This document shows, piece after piece, positions 1 through 42,296 of a stretch of 42,296 nt of DNA; positions within the stretch are counted from its first letter, which is position 1; every line of letters begins with the position of its first letter. Source of the stretch: a bacterium (GTDB taxonomy: Bacteria; Verrucomicrobiota; Verrucomicrobiia; Verrucomicrobiales; Akkermansiaceae); contig JAAEZT010000029.1 in the NCBI GenBank assembly GCA_018222765.1, positions 1 through 42,296 on the forward strand, in the 5' to 3' direction. Both the position numbers and the translations under genes were made by a program. Under the pieces are notes generated by a model. It was not told where the DNA came from. It saw only the letters and a list, made by a program, of their open reading frames with translations, and made no database searches.

Positions 1-330
1 CGATTGGGGGGGCCTCCCTCGTTTCTTCCGTCCTCTTCGTAAACTTTGAACGAGGAGCTTTTGTTTGTCTATCAGCAACTCCAGTCTACTCGGTTTGATA
101 TTCTTGACTTTACAGGAACTAAAGAGAACCCGAATCGTCCTTCGGCGGTTAGTACCGCTATCAATTTCCTTATAATCAATAATCGCAAAATGACTTGGAC
201 TAGCGTGAGGATGGACCTTCGGTGGTATTCCACACGTCAGCGCAATTTTAGTGCACAAAATTTAAGAAAAGCGGGCGGGGGAACCCACTCTCCAAATTGG
301 CTGGCAACCCGCATGCTCTCTGCTCGCAGC
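1..330. other. Non-coding left edge
   Basis: I see no convincing gene here. A reading frame from about 46 on the + strand runs antisense into the sulfatase gene, has no recognisable domain, and is treated as a shadow. Reading the minus strand just past the sulfatase stop, a GC-rich stretch between about 272 and 313 could fold (GCGGG with CCCGC arms) and is followed by a short T-rich run. That may be a weak terminator for the sulfatase, but the pairing is poor and I do not call it separately. Confidence 0.4.
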
Positions 331-1812
331 TTATTTCACTTTTACCTCGCGGTCATTCTTCACCACTTCACCCGGAGTGCAGCGACCTTCTTTGACTTGC
401 TTGTCCAGCAGAGCGAGGAGTTCCTTAACTTTCTTCGGCTCATCCTTGAGGAGGTTTTTGGTTTCACCGGGATCGGCCTCGAGATTAAACAACTGCATCT
501 CGGGAAGGCCCTCTTTCTTGGCGACATTTTCACGGGGAGCACTCCAGCCGCCACTTCCACGACAGAGACATAATTTCCAGAAGCCTTCACGAATCGCAAA
601 TGACCCGCCGATGGAATGGCTGATGAGGCTCTTGCGTGCGGTCTTGCTTTTCCCATTTAAAGCCGGCCACAAGCTGTAGCCATCTTCGCCGCCCAGTGCC
701 TTGCGCTCCTGCCCGGTAATTTCTTCGAGAGTGGTGTAGATGTCGGTGAGGCAGGCGAGGTCTTGCCGCTTCACTCCCGCGACGACCTTGCCGGGCCAAC
801 GCACGATCAAAGGAACGCGATGGCCGCCTTCATAGATGTCAGCCTTGTGGCCGCGATACACGCCGCTGGGATCGTGCCCTTTCTTCCCGAGCACTTCGAA
901 ATTCCCTTCAGGCGAACAGCCATTGTCGCTCGTGAAAATGATCATGGTGTTTTCGTCGATGCCGGCTGCTTTCACCGCCGCAATCAAGTCCCCCATATGA
1001 TGATCCATCTGCTGCACAAAGTCGGCGTAGGGATTGATACCACTCGCGCCTTTGAACGGGGGCACGGGCACGATGGGCGTATGCGGTGCCGGAAGTGGAA
1101 GATAGATAAAGAAGGGTTTGTCCTCCTTCGCCCGTTCCTTCACGCGCTCCATTGTCTTGTCGAAAAGATGAGGCAGGACTTCGTCGATCTTGAAATCCGG
1201 CGCGATGGGTCCTTTGCGATACCAGCCGTAGGGATCTTCTTTCTTGGTCACCCCTTCTTCGCGCTTCGGTTGCGCGGTCACCTTGCCGGTATCCACCCAG
1301 ACATAGGGCGGCATATCGAGTGACCCGCAGTGCCCGTAGTATTGATCAAAGCCATTGATGTTTGGCCCGTTTTTCACTGGCTTGGTAAAGTCGATCTCCT
1401 TCCCGTCCTTGGCCCAATCCCATCCCAGATGCCATTTCCCGATCATCGAAGTATGATAACCCGCTCCCTTCAACAAATGCCCAAGCGTCGGACGATCCGC
1501 CGGAATCAAATGAGCACTCCGTCCGCTCAGCACGCCCCGCGCAAGCCGGGACCGCCAGTTATAGCGTCCGGTCAGCAAACCGTAACGCGTCGGGGTGCAC
1601 ACCGAGCTCGGCGTATGCGCATCGAGGAAAGTCATCCCCTCCTTCGCCATCTTCTGCAAATGCGGCGTCTTAATTTTGCACTCCAAATTGGTCGGCGAGA
1701 TATCACCAATGCCCAAATCATCAGCCATCACCAAAATGATATTCGGCTTCTCCGCCGCCCAACTCCATCCGGCTGCCAAAAACAGCCCCATCCGAAAAAT
1801 CGTTTTTATCAT
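331..1812 (-). CDS. Secreted arylsulfatase, type I (FGly-dependent)
   Basis: A sulfatase that would remove sulfate esters from glycans or other substrates outside the cytoplasm. I chose the ATG at 1812 (493 aa) rather than an upstream one at 1890, because it starts directly on a signal peptide (residues 1-20, ending WSWAA). The metal-binding segment NIILVMADDLG sits at 24-34, and the maturation motif CTPTR at 72-76, where Cys72 should be converted to formylglycine, is followed by the usual GLLTGR. A second metal-site segment (FTSDNGC) is present in the middle of the protein. An AAGGG sits a few bases before the start. No formylglycine-generating enzyme is encoded in the window, so maturation depends on a gene elsewhere. 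The substrate cannot be read from sequence. Divergently oriented from the dehydrogenase pair, with 97 bases between. Confidence 0.93.
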   Translation of the reverse strand: MIKTIFRMGLFLAAGWSWAAEKPNIILVMADDLGIGDISPTNLECKIKTPHLQKMAKEGMTFLDAHTPSSVCTPTRYGLLTGRYNWRSRLARGVLSGRSAHLIPADRPTLGHLLKGAGYHTSMIGKWHLGWDWAKDGKEIDFTKPVKNGPNINGFDQYYGHCGSLDMPPYVWVDTGKVTAQPKREEGVTKKEDPYGWYRKGPIAPDFKIDEVLPHLFDKTMERVKERAKEDKPFFIYLPLPAPHTPIVPVPPFKGASGINPYADFVQQMDHHMGDLIAAVKAAGIDENTMIIFTSDNGCSPEGNFEVLGKKGHDPSGVYRGHKADIYEGGHRVPLIVRWPGKVVAGVKRQDLACLTDIYTTLEEITGQERKALGGEDGYSLWPALNGKSKTARKSLISHSIGGSFAIREGFWKLCLCRGSGGWSAPRENVAKKEGLPEMQLFNLEADPGETKNLLKDEPKKVKELLALLDKQVKEGRCTPGEVVKNDREVKVK

Positions 1813-1909
1813 GGCCCTTAAACCATTCCAAATCCCCCACCCTTTCAAGAATCGATATCTGGAGATTTTTCCTCGCGCCGATTTTCTCATTCTCTAGGCT
1901 CTTTTTATC

Positions 1910-2488
1910 ATGGAACGACGAGACTTAATGAAAATGATCGCCACCACGGTCGGTGGCTCCATCGCATTGCCGGAAGCGGTCTATGCCCGACTGGGAGAAG
2001 ACCTCAACCAAGGCGATCTCAACTTTTTCCGCCCCGCGCAACGCGCCCAGGTCGCGATGATTGCCGAAGCCATCATTCCTAAAACCGATACCCCGGGAGC
2101 AATCGAAGCCGGCGTCCCCGAGTGGATCGAAGTCATCGTGAAAGATTGTTTCGAGGAGGTAGACCAAGACATCATCATCGACGGTCTCGCCGACCTCGCT
2201 CGCCGTTGCCAAAAGGCCCACGGCAAGAGCATCGATCAACTCAGCGGCGAGGAGCAGGTTTTCTTCCTCAACAAGATGAACAATGAAACGCAGACCGAGA
2301 AAAAGAAACGCGCCAAGAAGGAAGGCTGGCAACGCCGTACTTTCCTCGAGCAGTTCAAGGACCTCACCAAGCTCTGCTACTGCAGTTCCGAAGTCGGAGC
2401 CACCCAGGCCTTCGAATACCATCTCGTCCCGGGCAAGTGGGTTCCCTCAATGCCTCTGAAACCCGGCCAAAAGGCTTGGGCGATGTAA
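1910..2488 (+). CDS. Gluconate 2-dehydrogenase subunit 3-like protein (small partner of GMC oxidoreductase)
   Basis: A 192-aa protein of the gluconate 2-dehydrogenase subunit 3 family. It begins MERRDLMKMIATTVGGSIALP, a Tat-like leader with RRDLMK followed by a short hydrophobic stretch. In related sugar and glycoside dehydrogenases this small subunit carries the Tat signal and takes the catalytic subunit across the membrane. The core includes AEAIIPKTDTPGAIEAGVPEW (about residues 52-72) and a C-terminal part with TFLEQFKDLTKLCYCSSEVGA, both typical of the family. Nineteen bases separate it from the GMC oxidoreductase, so the two are almost certainly one operon and one complex. No Shine-Dalgarno motif precedes the start. 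Confidence 0.88.
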   Translation: MERRDLMKMIATTVGGSIALPEAVYARLGEDLNQGDLNFFRPAQRAQVAMIAEAIIPKTDTPGAIEAGVPEWIEVIVKDCFEEVDQDIIIDGLADLARRCQKAHGKSIDQLSGEEQVFFLNKMNNETQTEKKKRAKKEGWQRRTFLEQFKDLTKLCYCSSEVGATQAFEYHLVPGKWVPSMPLKPGQKAWAM

Positions 2489-2507
2489 CAGTTAAATCGC
2501 CAAGATC

Positions 2508-4217
2508 ATGAATCTCTCAATCAAAGGCAAAGCCGATCATACTTACGATGCCATCGTCGTGGGCTCAGGAATCTCAGGCGGTTGGGCCGCCAAAGAGCTC
2601 ACCGAAAAAGGGCTCAAGACGCTCGTCCTCGAACGTGGTCACGACATTAAACACATCGTCGATTACAAGACGAGCAACTCCGCGCCCTGGCAACTTAACT
2701 ACCTCAACAAGCCTTCGCGAGAAACACTCAAACAACAGCACAAACAGGCCCGCACCGGCTATACCGTGCGCCCCGACGCGGGCTACCTTTTTGTCGATGA
2801 CGAAGATCATCCCTACGAGGAAAAGAAGCGCTTTGACTGGATGCGCGGCTACCACACCGGCGGACGTTCCCTAATGTGGGGCAAGCAAAGCTACCGCCTC
2901 AGCCCGATGGACATGGAGGCCAATGCGAAGGAAGGCATCGCCATTCCCTGGCCTATCAAGTACGAGGAACTCGCACCATGGTATTCCCACGTCGAAAAAT
3001 TCGCAGGTATCTCCGGCTCCAAGGAAGGGCTGGCGCAGTTGCCCGACGGCGAATTCCAACCCCCGATGGGCCTCACTCCGGCCGAGCTCGATCTCAAGGC
3101 TGCCATCGAAGGAAAGTTTAAAGGCCGCACCCTCATTCCCGGTCGTGTCGCCCACCTCACCGCGCCGACCGAGGAACAAACCGCTCTCGGCCGTGGTACC
3201 TGCCTCTACCGCAATATGTGTCGCCGCGGTTGTCCCTTCGGCGCGTATTTCTCCAGTCAGGCCGCGACCTTGAAAGCCGCCGAAATGACCGGCAAGATGA
3301 CGCTTCGTCCGCACTCCATCGTGCACTCGGTGATCTATGATGACAAAGCGGAGAAAGCCATCGGCGTGCGTCTCATCGACGAGATCACCATGGAAACGGT
3401 CGAGTATTACGCCAAGATCATCTTCCTCAATGCCTCCACCGTGGCCTCGACCGCCATCTTGATGAACTCCACTTCCAAGCGTTATCCCAATGGCATGGAC
3501 GAGAGCGGATCGCTCGGCGGATACCTCATGGACCACCACCTCGGAGTGGGGGCCAGCGGAGCCCTCGACACCCATGAGGACAAGATTCACTTCGGTCGTC
3601 GTCCCAACGGATTCTACATTCCCCGCTTCCGCAACTTCAGTGAGAAAGCAAAAGGCGACTACCTCCGCGGCTTTGGCTATCAGGGACGCGGCCAGCGTCA
3701 GGGATGGTCCCGCTACATCGGTGGCTTCGGCGCGGACTTCAAAAAAGAACTCACCTCCTTCGGACCATGGCGCGTTGGCATGGGTGGCTTCGGAGAATGT
3801 CTCCCCTACGACAACAACCGCATCACGCTCAGCAAAGAGAAGACCGACAAGTGGGGACTTCCCCTCGTCGTTGCCGATGCCGAATTCCAGCAGAACGAGC
3901 TCAACATGCGCGAAGACATGAAGAACGACGCCATGGAAATGCTCGAAGCGATGGGTGCCAAAAACATCCGTGGCTACAATAACAAGCCTTCCATCGGACT
4001 TGGCATTCACGAGATGGGAACCGCCCGCATGGGTAGCTCTCCGAAGGAATCCGTCCTCAACAAATACAACCAGGTTTGGGGTGCAAAGAACGTCTTCTGC
4101 ACCGACGGCTCTGCCATGGTCTCCGCCGCCTGCACCAATCCCTCACTCACCTACATGGCCATGACCGCCCGAGCCGTCGACCACGCCGTGAGTGAAATGA
4201 AGAAAGGCAATCTGTAA
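2508..4217 (+). CDS. GMC-family FAD oxidoreductase (sugar or glycoside dehydrogenase catalytic subunit)
   Basis: A 569-aa glucose-methanol-choline family enzyme that should oxidise a sugar or glycoside hydroxyl with FAD. The dinucleotide-binding motif VVGSGISGGWAAKEL is at 17-31 and the ribose-binding acid at LERG 41-44. The catalytic pair appears as His501 in HEMGTARMG and Asn544 in NPSLT, corresponding to the His/Asn pair of pyranose 2-oxidase-type enzymes. A Cys cluster (C232, C238, C242) resembles the segment that binds an iron-sulfur cluster in bacterial FAD-glucose dehydrogenases; whether it does so here is inference. It lacks its own signal peptide, which fits export together with the Tat-tagged small subunit upstream. 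Glycoside 3-dehydrogenase is the most attractive assignment, but gluconate- or other sugar-specific activity is possible. Confidence 0.9.
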   Translation: MNLSIKGKADHTYDAIVVGSGISGGWAAKELTEKGLKTLVLERGHDIKHIVDYKTSNSAPWQLNYLNKPSRETLKQQHKQARTGYTVRPDAGYLFVDDEDHPYEEKKRFDWMRGYHTGGRSLMWGKQSYRLSPMDMEANAKEGIAIPWPIKYEELAPWYSHVEKFAGISGSKEGLAQLPDGEFQPPMGLTPAELDLKAAIEGKFKGRTLIPGRVAHLTAPTEEQTALGRGTCLYRNMCRRGCPFGAYFSSQAATLKAAEMTGKMTLRPHSIVHSVIYDDKAEKAIGVRLIDEITMETVEYYAKIIFLNASTVASTAILMNSTSKRYPNGMDESGSLGGYLMDHHLGVGASGALDTHEDKIHFGRRPNGFYIPRFRNFSEKAKGDYLRGFGYQGRGQRQGWSRYIGGFGADFKKELTSFGPWRVGMGGFGECLPYDNNRITLSKEKTDKWGLPLVVADAEFQQNELNMREDMKNDAMEMLEAMGAKNIRGYNNKPSIGLGIHEMGTARMGSSPKESVLNKYNQVWGAKNVFCTDGSAMVSAACTNPSLTYMAMTARAVDHAVSEMKKGNL

Positions 4218-4253
4218 AAAAATTCTCTCTCCAATCGTCTCATCAACCAAAAA

Positions 4254-4277
4254 CGGGCCGCTCCAAAGAGCGGCCCG
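4254..4277 (-). terminator. Rho-independent terminator, mainly for the sialate O-acetylesterase gene
   Basis: A perfect 10-bp GC-rich stem (CGGGCCGCTC with GAGCGGCCCG) and a 4-base loop. On the minus strand the stem is followed by TTTTTGG, so it ends the minus-strand esterase gene. On the + strand only CTT follows, so it would be a weaker terminator for the converging GMC gene. Confidence 0.85.
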
Positions 4278-4297
4278 CTTGGGGATTAAAGCGAAAC

Positions 4298-5824
4298 TTA
4301 CTCCGTGGTGAAGCAACTCGCAGGAAGGCCTTCGGCGTTCACGAGGTTGGCCCCGGTTGGGTTGGTAGCCCAAGCGTAACGAGCCTTTTTCGGGTCATTC
4401 ACGGTATTGGATGAAAGGATGACCTTGCCGTTCTCGATCTTGGCTTGCGCCCAGTCCCACTTGCCGTCCGCTCCAGCAATTTCGAAACGTTGCAGCGGTT
4501 TGCCATCGCGGGACTTCAAGCCAACAGCATGGTCGAAAGAAACGATGATCTTACCATCCTTGATCTCTGATCCCGAATAGAGCGGACCGGAAACGACGAC
4601 GTCTTTCTTCCCGTAGTCCTGGTTGAGAGCCCAACGTGCGAGGCGCTTGCCGACGTCCAGCTTGTTACGGGGATGAATGTCATTGGCGGCTCCGATCTCA
4701 TTGATGACAGCCATGCCACCTTTAGGAATCGACTTGAGCGCGCGGCGCATTTCGTCCTGCACCACGACCCAATCACTCTCAACTCCGGGAGTGGTGGTTG
4801 GCGCACGAAAGTTGGCGAGCTGCACCCAATAAAAGGACATCTCATTTCCCCAGCGCTTGCGCCAATCGGCAACCATGCAACCAAGGAGTTCCTCGTAAAC
4901 ACTGGCCGTGCCTCCGTTGGCATTGGACTCACCCTGATACCAAATCGCACCTTTGGCTCCATAACCCGCGAGCGGGGAAATCATGCCATTGTAGATTGTC
5001 GAAGCGAGGCTGGGGTTCTGTCCGGGATCGGTGGGTTTGCGGGGACCCCGCGGCTTCTTACCCTTCTTCTCCTTTTGCCATTCTTTCATTTTGGCGTCGA
5101 AAGCGGCTTTCTGCTTATTGAAATTTTCCATGGCCTTCTTCGGGTCCCAAGCAGCTTCGGCCTTCGCCCTTTTCTCAACGACACCCTTGGCTTCAGGGAG
5201 TGCTTTCAAGGCCTCCATGCTGGTGAACGCTTCCACCGGCTTGCCGCCCCAGGCACATTCGATAATGCCCACCGGCACTCCGAGCTCGGCCCGCAATTGC
5301 TTTGCGAAATAATAACCGACTGCGGTAAAATTCTTGGTATTGTCCGGCTCCGTCGGGTTCCAGCTTCCGCTCCAATCTTTCTGCGGCTCGCCCTTGGCAA
5401 CGTTGGAAGAAACGAAGACTCGGAGAAGAGGATCTTTAGCTCCTGCAATTTCTTTCTCAGCTCCATCACTGGCAGAAACACGCCATTCCATATTCGACTG
5501 CCCCGAGGCGAGCCAAACTTCTCCAACCAAGACGTCCTTGATCTCTTTCTTGCCTCCGTCTCCTTCAATGGTGAGGGTTTGGCTGACATCCGAGGCCTTG
5601 AGTCCTTTGAAATCCACCACCCAATCACCCGACTTGCTCGTCTTGGCCGTGAGAGCCTGGCTTCCGAGGCTGACCTTGATATCGGCACCCGGCTTGGCCC
5701 AACCCCAGATCTTGGCGGAGTCATCACGCTGGAGGACCATGCCATCAGAAAAGAACTGAGGGACCTTGAGTTCAGCGAACGCCGGCAATGAGGCGAGAAC
5801 TAGGAAAGGAAGAGATAACTTCAT
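4298..5824 (-). CDS. Secreted sialate O-acetylesterase (SGNH-like, SIAE/SASA family)
   Basis: A 508-aa esterase predicted to remove acetyl groups from sialic acids or other acetylated sugars. Residues 1-17 are a signal peptide. A beta-rich N-terminal part (about 20-100, with VPQFFSDGMVLQRD) is typical of this family. The nucleophile is Ser110 in ASGQSNMEW; the conserved WYQGESN is at 295-301; and the catalytic Asp/His appear in NDIHPRN (Asp382, His384). A Lys-rich charged insertion (about 219-268) sits in the middle and looks like a coiled surface arm. Together with the nearby sulfatase and GH20-like protein it points to host or algal decorated glycans. Acetyl-xylan or rhamnogalacturonan esterase activity is possible in relatives, so the substrate is open. 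Confidence 0.9.
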   Translation of the reverse strand: MKLSLPFLVLASLPAFAELKVPQFFSDGMVLQRDDSAKIWGWAKPGADIKVSLGSQALTAKTSKSGDWVVDFKGLKASDVSQTLTIEGDGGKKEIKDVLVGEVWLASGQSNMEWRVSASDGAEKEIAGAKDPLLRVFVSSNVAKGEPQKDWSGSWNPTEPDNTKNFTAVGYYFAKQLRAELGVPVGIIECAWGGKPVEAFTSMEALKALPEAKGVVEKRAKAEAAWDPKKAMENFNKQKAAFDAKMKEWQKEKKGKKPRGPRKPTDPGQNPSLASTIYNGMISPLAGYGAKGAIWYQGESNANGGTASVYEELLGCMVADWRKRWGNEMSFYWVQLANFRAPTTTPGVESDWVVVQDEMRRALKSIPKGGMAVINEIGAANDIHPRNKLDVGKRLARWALNQDYGKKDVVVSGPLYSGSEIKDGKIIVSFDHAVGLKSRDGKPLQRFEIAGADGKWDWAQAKIENGKVILSSNTVNDPKKARYAWATNPTGANLVNAEGLPASCFTTE

Positions 5825-5920
5825 GGAGGAGGAATATTCCTTTTATCAGCGCGGGGTCAAGCAACCAGCTTTAACAATGTCTCACTTGCACAACATTCGT
5901 CCCCGCGCCATCGTCCCGCT

Positions 5921-8410
5921 ATGCTTCGTCACTTCCTCCTTGGAGTTCTCTTACTCAGCTCCCAATTGGCAGCCCAAGTCCCCGCACCTCGCGAAACCAC
6001 TCCCGGCGAAGGGACCATGCCCATCGACTACCGCACCGCAATCGTGACCCCCGACTCCCTTGCACAGGAAGCTCAAATCCTCAGCTCTTCTCTGGGGAAA
6101 CTCACCGGCTTGCAACACCGTCTTCTCGAACCCTGGCAAGGTCGCCAGGTCCCGCAAAAAATCATCCTTGAAATTGACGAGTCCCTGCCGGCAAGTGCCT
6201 ATACCCTCACCATTAATCCAAAAGTCGCGGTCATTTGCGGAAGAGACGGAGAAGGCATTCTTAACGGAATTCAAACATTTTCCCAGCTCCTCCCCATCGA
6301 GGCCCAACCGCAACAATCGTCAAAAATTCCCTGCCTCACAATCAAAGACTCCCCGGTAGCAAAACGTCGCATTCTCTTCATCGACACCGCCCGACACCTC
6401 TTCCCGGTCAAGACCTTGAAGTCACTTCTCAGCTGGATGAGCTACCACAAACTCAACGAACTCCACCTTCATCTCAACGACGACCAGGGCTGGCGGCTTG
6501 AGAGTAAAAAATTCCCGAAGCTGACCGGAATCGGCTCTCTCCGTAATTCGACGCCACCATACACCGACCATCCTGACGACGAAAACTCGGAGGAATACGG
6601 AGGATATTATTCCCAGGAAAACATCAAAGAACTCCTGTCGCACGCCGCGAAATTTCATATCAAGGTCATCCCCGGATTTTCCCTCCCCACCCATGCCTCC
6701 GCAATCCTTGCCGCTTATCCCGAATTGGGGAATAAGGACCTGCCAGACTACAATCCAGAAGTGCAGTGTACCTGGGGAACATTCCCCGATACCCTGGCTC
6801 CCTCCCCGGAAACATTCGCCTTCCTCGGTACGCTATTTGCCGAAGTTGCTACTCTCTTTTCTGATAAGGAAATCAGAATTCACGCCCCTGACGTTCCCTG
6901 GATCGAATGGCAAAATTCTCCGCGAGCGCAAACCTACCTCAAAGCCAACAAACTTGCCTCGCCCGCAGCCTTGCAAGGCCACTTCCTGACAAAAATCGAC
7001 GCCATCCTAGCAACCCATAAACGCAAGCGATTTGATCCCGCCAGCGTCCCCTCGATTGACCTCTCGACTTACCAACGCCCCCCAGAACTCGAGCTCGCCG
7101 AAGACCCCACCCGCGAGGCCGCCACCCCCATGATCTCCATCTCAAAGGTCTATCAATTTCAAAAATCACCCGCGATGCAAGCCACCCTGTGGTCTCCCTT
7201 GGTTCACGACGAAGAGAAGCTCATCTACCAACTCTTCCCCCGCCTCGCCGCGTTCGCCGAAGCCGCCTGGTCGGCGCCCTCAACCGACAAGTTCGAACAA
7301 TTCCATACCCGAATGCTTCCCATTCTCAACTTCTACCAAAATACCAATCTCGAGGTCGCCGATATCTACCTGCCCCCGAAAAGAGGCGCCCTTCAGGGAA
7401 CCAAGGTAACCACCGACATGAAACACGCCGGAGCTCGCTGGCCGGAGCTCGCCTTTGATGGCGACCTCGATAGCTACTTCCAATCTCACGGAGGAGTCAG
7501 TAAAGGCAACCACCTGACTTTCGAATTCCCCTTTCCAGTCGAAGGAAAAATTACCTTCCCAACCGGAGGCGAAGAACAAGGTGTCCTGAAAAATGGCATT
7601 TTGGAATCTTCCATCGACGGAATAAAATGGAGCGCCCCGGTGACTCTTGCAAATGGAGTTGCTGCCATCACTCTTCCCGAGGGGTCAAAATTTCTTCGCC
7701 TCAAAGTCACCGCTGCTCAGGAGAAACCTATACTCGTCAACGAGCTTTCCCTTACAGAAAAACTCCTTCCCCCGGTCGTCCAAGATGTCCGATTCACCGA
7801 GTTCAGCCAAGTCGATGACAAGGGCCTTCCTTTCAGAGCCCAACTCACCTTCGAAGCCAACTTCGCCGATCATCCGGAACTCCGCCAGCAGATCAAAGCA
7901 ATGAGACAACGCTTCTTTTCCTCAGGCCCACGGATTATGGAAGTCGCGGGATTGATTGGACAGAAGGATTCCGTCATATTCAAAATCCGCCTTGGAAAGA
8001 AAACAAAGACACGCGAGGGAATCCTAACAATCAATCCGGATGAGCTCCGAAACCTCTCGGCACCTGATGCAGAAGATTTGCTGCTCAAACATCTCATCAC
8101 CCACTTTCAGGGTTTCTCCAGCGACACTCCAAATTGGTTCGCCACTGGAATAGTTGACTACCTCCGAAAGCGCGAGATTCCCGATTCCACCTGGGCCCGG
8201 AATTTTCCCCAGAATCCAGCCCGATCCAAAGCACTCTCCGGACACGCGGAGAGTGCCGCGTTTCTGAGCTGGCTCGTTTCCCAACACACTGAAATCCTCC
8301 TCCAAAATGCCTGCCGATCCTTCCGTAAGGGAATTAACAATCCCCTCATTTGGAGAGGTTCGGCCAACAACAAAACTCTGGAAGAACTGGTCAAAGAATA
8401 CCAAAACTGA
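5921..8410 (+). CDS. Secreted GH20-like protein with replaced catalytic residues, discoidin-like and degenerate BSP-like domains
   Basis: An 829-aa protein with a signal peptide (1-19), a GH20 N-terminal domain (about 30-140), a GH20 barrel (about 145-470), an F5/8 type C (discoidin)-like domain (about 490-615) and a C-terminal domain resembling the basic secretory protein peptidase family (about 620-829). The barrel aligns without gaps to beta-N-acetylhexosaminidases (HLNDDQGW at 184-191; FPRLAAFAEAAW at 439-450). However, the catalytic HIGGDEV segment reads RIHAPDV (319-325), so Asp becomes Pro323 and Glu becomes Asp324. The EIDMPGH segment reads GFSLPTH (252-258), and the substrate-binding WTE reads WSP (424-426). 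In the C-terminal domain the zinc motif HExxH reads HLITH (724-728), and the WLxEGIADY segment reads WFATGIVDY. I infer a glycan-binding pseudoenzyme rather than a hexosaminidase. Confidence 0.85.
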   Translation: MLRHFLLGVLLLSSQLAAQVPAPRETTPGEGTMPIDYRTAIVTPDSLAQEAQILSSSLGKLTGLQHRLLEPWQGRQVPQKIILEIDESLPASAYTLTINPKVAVICGRDGEGILNGIQTFSQLLPIEAQPQQSSKIPCLTIKDSPVAKRRILFIDTARHLFPVKTLKSLLSWMSYHKLNELHLHLNDDQGWRLESKKFPKLTGIGSLRNSTPPYTDHPDDENSEEYGGYYSQENIKELLSHAAKFHIKVIPGFSLPTHASAILAAYPELGNKDLPDYNPEVQCTWGTFPDTLAPSPETFAFLGTLFAEVATLFSDKEIRIHAPDVPWIEWQNSPRAQTYLKANKLASPAALQGHFLTKIDAILATHKRKRFDPASVPSIDLSTYQRPPELELAEDPTREAATPMISISKVYQFQKSPAMQATLWSPLVHDEEKLIYQLFPRLAAFAEAAWSAPSTDKFEQFHTRMLPILNFYQNTNLEVADIYLPPKRGALQGTKVTTDMKHAGARWPELAFDGDLDSYFQSHGGVSKGNHLTFEFPFPVEGKITFPTGGEEQGVLKNGILESSIDGIKWSAPVTLANGVAAITLPEGSKFLRLKVTAAQEKPILVNELSLTEKLLPPVVQDVRFTEFSQVDDKGLPFRAQLTFEANFADHPELRQQIKAMRQRFFSSGPRIMEVAGLIGQKDSVIFKIRLGKKTKTREGILTINPDELRNLSAPDAEDLLLKHLITHFQGFSSDTPNWFATGIVDYLRKREIPDSTWARNFPQNPARSKALSGHAESAAFLSWLVSQHTEILLQNACRSFRKGINNPLIWRGSANNKTLEELVKEYQN

Positions 8411-8458
8411 CTGCTATCGCACGAAGAGGAAGCGAGTGTTGCCGGACGATCTGAAATA

Positions 8459-8490
8459 AAAACCCACCCGTGCGAACACGGATGGGTTTT
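8459..8490 (+). terminator. Rho-independent terminator of the GH20-like gene
   Basis: A 12-bp stem with one mismatch (8461-8472 with 8477-8488), a CGAA tetraloop and a TTTT tail, 50 bases after the stop codon of the GH20-like gene. Confidence 0.85.
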
Positions 8491-8638
8491 CATACACAAC
8501 AACAAATATTACCCCGACGAAGGAAGGTCAATACGACCGAAGCCATAAAATTCCCTTCGCGAGACAACTTGTTGACTGCAGATAGAGTGATTTTCCTAAA
8601 ATGAAAAGATATTTTTGATAAGAGAAGATTCCTTGGGA

Positions 8639-8653
8639 GTATGAATTTCATAC
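8639..8653. repeat. Perfect 15-base inverted repeat, possible operator
   Basis: GTATGAATTTCATAC is a perfect palindrome around a single central T, lying in the AT-rich part of the moaC upstream region. Length and symmetry suit a dimeric regulator, but nothing identifies which one. Confidence 0.3.
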
Positions 8654-8866
8654 AAATATCGTTGACCACCTGATCTCCAACCCGATGCAATCACTTTGGT
8701 GAGTCTTGGCTCGGCAGAAACTATCGAAATCGGGAATGGTCTCACGCGCGGAGTCGACCGCTGGAGTTCCATCAATACGGTCCTGCTACACGCCATTGAA
8801 ATAGGTCCCATAAGTCCTATCGGCCCCACAATTGACTTCCCCCCATCCCAGAGCCAAGCTCCGCAC

Positions 8867-9346
8867 ATGGCAGACCTGACTCATCTTAACGAGAGTAACC
8901 AACCCCACATGGTTGATGTCTCCGCCAAAACTCCCACCATCCGTATCGCGACAGCTTCCTGTCTCGTCAAGATCGGGACCGAACTCATTTCGCAGATGGA
9001 CGGCGGCGAACTAAAAAACAAGAAAGGGCCCGTCCTCCACACCGCAATTCTCGCTGGCATTTCCGGCACCAAAAAAACCTCCGAGCTCATCCCGCTCTGC
9101 CACCCTCTTCCTCTCGATTCCGCCAAGATCGAGATTACTCCGCACGACGAGGAAACCCTTCTCGTCACCGCGATTGCCAAAACCACCTCACGCACCGGCG
9201 TGGAAATGGAAGCCCTCACCGGAGCCTCGACCGCTGCTCTCACTCTCTACGACATGTGTAAGGCCGCCAACCCGACCATCATTATCACCGATCTCAAACT
9301 CGTCACCAAGACGGGTGGGAAGTCCGATTACCAAGCCGCTCAATAA
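8867..9346 (+). CDS. moaC: Cyclic pyranopterin monophosphate synthase MoaC
   Basis: A 159-aa enzyme of molybdenum cofactor biosynthesis. It converts the MoaA product, 3',8-cyclo-7,8-dihydro-GTP, to cyclic pyranopterin monophosphate in the cytoplasm. Family hallmarks are MVDVSAK near the N-terminus, then KKGPVLHTAILAGISGTKKT, LIPLCHPLPL, and VEMEALTGASTAALTLYDMCK near the C-terminus. I chose the ATG at 8867 because it gives the normal family length. The frame stays open upstream to 8696, but the extra residues are not MoaC-like. Its stop overlaps the start of the HAD gene by one base (TAATG), so the two are translationally coupled. No other Moco gene lies in the window. Confidence 0.95.
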   Translation: MADLTHLNESNQPHMVDVSAKTPTIRIATASCLVKIGTELISQMDGGELKNKKGPVLHTAILAGISGTKKTSELIPLCHPLPLDSAKIEITPHDEETLLVTAIAKTTSRTGVEMEALTGASTAALTLYDMCKAANPTIIITDLKLVTKTGGKSDYQAAQ

Positions 9347-9999
9347 TGTCGCATTCCTTCAACCCCCGCGCCGTTCTCTTCGATTTCGACGGAGTGATTC
9401 TCGATACCGAGTGGCCCATTTACGAAACCTGGCGTGACCTTTTTCTAGAACACGGACAGGAACTCACCCTCGAGACCTACGTGCAATGCATCGGGTCGGA
9501 CTTCGACACTTGGTCGCCCGAAACTTACCTCGAATCTCTTACCGGGCTGAATTTCGATTGGGAAACAATTAACCCGGCCCGCAACGTCATCATCCGAGAA
9601 GAAGTCGGCAAACTCGATGCAGTTCCCGGAATTCGCGAGTCCTTGGCCCATTTCCAACAACAAGACATCCCCTGTGCCGTCGTCTCCAGCTCCGACCACA
9701 ATTGGGTCGACGGATGGCTCGAGCACCTCGGGCTCACTTCCTATTTCCAAACCATCGTCTGCAAAGGCGACGCCCCAAAAATAAAACCCGCTCCCGACCT
9801 TTACCTCGAGGCGGTCCGACAGATGAATCTTCCCGCCTCAGATTGTCTCGTCATCGAAGACTCCCTCAACGGCATGAAATCCGCGCATCTCGCCGGGTGC
9901 CCGGTGGTCGCCATCCCAAATCGAATCACGGCTTGTATCAACTTTGACGAGGCCGAGTTCCAGTTTGCCACCATGACCGAATTTACTGCTGCGCTATGA
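9346..9999 (+). CDS. HAD-superfamily hydrolase, beta-phosphoglucomutase-like
   Basis: A 217-aa cytoplasmic haloacid dehalogenase-like phosphatase or phosphomutase. Motif I is DFDGVILDTE near residues 13-22 (nucleophile Asp and general acid Asp), motif II is VSSSD, motif III is the Lys of KPAPDLYLEA, and motif IV is VIEDSLNGMKSA. The cap domain lies between motifs I and II, as in the phosphoglucomutase and phosphatase subgroup. It overlaps moaC by one base and apbE by four bases (ATGA), which indicates one transcript. The substrate is not predictable; small sugar phosphates are usual for this subgroup. Confidence 0.9.
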   Translation: MSHSFNPRAVLFDFDGVILDTEWPIYETWRDLFLEHGQELTLETYVQCIGSDFDTWSPETYLESLTGLNFDWETINPARNVIIREEVGKLDAVPGIRESLAHFQQQDIPCAVVSSSDHNWVDGWLEHLGLTSYFQTIVCKGDAPKIKPAPDLYLEAVRQMNLPASDCLVIEDSLNGMKSAHLAGCPVVAIPNRITACINFDEAEFQFATMTEFTAAL

Positions 10000-10985
10000 A
10001 GTGGATCGCTCTTGCCTGCCTCATCTTTCTGACCAGCTGCGGAGAAAAAGAGGAAGAAGAAGCCTCCGTTCCGCGTCGCAAGGAAAGTCAACGTCCGTTG
10101 ATGGGAACCCTCTTCAGAGTTGTCATCTATGTCGACGATGATGAAGCCGGCCGCAAGGCCATGGACGAAGCCTTCGAGATTGCGGCAGACTTTGCAACAG
10201 CAGCCACTGACTACGAAGCCGACTCGGAACTCAACCTCTTCTGCAAATCCGCCGCCGGAGAACCAGTAAAGTTGAGCGAACATCTCTTCGGAGTTCTTGC
10301 TCTCGCCCACCAACTTGCGATCGATACCGAAGGAGTCTATGACCCTACTTTGGGGCCACTCACCCACCTCTGGCGCGAGTCAAAAAACTCAGGAATTCTC
10401 CCCGATGAAGAAATGCTCAAAGCCGCCAAACGTGTCAGCGGATACCAACATCTTTCCCTTAATCCCGACGATCAAACCGCCACTCTCGCTCTTAACGGAA
10501 TGCAACTCGATCTCGGCGGAATCGCCAAAGGCTACGCTGCGGATCTCATCTTTGAACATTTGAAAAACGCCGGATACCACCAAACTCTGGTCGCAGCTGC
10601 CGGGGACATTCGCCTCGGAGACGCCCCCCCGGACAAAGAAGGTTGGGGCATCGCCCTCCGCACGTTTCGCCTCACTCCTTCCGAGCCTATGTTCCTCAAA
10701 AACTGCGCCATTTCCACCTCGGGCGACCTCTACCAAAACGTCCAAATTGGAGAGAGCAAATACTCCCACCTCATCGACCCCAAAACCGGATTGGGAATGA
10801 CTTCACGCCGCGCTGCCTCCGTCATCGCCCCCTTCGCACAGCTCACTGACCCTCTTGCCACCGCGGCCTGTCTGATCGACGACCCGGCTCAACTCGCCAA
10901 CATCCATCCGGACCTTTCCATCCGCGTTCTTTACGAAGACCCAAACACTCAACCCATCGTCACGGGAGCCTTCTTGGCGAACTGA
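9996..10985 (+). CDS. apbE: FAD:protein FMN transferase ApbE, lipoprotein
   Basis: A 329-aa flavin transferase that links FMN to a Ser or Thr of target redox proteins outside the cytoplasmic membrane. The N-terminus is a lipoprotein signal with lipobox LTSC, so the enzyme should be anchored to a membrane after Cys15. Family segments include RPLMGTLFRVVIY, GVYDPTLGPL, LDLGGIAKGYAAD, the AAAGDIRLGD segment, and the C-terminal SHLIDPKTG and the metal-site region around DPLATAA. It overlaps the HAD gene by ATGA. No obvious flavinylation target (NqrB, NqrC or RnfG type, or an FMN-bind domain) is encoded in the window, so the partner lies elsewhere. Confidence 0.94.
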   Translation: MKWIALACLIFLTSCGEKEEEEASVPRRKESQRPLMGTLFRVVIYVDDDEAGRKAMDEAFEIAADFATAATDYEADSELNLFCKSAAGEPVKLSEHLFGVLALAHQLAIDTEGVYDPTLGPLTHLWRESKNSGILPDEEMLKAAKRVSGYQHLSLNPDDQTATLALNGMQLDLGGIAKGYAADLIFEHLKNAGYHQTLVAAAGDIRLGDAPPDKEGWGIALRTFRLTPSEPMFLKNCAISTSGDLYQNVQIGESKYSHLIDPKTGLGMTSRRAASVIAPFAQLTDPLATAACLIDDPAQLANIHPDLSIRVLYEDPNTQPIVTGAFLAN

Positions 10986-11147
10986 CCTCGCAATTTTTCC
11001 GGGACTTCCACCTCGGGATGCTCTTTCACCTCGTCGTCATATCCCCAAGGTATTTCAGCGGAAAAAGCTGCTTGCTGACGATGATAATCGACAGAGACGA
11101 TTACGCTCACGATGAAATCTTTAACAGTAAAGATGTTCTCCGACAGA

Positions 11148-14100
11148 CTAGTCTATCGCGCTTCGAAACGGCCGGGTCCCCACAAACATCGCGATGATAG
11201 CCATCAACGCCACCAAGCCCAACATCCACAAAAGGTCCAAAACTCCCACTGTTCCCCCCAAAACCGGGATCACGGAAACAAGCGCCGAGACCAAGCCGAT
11301 TCCCAACCCCCAGATCACCATCGAACTCACTTCCTTCTTCATGATTTCATTGCGAGAGGCTTTCGAGATTCCCAACACCTCGAGAGTTCTAAACTCCTCT
11401 TTCCGCTCTACTAAATTCCTCGCCGTCACTACACCCACGCCCACACTTCCGAGAATCATACCGAGCGCACCCAGCACGTTAAAGATTGCGATGTAGGTGT
11501 TTTCCACTTCGTGAAAAGCGGCAAGCCGATCTTTCGTGGCGGTGACTTTTCCACCCAAATCTGCCGTGGCAATTTGCAAATCCTCGCGGGCTTCTTCGTC
11601 CGCCACGAGGAACAATTCGTAGCCGCCCATCGAAGGAAATTTCTCCACCAACATTTCTTCATCGACCACCAGACTTCCCTGAAAAATAGAATCCTTAATC
11701 ACACCCGCGATCACGATAGGGAATTCGTTCCCCCACTCGTCTTCATAAATCAACTCGTCGCCCACCTTCTTTTTCAGCACCCACATCATCGTCGTTTCAT
11801 CAACGAAAGCCCTCGTTCCACCCTTGAGCTCTGACCAATCAACATCCGTTCTAAATTGGCCTTCCAGTTGATCGACATTCACCCCGAGCAAACGCGGGCG
11901 ATTGGAAGCATTCAGATTGAAACAATCTACATCGTCTCCCGCTCCAATTCTGAACGGAACTACGCTTTCCGGGCTCAGGCCGAACCACTCGACCTCGCCC
12001 TTGGCATCCGCGGGACGATTCATCGGCGCGCTCGTCTCCACCCACCAGGCAAAGCCTCCCGCCCCGCTCTTGAGATCTTTCCAATTATCGCCCCCCCCTT
12101 TGCGGAACGACGCCACGGAAAGCACTAGGAAAACCCCTGCTGCAAGCACGCCCACCACGGTCAAACTCCGGGACGCTCGTCGGCTCAGATTCACCTTGGC
12201 CAAGCCCTTTGTGCTGAGTTCGCCCAGAGAACCGATGCTCCCCAACTTCTTTCGGAAGACTCCCAGTCCACCCAACAACACACCAAAACCAATCAAGAAA
12301 AACGCGCCTTGCGGACCGACCGCGAAATTCATCGCAATCCCCCCGACCACCATCAGAAGGCCAAGAACGATCAGGACCATGGAAAATTTGCTCTTCGTCC
12401 CAACCTGTTCTTCAGCACCCGAATTCAAGCGGAAACTCGCACTTTGCTTCGCCTGCTTTCGCGTCGTCAACCAAACCGAAAGCAAAGACAAAATCACGAT
12501 GATCAACAATCCGGTTACCACCGTTCCCGATCTCAAGTGTAGGTCGAAGACCGTTCCACCTGCGCCCCAAATTGACCCAATCACTTTTAGGACAAGGACA
12601 CAAAATCCAATCGCCAGAACCGCTCCAAAGATCGCGCCAATCAGCACGACAAAGAAGGCCTCGCCCAGGCGCCAATTTGAAATCTTCTTCGCCTTGATAC
12701 CCACCGCGGCGAGCAGTGCACCTTCTTCCGCACGTTGCTCGACATTGAAACGAAAGAGCATCGTTACCAAGGCAATCGCGGAGAGAATGAGAAAGAAACT
12801 CATGGAGAGAAAGAGCATCGCAAAATCCACTGGCGACTTGGCGGCCTCTTTCGCTTGCGCCGAAAAATCCTGCAGATGCATCCCTGCCAAGTCCGGCGCG
12901 AGGATCTCCTCAACTTGCGCCGCCACCTTTTCCTTGTCGCCTCCTGGCACCCGAATACCGGTGGACTTTCCCCAACGGTTTGACCAAAGCGACTCCGCAG
13001 TTTCCACCGAAACGAAAGCTTTTGGCGTTCCCTTGTATTTTTCCCAATAGTCGTCGTCCTTGTCACGAATACGTTTCAAATCAAGAGGCAAACCGGGATC
13101 CCAATCCCGCGCACTCTTGACGTTGGCCACGCCGGGAAAGTCGGGCATCCAGTTCTTATCCGCCGCCGGGCCTTCCATCGGGACGACACCTACCACCGTG
13201 AACACGGCCTTCCGCTCGACTAGTTTACTCCCACCTTCGATGGCGAAATAGTCCATCGTCAATTCGTCGCCCACACCCGCGCTCAGATCTTCCGAAAGCC
13301 ATTCGTTGATGACGACTTCATTCTTGCCGGGCGCCTTCGGAAGAAACAAAGCTGAATCCCCACTTACGCCTGTCACCATAGAGTACGGCGTTTCTCCGAC
13401 TTCGGTTGCAAGCGTGTTGACCAGGTAGGTGAGAATCGGTTCCCCCGCGATTTTGTCGGCGATGCGTGGCTCAAAAAAGATACGCTCGGACCGCACTTCC
13501 ACCGCCCCCGGGACATCGACAATGGAAATGCCATAATCCTCCATCGTCAGTGATTCGGGATCGAAGGACTTTTCACCGATCAAGAGAAGATTGCTCTTTT
13601 CCTTGAGTTCCAGTTCTTCCTGCAAGCGGGAAAGCGGAAGAAAAACTGTCGAAGGCGCAACCTGTGATTGCTCCAAGCTGAAACGCCCGAATTGTTTGTC
13701 CGTCAAAATATACGCCACCGTGCCACGAAGAGACTCGATCGTTTCTCCTTCGCCCGAAAGCGGCGCATCGCGAGACAGCAGCCCCGGCTTTTGCACCCGC
13801 GCCACCATCTCGTCTCCCACCTCCATATCGAGTGCGGAGGCCAACTGGGCGCTAATGGCGAACTCACGCCCACTGAGGGAAATCGACGTTTCCTCAGGAG
13901 CAAATTTCCAAAAGCTCTCATTCACCCCAAGAATCTGAACTTGTCCTTCTCCTCGTTCGCCGACATTGACCTGCCCCTTCAAGTAGATCATCGAAGACCC
14001 TCCGGTTCGCTCCGCCAGATCGGCCCGGAAAAAGCGCTCTCCGCCGGAAAAAATCTGCGTCACCTTTCCTGTCCGCAACTCAGCTGCCTTTGCGAGACTC

Positions 14101-14231
14101 TCCTTCACCGAGTCCCCCGCCATCAAGGCCCCCAAAAGAACCATCGACCCCACCGCCGCCCCAGCGACCACGCCCACATAAGCCGCCCGATAATGCCGAA
14201 CGCCTTTACAGATGAATGAAATGCCTCTCAT
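11148..14231 (-). CDS. Large FtsX-like ABC transporter permease
   Basis: A 1027-aa membrane protein of the MacB/FtsX permease type. A transmembrane helix near residues 17-38 is followed by a long extracytoplasmic (MacB-PCD-like) domain. A membrane bundle begins near the middle (FAMLFLSMSFFLILSAIALV and following helices), then a second extracytoplasmic domain and a final helix group near the C-terminus (ILGSVGVGVVTARNLVERKEEF, then two more helices). This duplicated layout matches permeases that work with LolD/MacB-type ATPases in lipoprotein or peptide export and efflux. No ATPase gene adjoins it; the only ATPase of the right class here is at 19005-19679 on the other strand, and pairing is speculative. 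The start is placed at the ATG just before the first helix. Confidence 0.88.
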   Translation of the reverse strand: MRGISFICKGVRHYRAAYVGVVAGAAVGSMVLLGALMAGDSVKESLAKAAELRTGKVTQIFSGGERFFRADLAERTGGSSMIYLKGQVNVGERGEGQVQILGVNESFWKFAPEETSISLSGREFAISAQLASALDMEVGDEMVARVQKPGLLSRDAPLSGEGETIESLRGTVAYILTDKQFGRFSLEQSQVAPSTVFLPLSRLQEELELKEKSNLLLIGEKSFDPESLTMEDYGISIVDVPGAVEVRSERIFFEPRIADKIAGEPILTYLVNTLATEVGETPYSMVTGVSGDSALFLPKAPGKNEVVINEWLSEDLSAGVGDELTMDYFAIEGGSKLVERKAVFTVVGVVPMEGPAADKNWMPDFPGVANVKSARDWDPGLPLDLKRIRDKDDDYWEKYKGTPKAFVSVETAESLWSNRWGKSTGIRVPGGDKEKVAAQVEEILAPDLAGMHLQDFSAQAKEAAKSPVDFAMLFLSMSFFLILSAIALVTMLFRFNVEQRAEEGALLAAVGIKAKKISNWRLGEAFFVVLIGAIFGAVLAIGFCVLVLKVIGSIWGAGGTVFDLHLRSGTVVTGLLIIVILSLLSVWLTTRKQAKQSASFRLNSGAEEQVGTKSKFSMVLIVLGLLMVVGGIAMNFAVGPQGAFFLIGFGVLLGGLGVFRKKLGSIGSLGELSTKGLAKVNLSRRASRSLTVVGVLAAGVFLVLSVASFRKGGGDNWKDLKSGAGGFAWWVETSAPMNRPADAKGEVEWFGLSPESVVPFRIGAGDDVDCFNLNASNRPRLLGVNVDQLEGQFRTDVDWSELKGGTRAFVDETTMMWVLKKKVGDELIYEDEWGNEFPIVIAGVIKDSIFQGSLVVDEEMLVEKFPSMGGYELFLVADEEAREDLQIATADLGGKVTATKDRLAAFHEVENTYIAIFNVLGALGMILGSVGVGVVTARNLVERKEEFRTLEVLGISKASRNEIMKKEVSSMVIWGLGIGLVSALVSVIPVLGGTVGVLDLLWMLGLVALMAIIAMFVGTRPFRSAID

Positions 14232-14413
14232 GTGCCTGAAGTATAGCGGCCCCTCAAAGATCCCACAAGGAACAGGAAGCCTCCTTTAGTTTACAGTAGC
14301 TGAAAGAAGAGCATTCCGGAACTCCTCGAAATCCAATAATTCAGAGAAATTCACCAAAGAACGGGATTTGCTCCGAGCCACGCCGGACATGGAATCGCCA
14401 TCGTTGCATCCTC

Positions 14414-16639
14414 TTACTTTGTGGCTTGCTCGAGCGCTTCAAGTGCTTCCTCGGCACCGAAGAATTCAGGCATGATAATCAGTTTCTGATCGGGATCCGC
14501 CGGCACGATGATGTTCACGGGCAAATTAGACCGTCCATTTTCCCCGTAGCGTTCAAGATCAGCGTTAATGGCCGGGTCACCATGGGTATTGTCTGCCTTT
14601 ACGAGAAGAACATCGAGTTCCTCAAGACGCTCCAAAACTTTTTTGCTTGAGAACACACGGCCCTCATTTGCTTTACAGGTGAGTCACCAATCAGCGGTGT
14701 AATCGACCCAGACAATTCGTTTTTTGGTTCGAGAAAGCTCAATCACTCCGGGATACCATTCCTGCCAAGCGAGCCCGTCCTTAGGCTTTTTCGACACCGA
14801 ATAGGCCCAAGTCAATCCACCGAAAATCATCAGACCGGAGAGAGCATACCCCGTCACCATCCGTTTGGTTTTTGAGGTAATTGGAGTTCCCCAACGTCCG
14901 TAGATATAGGCCCCAAGCCCAATCAAGGTCAGAGCAAAGAGGAAGTAATTGAAGTGTTCCTCTCCCACGAGGGTAAGATAACTCTTGAGGAAAAAGACCA
15001 CCGTCGCAAAGACCAGGAAGGCCATGATTTGTTTGAAGCTCTCCATCCAGGCTCCCGGGCGGGGAAGCTTTTTGATCAATGCGGGGAAGAACGAGAGGAC
15101 GATGTAGGGGCTGGCAATACCAAGTGCAAAAACGGTGAAAACGGCAAAGGCAATTGGCTTGGGTTGCGAGAGCGCAAAGCCCATCACCGCTCCGAGAAAT
15201 GGTCCAGAACACGGCGTGGCAATGAGAGTAGTGAGCACTCCGGAAAAGAATGATCCTGAGTAACCTTTCTTACCCTGCAATTCACCACCAACCCCGGTGA
15301 GGCTCGTCCCAATTTCAAACAAACCAAAAAGGTTCAGGCCCATCACAAAAAGGAGAACAATAATTGCGCCGAGGAAAACCGGATTACTCAGCTGTTCTCC
15401 CCAGTTCAAATTGAGGGATATAATGACCGCAGACAAAATCCACATTGTCACCAAAAGACCCAGGCCAAATACCAGACCATGAATTTTGATCTTCTTTTCG
15501 TCTTCTCCGGCTTGAGCCACAAAGCCCATGACCTTCAGGCCAAGGACCGGAAATACACAGGGCATCAAATTTAGAAGCAGACCGCCGATGAAGACGAAGA
15601 AAAGAGAGGATCCAAAAGTCACTTTCTTTTCCTCAATTCCACCCGGCAGGACAATCTCAAGCTTGGCATCGACATCGTAAAGTTCCGCTCCCGCCGCGAT
15701 CTCTTCTTCCGTGGCTTTCACCGTTTCCAGATGAACTAACGGAGCCGGAGCTTTGTCCACTCCTGGAGGGTCGGCAGCATCAAGATTTGCCGAAAGCGGA
15801 ATCGACACATTCACCGCCGCTCTGCCGGTTTCCGTTTGGTAAGCTAACATTCCCGACATGGTTTCCAGGGTTGGTCCTTTATCGATGAAGAGATCTTCAT
15901 TTCCGAAATTGCGGTCAAAATACGCAATGATCATTTGCCCATCAACTTCGGCGTCCTGCAATGACTGGCTGTCCACTTGCTGGTCGGAAGAGAAGAAGTA
16001 GATCCCTTCTTCCTGAATCGAAATTCCGTCCGGAGCGATCGCAGTGAGAGAGAACGAGCCCTCTTCCTCAACAACTTCAAAAGTCCAGCCATCCGCAGGT
16101 TTTGCAATCGGAGGGTTTTCAAAAACCGCGGCACCAGCGGCATCAGGAACGGTCGTGTCCGCAGATTTGATTACGAGAGAAATTTCTCCGGATTCCTGAA
16201 CGCAGCTGCCTTCATCACAAATCTGCCAACCTGCCTTTCCGCTAATTGTGACATCTTTTCCGGGAGCCAGTTCTTTTGGAGCAGTAATCTCGTAGTAAAA
16301 AACAACTTCCCCTTCGTATCCATAGAGCACGGTATCAAGCCCAATTGCCTTCGTTTCGATCGCACGGGGAATAGTGAAAATCGTCTCACTCGCCGTGAAC
16401 CCATCGGGGAGCGCCCAATCAACCTTCATCGAAGTCCCAAGAATTCCGGGGTTTACGTAATAGGAATGCCAGTGATCGGGATGGTTGAGTTGCAGGGCAA
16501 TTTTGAAAGTCTCGCCCGGAGCAATCTCAGTGACTTCAGAGACCGCTTTGAAGGTGGACTTATCACCACCACCAAACTGCGCATTGGCCAGAGATGAGAA
16601 GAAAAAGGTGAGGAGGAGAATCAGTGATCGTTGCATCAT
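14414..16639 (-). CDS. dsbD: DsbD-type thiol:disulfide reductase, probable selenoprotein with in-frame UGA
   Basis: A 741-aa membrane reductase if the TGA at 14684-14686 is read as selenocysteine. A signal peptide (1-20) is followed by a periplasmic DsbD-alpha-like domain with a Cys pair (C141, C146). Next comes the DsbD-beta membrane domain with the electron-shuttling Cys residues in MPCVFP (C361) and TPCSGP (C477), then a thioredoxin-like domain. In that domain the usual DYTADWCxTCK reads DYTADW-UGA-LTCK: the stop stands exactly for the first catalytic Cys, and the resolving Cys655 is kept. The frame is open for another 89 codons after the TGA, and the protein continues as normal thioredoxin-fold sequence (VLLVKADNTHGDP, then NLPVNIIVP). 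Stopping at TGA would give 651 aa without the active site. Alternative: a point-mutated pseudogene or sequencing error. Starts at 16639 and 16636 are both possible. Confidence 0.85.
14645..14671 (-). promoter_or_regulatory. Candidate SECIS-like hairpin after the UGA codon
   Basis: In the mRNA, counting the U of UGA as 1, bases 21-27 can pair with 33-39 (UGAG with CUCA, two G-U pairs, one C-G pair) around the apical loop CGUGU. A G-C/C-G lower stem (16-17 with 41-42) is separated by a purine bulge. Distance from the UGA and a GU in the loop resemble bacterial SECIS elements, but the stem is short and I found it by eye. Confidence 0.35.
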
Positions 16640-16819
16640 TGCTGGGTATTGATTTGCCGTTGGAGGGACCAAGCCGTCGTTTTCTTCCACGATATTTTCA
16701 GAAGATGGCCGGAAGATGGCATGGTGACGCCTTAACACCATCCAAAAAAGCGTCACGGATTGACTGGATCGCGCGCGTTTACCCTTCCGCTTTTCGCGGA
16801 AAAGGCGTAAGTCCCGCAT

Positions 16820-17785
16820 ATGAGAATTTTGACCGGCCTGCAACCAAGCGGACGTCTTCACGTGGGAAATTACTTTGGCGCGATCAAACCAGCCATCGAT
16901 GCCCAGGGCGAAGGCGACGGTTATTACTTCATCGCGGACTATCACGCGATGACGACGACCCACAATCCCGCCGAGCTCCGCGAAAATGTCCTCGGCGTGG
17001 CTATCGATTTCCTCGCCTGCGGTTTCGACCCGTCGAAAGGCGTCTTTTTTAAGCAAAGCGCGGTTCCTGAGGTCAACGAACTGGCTTGGATTCTCTCGAC
17101 CGTTTGTCCCATGGGACTTCTCGAACGTTGCCACTCTTATAAGGACAAAATAGCCAAGGGTATCTCGGCCAATCACGCGCTTTTCGCTTATCCCGCGCTC
17201 ATGGCGGCGGACATTTTGCTCTACGATTCCAACATCGTACCCGTCGGTGACGACCAAAAACAACACCTTGAGGTGACCCGCGATCTCGTCGGCAAGATCA
17301 ACGACCAATACGGCGAAGGCACTCTCGTCATGCCGAAGGCCCGCATTCGCGAAGGCGTTGCCAAGGTCCCCGGACTCGATGGCGAGAAGATGAGCAAGAG
17401 CTACAATAACACACTCCCGATCTTCGGCGACGAAAAGCCCAACAAGAAACTCATCATGCGAATTCAGACCGATTCCGCCGCCGTGGAAGATCCCAAGCCC
17501 ACGGAAAATTCCGTCATTCTGGCACTCTACCAACTCTTCGCCGGCGAATCAGAATACCAACAAATGATCTCCGACTACGAGAATGGCGGATGTGGATACG
17601 GTGACTTTAAAAAGCGTCTGGCAGAAGCTTATTGGGATTACTTTGCTCCCATGCGCGCCAGACGCGAAGAGCTCATCGCCAATCCCGACGAAGTAGATTC
17701 CGTCCTCGCTGCCGGTGCCGAGAAAGCACGGGAAGAAGCCAGCAAGGTCATCGATCGCGTTCGCAGAGCAGTGGGCTTGATATAA
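16820..17785 (+). CDS. trpS: Tryptophanyl-tRNA synthetase
   Basis: A 321-aa class I aminoacyl-tRNA synthetase that charges tRNA-Trp. The HIGH-type motif is LHVGN at 13-17, the KMSKS motif is exactly KMSKS at 190-194, and the segment MAADILLYDSNIVPVGDDQ (about 128-146) is characteristic of TrpRS. The length is a little under the usual 325-340. The start ATG at 16820 precedes MRILTGLQPSG, the conserved N-terminus. The gene is divergent from the DsbD gene, with 180 bases between them. That gap holds two inverted repeats (16724-16730 with 16750-16756, and 16785-16790 with 16796-16801); I cannot tell whether they are regulatory. No Shine-Dalgarno motif is present. Confidence 0.97.
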   Translation: MRILTGLQPSGRLHVGNYFGAIKPAIDAQGEGDGYYFIADYHAMTTTHNPAELRENVLGVAIDFLACGFDPSKGVFFKQSAVPEVNELAWILSTVCPMGLLERCHSYKDKIAKGISANHALFAYPALMAADILLYDSNIVPVGDDQKQHLEVTRDLVGKINDQYGEGTLVMPKARIREGVAKVPGLDGEKMSKSYNNTLPIFGDEKPNKKLIMRIQTDSAAVEDPKPTENSVILALYQLFAGESEYQQMISDYENGGCGYGDFKKRLAEAYWDYFAPMRARREELIANPDEVDSVLAAGAEKAREEASKVIDRVRRAVGLI

Positions 17786-17789
17786 CAAA

Positions 17790-18284
17790 TCACTTCTCCG
17801 GAGCCTTCTTGAAAAGCACCCGTTTGTCACCTGACGCCTTGGCTCTCCAGAGCTCCTCTTGGGCCTTTTCGTAAACAGCTTTTGCCTCATCGTATTGTTT
17901 CTCCGTATAGGGAGGATTGGGAACGAGGCGCATCTTCCCATCGTCATCTTCGTGAAAGGTATTTCCAATCATCTTCGCCAGAAGGCTTCGTTTCTCTCGG
18001 ATCAGAGCGGAGAGCTTTTTGATCTCTGGATCTTCGCGCTTGAGAGCCTCAAGAGCCTTTCGATAAGTGAGTTTTGTATCTATAATTTCAGGATAGACGT
18101 TCTTCGGTAGATCAAACAGCGGAATAAAAATCTCTCCGGGGCCCTCCTTGCTTTCCGCAAGAGCAACCCGCGCTTTATCAAGCGTTAGTTTGTCGCGAGT
18201 CTGGGTGACCTTCTCATTTTCCTGTCCCTGAGAAGAGAAGGAAACAAGCCAGCTCCAAAAGAAATATTTGAGCATCCTATTCAT
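17790..18284 (-). CDS. Secreted protein of unknown function, coupled to the dioxygenase gene
   Basis: About 164 aa with an N-terminal hydrophobic leader (MLKYFFWSWLVSFSSQGQE). The rest is a hydrophilic, Lys/Glu-rich, largely helical chain (LTYRKALEALKREDPEIKKL, then EKQYDEAKAVYEKAQEELW) that could form coiled coils. I do not recognise a family. Three close ATGs (18290, 18284, 18275) are possible. The one at 18284 overlaps the dioxygenase stop as ATGAATAG, which suggests translational coupling. It converges with trpS, four bases from that stop. The role is unknown; the context suggests an accessory function for the exported dioxygenase. Confidence 0.65.
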   Translation of the reverse strand: MNRMLKYFFWSWLVSFSSQGQENEKVTQTRDKLTLDKARVALAESKEGPGEIFIPLFDLPKNVYPEIIDTKLTYRKALEALKREDPEIKKLSALIREKRSLLAKMIGNTFHEDDDGKMRLVPNPPYTEKQYDEAKAVYEKAQEELWRAKASGDKRVLFKKAPEK

Positions 18285-18951
18285 GGCCATCGTCAGGGGT
18301 CACTCCCAACACAATATTAAACTCGCCACTCAACTCCCCCGCTTTTGAATTTGGAATGGGAGCGAATTTCACCATGAGATGTTTCACCGGATCACCGAGA
18401 CGTTTGATCAATCCGTCTTTGGCATTTCCTTTGTCCCCATCGATAAAACACTGGGTCGTCAGCGCGCGTTTGTTGCCACGATAGACAGCGACATGAATAT
18501 GCGGAGTCCGCGGTCCATAGGGAACCGGCTTGATCGTTCGAAAATAATAACGTCCGTCGCGCCCGGTCATGAAGCGCCCGAAGCCCTGAAAATTGGCATC
18601 GCGCTTCGGTCCGGTGAGCCCTCCGTCTTTGGAATGAATATACGCGCCTTTGTGATCTACCTGCCAAATCTCAACCCGCGCGTTGGAAACTGGATTGCCC
18701 TTCAAATCCGTCACCTTGCCATGAAGATGGGTGATCGCTCCCACGGCTGGCGTGATCCCATCGTTGATTCGCAAAAGATCATTATCCGTATCCAGAGGAA
18801 GCTTGTCCGGATAAAAAGGTCCTTCCGTCATTGGCGGGGTTTCGGCAAGCGCTTCAGCAAAAACCCCGGGCACAGTAAAAAAAGCAGCGGAACCCAATGT
18901 CGCTCGTTTTAAAAAATCACGGCGTTCGCAAAGATGGCAGTTCGAAATCAT
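18277..18951 (-). CDS. Exported intradiol ring-cleavage dioxygenase (protocatechuate 3,4-dioxygenase-like)
   Basis: A 224-aa non-haem Fe(III) dioxygenase that would cleave a catechol-type ring between its two hydroxyls. The N-terminus has a Tat-like signal (CERRDFLKRATLGSAAFF, twin Arg at 10-11), so it works outside the cytoplasm. The core has the carboxypeptidase-like segment LHGKVTDLKGNPVSNARVEIW. The four iron ligands can be placed as Tyr104 (GAYIH), Tyr145 (PVPYGPR), His151 and His153 (PHIHVAV). I used the ATG at 18951; an upstream TTG at 18969 is less likely. No central aromatic catabolism genes surround it. Exported family members like this are common in marine bacteria, and their real substrate is mostly unknown. 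Confidence 0.9.
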   Translation of the reverse strand: MISNCHLCERRDFLKRATLGSAAFFTVPGVFAEALAETPPMTEGPFYPDKLPLDTDNDLLRINDGITPAVGAITHLHGKVTDLKGNPVSNARVEIWQVDHKGAYIHSKDGGLTGPKRDANFQGFGRFMTGRDGRYYFRTIKPVPYGPRTPHIHVAVYRGNKRALTTQCFIDGDKGNAKDGLIKRLGDPVKHLMVKFAPIPNSKAGELSGEFNIVLGVTPDDGHE

Positions 18952-19004
18952 TTTTAGTCTTTCGCACAATGATCGCTTTCAGGCGAGGCGATATCCCGTA
19001 AAGT

Positions 19005-19679
19005 ATGCCCATGATTCAGGTGCAAAACTTGTGTGTCGAATTCGAAACTCCCGGAGAAACAATCAAAGTTCTCGAGGATCTTTTTTTCGAACTCGCTGAG
19101 GGAGAATCTTCTGCGGTAGTTGGCCCCTCCGGAAGCGGAAAGACAACCTTCCTTAATGTGCTCGGGGCGATGCTTCCCGCAACGAGCGGAAAGGTGGTCA
19201 TCGGCGATCAGGACATCGCCCAACTCGACGAAAAACAGGCCGCGCAATTTCGAAATCAAAAGTTGGGATTCATTTTTCAACAACACCAACTCCTTCCCCA
19301 GCTCACCGTCTTGGAGAATGTTCTCGTGCCGCGACTCGCCGGAAGCTGGAGTGAAAATGAAGAAGAAACGCGCCAACGCGCCAGAAAATTATTGGAGCGG
19401 GTAGGACTGGGTCATCGCTTAAGTCATCGGCCAGCCGAACTTTCCGGAGGAGAAAAACAGCGGACGGCCGTCGCGCGTGCGCTCATTAATCAACCGAAGC
19501 TCGTCCTAGCAGACGAACCAACCGGCGCTCTCGATAGCGAGACTGGAGACAAAGTAGTTGAACTTTTGCTCGAGCTCCAAAAAGAACAAGGTGTGACGCT
19601 CATCGTGGTGACTCACGACCTCAAACTTGCGGAACGAGTCGGAAACATCTTTGAGATTCTCGGAGCCCCGGCGCTTTAG
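19005..19679 (+). CDS. ABC transporter ATP-binding protein, LolD/MacB type
   Basis: A 224-aa ATPase subunit. Walker A is GPSGSGKT (40-47), the Q-loop is in FIFQQHQLLP, the signature is LSGGE (146-150), Walker B is LVLADE (166-171) followed by PTGALDS, and the H-loop His is in VVTHD. The PTGALDS and QQHQLLPQLTVLENV segments are typical of the LolD/MacB/FtsE group that energises FtsX-like permeases. No permease adjoins it, which is unusual since these genes normally sit next to one another. The large FtsX-like permease at 11148-14231 is a candidate partner. ATGs at 19005 and 19011 are both possible starts. Confidence 0.92.
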   Translation: MPMIQVQNLCVEFETPGETIKVLEDLFFELAEGESSAVVGPSGSGKTTFLNVLGAMLPATSGKVVIGDQDIAQLDEKQAAQFRNQKLGFIFQQHQLLPQLTVLENVLVPRLAGSWSENEEETRQRARKLLERVGLGHRLSHRPAELSGGEKQRTAVARALINQPKLVLADEPTGALDSETGDKVVELLLELQKEQGVTLIVVTHDLKLAERVGNIFEILGAPAL

Positions 19680-19731
19680 AATTTTGCGATCGGTCTGCCC
19701 AAAGAAAACGATTTCCTAAAAAGAAGCCCGC

Positions 19732-20166
19732 TTATCCGCAGGGAGAAGGGATGATTTCAGCCAGGCGACCGTCATTTTCGTGGGTCAGCTGAATCCAGAT
19801 TGTCCCTTCCGGGAGGAGATGAGGAAACAATGCGGGCCATTCTACAATGACCAAGCCTCCTTGCTCTAGATAATCATCCCAGCCCAAATCCAAGAGTTCG
19901 TGGTCTGATTCCACGCGATAGAAGTCGAAGTGGAAAATATCCAAGCGACCTCCACGGTATTCTTGAACGAGAGAAAAGGTCGGGCTTGTCACCTCGTTCT
20001 GATAACCAAGGGAACGAACAATCCCTTGAGCCATAGTGGTTTTACCAGATCCAAGATCTCCCACCAAAGCAATCACGCCACCGGCAAGCGCCGCTTTTCC
20101 CAACGATTCTCCCAAGAGATCGGTGGCGGCAGGATCGGCAAGATGGGTAGGTAAAAACTCCAACAT
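19732..20166 (-). CDS. tsaE: tRNA threonylcarbamoyladenosine biosynthesis ATPase TsaE
   Basis: A 144-aa P-loop ATPase of the t6A tRNA modification complex (with TsaB and TsaD), acting in the cytoplasm. Walker A is GDLGSGKTT (36-44), followed by the family segments VTSPTFSLVQEY, FHFDFYRV and LGWDDYLEQGGLVIVEWPALFPHLLP. Length is normal for the family. It is monocistronic as far as can be seen, convergent with the ABC ATPase gene and divergent from rplU. Neither tsaB nor tsaD is in the window. Confidence 0.95.
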   Translation of the reverse strand: MLEFLPTHLADPAATDLLGESLGKAALAGGVIALVGDLGSGKTTMAQGIVRSLGYQNEVTSPTFSLVQEYRGGRLDIFHFDFYRVESDHELLDLGWDDYLEQGGLVIVEWPALFPHLLPEGTIWIQLTHENDGRLAEIIPSPCG

Positions 20167-20321
20167 GATAGTAATAGGGCGGCACCAACCAATCGTGACC
20201 CACGCCCAAGGGCAATTTCTTTGTCTTCTTTTTGAAAAAAACCTTTACCGCAACGCTGCTCTGTGGTGAATTCCCGCCCCGCGTCGCTCCGGTGGCGTTT
20301 AACTATCCACGATCTCTATTC

Positions 20322-20636
20322 ATGGCCTACGCAATTTTCAAATCCGGCGGTAAGCAATACCGCGTGCAAGAAGGCGACACCATCAGTGTCGACAAACTTC
20401 CCGTGGCCGCTGGTGACGAGATCAAGCTCAGCGAAGTTCTCCTCGTGAACGACGGTTCCAACACCAAGGTGGGAGCTCCTACCGTTGACGGAGCCGGCGT
20501 GACCGCACAGGTCGTCGAACAACACCGCGGCAAAAAAGGCGTCGCTTTCAAATTCAAGCGCCGCAAAGGATTCCACAAAACCATTGGATTCCGTCATCAC
20601 CTTACCAAGCTTAAGATCACCGGGATCGAAGGCTAA
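20322..20636 (+). CDS. rplU: 50S ribosomal protein L21
   Basis: A 104-aa large-subunit ribosomal protein that binds 23S rRNA. Hallmarks are the N-terminal MAYAIFKSGGKQYRVQEGD and the C-terminal KFKRRKGFHKTIGFRHHLTKLKI. I chose the ATG at 20322; an open frame extends upstream to 20232 but adds 30 residues with no similarity to L21. The 155-base upstream region presumably holds the promoter and leader. rpmA follows after 27 bases, the usual L21-L27 operon. Confidence 0.97.
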   Translation: MAYAIFKSGGKQYRVQEGDTISVDKLPVAAGDEIKLSEVLLVNDGSNTKVGAPTVDGAGVTAQVVEQHRGKKGVAFKFKRRKGFHKTIGFRHHLTKLKITGIEG

Positions 20637-20663
20637 ACACAATCCTCTTACCACTTACTAGTC

Positions 20664-20912
20664 ATGGCTCATAAAAAAGGACAGGGTTCCGTTAAAAACG
20701 GACGCGACTCAAACAGCAAACGCCTCGGCGTGAAAAAGTTCGGTGGCGAAGTTGTCATCGCAGGAAACATCCTCATTCGCCAGCGCGGAACAAAGTGGCA
20801 TCCAGGTGCCAATGTCGGCATGGGCAAGGACCACACTCTCTTCGCGCTTAAAGATGGCAACGTCTTCTTCGACAAGAAAGGCCGCCGAATCAACGTAGCA
20901 CTTGCTGACTAA
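20664..20912 (+). CDS. rpmA: 50S ribosomal protein L27
   Basis: An 82-aa ribosomal protein whose N-terminus reaches the peptidyl transferase centre. It begins [20 protein letters not shown] and contains the invariant [15 protein letters not shown] and GKDHTLFA segments. The N-terminus starts directly with the mature AHKKG, so there is no cleavable Firmicutes-type extension. It is the second gene of the rplU-rpmA operon and is followed by a strong terminator. The third usual gene, obg, is absent here. Confidence 0.97.
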
Positions 20913-20913
20913 A

Positions 20914-20928
20914 TACTGATAATCAGTA
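20914..20928. repeat. Perfect 15-base inverted repeat after rpmA
   Basis: TACTGATAATCAGTA, symmetric around a central A, lies between the rpmA stop and its terminator. It has the form of an operator but is misplaced for one; it might be part of the 3' end structure of the transcript. Confidence 0.25.
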
Positions 20929-20940
20929 ACTTATATTTAG

Positions 20941-20968
20941 AAAGACGGATCAATGATCCGTCTTTTTT
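20941..20968 (+). terminator. Rho-independent terminator of rplU-rpmA
   Basis: An 11-bp perfect stem (20941-20951 with 20955-20965), a 3-base loop, and a run of six T counting the stem end. It lies 28 bases after the rpmA stop. Confidence 0.9.
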
Positions 20969-21084
20969 GTGCTCCAAGAGTCGCTAACATCCGATGTGTG
21001 GCTAGAATACGCTTTGCATAAGTCGTTTATTATTTTTCGTTACAGCACTGCTTGAAACCCGTCTTCTTCTTTTCAAATCTTCCT

Positions 21085-21537
21085 ATGAACATCGTCCTCG
21101 TCGAACCAGAGATTCCTCAAAATACCGGCGCAGCGGGGCGGCTTGCTCTGGCCACCGGGTCGACGCTGCATCTCATCAAACCGCTGGGATTTTCCATCGA
21201 CGAAAAAACGGTTCGCCGAACCGGGTTGGACTATTGGAGAGATGTTGATCTGAAAATTTGGGAAAATATCGAAGAGTTTCATGTCGCCAATCCCAGAGCA
21301 CGATTGTGGTTTCTCAGCACGAAGGCAAACCAAGGAATTTGGGATGTGAAATTCGAGGAAGATGATTTTCTTCTCTTCGGACGCGAGTCAAAAGGACTTC
21401 CCGAATCGTGGATTTTTGGCTCCCCGGAATCAGCCATCAAAATTCCCATGAGGGAAGATTCCACTCGCTCGCTCAATCTCGCAACCTCAGTTGCGATCGT
21501 TCTCTACGAAGCGCAACGCCAGCTTTCGCTGAGGTAG
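21085..21537 (+). CDS. trmL: tRNA (cytidine(34)-2'-O)-methyltransferase TrmL-like (SPOUT family)
   Basis: A 150-aa SPOUT methyltransferase predicted to methylate the ribose of the wobble base of tRNA-Leu. It starts MNIVLVEPEIPQNTGAAGRL; the Asn of PQNTG is a hallmark. SAM-binding knot segments are LLFGRESKGLP (about 105-115) and PMREDSTRSLNLATSVAIVLYE (about 124-145). The ATG at 21085 gives the conserved N-terminus; an upstream in-frame ATG at 21052 adds 11 unrelated residues. The gene ends exactly one base before the mnmG stop on the other strand, so the two are convergent with no gap. Confidence 0.93.
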   Translation: MNIVLVEPEIPQNTGAAGRLALATGSTLHLIKPLGFSIDEKTVRRTGLDYWRDVDLKIWENIEEFHVANPRARLWFLSTKANQGIWDVKFEEDDFLLFGRESKGLPESWIFGSPESAIKIPMREDSTRSLNLATSVAIVLYEAQRQLSLR

Positions 21538-23415
21538 CTACTCGGAAATTGCTGAAGTTTTTTTGCGCTTCTCGAGCCAAATCATCAACAAAGTCACGTC
21601 AGCTGGAGTAATCCCGGAAATACGCGCGGCCTGGCCCAAGGTTCTGGGACGAATCGACGAAAAGCGTTGTTTGGCCTCAGCCTTCAATCCGGTTAATCGG
21701 TGATAATCAAGATCATCAGGGAGGAGGGTCGCTTCCTGCTTTTTGAAGCGCTCCACCTCTTGAAGCTGACGATTGATATGACCCTCGTATTTAAAATCCG
21801 CTTCGAGAGTCGGCCAGAGTTCCACGTGGAACTTATTGAGAATATCTGAAGGTAAACCTTTCCAATGGTTTCCTTCCTGTCGGAACCAATGATCCAGTTT
21901 AATTCGCTCATGGGTTGTCCCGCGAATGAATTGCCGCGCTTGTTCAAGTCCAGAAAGCTTCTCCTTAAAACGACTCCCCTGCTCCTCTCCCAACATTCCA
22001 AGATCGGCGGCCAAGGGACTGAGCCTCTCATCAGCATTATCCTGGCGAAGAAGCAACCGATACTCAGCCCGGCTGGTAAACATGCGATAAGGTTCGGTGC
22101 AGCCCTTGGTGACGAGATCGTCGATCATCACTCCTAGATAAGCCTGTTCACGACCGATCACGAAATCTCCCTTCCCTCCCACTTTAAGTGCAGCATTGGC
22201 ACCGGCAATCAATCCCTGTCCGGCTGCCTCTTCATATCCGGAGGTCCCATTAATCTGCCCAGCGAAATACAAGCCCTCCACCCTATTAGTCTCCAAAGTC
22301 GGATGAAGTTGGGTCGGCGGACAATAATCATACTCCACCGCGTAACCGGGACGAACCATCTCACAGTTCTCCAATCCTGGGATCTCGCGGAGGAAATTCA
22401 ACTGTACTTCGTAAGGCAAGGAGGTCGAAACACCGTTCACATAGAATTCAGTAGTATGGCGACCTTCAGGTTCCAAAAAAACTTGATGACGATCTTTCTC
22501 CGCAAAGCGCACGACTTTATCTTCAATCGAGGGACAGTAACGAGGCCCCACTCCCTCAATGGCCCCGGAATACATCGGTGACTGATCAAGATTATTGCGA
22601 ATGACATCGTGGGTATTCGGGGTAGTCCAAGTGATCCAGCATGGAAGTTGTTCCACGTGGAACGATGAATCCGCCCAATGATTAAGGGTGAAGATATCAT
22701 TCTTTTCCCTCCTAATCCGGTCCCTAAAGTGAGTGAACAGCGGTGGAGGCGTGTCACCTTCCTGGCGTTCACATTTTGAAAAATCAATACTACGGCCGTT
22801 CAAACGACATGGTGTACCGGTTTTGAAGCGATCTATTTCGAACCCCAAGACTTTGAGGGATTCCGAAACAGTCGAGGTCGCATCCCCCATTCTTCCTCCC
22901 TTTTCATTCTTCAGTCCAACGTGCATAAGGCCCCTCATGAAGGTTCCCGCCGAGAGAACGACAGTCTTCGAACGAATTTTCATCTGCAGCGAAGTTTGAA
23001 TCCCCTGCACCTGATCATTCTCAACGAGGATCTTGGCGACATTGCCCTGATGGAGATCAATCCCCTTCGTCCCCTCGATGAGATGTTTCATGCGAAACTG
23101 ATACGCCTTTTTGTCACACTGGGCCCTGGGAGCCCGAACCGATGGCCCCTTAGCCGCATTCAACATGCGCCACTGAATGGCCGTTGCATCAGTATTCATT
23201 GCCATTGCACCTCCCAACGCATCGATTTCCCGAACCATGTGACCTTTAGCCAAGCCCCCAATTGCCGGGTTACAGCTCATCTGTCCGATGGTGTCGAGAT
23301 TCTGAGTCAACATCGCCACCTGAGCCCCAAGCCGGGCCGCAGCAAGAGCAGCTTCTACACCGGCGTGTCCGGCACCAATCACAAGGACGTCGTAATCTTT
23401 AGGATAGCAAAACAT
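21538..23415 (-). CDS. mnmG: tRNA uridine-5-carboxymethylaminomethyl modification enzyme MnmG (GidA)
   Basis: A 625-aa FAD- and NADH-dependent enzyme that, with MnmE, builds the cmnm5 group on wobble uridines of certain tRNAs. The FAD motif GAGHAG is at 14-19. Typical segments follow: [23 protein letters not shown], the [14 protein letters not shown] region, and FKTGTPCR. Near the middle is [11 protein letters not shown], and the C-terminal helical domain ends in [11 protein letters not shown]. Length is normal. Two insertions in poorly conserved spots both encode Phe-His-Val-Glu, and both are created by a palindromic DNA site resembling parS (see separate entries). mnmG is often near the replication origin with parAB; here mnmE, rsmG, parA and parB are not in the window. 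Confidence 0.97.
21818..21833. other. parS-like site 1 inside mnmG
   Basis: A perfect 16-base palindrome, AGTTCCACGTGGAACT. Its 14-base core GTTCCACGTGGAAC is a well-known variant of the bacterial chromosomal ParB-binding site (parS, TGTTYCACGTGRAACA). It lies in the mnmG coding region over the codons for Phe-His-Val-Glu-Leu. Confidence 0.75.
22650..22663. other. parS-like site 2 inside mnmG
   Basis: A second perfect copy of GTTCCACGTGGAAC, 832 bases from the first and preceded by T as in the parS consensus. It again encodes Phe-His-Val-Glu, just before the conserved QLPCWIT of MnmG. Confidence 0.75.
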
Positions 23416-23570
23416 GGAAGAGGCGGCACCCTAGCAGCAAGCCTTTGGATGACAAGAATGGTACGACCATCTATCCTGAGAAATCCCCTAGCCTCTTCTA
23501 GAATTAGGGGTTAAAAATACAGCGGTTGCTCTCTTCCTATCATTTCTTCTTATTGCGGCCCATTCACAGC

Positions 23571-25817
23571 GTGAACAATTTGAATCTACCGACACTTTTA
23601 CTTTTAGGCATCCTTGGAAATTTGGATGCTCAAAAGTTGAACCAAATACTTCCTCAAGAAAACGGAAAGCATTCCATCGCGGTTCCCCCAGATCCGGATC
23701 ACTACGCCGTCCTTTATCGCTCACGGGATTTACAAAATTGGAGGCCTGTCGATTTGGTTCCGCAATGGTGGAACAGCTCCGACCGGATTCTCAATGATCC
23801 AGGGCTTCCCCGAAAAAACGGGTTTTACGAAATCCGCTATCATCATCGACTCTCCCCCGGCGACCTCGATTCGGATGGACGGGATGACCTCTCGGAGATC
23901 TCTGCAGACAACAATTATTTAGCCGCCTTCAATCCGGCCGATCCATTCAATGAAGTCGACGGTGCGCTTTTTCTCAAAGATGTCGAAACTTACAACACGC
24001 TTGCGAAGCGCGACAATTTCCCGGGGGCGCAAAGTGTCAAGGAAGTCAAATTCCTCATCACCGATGTCAAAACAAATCCACGGTTGCACTTCATCAACGT
24101 CAACGAAAACTCATATCACTACGATTTCGCTCGATACGTCTTGGGCCGATATCGGGACTATGATTTCTGGACTGGAAACTCAGTCTTTAGCAGCCAGACC
24201 TACTTCAACAACAACCGGATCAACCTAGCTGGCTCCCTAGTGTCCCATGAAAACTACGTCGCTTCAGATGGAAAACGCGGGATCTATACCATGGAGTTTT
24301 GGCCTACTGATCCGGTTTCATTTGAGCACATCCAAATGGCCTACGAGATGATCAACCGAACCACTCCTTTCATCGATCGCCTGGCCTACCACGCACCGAG
24401 CGAGACCCAGCGAGTCATTCAGAACGCCAACCAAGAACGCTTTAAAAACTCATTTATAGAAATCATTGAAACCGATGATCTTTTTTCTAACATCGACTAT
24501 CAGCCAATGAACCAGGAAGCCTCATTTGGGCGTCTCGTTCTGGCTTCTTCAACCACCACCCTTTCCGCGCGAGACATTGTCATCTTCGAAAATCTTCCCA
24601 ATGACCTCACTCACATTGCGGGCATTATTACCGAGATCCCTCAGACTCCCCTCTCCCATATTAACCTGAAAGCAAAACAAAATAATACTCCTAACTCATT
24701 TATTATCAATGCTTCAAAAGATCCGCGTATCGTTCCCTTCATTGGGGAAAACGTCTTCTATCAAGTCTCTCCGGACGGCTTCGAAATTCGTTTGGCGAGC
24801 CAGTCCGAACTCGATAACTACTTCGATTCCATTCGCCCCACTACCACCAGCTATCCTGAACGAGACCTCAGCTACACCACCATCCGGCCTTTCAATTCTA
24901 TCGCCTTTTCCGACACCAATGGCTTCGGAGGGAAGACAACCAACCTCTCTGTTCTCCATGACCTAATGCCGGACAAAGCACCCTTTGGATACGGAATCCC
25001 CTTCCATTTTTATGACGAATTCATGAAGCACAACGGCTACTATGCAGAGGTTACTGCAATGATAGCTGAGGAGGATTTTCAAAACGATCCCACCATCCGC
25101 GAACAACGACTCAAGGACTTTCGCAAACGCATCAAAACAGAAAGCAGTTTTCCTATCTGGATGATTTCAGCACTTACCGATCTCCAAAATTCCTTTCCAC
25201 CCGAAGTGACTCCACGCCTTCGCTCGAGCGCCAATGCCGAGGACTCAATCGATTTTAATGGAGCCGGACTTTATGATTCCTACACCCACAAAGAAGACGA
25301 AGGGCACATCATCAAGAGCGTGCGACAAGTCTACTCATCGCTTTGGAATTACCGCGCCTACGAAGAGCGCGAATTCTACCGCATCGACCACCTAACCGCT
25401 GCAATGGGAATTACAGTGCATCCCAATTTCAAAAATGAACAAGCCAACGGTGTCGCCGTTGCGCGCAATATTTTTGATCCAAATTGGGAAGGCTATTACG
25501 TCAACTCACAGATCGGCGAGGATCTGGTCACCAATCCCGAACTAAATTCTACCCCCGAAGAACTTCTCGCAGCAGATCTTCTTGGCGATGAACCATACGA
25601 GATTCAGTATATTCGCTTCTCGAATCAACTCCCGGCCGGAGAAACGGTTCTCACGAAAGCCCAGGTGTTGGAACTCGTCGATGCTTTAAAGCAACTCAAC
25701 TCCCATTTCCGCTCTCTCTATCGACCTGTCCCCTCAGACTTTGCCATAGAAGTGGAATTCAAAATTACCGAAGATGGTAATCTAGTTATAAAGCAAGCTC
25801 GCCCCTGGGTTAATTAG
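23571..25817 (+). CDS. Secreted PEP/pyruvate-binding (ATP-grasp) protein with glucan, water dikinase-like layout
   Basis: About 748 aa. I placed the start at the GTG (23571) because it opens a signal peptide (MNNLNLPTLLLLGILGNLDA). A Ca-binding-type segment DLDSDGRDDLSE lies near residues 99-110. A long unassigned region follows. A phosphohistidine swivel-like segment (GIITEIPQTPLSHINLKAKQ, His363) then precedes a C-terminal ATP-binding domain: GGKTTNL (453-459), RLRSSANAED (549-558) with GAGLYDSY after it, EVEF (727-730) and KQARPW (741-746). The order swivel then ATP-grasp, and RSSANxED with GLYDS, match plant glucan, water dikinases rather than PEP synthase or pyruvate phosphate dikinase. 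All ATP-site motifs look intact, yet the leader directs export. Substrate and ATP source are unknown. An upstream TTG at 23526 is an alternative start. Confidence 0.8.
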   Translation: MNNLNLPTLLLLGILGNLDAQKLNQILPQENGKHSIAVPPDPDHYAVLYRSRDLQNWRPVDLVPQWWNSSDRILNDPGLPRKNGFYEIRYHHRLSPGDLDSDGRDDLSEISADNNYLAAFNPADPFNEVDGALFLKDVETYNTLAKRDNFPGAQSVKEVKFLITDVKTNPRLHFINVNENSYHYDFARYVLGRYRDYDFWTGNSVFSSQTYFNNNRINLAGSLVSHENYVASDGKRGIYTMEFWPTDPVSFEHIQMAYEMINRTTPFIDRLAYHAPSETQRVIQNANQERFKNSFIEIIETDDLFSNIDYQPMNQEASFGRLVLASSTTTLSARDIVIFENLPNDLTHIAGIITEIPQTPLSHINLKAKQNNTPNSFIINASKDPRIVPFIGENVFYQVSPDGFEIRLASQSELDNYFDSIRPTTTSYPERDLSYTTIRPFNSIAFSDTNGFGGKTTNLSVLHDLMPDKAPFGYGIPFHFYDEFMKHNGYYAEVTAMIAEEDFQNDPTIREQRLKDFRKRIKTESSFPIWMISALTDLQNSFPPEVTPRLRSSANAEDSIDFNGAGLYDSYTHKEDEGHIIKSVRQVYSSLWNYRAYEEREFYRIDHLTAAMGITVHPNFKNEQANGVAVARNIFDPNWEGYYVNSQIGEDLVTNPELNSTPEELLAADLLGDEPYEIQYIRFSNQLPAGETVLTKAQVLELVDALKQLNSHFRSLYRPVPSDFAIEVEFKITEDGNLVIKQARPWVN

Positions 25818-25837
25818 GTCCGGCCCCAAAATATCAA

Positions 25838-25867
25838 CAGCGGCTTTCCCCGAAGGAAAAACCGCTG
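25838..25867 (-). terminator. Imperfect hairpin, possible terminator
   Basis: CAGCGG pairs with CCGCTG, and a second short stem (TTTCC with GGAAA) lies inside after a small mismatch. On the minus strand it is followed by a T-rich stretch, so it may end the small gene at 25934-26320. Weak by inspection. Confidence 0.4.
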
Positions 25868-25933
25868 CTGAGCACACACGCAACAACAAAAGATTTGTTA
25901 CACTGAGGTAACGTTAAGATAGTAAAATTTTGT

Positions 25934-26320
25934 TCAAATAGTTTGAGGGGTTGTTGATCCCTCTCCAATCAATTCGACAGCGTCTTCCTCGGCTGACGGC
26001 GAAAATGCTTCTGAAGCTTTCTTGCGAGCATTACGCGCTGCGGCCTTTCCGGCTTTAGCCCCTTTGGCCAAGCCACTTTTAACAGTCTTCGGAACTAGTT
26101 CATTAGCAAAGGATCCAGTGAAAAACGCTCCGTAGGCAACACCGTAAGCGAGATCATGGAAAGCCTCCGCAACACAGGATTTTAAACTAGGGGCCGCTTC
26201 GCGGGCCTTCGCTGAGCCTTCATCTTTTCCGGCCTGAAACGCATCGCCCATCGTATCAAACTGGCGTTTTGCTTTTTCTTCGACCGGCTGTTCTTCTACG
26301 GGTGGTATTTCTGGATTCAT
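25934..26320 (-). CDS. Small conserved-looking protein of unknown function
   Basis: A 128-aa protein in three parts: an acidic, Pro/Glu-rich N-terminus (MNPEIPPVEEQPVEEK), a middle with a mildly hydrophobic segment (AEAFHDLAYGVAYGAFFTGSF), and an Ala/Lys/Arg-rich basic segment (AKGAKAGKAAARNARKK) before an acidic tail. No signal peptide is visible, and I recognise no family. The alternation of acidic, amphipathic and basic parts could suit a surface-coating or DNA-contacting protein, but that is guesswork. It is flanked by a long AT-rich upstream region and a weak hairpin downstream. Confidence 0.6.
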   Translation of the reverse strand: MNPEIPPVEEQPVEEKAKRQFDTMGDAFQAGKDEGSAKAREAAPSLKSCVAEAFHDLAYGVAYGAFFTGSFANELVPKTVKSGLAKGAKAGKAAARNARKKASEAFSPSAEEDAVELIGEGSTTPQTI

Positions 26321-26522
26321 TGTTTTTCAGTTTTGTTCTGCAGTATTGGACCACATCTTTGCGATTTCATTCATTATAATTTTCCAGTGAATTTGGAAAG
26401 CCGACCACTGCTGTTTCTAATTCGACACACTCTTGAGAGATCTGTTGGAAAAATTTTCGAATTCTTCTGGCCACTGCTGCGTCAAATCCACCAGCACCAA
26501 AAACCATTGAGAAAACAAGAAG

Positions 26523-26897
26523 ATGAAGAAAATCCTGATACTCACTATCACCCTCCTGAGCGGAGGGCTCGCCCAATCTGCCGCCGCCGCACCTTGCGGT
26601 CTCCATGTCGGCCATTCCTATACCTACATGAGTGGCTACCTATCCTGCGGAACTCCGATCTACACCAAGCGCGTTGTCGTGGGATTCGATTGCCGAAATA
26701 ACCCCATTTACCGATACTACCGGGTAAGCGGACACTCATCCCATCGCTCACATTATCTGAGCCATACCCCTCACCGATCGTATCACCACTCACGCCGGGC
26801 TTATGTCACTCCAGGGCATTACTATCGCCGGAGTCATTACCGTTCTCCCGGATGCTCTTCGTCCACCCGGGCGGGGTTCGTAGTAAGGCGACGCTAA
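26523..26897 (+). CDS. Small secreted His/Ser/Tyr/Arg-rich protein
   Basis: A 124-aa protein with a clear signal peptide (MKKILILTITLLSGGLAQSAAA). A short Cys-containing N-terminal part follows (PCGLHVGHSYTYMSGYLSC, then a third Cys in GFDCRNNP). The remaining half is low-complexity and rich in His, Ser, Tyr and Arg (for example HSSHRSHYLSHTPHRSYHHS). The composition suggests metal binding or a wall- or matrix-associated protein; no family is recognised. It is one of few genes here with a purine-rich stretch (AAGAAG) directly before the start, and it has its own strong terminator. Confidence 0.75.
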   Translation: MKKILILTITLLSGGLAQSAAAAPCGLHVGHSYTYMSGYLSCGTPIYTKRVVVGFDCRNNPIYRYYRVSGHSSHRSHYLSHTPHRSYHHSRRAYVTPGHYYRRSHYRSPGCSSSTRAGFVVRRR

Positions 26898-26922
26898 TTT
26901 CCCTTTTCACCCGATCAAAGAT

Positions 26923-26953
26923 GGCCTTCTTATTCCGAGAAGGCCTCTTTTTT
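26923..26953 (+). terminator. Rho-independent terminator of the small secreted protein gene
   Basis: A perfect 8-bp stem (GGCCTTCT with AGAAGGCC), a 7-base loop, then TC and a run of eight T. It lies 25 bases after the stop codon. Confidence 0.88.
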
Positions 26954-27006
26954 TTCACGACAAAACCACAAAACCTAGTCTATTGGTGCGAACACCTTTT
27001 TGACTC

Positions 27007-28023
27007 ATGCACCGGTTGATTATTTCTCTCTCTTTCTCCCTTGGGTTTTCAATAACTTCTCTTCACGCCTCATTGACAACCAATGAAATCCTCACACGCC
27101 TACAAAACTGTATTGAAGAAAATCGTCCCACCACGGAAATAGAGGAAGGTCTTATCGATCTCAGCAACAAGGAACTCTCTCTCCTACTGAAGGAATACGA
27201 CAAAACCTGGCCTAAACTTCGGGAAGCTTATTACAAATCGTTTCAAAAACATGCTCAAAGCCTCTATTCCGGCGATGCAAAATTGACCCGAAAACGCTCC
27301 ATCAAAAATTATCGCGAACAATTCAGAAGCGTCTACATACTCGGCGAGGGGGCGATGAAAAAGAAACTCAGATCAATCAGCATGCCTGCACTTCAAGAAC
27401 TTCGCAAGTTATTGATGCCCAGCGCAAAAGAGACACTCGCAACAGCTCCAGACCAACTCAAATCAAGACGAAAAATTGTCCATCTCCTTGCAAATTTTAG
27501 AGATGCGATTGTCGATGCGATTGTCATTCCGGACCAAGTAGAATCACTGGTTGCTGTCCTCGAGTTTGAAAAACAAACGGTCTCGGCACTGAGTGATCTG
27601 CCGCAAGACGGGTTGAGAACGATCAAGAAGAACGACGAGATTGCTCGTAAATCCCAGATCCCTATAAAAGAACGTGAAGGGATTCGTGAGGTCAATGAGT
27701 GGCGTTTGCTCCTCGGACTCAATGCCCTCGACCTGGACCCGAAATTATGTGAGGCCAGTCGAGGACATTCCGAGGACATGAACAAGCACAAGTTCTTCGC
27801 ACATGAATCTCCCATCGCCGGCAAAGAAACCCCCTGGAAACGGGCTGCAAAAGTTGGAACAAAAGCTACCGGAGAAAATATCTATATGGGTTCCCAAACT
27901 CCGGCTTCTGCTAATAAAGGATGGTTTTTTTCTCCAGGTCACCACAAAAACATGTTCAAAAATACTCATATGCGAATTGGGCTTGGGCAATACGAGCGCT
28001 ACTGGACTCAGATGTTTGGTTAG
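27007..28023 (+). CDS. Secreted CAP-domain (SCP/PR1-like) protein
   Basis: A 338-aa protein with a signal peptide (about 1-21, ending LHA), a helical N-terminal region of about 200 residues with no recognised domain, and a C-terminal CAP domain (about 225-338). CAP hallmarks are VNEWRLLLGLNALDLDPKLCEAS, the paired His residues in RGHSEDM and FFAHESP, GENIYMG, and the closing GWFFSPGHHKNMFKNTHMRIGLG. CAP domains occur in secreted bacterial proteins of mostly unknown role; some bind lipids or glycans. The helical N-terminal extension is unusually long. Convergent with ribD, with four bases between the stops. Confidence 0.88.
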   Translation: MHRLIISLSFSLGFSITSLHASLTTNEILTRLQNCIEENRPTTEIEEGLIDLSNKELSLLLKEYDKTWPKLREAYYKSFQKHAQSLYSGDAKLTRKRSIKNYREQFRSVYILGEGAMKKKLRSISMPALQELRKLLMPSAKETLATAPDQLKSRRKIVHLLANFRDAIVDAIVIPDQVESLVAVLEFEKQTVSALSDLPQDGLRTIKKNDEIARKSQIPIKEREGIREVNEWRLLLGLNALDLDPKLCEASRGHSEDMNKHKFFAHESPIAGKETPWKRAAKVGTKATGENIYMGSQTPASANKGWFFSPGHHKNMFKNTHMRIGLGQYERYWTQMFG

Positions 28024-28027
28024 GAAG

Positions 28028-29089
28028 TTATCTCTCCAATTCTCTCCGCGATTCTGTGGAAACCAATCCACGCAGACAAAGGTCGTTTCCAATTTGCTCA
28101 ACCGAGGGATTTTCCAACCCCCAACGGTCCTCCAACTCGGAAATACCTTCTCCTCCAGTCGCACAATGCAAGCCCCCGGTCACCATCGGTGCATAGAAAA
28201 TCATGAACTCATCAATGAGATTCGAATCAAGAAATGCCCCCATCAAGTTCCCTCCACATTCCAACATTACGGTATTAACACCTTCATTTTCAGAGAGTTG
28301 ACTTAGAACATCTCGTAATTTTATATTTTCAAAAACACGTGTTCGATTTTTATACTCGTCGTTAAAAAGCTTCCACCGAGATTGATCCAAGCCGCATTTC
28401 GTTAAGACCACTCGGAGCGGTTGCTCTTTTTCCTCTGATATTTGAGGACTTCGAATTGTAAGCGAAGGATTATCCCGACGCACTGTTTCACCAGAGGTCA
28501 CAATGGCATCTACTTCACCACGTAATAGGTGAACCCTTTCCCTCGACTGTTCATTGCTTAACCACTGCCCTTCTCCATTTGGTCTCGATATTTTTCCGTC
28601 CAAACTCATCGCCGTTTTTGCAATGACCCAAGGACGCCCCTTTGTCTGCACCGAAATGAATCCTCTAATTTGATGACGGCATTCCACCTCGCAAAATCCC
28701 CGTTCCACCTTAATACCCGCTGCATTCAATATTCCATCCGCTCTCCCGGCATGAAAAGGATTGGGATCTTTAAGACCATAAACGACTCGAGAGATTCCGG
28801 CCTCGATTATGGCATCAGTGCATGCACCACTTCGTCCCTGGGTGCTACAAGGTTCCAGAGTCACATAAATTGTCGCACCTTTTGCATCATCCGATTTCAA
28901 AACGCTCAAAGCATCCCGTTCCGCATGATTTCCGCCTACTTGACGAGTCCTCCCTCTCGCAATCACCACCCCATCTTTCACTATAATTGCCCCCACCGCA
29001 GGGTTCGGTGAAGTGAGACCGATGCTCCTTTGCGCTTCTTTCAAAGCCAATCGCATCCAATAGTTATGTTCCGAAATGTTCACCATCAA
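28028..29089 (-). CDS. ribD: Bifunctional riboflavin biosynthesis deaminase/reductase RibD
   Basis: A 353-aa enzyme with an N-terminal pyrimidine deaminase domain (about 8-150) and a C-terminal reductase domain (about 155-353), which catalyse the second and third steps from GTP to riboflavin. Deaminase zinc-site residues are His55 and Glu57 in HAERDAL, then Cys81 in TLEPC and Cys90 in GAC. SPNPAVGAIIV marks the substrate site. The usual EPCCHYGRTPPC segment is altered here to EPCSTQGRSGAC, with the two Zn ligands kept. The reductase part has RPWVIAKTAMSLDGKIS and DNPSLTIR. No other rib gene is in the window and no FMN riboswitch is visible upstream. Confidence 0.95.
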   Translation of the reverse strand: MMVNISEHNYWMRLALKEAQRSIGLTSPNPAVGAIIVKDGVVIARGRTRQVGGNHAERDALSVLKSDDAKGATIYVTLEPCSTQGRSGACTDAIIEAGISRVVYGLKDPNPFHAGRADGILNAAGIKVERGFCEVECRHQIRGFISVQTKGRPWVIAKTAMSLDGKISRPNGEGQWLSNEQSRERVHLLRGEVDAIVTSGETVRRDNPSLTIRSPQISEEKEQPLRVVLTKCGLDQSRWKLFNDEYKNRTRVFENIKLRDVLSQLSENEGVNTVMLECGGNLMGAFLDSNLIDEFMIFYAPMVTGGLHCATGGEGISELEDRWGLENPSVEQIGNDLCLRGLVSTESRRELER

Positions 29090-29576
29090 TAATCCTTAAA
29101 GATACCCAACAAAATTGTGAATAAGGCCTTGGTAATCGGGATTAACTTAGCCTCTTCCCAAAACCCTTCATTCTTTAATCCCTTTTAGCATACTCATTCG
29201 CGACTTATTCTCCCGGTGGAACACTGATCATGGCGGGGTGGAACTCTGTTTTGCATGACTTGTTCGCAATAAGAAGAAGAAGAAGAAAATAAATTAATTC
29301 CATTCAATGCCCGTACTAGTGGGGAACAACTTATTCTTTATAGCTACTTCACTCATTCTCATCATCATTAGAACTTGGGGTGACCGCATCGACTCCCGAA
29401 CCAAAATCCTGTTTGCCGCCGGACAGGTCATATATTGTAGTCGTCATCACAGCGCACGAAGAACAAATAAGAGACAAAAAATAGCAAAAAGGGGAAGAAT
29501 TCTCATTAATTGAGGCTATGAAAACAATCTCGAAAAGGAATAGAATAGTTCCATCAAATTAATCAATCTTAACTAC
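29090..29576. other. Candidate replication origin region (487-base AT-rich gap at the GC-skew switch)
   Basis: I find no credible gene here; a 68-codon frame from 29307 has no family signs. The gap lies where the + strand changes from C-rich to G-rich, regardless of gene direction, and two parS-like sites lie 6-7 kb to the left. Inside are one consensus DnaA box (TGTGAATAA at 29116-29124, complement TTATTCACA), two direct repeats of GGTGGAACWCTG, an AAG-repeat tract (29271-29289) running into AT-rich sequence, and a second AT-rich stretch at about 29494-29575. The single DnaA box is the weak point: a cluster would be expected. Confidence 0.45.
29215..29248 (+). repeat. Two 12-base direct repeats, 22 bases apart
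   Basis: GGTGGAACACTG at 29215-29226 and GGTGGAACTCTG at 29237-29248 differ by one base and start exactly 22 bases apart, about two helical turns. Each holds GTGGAAC, one half of the parS palindrome. They could be iterated protein-binding sites in the proposed origin. Confidence 0.4.
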
Positions 29577-30782
29577 ATGAAAATCGTTCTGCTTTTCCTT
29601 GCCTGCAACGCAATTATTTCTGCCCAGCAATGGACCCAATTTCTGGGTCCCAATGGTAATGGAACGATTGATGGAGAGATTTCCGAATCTGTTCAAAAAA
29701 ATGGTCCCAGAACTCTTTGGAAAGCCGAGGTGGGAATTGGCTGCTCTAGTTTTGTAATTGCGGACAATCGGGCGTTTACGGTGGGAAATAAAAACAACGA
29801 GGACACCATTTGGTGTTTCAATGCTTCCAGTGGAGATATTCTTTGGAAAAAAACTTACTCGGAAAAATTGGCACCCAAGTATTATGACGGCGGTCCCGGA
29901 GCAACGCCAACTATCGACGGCGATTTAGTTTACGTTCTTTCGAAATCTGGAAAGCTAAGTTGTTTAAAGGTTCAAGACGGCAAAGAGGTTTGGTCGAAAC
30001 ATTTTCGGGAGGATTTCAAAGGAAACATGCCAACTTGGGGGTATTCAGCTTCGCCACTTGTTTACGGAGATTCTTTGCTTTGCCTCCCTTGTGCCAAGGG
30101 GTCTGCTTTAATCGCACTCAACAAAAAAACCGGAGATTTGCTTTGGAAATCAAGTAACACCGCGAGACCCGGTTATGCGGCTCCAGTTTTCTATTCTCAC
30201 CAAGGGAATGATGCCGCACTCATTTTTCACGGACGCAAATTGGTTGCCTATGATTTAAGCAAAAAAGGCGATGTTATTTTTGAGCATCCCTGGCGGACCT
30301 CATATGACGTCAATGCATCCAACCCATTAATTAGAAATAACTTAGTTTATATTTCATCCGGTTATGGCATGGGTTATGCGGTGTTGGATGTTTCCGGACC
30401 CCAGCCCAAGAAGCTTCACAGTGATCGCGATTTACGCATGATTTTTCAAAATGCCTATACCATCGGATCAGACATTGTAGGAACACTTGGAGATAAAAAT
30501 TTCGAAGCAGAATTATTCCGCATGGATTTCAAAACCGGTAAGGTAAAATGGAAGCACCGTATTCCTGGAACACGAGGATCGACCCTACAGGTTGGTGAAA
30601 CGACGGTAGTTCTAAGTGAGACAGGCTCTCTGGTTTTTGGAAAAGCGACCGAAAAAGGATTTGTGGAATCTGGCCGCCATCAGGTTTTGTCCAAACTTTG
30701 TTGGGCCCCGCTCGCAATTGGGGAAGGAAAGCTATTTGCCAGAACAAACAAAGGTCAGGCTATCTGTCTCAGTATCAAGTAG
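29577..30782 (+). CDS. Secreted PQQ-type beta-propeller protein
   Basis: A 401-aa exported protein (signal peptide about 1-16, ending ISAQ) built of PQQ-like propeller blades. Repeated units show the pattern of a Trp-x-Phe/Ala strand plus a Gly-x-Leu-Trp turn: SSGDILWKK, KVQDGKEVWSK, KKTGDLLWKS, KTGKVKWKH. It starts WTQFLGPNGNG, the opening common to this family in Planctomycetes and Verrucomicrobia. No dehydrogenase active-site residues for PQQ are evident, so it more likely serves as a scaffold or binding protein than as an alcohol dehydrogenase. It has its own upstream region, shared with the candidate origin, and no Shine-Dalgarno motif. Confidence 0.88.
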   Translation: MKIVLLFLACNAIISAQQWTQFLGPNGNGTIDGEISESVQKNGPRTLWKAEVGIGCSSFVIADNRAFTVGNKNNEDTIWCFNASSGDILWKKTYSEKLAPKYYDGGPGATPTIDGDLVYVLSKSGKLSCLKVQDGKEVWSKHFREDFKGNMPTWGYSASPLVYGDSLLCLPCAKGSALIALNKKTGDLLWKSSNTARPGYAAPVFYSHQGNDAALIFHGRKLVAYDLSKKGDVIFEHPWRTSYDVNASNPLIRNNLVYISSGYGMGYAVLDVSGPQPKKLHSDRDLRMIFQNAYTIGSDIVGTLGDKNFEAELFRMDFKTGKVKWKHRIPGTRGSTLQVGETTVVLSETGSLVFGKATEKGFVESGRHQVLSKLCWAPLAIGEGKLFARTNKGQAICLSIK

Positions 30783-30794
30783 ACTTGAAACAAA

Positions 30795-30959
30795 TCACTT
30801 ATCCGGAGAAATCTCCTCTGTTTGTTCCAATCCGACACCCACGGTCCGTCCTACACTCTTAAGGAGACCAGCCGGAACCTGCGTTGCAGTTTGGAGTAAT
30901 CCGCAGGAAGACAGAAAAATCGCGATACCAAAGGGTAAGATAACAGAAAGTAGCTTCAT
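30795..30959 (-). CDS. Small lipoprotein
   Basis: A 54-aa protein that begins with a lipoprotein signal, MKLLSVILPFGIAIFLSSC, with Cys19 as the lipidated residue. The mature part is about 36 residues (GLLQTATQVPAGLLKSVGRT and an acidic tail), with a possible amphipathic helix. Small lipoproteins of this build recur in Verrucomicrobia; function unknown. I chose the ATG at 30959 because upstream in-frame starts add only non-signal residues. Convergent with the propeller gene. Confidence 0.7.
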   Translation of the reverse strand: MKLLSVILPFGIAIFLSSCGLLQTATQVPAGLLKSVGRTVGVGLEQTEEISPDK

Positions 30960-31074
30960 CAGAGTGAATCCATACCCCCCTCTTCCCCAATTCGTCAAAC
31001 CTGCATTCATTATTCTCGGCGACAGTTGTGGATTGCGCTCTGCGTGGAAATGGTAAGACTGGCCTTACCAAGCA

Positions 31075-33018
31075 ATGCGTAAAATTTTTATCTTATTCGT
31101 AACGAGTCTTATCTCAGCAGCGGCCCCCTATCCTGAATTTTCAAGAGCGCCTTATGTGCAATTGGCAAATCATGAAATGACCACTGTTGTCTGGAGGACA
31201 GCAGGACCCAGCACACCAGTGGTAAAATATGGACAGACTGCCGATCAACTCACCGAAGAAGTTCCCGCCGACCAGATTTTAATCCGACTTCATCCGGATG
31301 AAAAAGGACCGGCTCCCCTATTCCATGATACTCCTAAAGGGACACATCAATTTGAAGCGACCATCAAAGGGTTAAGTCCGGATACCATTTATCACTACGG
31401 GATTTTTCAAGATGGGAAGCAGATCACAGTGGCTGACGGAACCCATCATTTTAAAACGCATCCCATTCCAGGGTCGGAAGCTCCTGTTTATTTCTGGGTT
31501 GTCGGTGATTCGGGAACAGGTGGCTCGGCGCAGGCCAAAGTCCATGACGCAATGATCGCACATAATGAAAAGACCGGACGCAAGCTCGACCTCTATCTCC
31601 ACGTTGGCGATATGGCCTATGGGTCAGGGACTAATAAAGAATTCTCTGATCGCTTTTTCAAAATGTATGAGCCGACCCTTCGAAATACGGTGTGTTGGGC
31701 TTCCATGGGAAATCACGAGGGTCGCACTTCCAAAGGGGCTTCCGGAATAGGCCCCTATTACGATGCCTACATTTGTCCGACCAAAGGCGAAGTCGGTGGT
31801 TTGCCCTCCGGTAGAGAAGCCTTCTACTCTTTCGATTACGGTAAGGTTCATTTCATCTGTCTTGATTCCCACGATCTTGACCGAAAGCCCAGTGGAGAAA
31901 TGGCCCAGTGGCTGAAGGCTGATTTGGAAAAAACCAAAGCAGAATTCTTAATCGCCTATTTTCACCATCCTCCATACACCAAGGGTTCGCATGACTCCGA
32001 TCGGGAGGGGCAGTTGATTGAAATGCGCGAACACATCATGCCAATTCTGGAAAGCGGCGGGGTTGATGTCGTGTTCACCGGCCACTCTCATATCTACGAG
32101 CGTTCGATGCTAATCGATGGCGCCTATCAAACACCAACCACCGCGGAAGGGGTCGTTTTTGATGATGGTGATGGCGATCCGGCTGGAGACGGAGCTTATC
32201 GCAAGAGCAAAGGACTGACTCCGAATAATGGAACTGTTCAGGTCGTGACCGGACACGGTGGAACCGGAGTCCGCAGGGTTGGAACTCTTCCTTTGATGAG
32301 GCGAATCATCGTAGAAAATGGTTCCTGTTTGTTTACCATCAAGGGTGACACCATTATCGGTGAAATGCTCAATCTCAATGGCGAGATTCGCGACACCTTC
32401 GCTATTACAAAAAAAGGTGTCGTCGAACACACACCAATTGTTAACCCCTGGCAGCCGAAACCAAAGGGAGAGGTCGCCGAAAAATCGAGTGGGAAAGTTC
32501 CCAAGAACACCACTGCGTTGATTCCGAAAAATGCCAAGTGGTCCTATCTCGCCGGCAAGCAGCCAGGGGGATCTGCGACCGACTGGACGCAAACTGCATT
32601 CGATCATTCCAGTTGGCCCACTGGCACGGCCGGATTTGGATATGGCGATAAGGATGATGTGACTTACCTCAGTAAAATGAGAGGAAAATACACCACCGTT
32701 TACTTGCGTCGTGAGTTTGATCTTCCCGAGGGAGCCAAGCTTGATTCGATAGGGCTTTCTGTTTCCTATGATGACGCCTTCATTGCCTATTTGAATGGTA
32801 AAGAGGTTCTCCGGGTGGGAGTCGACAAGGGACAAGGACCTACTGCTGATGGCTTTACGTTGCATGAAGCGGATAATAAATTTGACTACTTCCCTCTTAA
32901 GAATGTTGCCAAGTTATTAGAGCCCGGTGGGACCAATGTCCTTGCGATTGAGGGACACAACGCGAATATCAAAAGCTCCGACTTTACAATTCATCCCCTC
33001 CTCTTGATCGCAAAGTAG
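31075..33018 (+). CDS. Secreted purple-acid-phosphatase-like metallophosphoesterase
   Basis: A 647-aa exported enzyme: signal peptide (about 1-17), fibronectin-III-like purple acid phosphatase N-terminal domain (about 20-128), metallophosphoesterase domain (about 135-450), and a C-terminal beta-rich domain (about 490-647). The last part, with TDWTQTAFDHSSW, GFGYGD and GTNVLAIEGHN, is seen in many Verrucomicrobia secreted proteins. All five metal motifs are present: GDSG (Asp145), GDMAYG (Asp179, Tyr182), GNHE (Asn213, His214), the HHPPY His297/298, and GHSHIYER (His337, His339). The GDxxY with Tyr supports the purple-acid type. It would release phosphate from organic esters outside the cell. 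An eight-base gap to the TPR gene suggests one operon. Confidence 0.92.
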   Translation: MRKIFILFVTSLISAAAPYPEFSRAPYVQLANHEMTTVVWRTAGPSTPVVKYGQTADQLTEEVPADQILIRLHPDEKGPAPLFHDTPKGTHQFEATIKGLSPDTIYHYGIFQDGKQITVADGTHHFKTHPIPGSEAPVYFWVVGDSGTGGSAQAKVHDAMIAHNEKTGRKLDLYLHVGDMAYGSGTNKEFSDRFFKMYEPTLRNTVCWASMGNHEGRTSKGASGIGPYYDAYICPTKGEVGGLPSGREAFYSFDYGKVHFICLDSHDLDRKPSGEMAQWLKADLEKTKAEFLIAYFHHPPYTKGSHDSDREGQLIEMREHIMPILESGGVDVVFTGHSHIYERSMLIDGAYQTPTTAEGVVFDDGDGDPAGDGAYRKSKGLTPNNGTVQVVTGHGGTGVRRVGTLPLMRRIIVENGSCLFTIKGDTIIGEMLNLNGEIRDTFAITKKGVVEHTPIVNPWQPKPKGEVAEKSSGKVPKNTTALIPKNAKWSYLAGKQPGGSATDWTQTAFDHSSWPTGTAGFGYGDKDDVTYLSKMRGKYTTVYLRREFDLPEGAKLDSIGLSVSYDDAFIAYLNGKEVLRVGVDKGQGPTADGFTLHEADNKFDYFPLKNVAKLLEPGGTNVLAIEGHNANIKSSDFTIHPLLLIAK

Positions 33019-33025
33019 ATCGTTA

Positions 33026-33931
33026 ATGAAGAGCCTGAGTAGATCGATCTTCCTTGCTGGCCTTCTCCTGCCAATTTCGGTTTGGGGGCATCACAGTGTT
33101 GAGGATACGATTAAGGAACTCACTGAAAAAATCTCCAAGTCCCCTACCCCCGAACTTTATTTCAAGCGGGCCATCGAGCATCGCGCGCTTCGAAAGAGCA
33201 AAGAATGTGAGCACGATTTGCGAGCCGCACTTCGGCTGGAACCCGATCATCATTCTTCGAAAATGGCCTTGGCACGATTGTTAATGACGTCGAACAAGTA
33301 CGATGAAGCTCGTACTTTTTCTGACGAGCTTTTAAGGTCAACCTCCACCCTTCCCCGCATGATTGAGGCCCTCTTTCTTAGTGCGGAACTCGCACAGATG
33401 CGTGGAGATCACAATAAGGCGCTGAAGGTTTGCGAAGATATTCAAAAAAAATTCCCTGATCATGATGAGACGATTGATTTGTTTCATGCTTATCTCTTGA
33501 TTAAGGATGGGAAGGCATCTGCAGCGGCTCAACTATTACAACAGGCCTATCGCCGGACCCATGGTGTGGTTTTACGCAATTCTTGGATTGATGCCTCATT
33601 GTTGGCTGGAGAAATCGAGCCGGTTTGGCCTGTGATTCAGAAAGAACTGGCGGATTCCAGATTCAAGGCAGCTTGGTTGATTCGACGCGCCCGGGTTGCT
33701 CAGTTACAAGGAGTTAAAGAGCAAATGCGTAAAGACTTGAAGGTGGCTTTGGCGGAGTTAGAAACGCGGATTAACCCGGAGCGGCCTGATCTTACTCTGA
33801 TTTCTGATCGTGGATTGGCCCTCGCGATGAAAGGAGATAAGGAATTAGCTAAAAAAGACCTTTCTCTTCTACAAAAATCGAGTTTCCCAGCCCGCTCATT
33901 TCTGTTTTTGGAACAGCAGCTAAATAATTAG
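33026..33931 (+). CDS. Exported TPR-repeat protein
   Basis: A 301-aa protein with a signal peptide (about 1-21, ending VWG) and then tetratricopeptide-type helical pairs through most of the chain. Examples are PTPELYFKRAIEHRALRKSK, LRLEPDHHSSKMALARLLM and LSAELAQMRGDHNKALKVCE. TPR proteins act as protein-binding scaffolds. It starts seven bases after the phosphatase stop, so a joint role in substrate or partner binding is plausible. Convergent with the lectin-domain kinase, three bases from that gene's stop. Confidence 0.85.
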   Translation: MKSLSRSIFLAGLLLPISVWGHHSVEDTIKELTEKISKSPTPELYFKRAIEHRALRKSKECEHDLRAALRLEPDHHSSKMALARLLMTSNKYDEARTFSDELLRSTSTLPRMIEALFLSAELAQMRGDHNKALKVCEDIQKKFPDHDETIDLFHAYLLIKDGKASAAAQLLQQAYRRTHGVVLRNSWIDASLLAGEIEPVWPVIQKELADSRFKAAWLIRRARVAQLQGVKEQMRKDLKVALAELETRINPERPDLTLISDRGLALAMKGDKELAKKDLSLLQKSSFPARSFLFLEQQLNN

Positions 33932-33934
33932 CGT

Positions 33935-36694
33935 TTAGTTCATCAGGTGTGCCCGGAATGATTCGCTGGTTTGGCCCATTCCATCGATCTCAGTGCGGAT
34001 GACTGCGGCCTGGCTGTTGAGGCCGGCCTTTTTGAGACGGTCAAGCTCTGTCATGAGCCGAGAGAGATAGCTGGTTCTTAGGCTTGTGACTTCAGCATTA
34101 AATTTATCTCGTTGGCGTTTTTGAGTTTCCAGCCCCCGAATAAGATACTTTGTGATTTCTGCAGGAAGAAGGTCTATGAACTCAGGACTACTGGGAATCA
34201 TTTCCTCCTTATCCAGCGTATCTTTGATCGTTTGAATTCGGGCTCCAAATTTTTGCTGCTGGGACTTTGGAGCATTGTTATACCATTGTCCCATAGACCC
34301 GCTGACAAACTTTTTGTTCTCGGTGAGCATTTGAGTATAATTCTCCACCTTCTTGACGAGGGACTTGCGAATAATCTTCCGCCAAGTGAGGACATTCGCG
34401 CGCGCGGAACCATTGTCTCCAGCGTCGGTTGTGTTTGTCGCCTCGTTGGAATTTGCAAAGTTTGTTGCGTCATTACTCCATTCAATGAGGAAGGCTTCGA
34501 CTTCCCGGGAATCAGGCGAGGTGTTATTCCAGCCCGGTGATGATGAGTCGTTCTTGAAATGTAAGGCATTGTCATTTGGACCGCCATCGGGCGCGTTTTC
34601 CTGCCAACTTGCCTGCTTCCAGGCCTCCCGGGTGACCCAATACCATGTTTCGTCCTTGCGACGTCCGCCGAGCCAGGCGGATTCATCAACTCCGAGAGCG
34701 GCAATCAAGGTGTCCCGGATGAAATTCATTTCGAGAATGTCAGAGGCGACAGCGAGGTGGCCTTTCCCGGAGCTCGCCGTGAGGTCGGCTTCGTCCCAGG
34801 TCAGGGGGCGATTGACGACGAGATAGTGTCGGTTTTGCTGAACGACTGTCCCCGGTGGCCAGGATGGGCTGGGGGATTCTAGGGTACTTTGCAAGCGAGC
34901 GAGTTGGGCTGAAAGAGATCCTTTGTTGTCTCCGAATTTGGACCACTGAAGGATGAAGGGGTTTTTTTCGCCATTGGGGCGGGCTTTGATCAATCCTGAT
35001 TGAGAAAGCGCGGCGCAAGAGCCCAAATTAGTGGAAGGCTTGTAGTGAAGCCATTTTTGTCCGGTAACCCATCCCCAGTCGGTTCTTCCGAGGGCACCGC
35101 CGCCGATCCAGGCGCGTTTGTGGGTTTTGATGGTTGAAGCAAGAGCGGCGACATCGGCCGCAGTTTCCGCGGTGGCGAGATGGCCGCCGTGGTCCTCTGC
35201 AAACTGGGCTGCCTGTGACCAGGTCATGGGAGAGTCGACCAGAAAAAGGAAGTTATTTCCTCGTTCGATGGACCCCTCGGGGAAGCGCTCCCGTTTTCCG
35301 TTGGCGAGATCCGGTTTAAGGTAAGCTAACTCTTCAACGGGGGTGCGCTTGGCCGTGGGGCTATGAATGTCCTCAGCGTGTTCTTTTGCGAGTTGTCTGG
35401 CGCGTTCTTTGGCGGCTTCTTCAGCGGCTTTCTTTTTATCGGCTTCGGCTATGGCGGCGTTGCGCTCGGCGGCGGCTTTGTCAGATTTACGGCGTTTTTC
35501 CCGGAGTTCTTCTTCTTCCTCAATGGCAATCCTCTCTTGTTTTTCCTGATATTTTCCCCAGGCGAAAATGATGGCCGGAATAAGAGCGGCGATAATGATG
35601 AGGTTCCGGATGATCGGCCAGTTGCCTGAATCCGCCATGGCAATAGCGGGAGCCGGGGCGGGGGCCGCGATGGTTTCTTCGTTTTCGCTTTTCTCGCGGG
35701 TTACCGTGGTAAGTTTGGTTCCGGGAGTAGATGGCTTGGCGGTGGTAAGCTTACCTTCGGAAGTTTCTTTTTGGGCGAGTTTGACTCCTGAAGATTCCTT
35801 ACGAGTCAGTTTGGGGCTACTAGCTTTGGGGGTGGCTCCAAGCTTGAGTTTGGTGTTCCCGCCGGATCCACGGCCACTCCTTGAGGTTTTTCTCAGGCGG
35901 GGAAGTAGGTTTCTGAGTTCGTCCGCCATGTCCTGGGCATTTTGGAAGCGCATGCGCGGGTTGCGGCGGGTTGCGGTCCGAATGATGGTGTCGAGGCGTT
36001 GATCACTGCCACTGATGGAGGAAGCGGGGCGGGGTGGTTGTTCGGGAATAAACCCGGTCAGCAGTTCGTAAAGGATGACCCCCACGGCAAAAATATCTGA
36101 AGGCACCCCGATGGCGGTCGGGTTTTCTAGGATTTCCGGTGCGGCGTAGCCCGGGGTTCCGAAGGCCATGTGCTCGCCGCCAACGCTGTCAGAATGACTA
36201 GCGAGCCCAAAATCACCAATCTTGGCGTGGGCTTCCGGGTCGAGGAGAATGTTAGCCGGTTTGATATCGCGGTGGATAATTCCTGCTTTGTGGGCGTGGG
36301 CGAGACCCTCGCAAATCTCTATAATCAATTCACAAGCAGTGCGTTGTTCGATAGCCGTTTTGTAGCAGGAATAGTAGAGGGATTTTCCCTCGACCAGTTC
36401 CATGACGATGTAGGGCATGCCGTCGGCCTGACCAAAGTCGTAGATTCCGATGAGATTAGGGTGATTGAGCTTGGCCATCGAGCGGGCCTCGGCCTGAAAT
36501 TGTTCGCGAAAGCTTTCGTCACCGAGTTCCCGAGGGAGTAACTTAATGGCGACGGGACGATCTAGGGAAACTTGTTTAGCGGCATAGACGGCTCCCATTC
36601 CACCGGTGGCAATCAAGGAACTCACATCGTAACCGCTGAGTAAGTCGCTCAGTTCTTGTGGTTCCGGGGGATCAAATGCAATTGGGTCGCTCAT
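33935..36694 (-). CDS. Membrane Ser/Thr protein kinase with two C-type-lectin-like domains
   Basis: A 919-aa protein. The kinase domain (about 24-265) is complete: glycine loop ATGGMGAVYAAK, Lys51 (VAIKLL), HRD at 141-143, DFG at 161-163 and APE at 185-187. A Ser/Thr/Lys-rich linker (about 270-340) follows, with irregular repeats of the form KLTxxxxS. A single transmembrane helix lies at about 360-379, then a Lys/Ala/Glu coiled coil (about 383-443). Two C-type-lectin-like domains (about 480-585 and 618-740) come next, each with the TWxxAxxFAEDHGGHLA or TWDEAxxxxxxGKGHLA start and a WIGG/WLGG core. A helical tail follows. The orientation implies a cytoplasmic kinase and an external sensor. The second lectin domain looks intact (NAPDGGPNDNALHF, a typical ligand-loop segment); the first is more divergent. 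Confidence 0.9.
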   Translation of the reverse strand: MSDPIAFDPPEPQELSDLLSGYDVSSLIATGGMGAVYAAKQVSLDRPVAIKLLPRELGDESFREQFQAEARSMAKLNHPNLIGIYDFGQADGMPYIVMELVEGKSLYYSCYKTAIEQRTACELIIEICEGLAHAHKAGIIHRDIKPANILLDPEAHAKIGDFGLASHSDSVGGEHMAFGTPGYAAPEILENPTAIGVPSDIFAVGVILYELLTGFIPEQPPRPASSISGSDQRLDTIIRTATRRNPRMRFQNAQDMADELRNLLPRLRKTSRSGRGSGGNTKLKLGATPKASSPKLTRKESSGVKLAQKETSEGKLTTAKPSTPGTKLTTVTREKSENEETIAAPAPAPAIAMADSGNWPIIRNLIIIAALIPAIIFAWGKYQEKQERIAIEEEEELREKRRKSDKAAAERNAAIAEADKKKAAEEAAKERARQLAKEHAEDIHSPTAKRTPVEELAYLKPDLANGKRERFPEGSIERGNNFLFLVDSPMTWSQAAQFAEDHGGHLATAETAADVAALASTIKTHKRAWIGGGALGRTDWGWVTGQKWLHYKPSTNLGSCAALSQSGLIKARPNGEKNPFILQWSKFGDNKGSLSAQLARLQSTLESPSPSWPPGTVVQQNRHYLVVNRPLTWDEADLTASSGKGHLAVASDILEMNFIRDTLIAALGVDESAWLGGRRKDETWYWVTREAWKQASWQENAPDGGPNDNALHFKNDSSSPGWNNTSPDSREVEAFLIEWSNDATNFANSNEATNTTDAGDNGSARANVLTWRKIIRKSLVKKVENYTQMLTENKKFVSGSMGQWYNNAPKSQQQKFGARIQTIKDTLDKEEMIPSSPEFIDLLPAEITKYLIRGLETQKRQRDKFNAEVTSLRTSYLSRLMTELDRLKKAGLNSQAAVIRTEIDGMGQTSESFRAHLMN

Positions 36695-36802
36695 TTAAAA
36701 TTGGGAAAGTAGGATGGGCTGGCGTATTTTGGGGGCAGGATGGGGTCTTAGGCAATCCTTGAATTCTGCTGGATGGAATAAATGATAGCATAAACTATAG
36801 AT

Positions 36803-37192
36803 ATGATAACAGAAGAATTAATCTTTGCGACGCTTGGTGAAAAAGGATTTGAACAATTAACGAAGGCATTTTATCGGCGGGTGCGGGAGGATGAGCTAAT
36901 TGGGCCGATGTATCCCGATCAGGATTGGGCTGGCGCTGAAGAGCGGCTACGGGAGTTTCTTTTGTTTCGATTTGGGGCCGTGACGAGGTATTTGGAAAAG
37001 AGAGGGCATCCGAGGTTGAGAGCAAGGCACATGCCGTTTCGGATCGGAATTGCGGAGCGGGACCGATGGGTGTTGTTAATGGGAGAGGCTACTGAAGAAG
37101 TGGTGGCGGATGCCGGAGTGCGGGACGCCTTGATGGAATTTTTTGCGCAGGTTGCGGATTTTTTGCGAAACACCCCCGAGGAAGGAGAATAG
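36803..37192 (+). CDS. Truncated haemoglobin, group II (TrHbO-like)
   Basis: A 129-aa haem protein. Group II features are GPMYP, the segment RGHPRLRARHMPFRIG with the proximal His at 76, and ERDRWVLLM with Trp89 at the G8 position. Tyr24 (AFYRRVRED) fits the B10 distal Tyr. Members bind oxygen or handle nitric oxide and peroxide; some transfer electrons. The gene starts a co-oriented group and is followed after 47 bases by the CPBP protease gene. The 108-base gap upstream separates it from the divergent kinase gene. Confidence 0.92.
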   Translation: MITEELIFATLGEKGFEQLTKAFYRRVREDELIGPMYPDQDWAGAEERLREFLLFRFGAVTRYLEKRGHPRLRARHMPFRIGIAERDRWVLLMGEATEEVVADAGVRDALMEFFAQVADFLRNTPEEGE

Positions 37193-37231
37193 GCAGGGCT
37201 GGTGTTTTTGGGAGACCCCGATAGCTTTCTC

Positions 37232-37237
37232 AAGGAG
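37232..37237 (+). promoter_or_regulatory. Clear Shine-Dalgarno site, rare in this window
   Basis: AAGGAG two bases before the ATG of the CPBP gene (AAGGAGAAATG). It is notable because most other starts in the window have no such motif. Confidence 0.6.
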
Positions 37238-37239
37238 AA

Positions 37240-38085
37240 ATGACTGAACATGAATTGATCGGGTATGTTTTCATGGGAACGCTTGGGGCCTTCTTTTTAT
37301 TAGGCCTACCTGCGTATTATTTTCTGCGGAAAAATCGAACCCTTGCCTCTGGTCCGCCGGTTTTGGAGAAAGTGGCGACTTGGCCGCTTCAACCGCTCGA
37401 TTTGGTTGTTGCCAGCGGGTATATTGCCTTTTTCGTTGCGGGTTGGAAATTGTCCGGTTCGGTGGATCAAAAGGAGACGTTATCGAAGGCGAATGCCTGG
37501 ATGATCGCGGGGAATTCCCTCGTTATGCTCATGTTTGCGGCGATGGTTCCGCTGGTGATGTTTTGGCGGATTCGTCCGGAAAAGTTTTTTGGACTGAACT
37601 GGCCCAAGTGGCGGTGGATTTTTCTGATCGTGCCTTGTTTTTTGGTGGGGGTGATGGTGATCGCTACCATCATTATGACTATGGGCTGGGAGAAGTTTGT
37701 GGAGGGAAATTTTGGCGGTGATGTGCAGGCGATGGTGCAAATGATCAAGGAGACCCAGGACGTAGCCTTGATGGCGGCGATGATTTCCGCTGCTGTAATC
37801 GGAGCTCCGATTGCCGAGGAGATTATTTTCCGCGGTTACCTTTATCCGGTGGCTAAAAAATACACCAGCACCTGGTTTGCCGCTTTGTTTACCGGAGTAC
37901 TTTTTGGGGTGGTGCACATGAACCTTCTTGGTTTGCCCATTCTCGCCTTGATGGGAGTAGCTCTGGCCGTTCTCTATGAACGAACTGGTTCCTTGTGGGC
38001 TCCAATATTATGTCACATGGCCTTTAATGGGATGCAGATGTTCTTCATGTTGTTTTTGAAATACTTCCCAGTTCCAGCGTCATGA
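37240..38085 (+). CDS. CPBP-family intramembrane glutamic protease
   Basis: A 281-aa multi-pass membrane protein of the CPBP/CAAX-protease group (Rce1-like). Hydrophobic segments appear at about 8-28, 55-72, 88-108, 126-148, 176-200, 212-232 and 234-268. Catalytic motifs are all present: EEIIFRG (Glu193, Glu194, Arg198), the FGVVHMN helix (His226), and the CHMAFN helix (His259, Asn263). Bacterial members cleave within membranes or provide self-immunity to bacteriocins; the substrate here is unknown. It has a rare clear Shine-Dalgarno site and overlaps thiL by ATGA, so the two are co-translated. Confidence 0.9.
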   Translation: MTEHELIGYVFMGTLGAFFLLGLPAYYFLRKNRTLASGPPVLEKVATWPLQPLDLVVASGYIAFFVAGWKLSGSVDQKETLSKANAWMIAGNSLVMLMFAAMVPLVMFWRIRPEKFFGLNWPKWRWIFLIVPCFLVGVMVIATIIMTMGWEKFVEGNFGGDVQAMVQMIKETQDVALMAAMISAAVIGAPIAEEIIFRGYLYPVAKKYTSTWFAALFTGVLFGVVHMNLLGLPILALMGVALAVLYERTGSLWAPILCHMAFNGMQMFFMLFLKYFPVPAS

Positions 38086-38957
38086 AAACGATTGGAGAAT
38101 TGGGAGAGGATGGATTGATCGCGCAATTGTGTGAAGGCCTTCCGTCGACCGAGAGAGTGGTCGTTGGTCCGGGGGATGATTGTGCGGTGGTTGAGGTGGG
38201 GGACAAATGGGTTCTCTTGAAAACCGATGCGGTGGTGGAGGGCGTTCATTACTTGTCAGGCGAAAATTCCAAGCGAGTCGGCTGGAAAGCAGTGGCGAGA
38301 GTCTTGAGTGATTTTGCCGCGATGGGAGGGGAGCCCGGTGAACTTTTGGTGACGGTAGCGGTCTCGCGAGAGCTCGAAGTGCGTTGGCTCACGGAACTTT
38401 ATGAAGGAATGAAATCCTGTCTGGAACAATTCGGGGGAGTGATTGTCGGTGGCGAAACGAGTTCGTTGCCAGTGGGTTCTCCGACCGTGATTTCTATCGC
38501 GGGGCGGGGGAGGGTTTCGCGGAAGCGATTGGTGACACGGTCCGGTGGCAAGGCGGGAGACGGAATTTTTGTCACCGGGGTGTTGGGTGGATCGATCAAT
38601 GGAAAGCACTTGGATTTTCATCCCCGCCTTCGTGAAGCGACATGGTTGACCGAAAATTTTTCCCTCACCGCGATGATGGATTTGTCAGATGGTCTGGCGA
38701 AAGATCTTCCTCGATTGGCGAAAGCCAGTGGCTGTGGATTTTCTATCGAGAAAGAATCTGTTCCTTGCTCGGAGGACGCGTCACTTCAGGGAGCGCTCGG
38801 AGATGGGGAAGATTATGAGCTCCTCTTCACCTGTGATCAGGGGAGTAAATTACCGGAAAAATGGGGCGAGTGTTTTCCTAGTTTGCGATTGACCAAGATT
38901 GGTGAATTGACCGCAGAACAGGAAGATTCGTTGGTGGGCGGTTGGGATCATTTTTGA
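38082..38957 (+). CDS. thiL: Thiamine-monophosphate kinase ThiL
   Basis: A 291-aa enzyme that phosphorylates thiamine monophosphate to the active cofactor thiamine diphosphate. Family segments are GPGDDCAVV near the N-terminus, LKTDAVVEGVHY, the VLSDFAAMGGEP helix, GGETSSLP, VTGVLGGS and the MDLSDGLAKDL motif in the C-terminal half, with GEDYELLF after it. It overlaps the CPBP gene start-stop as ATGA. No other thi gene is in the window, and no TPP riboswitch is visible before the globin gene that heads the run. Confidence 0.95.
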   Translation: MKTIGELGEDGLIAQLCEGLPSTERVVVGPGDDCAVVEVGDKWVLLKTDAVVEGVHYLSGENSKRVGWKAVARVLSDFAAMGGEPGELLVTVAVSRELEVRWLTELYEGMKSCLEQFGGVIVGGETSSLPVGSPTVISIAGRGRVSRKRLVTRSGGKAGDGIFVTGVLGGSINGKHLDFHPRLREATWLTENFSLTAMMDLSDGLAKDLPRLAKASGCGFSIEKESVPCSEDASLQGALGDGEDYELLFTCDQGSKLPEKWGECFPSLRLTKIGELTAEQEDSLVGGWDHF

Positions 38958-39022
38958 AAGTTCACAGTTGAATAACCATCGAAAATGTCTACGAGTTTCT
39001 TTTCGAGACTATTTCGACTTTT

Positions 39023-39772
39023 ATGAATCTTGTGAATATTGGTGAAAAAAGGGTTTTCGTGGCGGATTGTGATGACCTGTGCTCCCAAGTGGCGGACGAG
39101 GTGGAGGCTCTCTTGCGAGGAGGGGAGGAGGTTGTGCTTGGCTTGGCGACGGGAAGTACACCCCTGCCTTTGTATGCGGAATTGATTCGCAGGCACCGTG
39201 AGGAGGGATTGTCCTTTGCCAAGGTCACGAGCTTTAATCTTGATGAATACGAGGGGATTGGTCGGGATAATTACCGGAGTTACTGGGCCGAAATGTGGGA
39301 GAATTTGTTTTCGCATGTAGATATTGATCCGGAAAAAGTTCACGTGCCGCCCTCGCATTTTGAAAACGCCGAAGTGGCGGCGGCTGAGTACGAAGCGCGG
39401 ATTCGGGAAGCGGGAGGGATTGACTGGCAGCTGCTGGGAATTGGGCGCGACGGCCATGTCGGCTTCAATGAGCCAGGGAGCGACGGCGAAACGCGGACGC
39501 GTCGGGTGGATTTGGCCGATGAGACGCGAGAGGATGCTGCTCCGACCTTCGGGGGGCTGGAATATGTCCCGACTCACGCGATGACAATGGGTGTGGGAAC
39601 GATTCTAGAAGCGAATAGAATTGTTCTGATAGCTCGCGGAGCAGGAAAAAAAGAGATCGTCGTGGAGGCTTTAACAGGTGATGTTGGTCCGCACGTGCCG
39701 GCCAGCTATTTGAGAGGCCACCAGAATGTCGGGTGGTTTCTTGACTATGCTGCAGCCGGTATTGATGCATGA
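39023..39772 (+). CDS. nagB: Glucosamine-6-phosphate deaminase NagB
   Basis: A 249-aa cytoplasmic enzyme converting glucosamine 6-phosphate to fructose 6-phosphate and ammonia, the entry of amino sugars into glycolysis. Motifs are GLATGSTP (40-47), FNLDEYEGI (71-79, Asp74/Glu75) and LGIGRDGHVGFNEPG (138-152), with the catalytic Asp143 and His145. The chain is shorter than the E. coli enzyme at the C-terminus and resembles short NagB forms. It overlaps the AraC gene (ATGATGA), which supports a regulated amino-sugar operon. No nagA is in the window. Confidence 0.92.
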   Translation: MNLVNIGEKRVFVADCDDLCSQVADEVEALLRGGEEVVLGLATGSTPLPLYAELIRRHREEGLSFAKVTSFNLDEYEGIGRDNYRSYWAEMWENLFSHVDIDPEKVHVPPSHFENAEVAAAEYEARIREAGGIDWQLLGIGRDGHVGFNEPGSDGETRTRRVDLADETREDAAPTFGGLEYVPTHAMTMGVGTILEANRIVLIARGAGKKEIVVEALTGDVGPHVPASYLRGHQNVGWFLDYAAAGIDA

Positions 39773-40629
39773 TGAGTGATTTAGTTAAAAAATCCCAACA
39801 ACTTAAGGAACCCGGAAGTTATTTCCGGGGCCTTGATTGGAAAGGTGAACTACTTCCACGCGAGATCGTATCTTTTTGCCGGATGGCTCAGGATCATAGC
39901 ATCGGAGGATGGCAGGGGATTTCCTCGCAGACAGGCCGCTATGACCAGCACTCTCGCTATGTTTTGTTGGTGGCGCTGGAAGGAAGCGGCCGGATCGGAG
40001 TGGAGGCGGATATTTGTCAGGTCAACGAAGGCGATGCGCACTTGTTGTTGCCGTACCAGATTCATTACTACGTCGAACTGCCGAAGAATTTCACTTGGCT
40101 CTACGTGACTTTCGATCTCGAGCAAACGTTTAACGGGTGGAATAATGACGGGAGAAGCCTGTCAAGGCGTTCCCGGGAATTGCTCTTCGACTTTATAGAG
40201 AAATACGAAAATGGCGAAGGCTTGCAAGCGAGCCTCACGCTGGGAGAAACTCTGCGGGAATTGGCAGGGAGCGAGCCGGTGGTGCGAAAGGTCATTAACG
40301 AGGGCGATCTGGTGGTGAAGGTGAAGAACCATGTCATGAGCCATCTCGAGGGAGATTTGGCTTTGCCGGTTCTCGCGAATGCGATGGGGGTTTCGGAGAG
40401 CTATTTGCGGGCGGTCTTTCGTGAGGAAACCGGCGTCTCGGTCGGAAACTTCGTGCGCTCGGTTCGGCTGGTACGCGCGACTCATCTTTTGGAGCGGCAA
40501 AAACATGATCTTGGCGACGTAGCGCGCATGGCGGGCTTTGCCTCTCTCACTTCATTTACCCGGGCATTTCGCCGCATGTATGACCTCACCCCGAGCGCTT
40601 ACCGTAAGAGGAGTAAGGTTGAGGTTTAA
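39769..40629 (+). CDS. AraC-family transcriptional regulator
   Basis: A 286-aa regulator with a cupin-type effector domain (about 60-150, ALEGSGRIGVEADICQVNEG and LLPYQIHYYVELP). The C-terminal part (about 185-282) carries two helix-turn-helix motifs: DLALPVLANAMGVSESYLRAVF and HDLGDVARMAGFASLTSFTR, then FRRMYDLTPSAYRKR. It overlaps nagB by four bases and precedes the transporter by 26 bases. It probably responds to an amino sugar or related metabolite and controls this cluster; that is inferred from position. Start ATGs at 39769 and 39772 are adjacent. Confidence 0.93.
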   Translation: MMSDLVKKSQQLKEPGSYFRGLDWKGELLPREIVSFCRMAQDHSIGGWQGISSQTGRYDQHSRYVLLVALEGSGRIGVEADICQVNEGDAHLLLPYQIHYYVELPKNFTWLYVTFDLEQTFNGWNNDGRSLSRRSRELLFDFIEKYENGEGLQASLTLGETLRELAGSEPVVRKVINEGDLVVKVKNHVMSHLEGDLALPVLANAMGVSESYLRAVFREETGVSVGNFVRSVRLVRATHLLERQKHDLGDVARMAGFASLTSFTRAFRRMYDLTPSAYRKRSKVEV

Positions 40630-40631
40630 AA

Positions 40632-40644
40632 ATTAGTAACTAAT
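40632..40644. repeat. 13-base inverted repeat before the MFS gene
   Basis: ATTAGT and ACTAAT around a central A, in the 26-base gap before the MFS transporter start. It may be an operator or a coincidence of AT-rich sequence. Confidence 0.25.
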
Positions 40645-40655
40645 CTTTCAAAATT

Positions 40656-42239
<1,584 letters not shown>

Positions 42240-42241
42240 GT

Positions 42242-42296
42242 ATGAACCTTCTCGCACTCCAGAGTGGCGATTGGGCCATCATTACCATCGCGATCC
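42242..42296 (+). CDS. Start of a membrane protein, cut by the window edge
   Basis: An ATG two bases after the MFS stop begins MNLLALQSGDWAIITIAI and runs off the end. The hydrophobic opening with DWAII is like the first residues of sodium:solute symporters, but 18 residues cannot settle that. It is probably co-transcribed with the transporter. Confidence 0.4.
   Translation, partial: MNLLALQSGDWAIITIAI

Follow-up and report, generated by a model that had tools for sequence, protein, structure and literature searches.

The gamma domain of Escherichia coli DsbD bears a CxxC motif formed by Cys461 and Cys464, and it receives electrons from the membrane domain and hands them on to the alpha domain (PMC3961690, available text). 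In the same text the pKa of Cys461 is 10.6, a value that Asp455 and Glu468 raise and that guards it against side reactions, and for a cDsbD variant with a lower nucleophile pKa the authors argue that re-oxidation becomes easier (PMC3961690). Selenocysteine (Sec) in a UxxC domain of the "thiol:disulfide interchange" kind is already published, as the accessible parts of three sources show. A 2026 review (PMC13188914) counts 119 selenoprotein families or subfamilies, including "Thiol:disulfide interchange protein" (PF13098, UxxC) and TsoB (UxxxxU), and its available main text mentions DsbD once only, in the name of TsoB; the GOS survey (PMC2398784) has 22 UxxC sequences under "Trx-like 2 (Thiol disulfide interchange protein)", cd02953; and PMC1794560 describes a "Thiol:disulfide interchange protein" selenoprotein family in Geobacter and Syntrophus.

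Here we compare these systems with a gene in a 42,296-nucleotide stretch of DNA (the window, at its full length) from an Akkermansiaceae-like Verrucomicrobiales bacterium, which is probably marine, as inferred from the names of its relatives' MAGs. On sequence comparison, codon 652 of this gene, a TGA, almost certainly encodes Sec, and the gene would code for DsbD in selenoprotein form. The literature searched (mostly papers outside subscription) yielded no full-length DsbD selenoprotein with all three domains from this lineage, and neither DsbD nor Verrucomicrobia was found in the available portions of PMC9312934, PMC12013277 and PMC1088965. The full-length DsbD selenoprotein form and its lineage may be new.

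Frame and domain layout of the dsbD gene

On the minus strand, 742 codons run from ATG to TAA at 14414-16639, and the putative selenoprotein read from them, on the evidence of the frame and its Pfam matches, has 741 residues with Sec at position 652. The sole internal stop is the TGA of codon 652 (14684-14686), in the context IVWVDYTADW-UGA-LTCKANEGRVFS, after which 89 sense codons precede the TAA. The start at ATG 16639 was picked for its signal-peptide-like N-terminus (a probable signal peptide, MMQRSLILLLTFFFSSLANA, at 16580-16639, minus strand, judged by eye); the frame continues open upstream of this ATG, with the mechanical ORF beginning at 17533, and the plus strand of 14414-16639 contains many stops. 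Three Pfam profiles match above their cut-offs on the minus strand, namely DsbD_N at residues 39-155 (the N-terminal alpha domain, 16175-16525), DsbD_TM at 347-552 (the membrane or beta domain, 14984-15601) and Thioredoxin_7 at 624-712 (the C-terminal gamma domain, 14504-14770, also seen in the E. coli alignment and in a structure model). The first-pass annotation had described, without naming a strand, a DsbD-type reductase whose 742-codon frame is broken by a lone TGA and stays intact for 89 codons beyond it; all of this is borne out, with the Thioredoxin_7 match crossing the TGA. It was also right that TGA is an ordinary stop here, since TGA ends the GH20 gene at 5921-8410 (the only one of its four examples that the search named) and the ApbE gene at 9996-10985; because these other window genes end in TGA, the codon is not generally reassigned. 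Its warning that automatic annotation would truncate the gene holds as well: the plain ORF stops at codon 651, and ordinary gene calling would shorten DsbD at the UGA.

The sequence spanning the TGA aligns with the E. coli DsbD gamma domain; the TGA takes the place of the first CxxC Cys (the position of E. coli Cys461, as homologue columns also indicate) and a TGT that of the second (the resolving Cys655 of UxxC, 14675-14677, minus strand), which agrees with the earlier placement of the TGA at the first Cys of a thioredoxin CxxC whose second Cys is kept. A model of the gamma domain, built with C for U from a 25-row alignment, has a mean pLDDT of 90.7, and its eight best PDB matches are DsbD gamma domains, with that of E. 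coli at the top. The likeness to E. coli DsbD (gamma PDB 2FWF and 4IP1) extends to the alpha-beta-gamma order, the alpha and beta Cys pairs, the gamma thioredoxin fold, and an Asp six residues before and a Glu seven residues after the nucleophile (residue roles as given in the available text of PMC3961690). The two differ in the nucleophile, which is Cys461 there and would be Sec here, and identity in the fold match is 22-24%.

The beta Cys pair comprises Cys361 (15557-15559) and Cys477 (15209-15211), from motif reading, and the alpha pair Cys141 (16217-16219) and Cys146 (16202-16204), from aligned stretches, all on the minus strand. Among the homologues described below, the beta motifs occur in 43 of the 44 Sec rows (the remaining row is cut), the alpha pair with a spacing of 3 to 5 residues occurs in all 85 rows that reach that region (of 88), and the second gamma Cys is present in 88/88 rows (44/44 Sec and 44/44 Cys). 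Because the beta motifs and the alpha pair are kept, one of six redox residues would be Sec. Loss of the alpha pair had been considered, as a CxxxxC pattern was met in only 21 of the 44 Sec rows, and it was rejected on the aligned stretches, which show the pair at the 3 to 5 spacing in 85/85.

The window protein is classed here as a remote DsbD on its Pfam architecture and fold; it lies outside the NCBIfam NF001419 subfamily, whose DsbD model it matches at 117.6 bits, under the 330-bit cut-off. Its best NCBIfam match is TsoB (NF045694, rhodanese/DsbD fusion-like), which aligns with the beta-gamma part at 167.6 bits, far under the 805-bit cut-off. Membership of TsoB was rejected, since this cut-off is missed, the window protein has no rhodanese domain (E<=0.001), and it has one Sec in UxxC whereas TsoB, as described in the accessible review text, has two in UxxxxU. 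It shares a UxxC thioredoxin-like domain with the Sec "Thiol:disulfide interchange protein" (PF13098; GOS "Trx-like 2", cd02953); however, that family is described, in the source portions available and by description only, without a membrane or alpha domain, a full architecture, or Verrucomicrobiota. We presume that the cd02953 entry corresponds to the DsbD gamma domain.

The DsbD_TM profile has a single match in the whole genome, and thus the search with this profile found no CcdA-like or Cys-DsbD backup. The 10 neighbouring window frames that were scanned, among them an FtsX-type permease, a W/Y-type tRNA synthetase, a dioxygenase, an ABC ATPase, TsaE and ApbE, do not suggest a redox operon.

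Codon at the catalytic column in relatives

The catalytic column was read in 88 rows, window included, and it holds TGA in 44, TGC in 35, TGT in 9 and any other codon in none. The 44 TGA rows represent 44 genomes, the window's own among them, and the 44:44 balance is not a frequency, because rows were fetched partly for a reported TGA. Duplicates left out of the 88 are L044-L052 (named records of genomes already included, or cut), L053 and L089. In the sample of relatives, 94 of 97 genomes have a match (G011 and G015 are among those without one, and the match in G004 stops short of the site), and within the genus all 24 matches that reach the site carry one TGA, own genome counted. The order sample has matches in 273 of 288 genomes, with TGA in at least 31; the phylum sample has them in 100 of 240, with TGA in the own genome only and 13 of the 100 matches ending before the site. 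A plasmid collection gave 91 records matching the gamma domain, all below 60% identity. Those relatives that have names are MAGs filed as Akkermansiaceae, Verrucomicrobiaceae, Verrucomicrobiales or Verrucomicrobiia.

These rows bear directly on two other explanations of the TGA. An error of sequencing or assembly at the one base has a vanishingly small probability, as the same TGA is present in two other assemblies of close relatives (L016 and L015, whose DNA is identical to that of the named records L044 and L045, respectively) at 96-97% identity, and it recurs across genera. The TGA might otherwise be a nonsense mutation that truncates DsbD by its last 90 codons and leaves the rest as a decaying pseudogene, and it is true that TGA is a genuine stop in this genome and that the bulk of the protein lies upstream. 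However, the TGA is shared by 44 genomes, the farthest at about 32-34% protein identity, and it always stands at the catalytic Cys column. The TGA is followed by 85-98 codons in 43 of the 44 Sec rows (the contig of the remaining row is cut), and the gamma fold is confidently predicted across it. Moreover, dN is below dS past the TGA in 10 pairs and low against it in most of them (0.0098/0.1234 for L014-L016; 0.0049/0.3885 for L020-L024), two pairs being weak (L026-L028, with dN 0.0149 and dS 0.0323, and L018-L021, where dS is saturated). By these sequence comparisons the codons downstream of the TGA are under purifying selection, and a nonsense mutation is extremely unlikely.

Sec machinery and the SECIS-like hairpin

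The genome assembly, 4.33 Mb on 87 contigs and 97.76% complete, contains SelA (411 bits), a SelB wing domain within a 655-aa frame (62.6 bits), SelD (374 bits) and a tRNA-Sec whose anticodon is TCA (54 bits, cut-off 47; found by ARAGORN also). Among 14 control genomes, the cut-offs are exceeded by SelA in 2, tRNA-Sec in 5, SelB in 1 and SelD in 2; weak matches were left uncounted because the tRNA-Sec and SelD models match at E <= 0.001 in 14/14 controls. The selD gene has one internal in-frame TGA (L011:1531-1533, G000:C60) in the context SCGG-UGA-ASK, followed by a G-containing hairpin read by eye, so that SelD looks like a second selenoprotein of this genome. A weak match to the SelD model is also seen in the window at 38151-38597 on the plus strand (49.5 bits, where the cut-off is 125), inside the frame 38082-38957 that had earlier been called thiL; it is probably a related fold and no second SelD.

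A bacterial SECIS is a hairpin shortly 3' of the UGA with a G in a small apical loop (PMC1088965, available text), and by comparison this trait is found at the locus. The SECIS-like hairpin UGAGGGC-CGUGU-GUUCUCA lies at 14648-14666 on the minus strand, with its apical loop 24 nt past the UGA. The comparison covers 27 closer sequences, 23 of them distinct, with three from outside the genus. In these, a spacer of 17 nt separates the UGA from a stem that reaches 7 bp, and most have CGUGU as the loop. In this set 93.8% of the hairpin cells are paired, against 24-70% once the partner is slid, and two pairs show compensatory changes (U-A/C-G and C-G/G-C). The covariation score is 0.241 against 0.141 in shuffles (0/500 reach it) and at most 0.072 when slid; two of the five covariation measures do not exceed the shuffles, namely double-change pairs (2 vs 1.3; 171/500) and further pair types (4 vs 4.3; 478/500). 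Synonymous sites point the same way as the pairing: in 23 own-genus rows the hairpin codons are GTG in 22/22, TTC in 23/23, GAG in 23/23 and CGT in 21/23, whereas at conserved residues elsewhere in the gene the top codon reaches 0.9 in 0/82 four-fold, 6/69 two-fold and 1/51 six-fold columns. The hairpin Ser codon varies (TCA 13, TCG 9, TCT 1), its last base sitting in the U-A/C-G pair. The GAG codon of residue 659 lies within the hairpin stem.

Under a mechanical rule (a stem of 4 bp or more, and a G at loop base 1 or 2), set after the own-genus hairpin had been seen, the best hairpin falls 22-25 nt past the UGA in 39/44 Sec rows (21/24 from the own genus and 18/20 others) and in 3/44 Cys rows. 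Kinship among the rows inflates these counts and those on pairing and codon use above. Five of the 44 Sec rows fail the stem rule (L031, L033, L034, L056 and L105), and distant Sec rows have different stem sequences at the same position, with loops such as GGUCA (L103) and CGGUCGC (L057). Taken singly, the window hairpin is no more stable in folding energy than shuffled sequences (z -0.19 to -0.30), and ten other Sec rows are likewise unremarkable (z +0.82 to -1.53); because single-sequence z-scores give no support, the case for the hairpin rests on comparison. Rfam gave no match above gathering scores within the window, and hence no ready bacterial SECIS model.

The machinery and the hairpin also bear on how the UGA would be read. 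UGA-reading Cys tRNAs exist, and insertion of Cys would work at a column where homologues have Cys; the codon might then be read as Cys by a Sec-like tRNA, or as Trp or by a near-cognate tRNA through read-through. Against this stand the presence of tRNA-Sec, SelA, SelB and a SelD with its own in-frame TGA, the conservation of the hairpin in the manner of a SECIS, and the restriction of the column to TGA, TGC and TGT in 88 rows, and we regard such decoding as very unlikely. Split redox domains are common, and another explanation is therefore two genes, with an alpha-beta DsbD stopping at the UGA and re-initiation yielding the gamma domain as a protein of its own. But the catalytic motif straddles the UGA and its nucleophile would be lost; in the samples of relatives and of the order, the matched TGA-bearing stretches contain no internal stop besides the TGA; and the position of the hairpin suits use as a SECIS. 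The chance of two genes is accordingly extremely slim. Under the favored reading of the UGA as Sec, SelB carrying Sec-tRNA(UCA) would bind the hairpin and decode the UGA, giving a gamma domain with UxxC.

The first-pass proposal of a probable selenoprotein is thus supported at the sequence level by the Sec machinery, the homologue column, the downstream constraint and the SECIS-like hairpin. It had turned on SelA, SelB, SelD and the tRNA-Sec(UCA), all of which are in the genome, and on Cys or Sec homologues at the same column, of which both occur (44 TGA and 44 TGC or TGT in 88 rows); the decay past the TGA that would have spoken against it is absent from the sister genomes, which are conserved there.

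Sec/Cys exchanges and residue +7

We compared the presence of SelB with that of a TGA-bearing DsbD in 93 genomes with a usable DsbD match (the 97 relatives minus three without a match and G004). SelB is found in 31 of the 32 genomes with the TGA and in 21 of the 61 without it (P = 1.5e-9, genomes treated as independent). Outside the own genus, it is present in 7 and absent from 1 of the genomes with a TGA-bearing DsbD, compared with 21 and 40 of those without (P = 0.006, again with genomes treated as independent). In the exception, G088 (92% complete; row L057), the Sec column holds a TGA and a 5-bp hairpin follows, yet the SelB wing has no match; this may mean that the assembly is incomplete or that Sec is being lost in that lineage.

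A quick maximum-likelihood tree was built from 89 rows with C entered at the Sec/Cys site throughout; on it the Sec and Cys states require 7 changes counted without direction, at least 5 of them forced by strong branches. Residue +7 (659) is Glu in 42/44 Sec rows and Lys in 38/44 Cys rows, and it aligns with E. coli Glu468; residue -6, corresponding to Asp455 in E. coli, is Asp in 88/88 rows. The link of Glu with Sec and Lys with Cys holds, on average, in 4.5 of 5 independent pairs, and it is a lead only, because a sign test on 5 pairs cannot reach 0.05. The Glu/Lys swap may reflect tuning of the active site, or it may be a by-product of the hairpin.

If the protein works as E. coli DsbD does, cytoplasmic thioredoxin would supply electrons to the Cys pair of the beta domain, from which they would move on to the Sec/Cys pair of the gamma domain, next to the alpha Cys pair and finally to periplasmic oxidoreductases. 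The window DsbD would keep both acids (Asp at -6 and Glu at +7) while the thiol becomes a selenol. Our guess is that Sec would make the gamma step quicker, or more readily recovered after oxidation; this benefit is open to doubt, because a lower pKa is argued, in the available text, to favor re-oxidation of E. coli cDsbD (PMC3961690). If the gene is indeed a selenoprotein, selenium would sit in an enzyme that, as in E. coli, would feed reducing power to the periplasm for disulfide isomerisation and cytochrome c maturation, and since the genome has a sole DsbD_TM match, the periplasm would need a supply of selenium for reduction along this path. A broader proposal is that these genes form an undescribed clade of full-length DsbD selenoproteins, which would make the sole transmembrane relay of this type for electrons bound for the periplasm run via selenium, with repeated Sec/Cys switches and a +7 Glu/Lys swap that retunes the pKa; we offer this tentatively, with doubt slightly outweighing confidence. 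Several Sec/Cys switches within one family, possibly linked with a change at +7, would provide a natural series on why Sec is paid for. Both states can also be found side by side, as G411 carries a Sec copy and a Cys copy of DsbD in one genome (L096 and L097).
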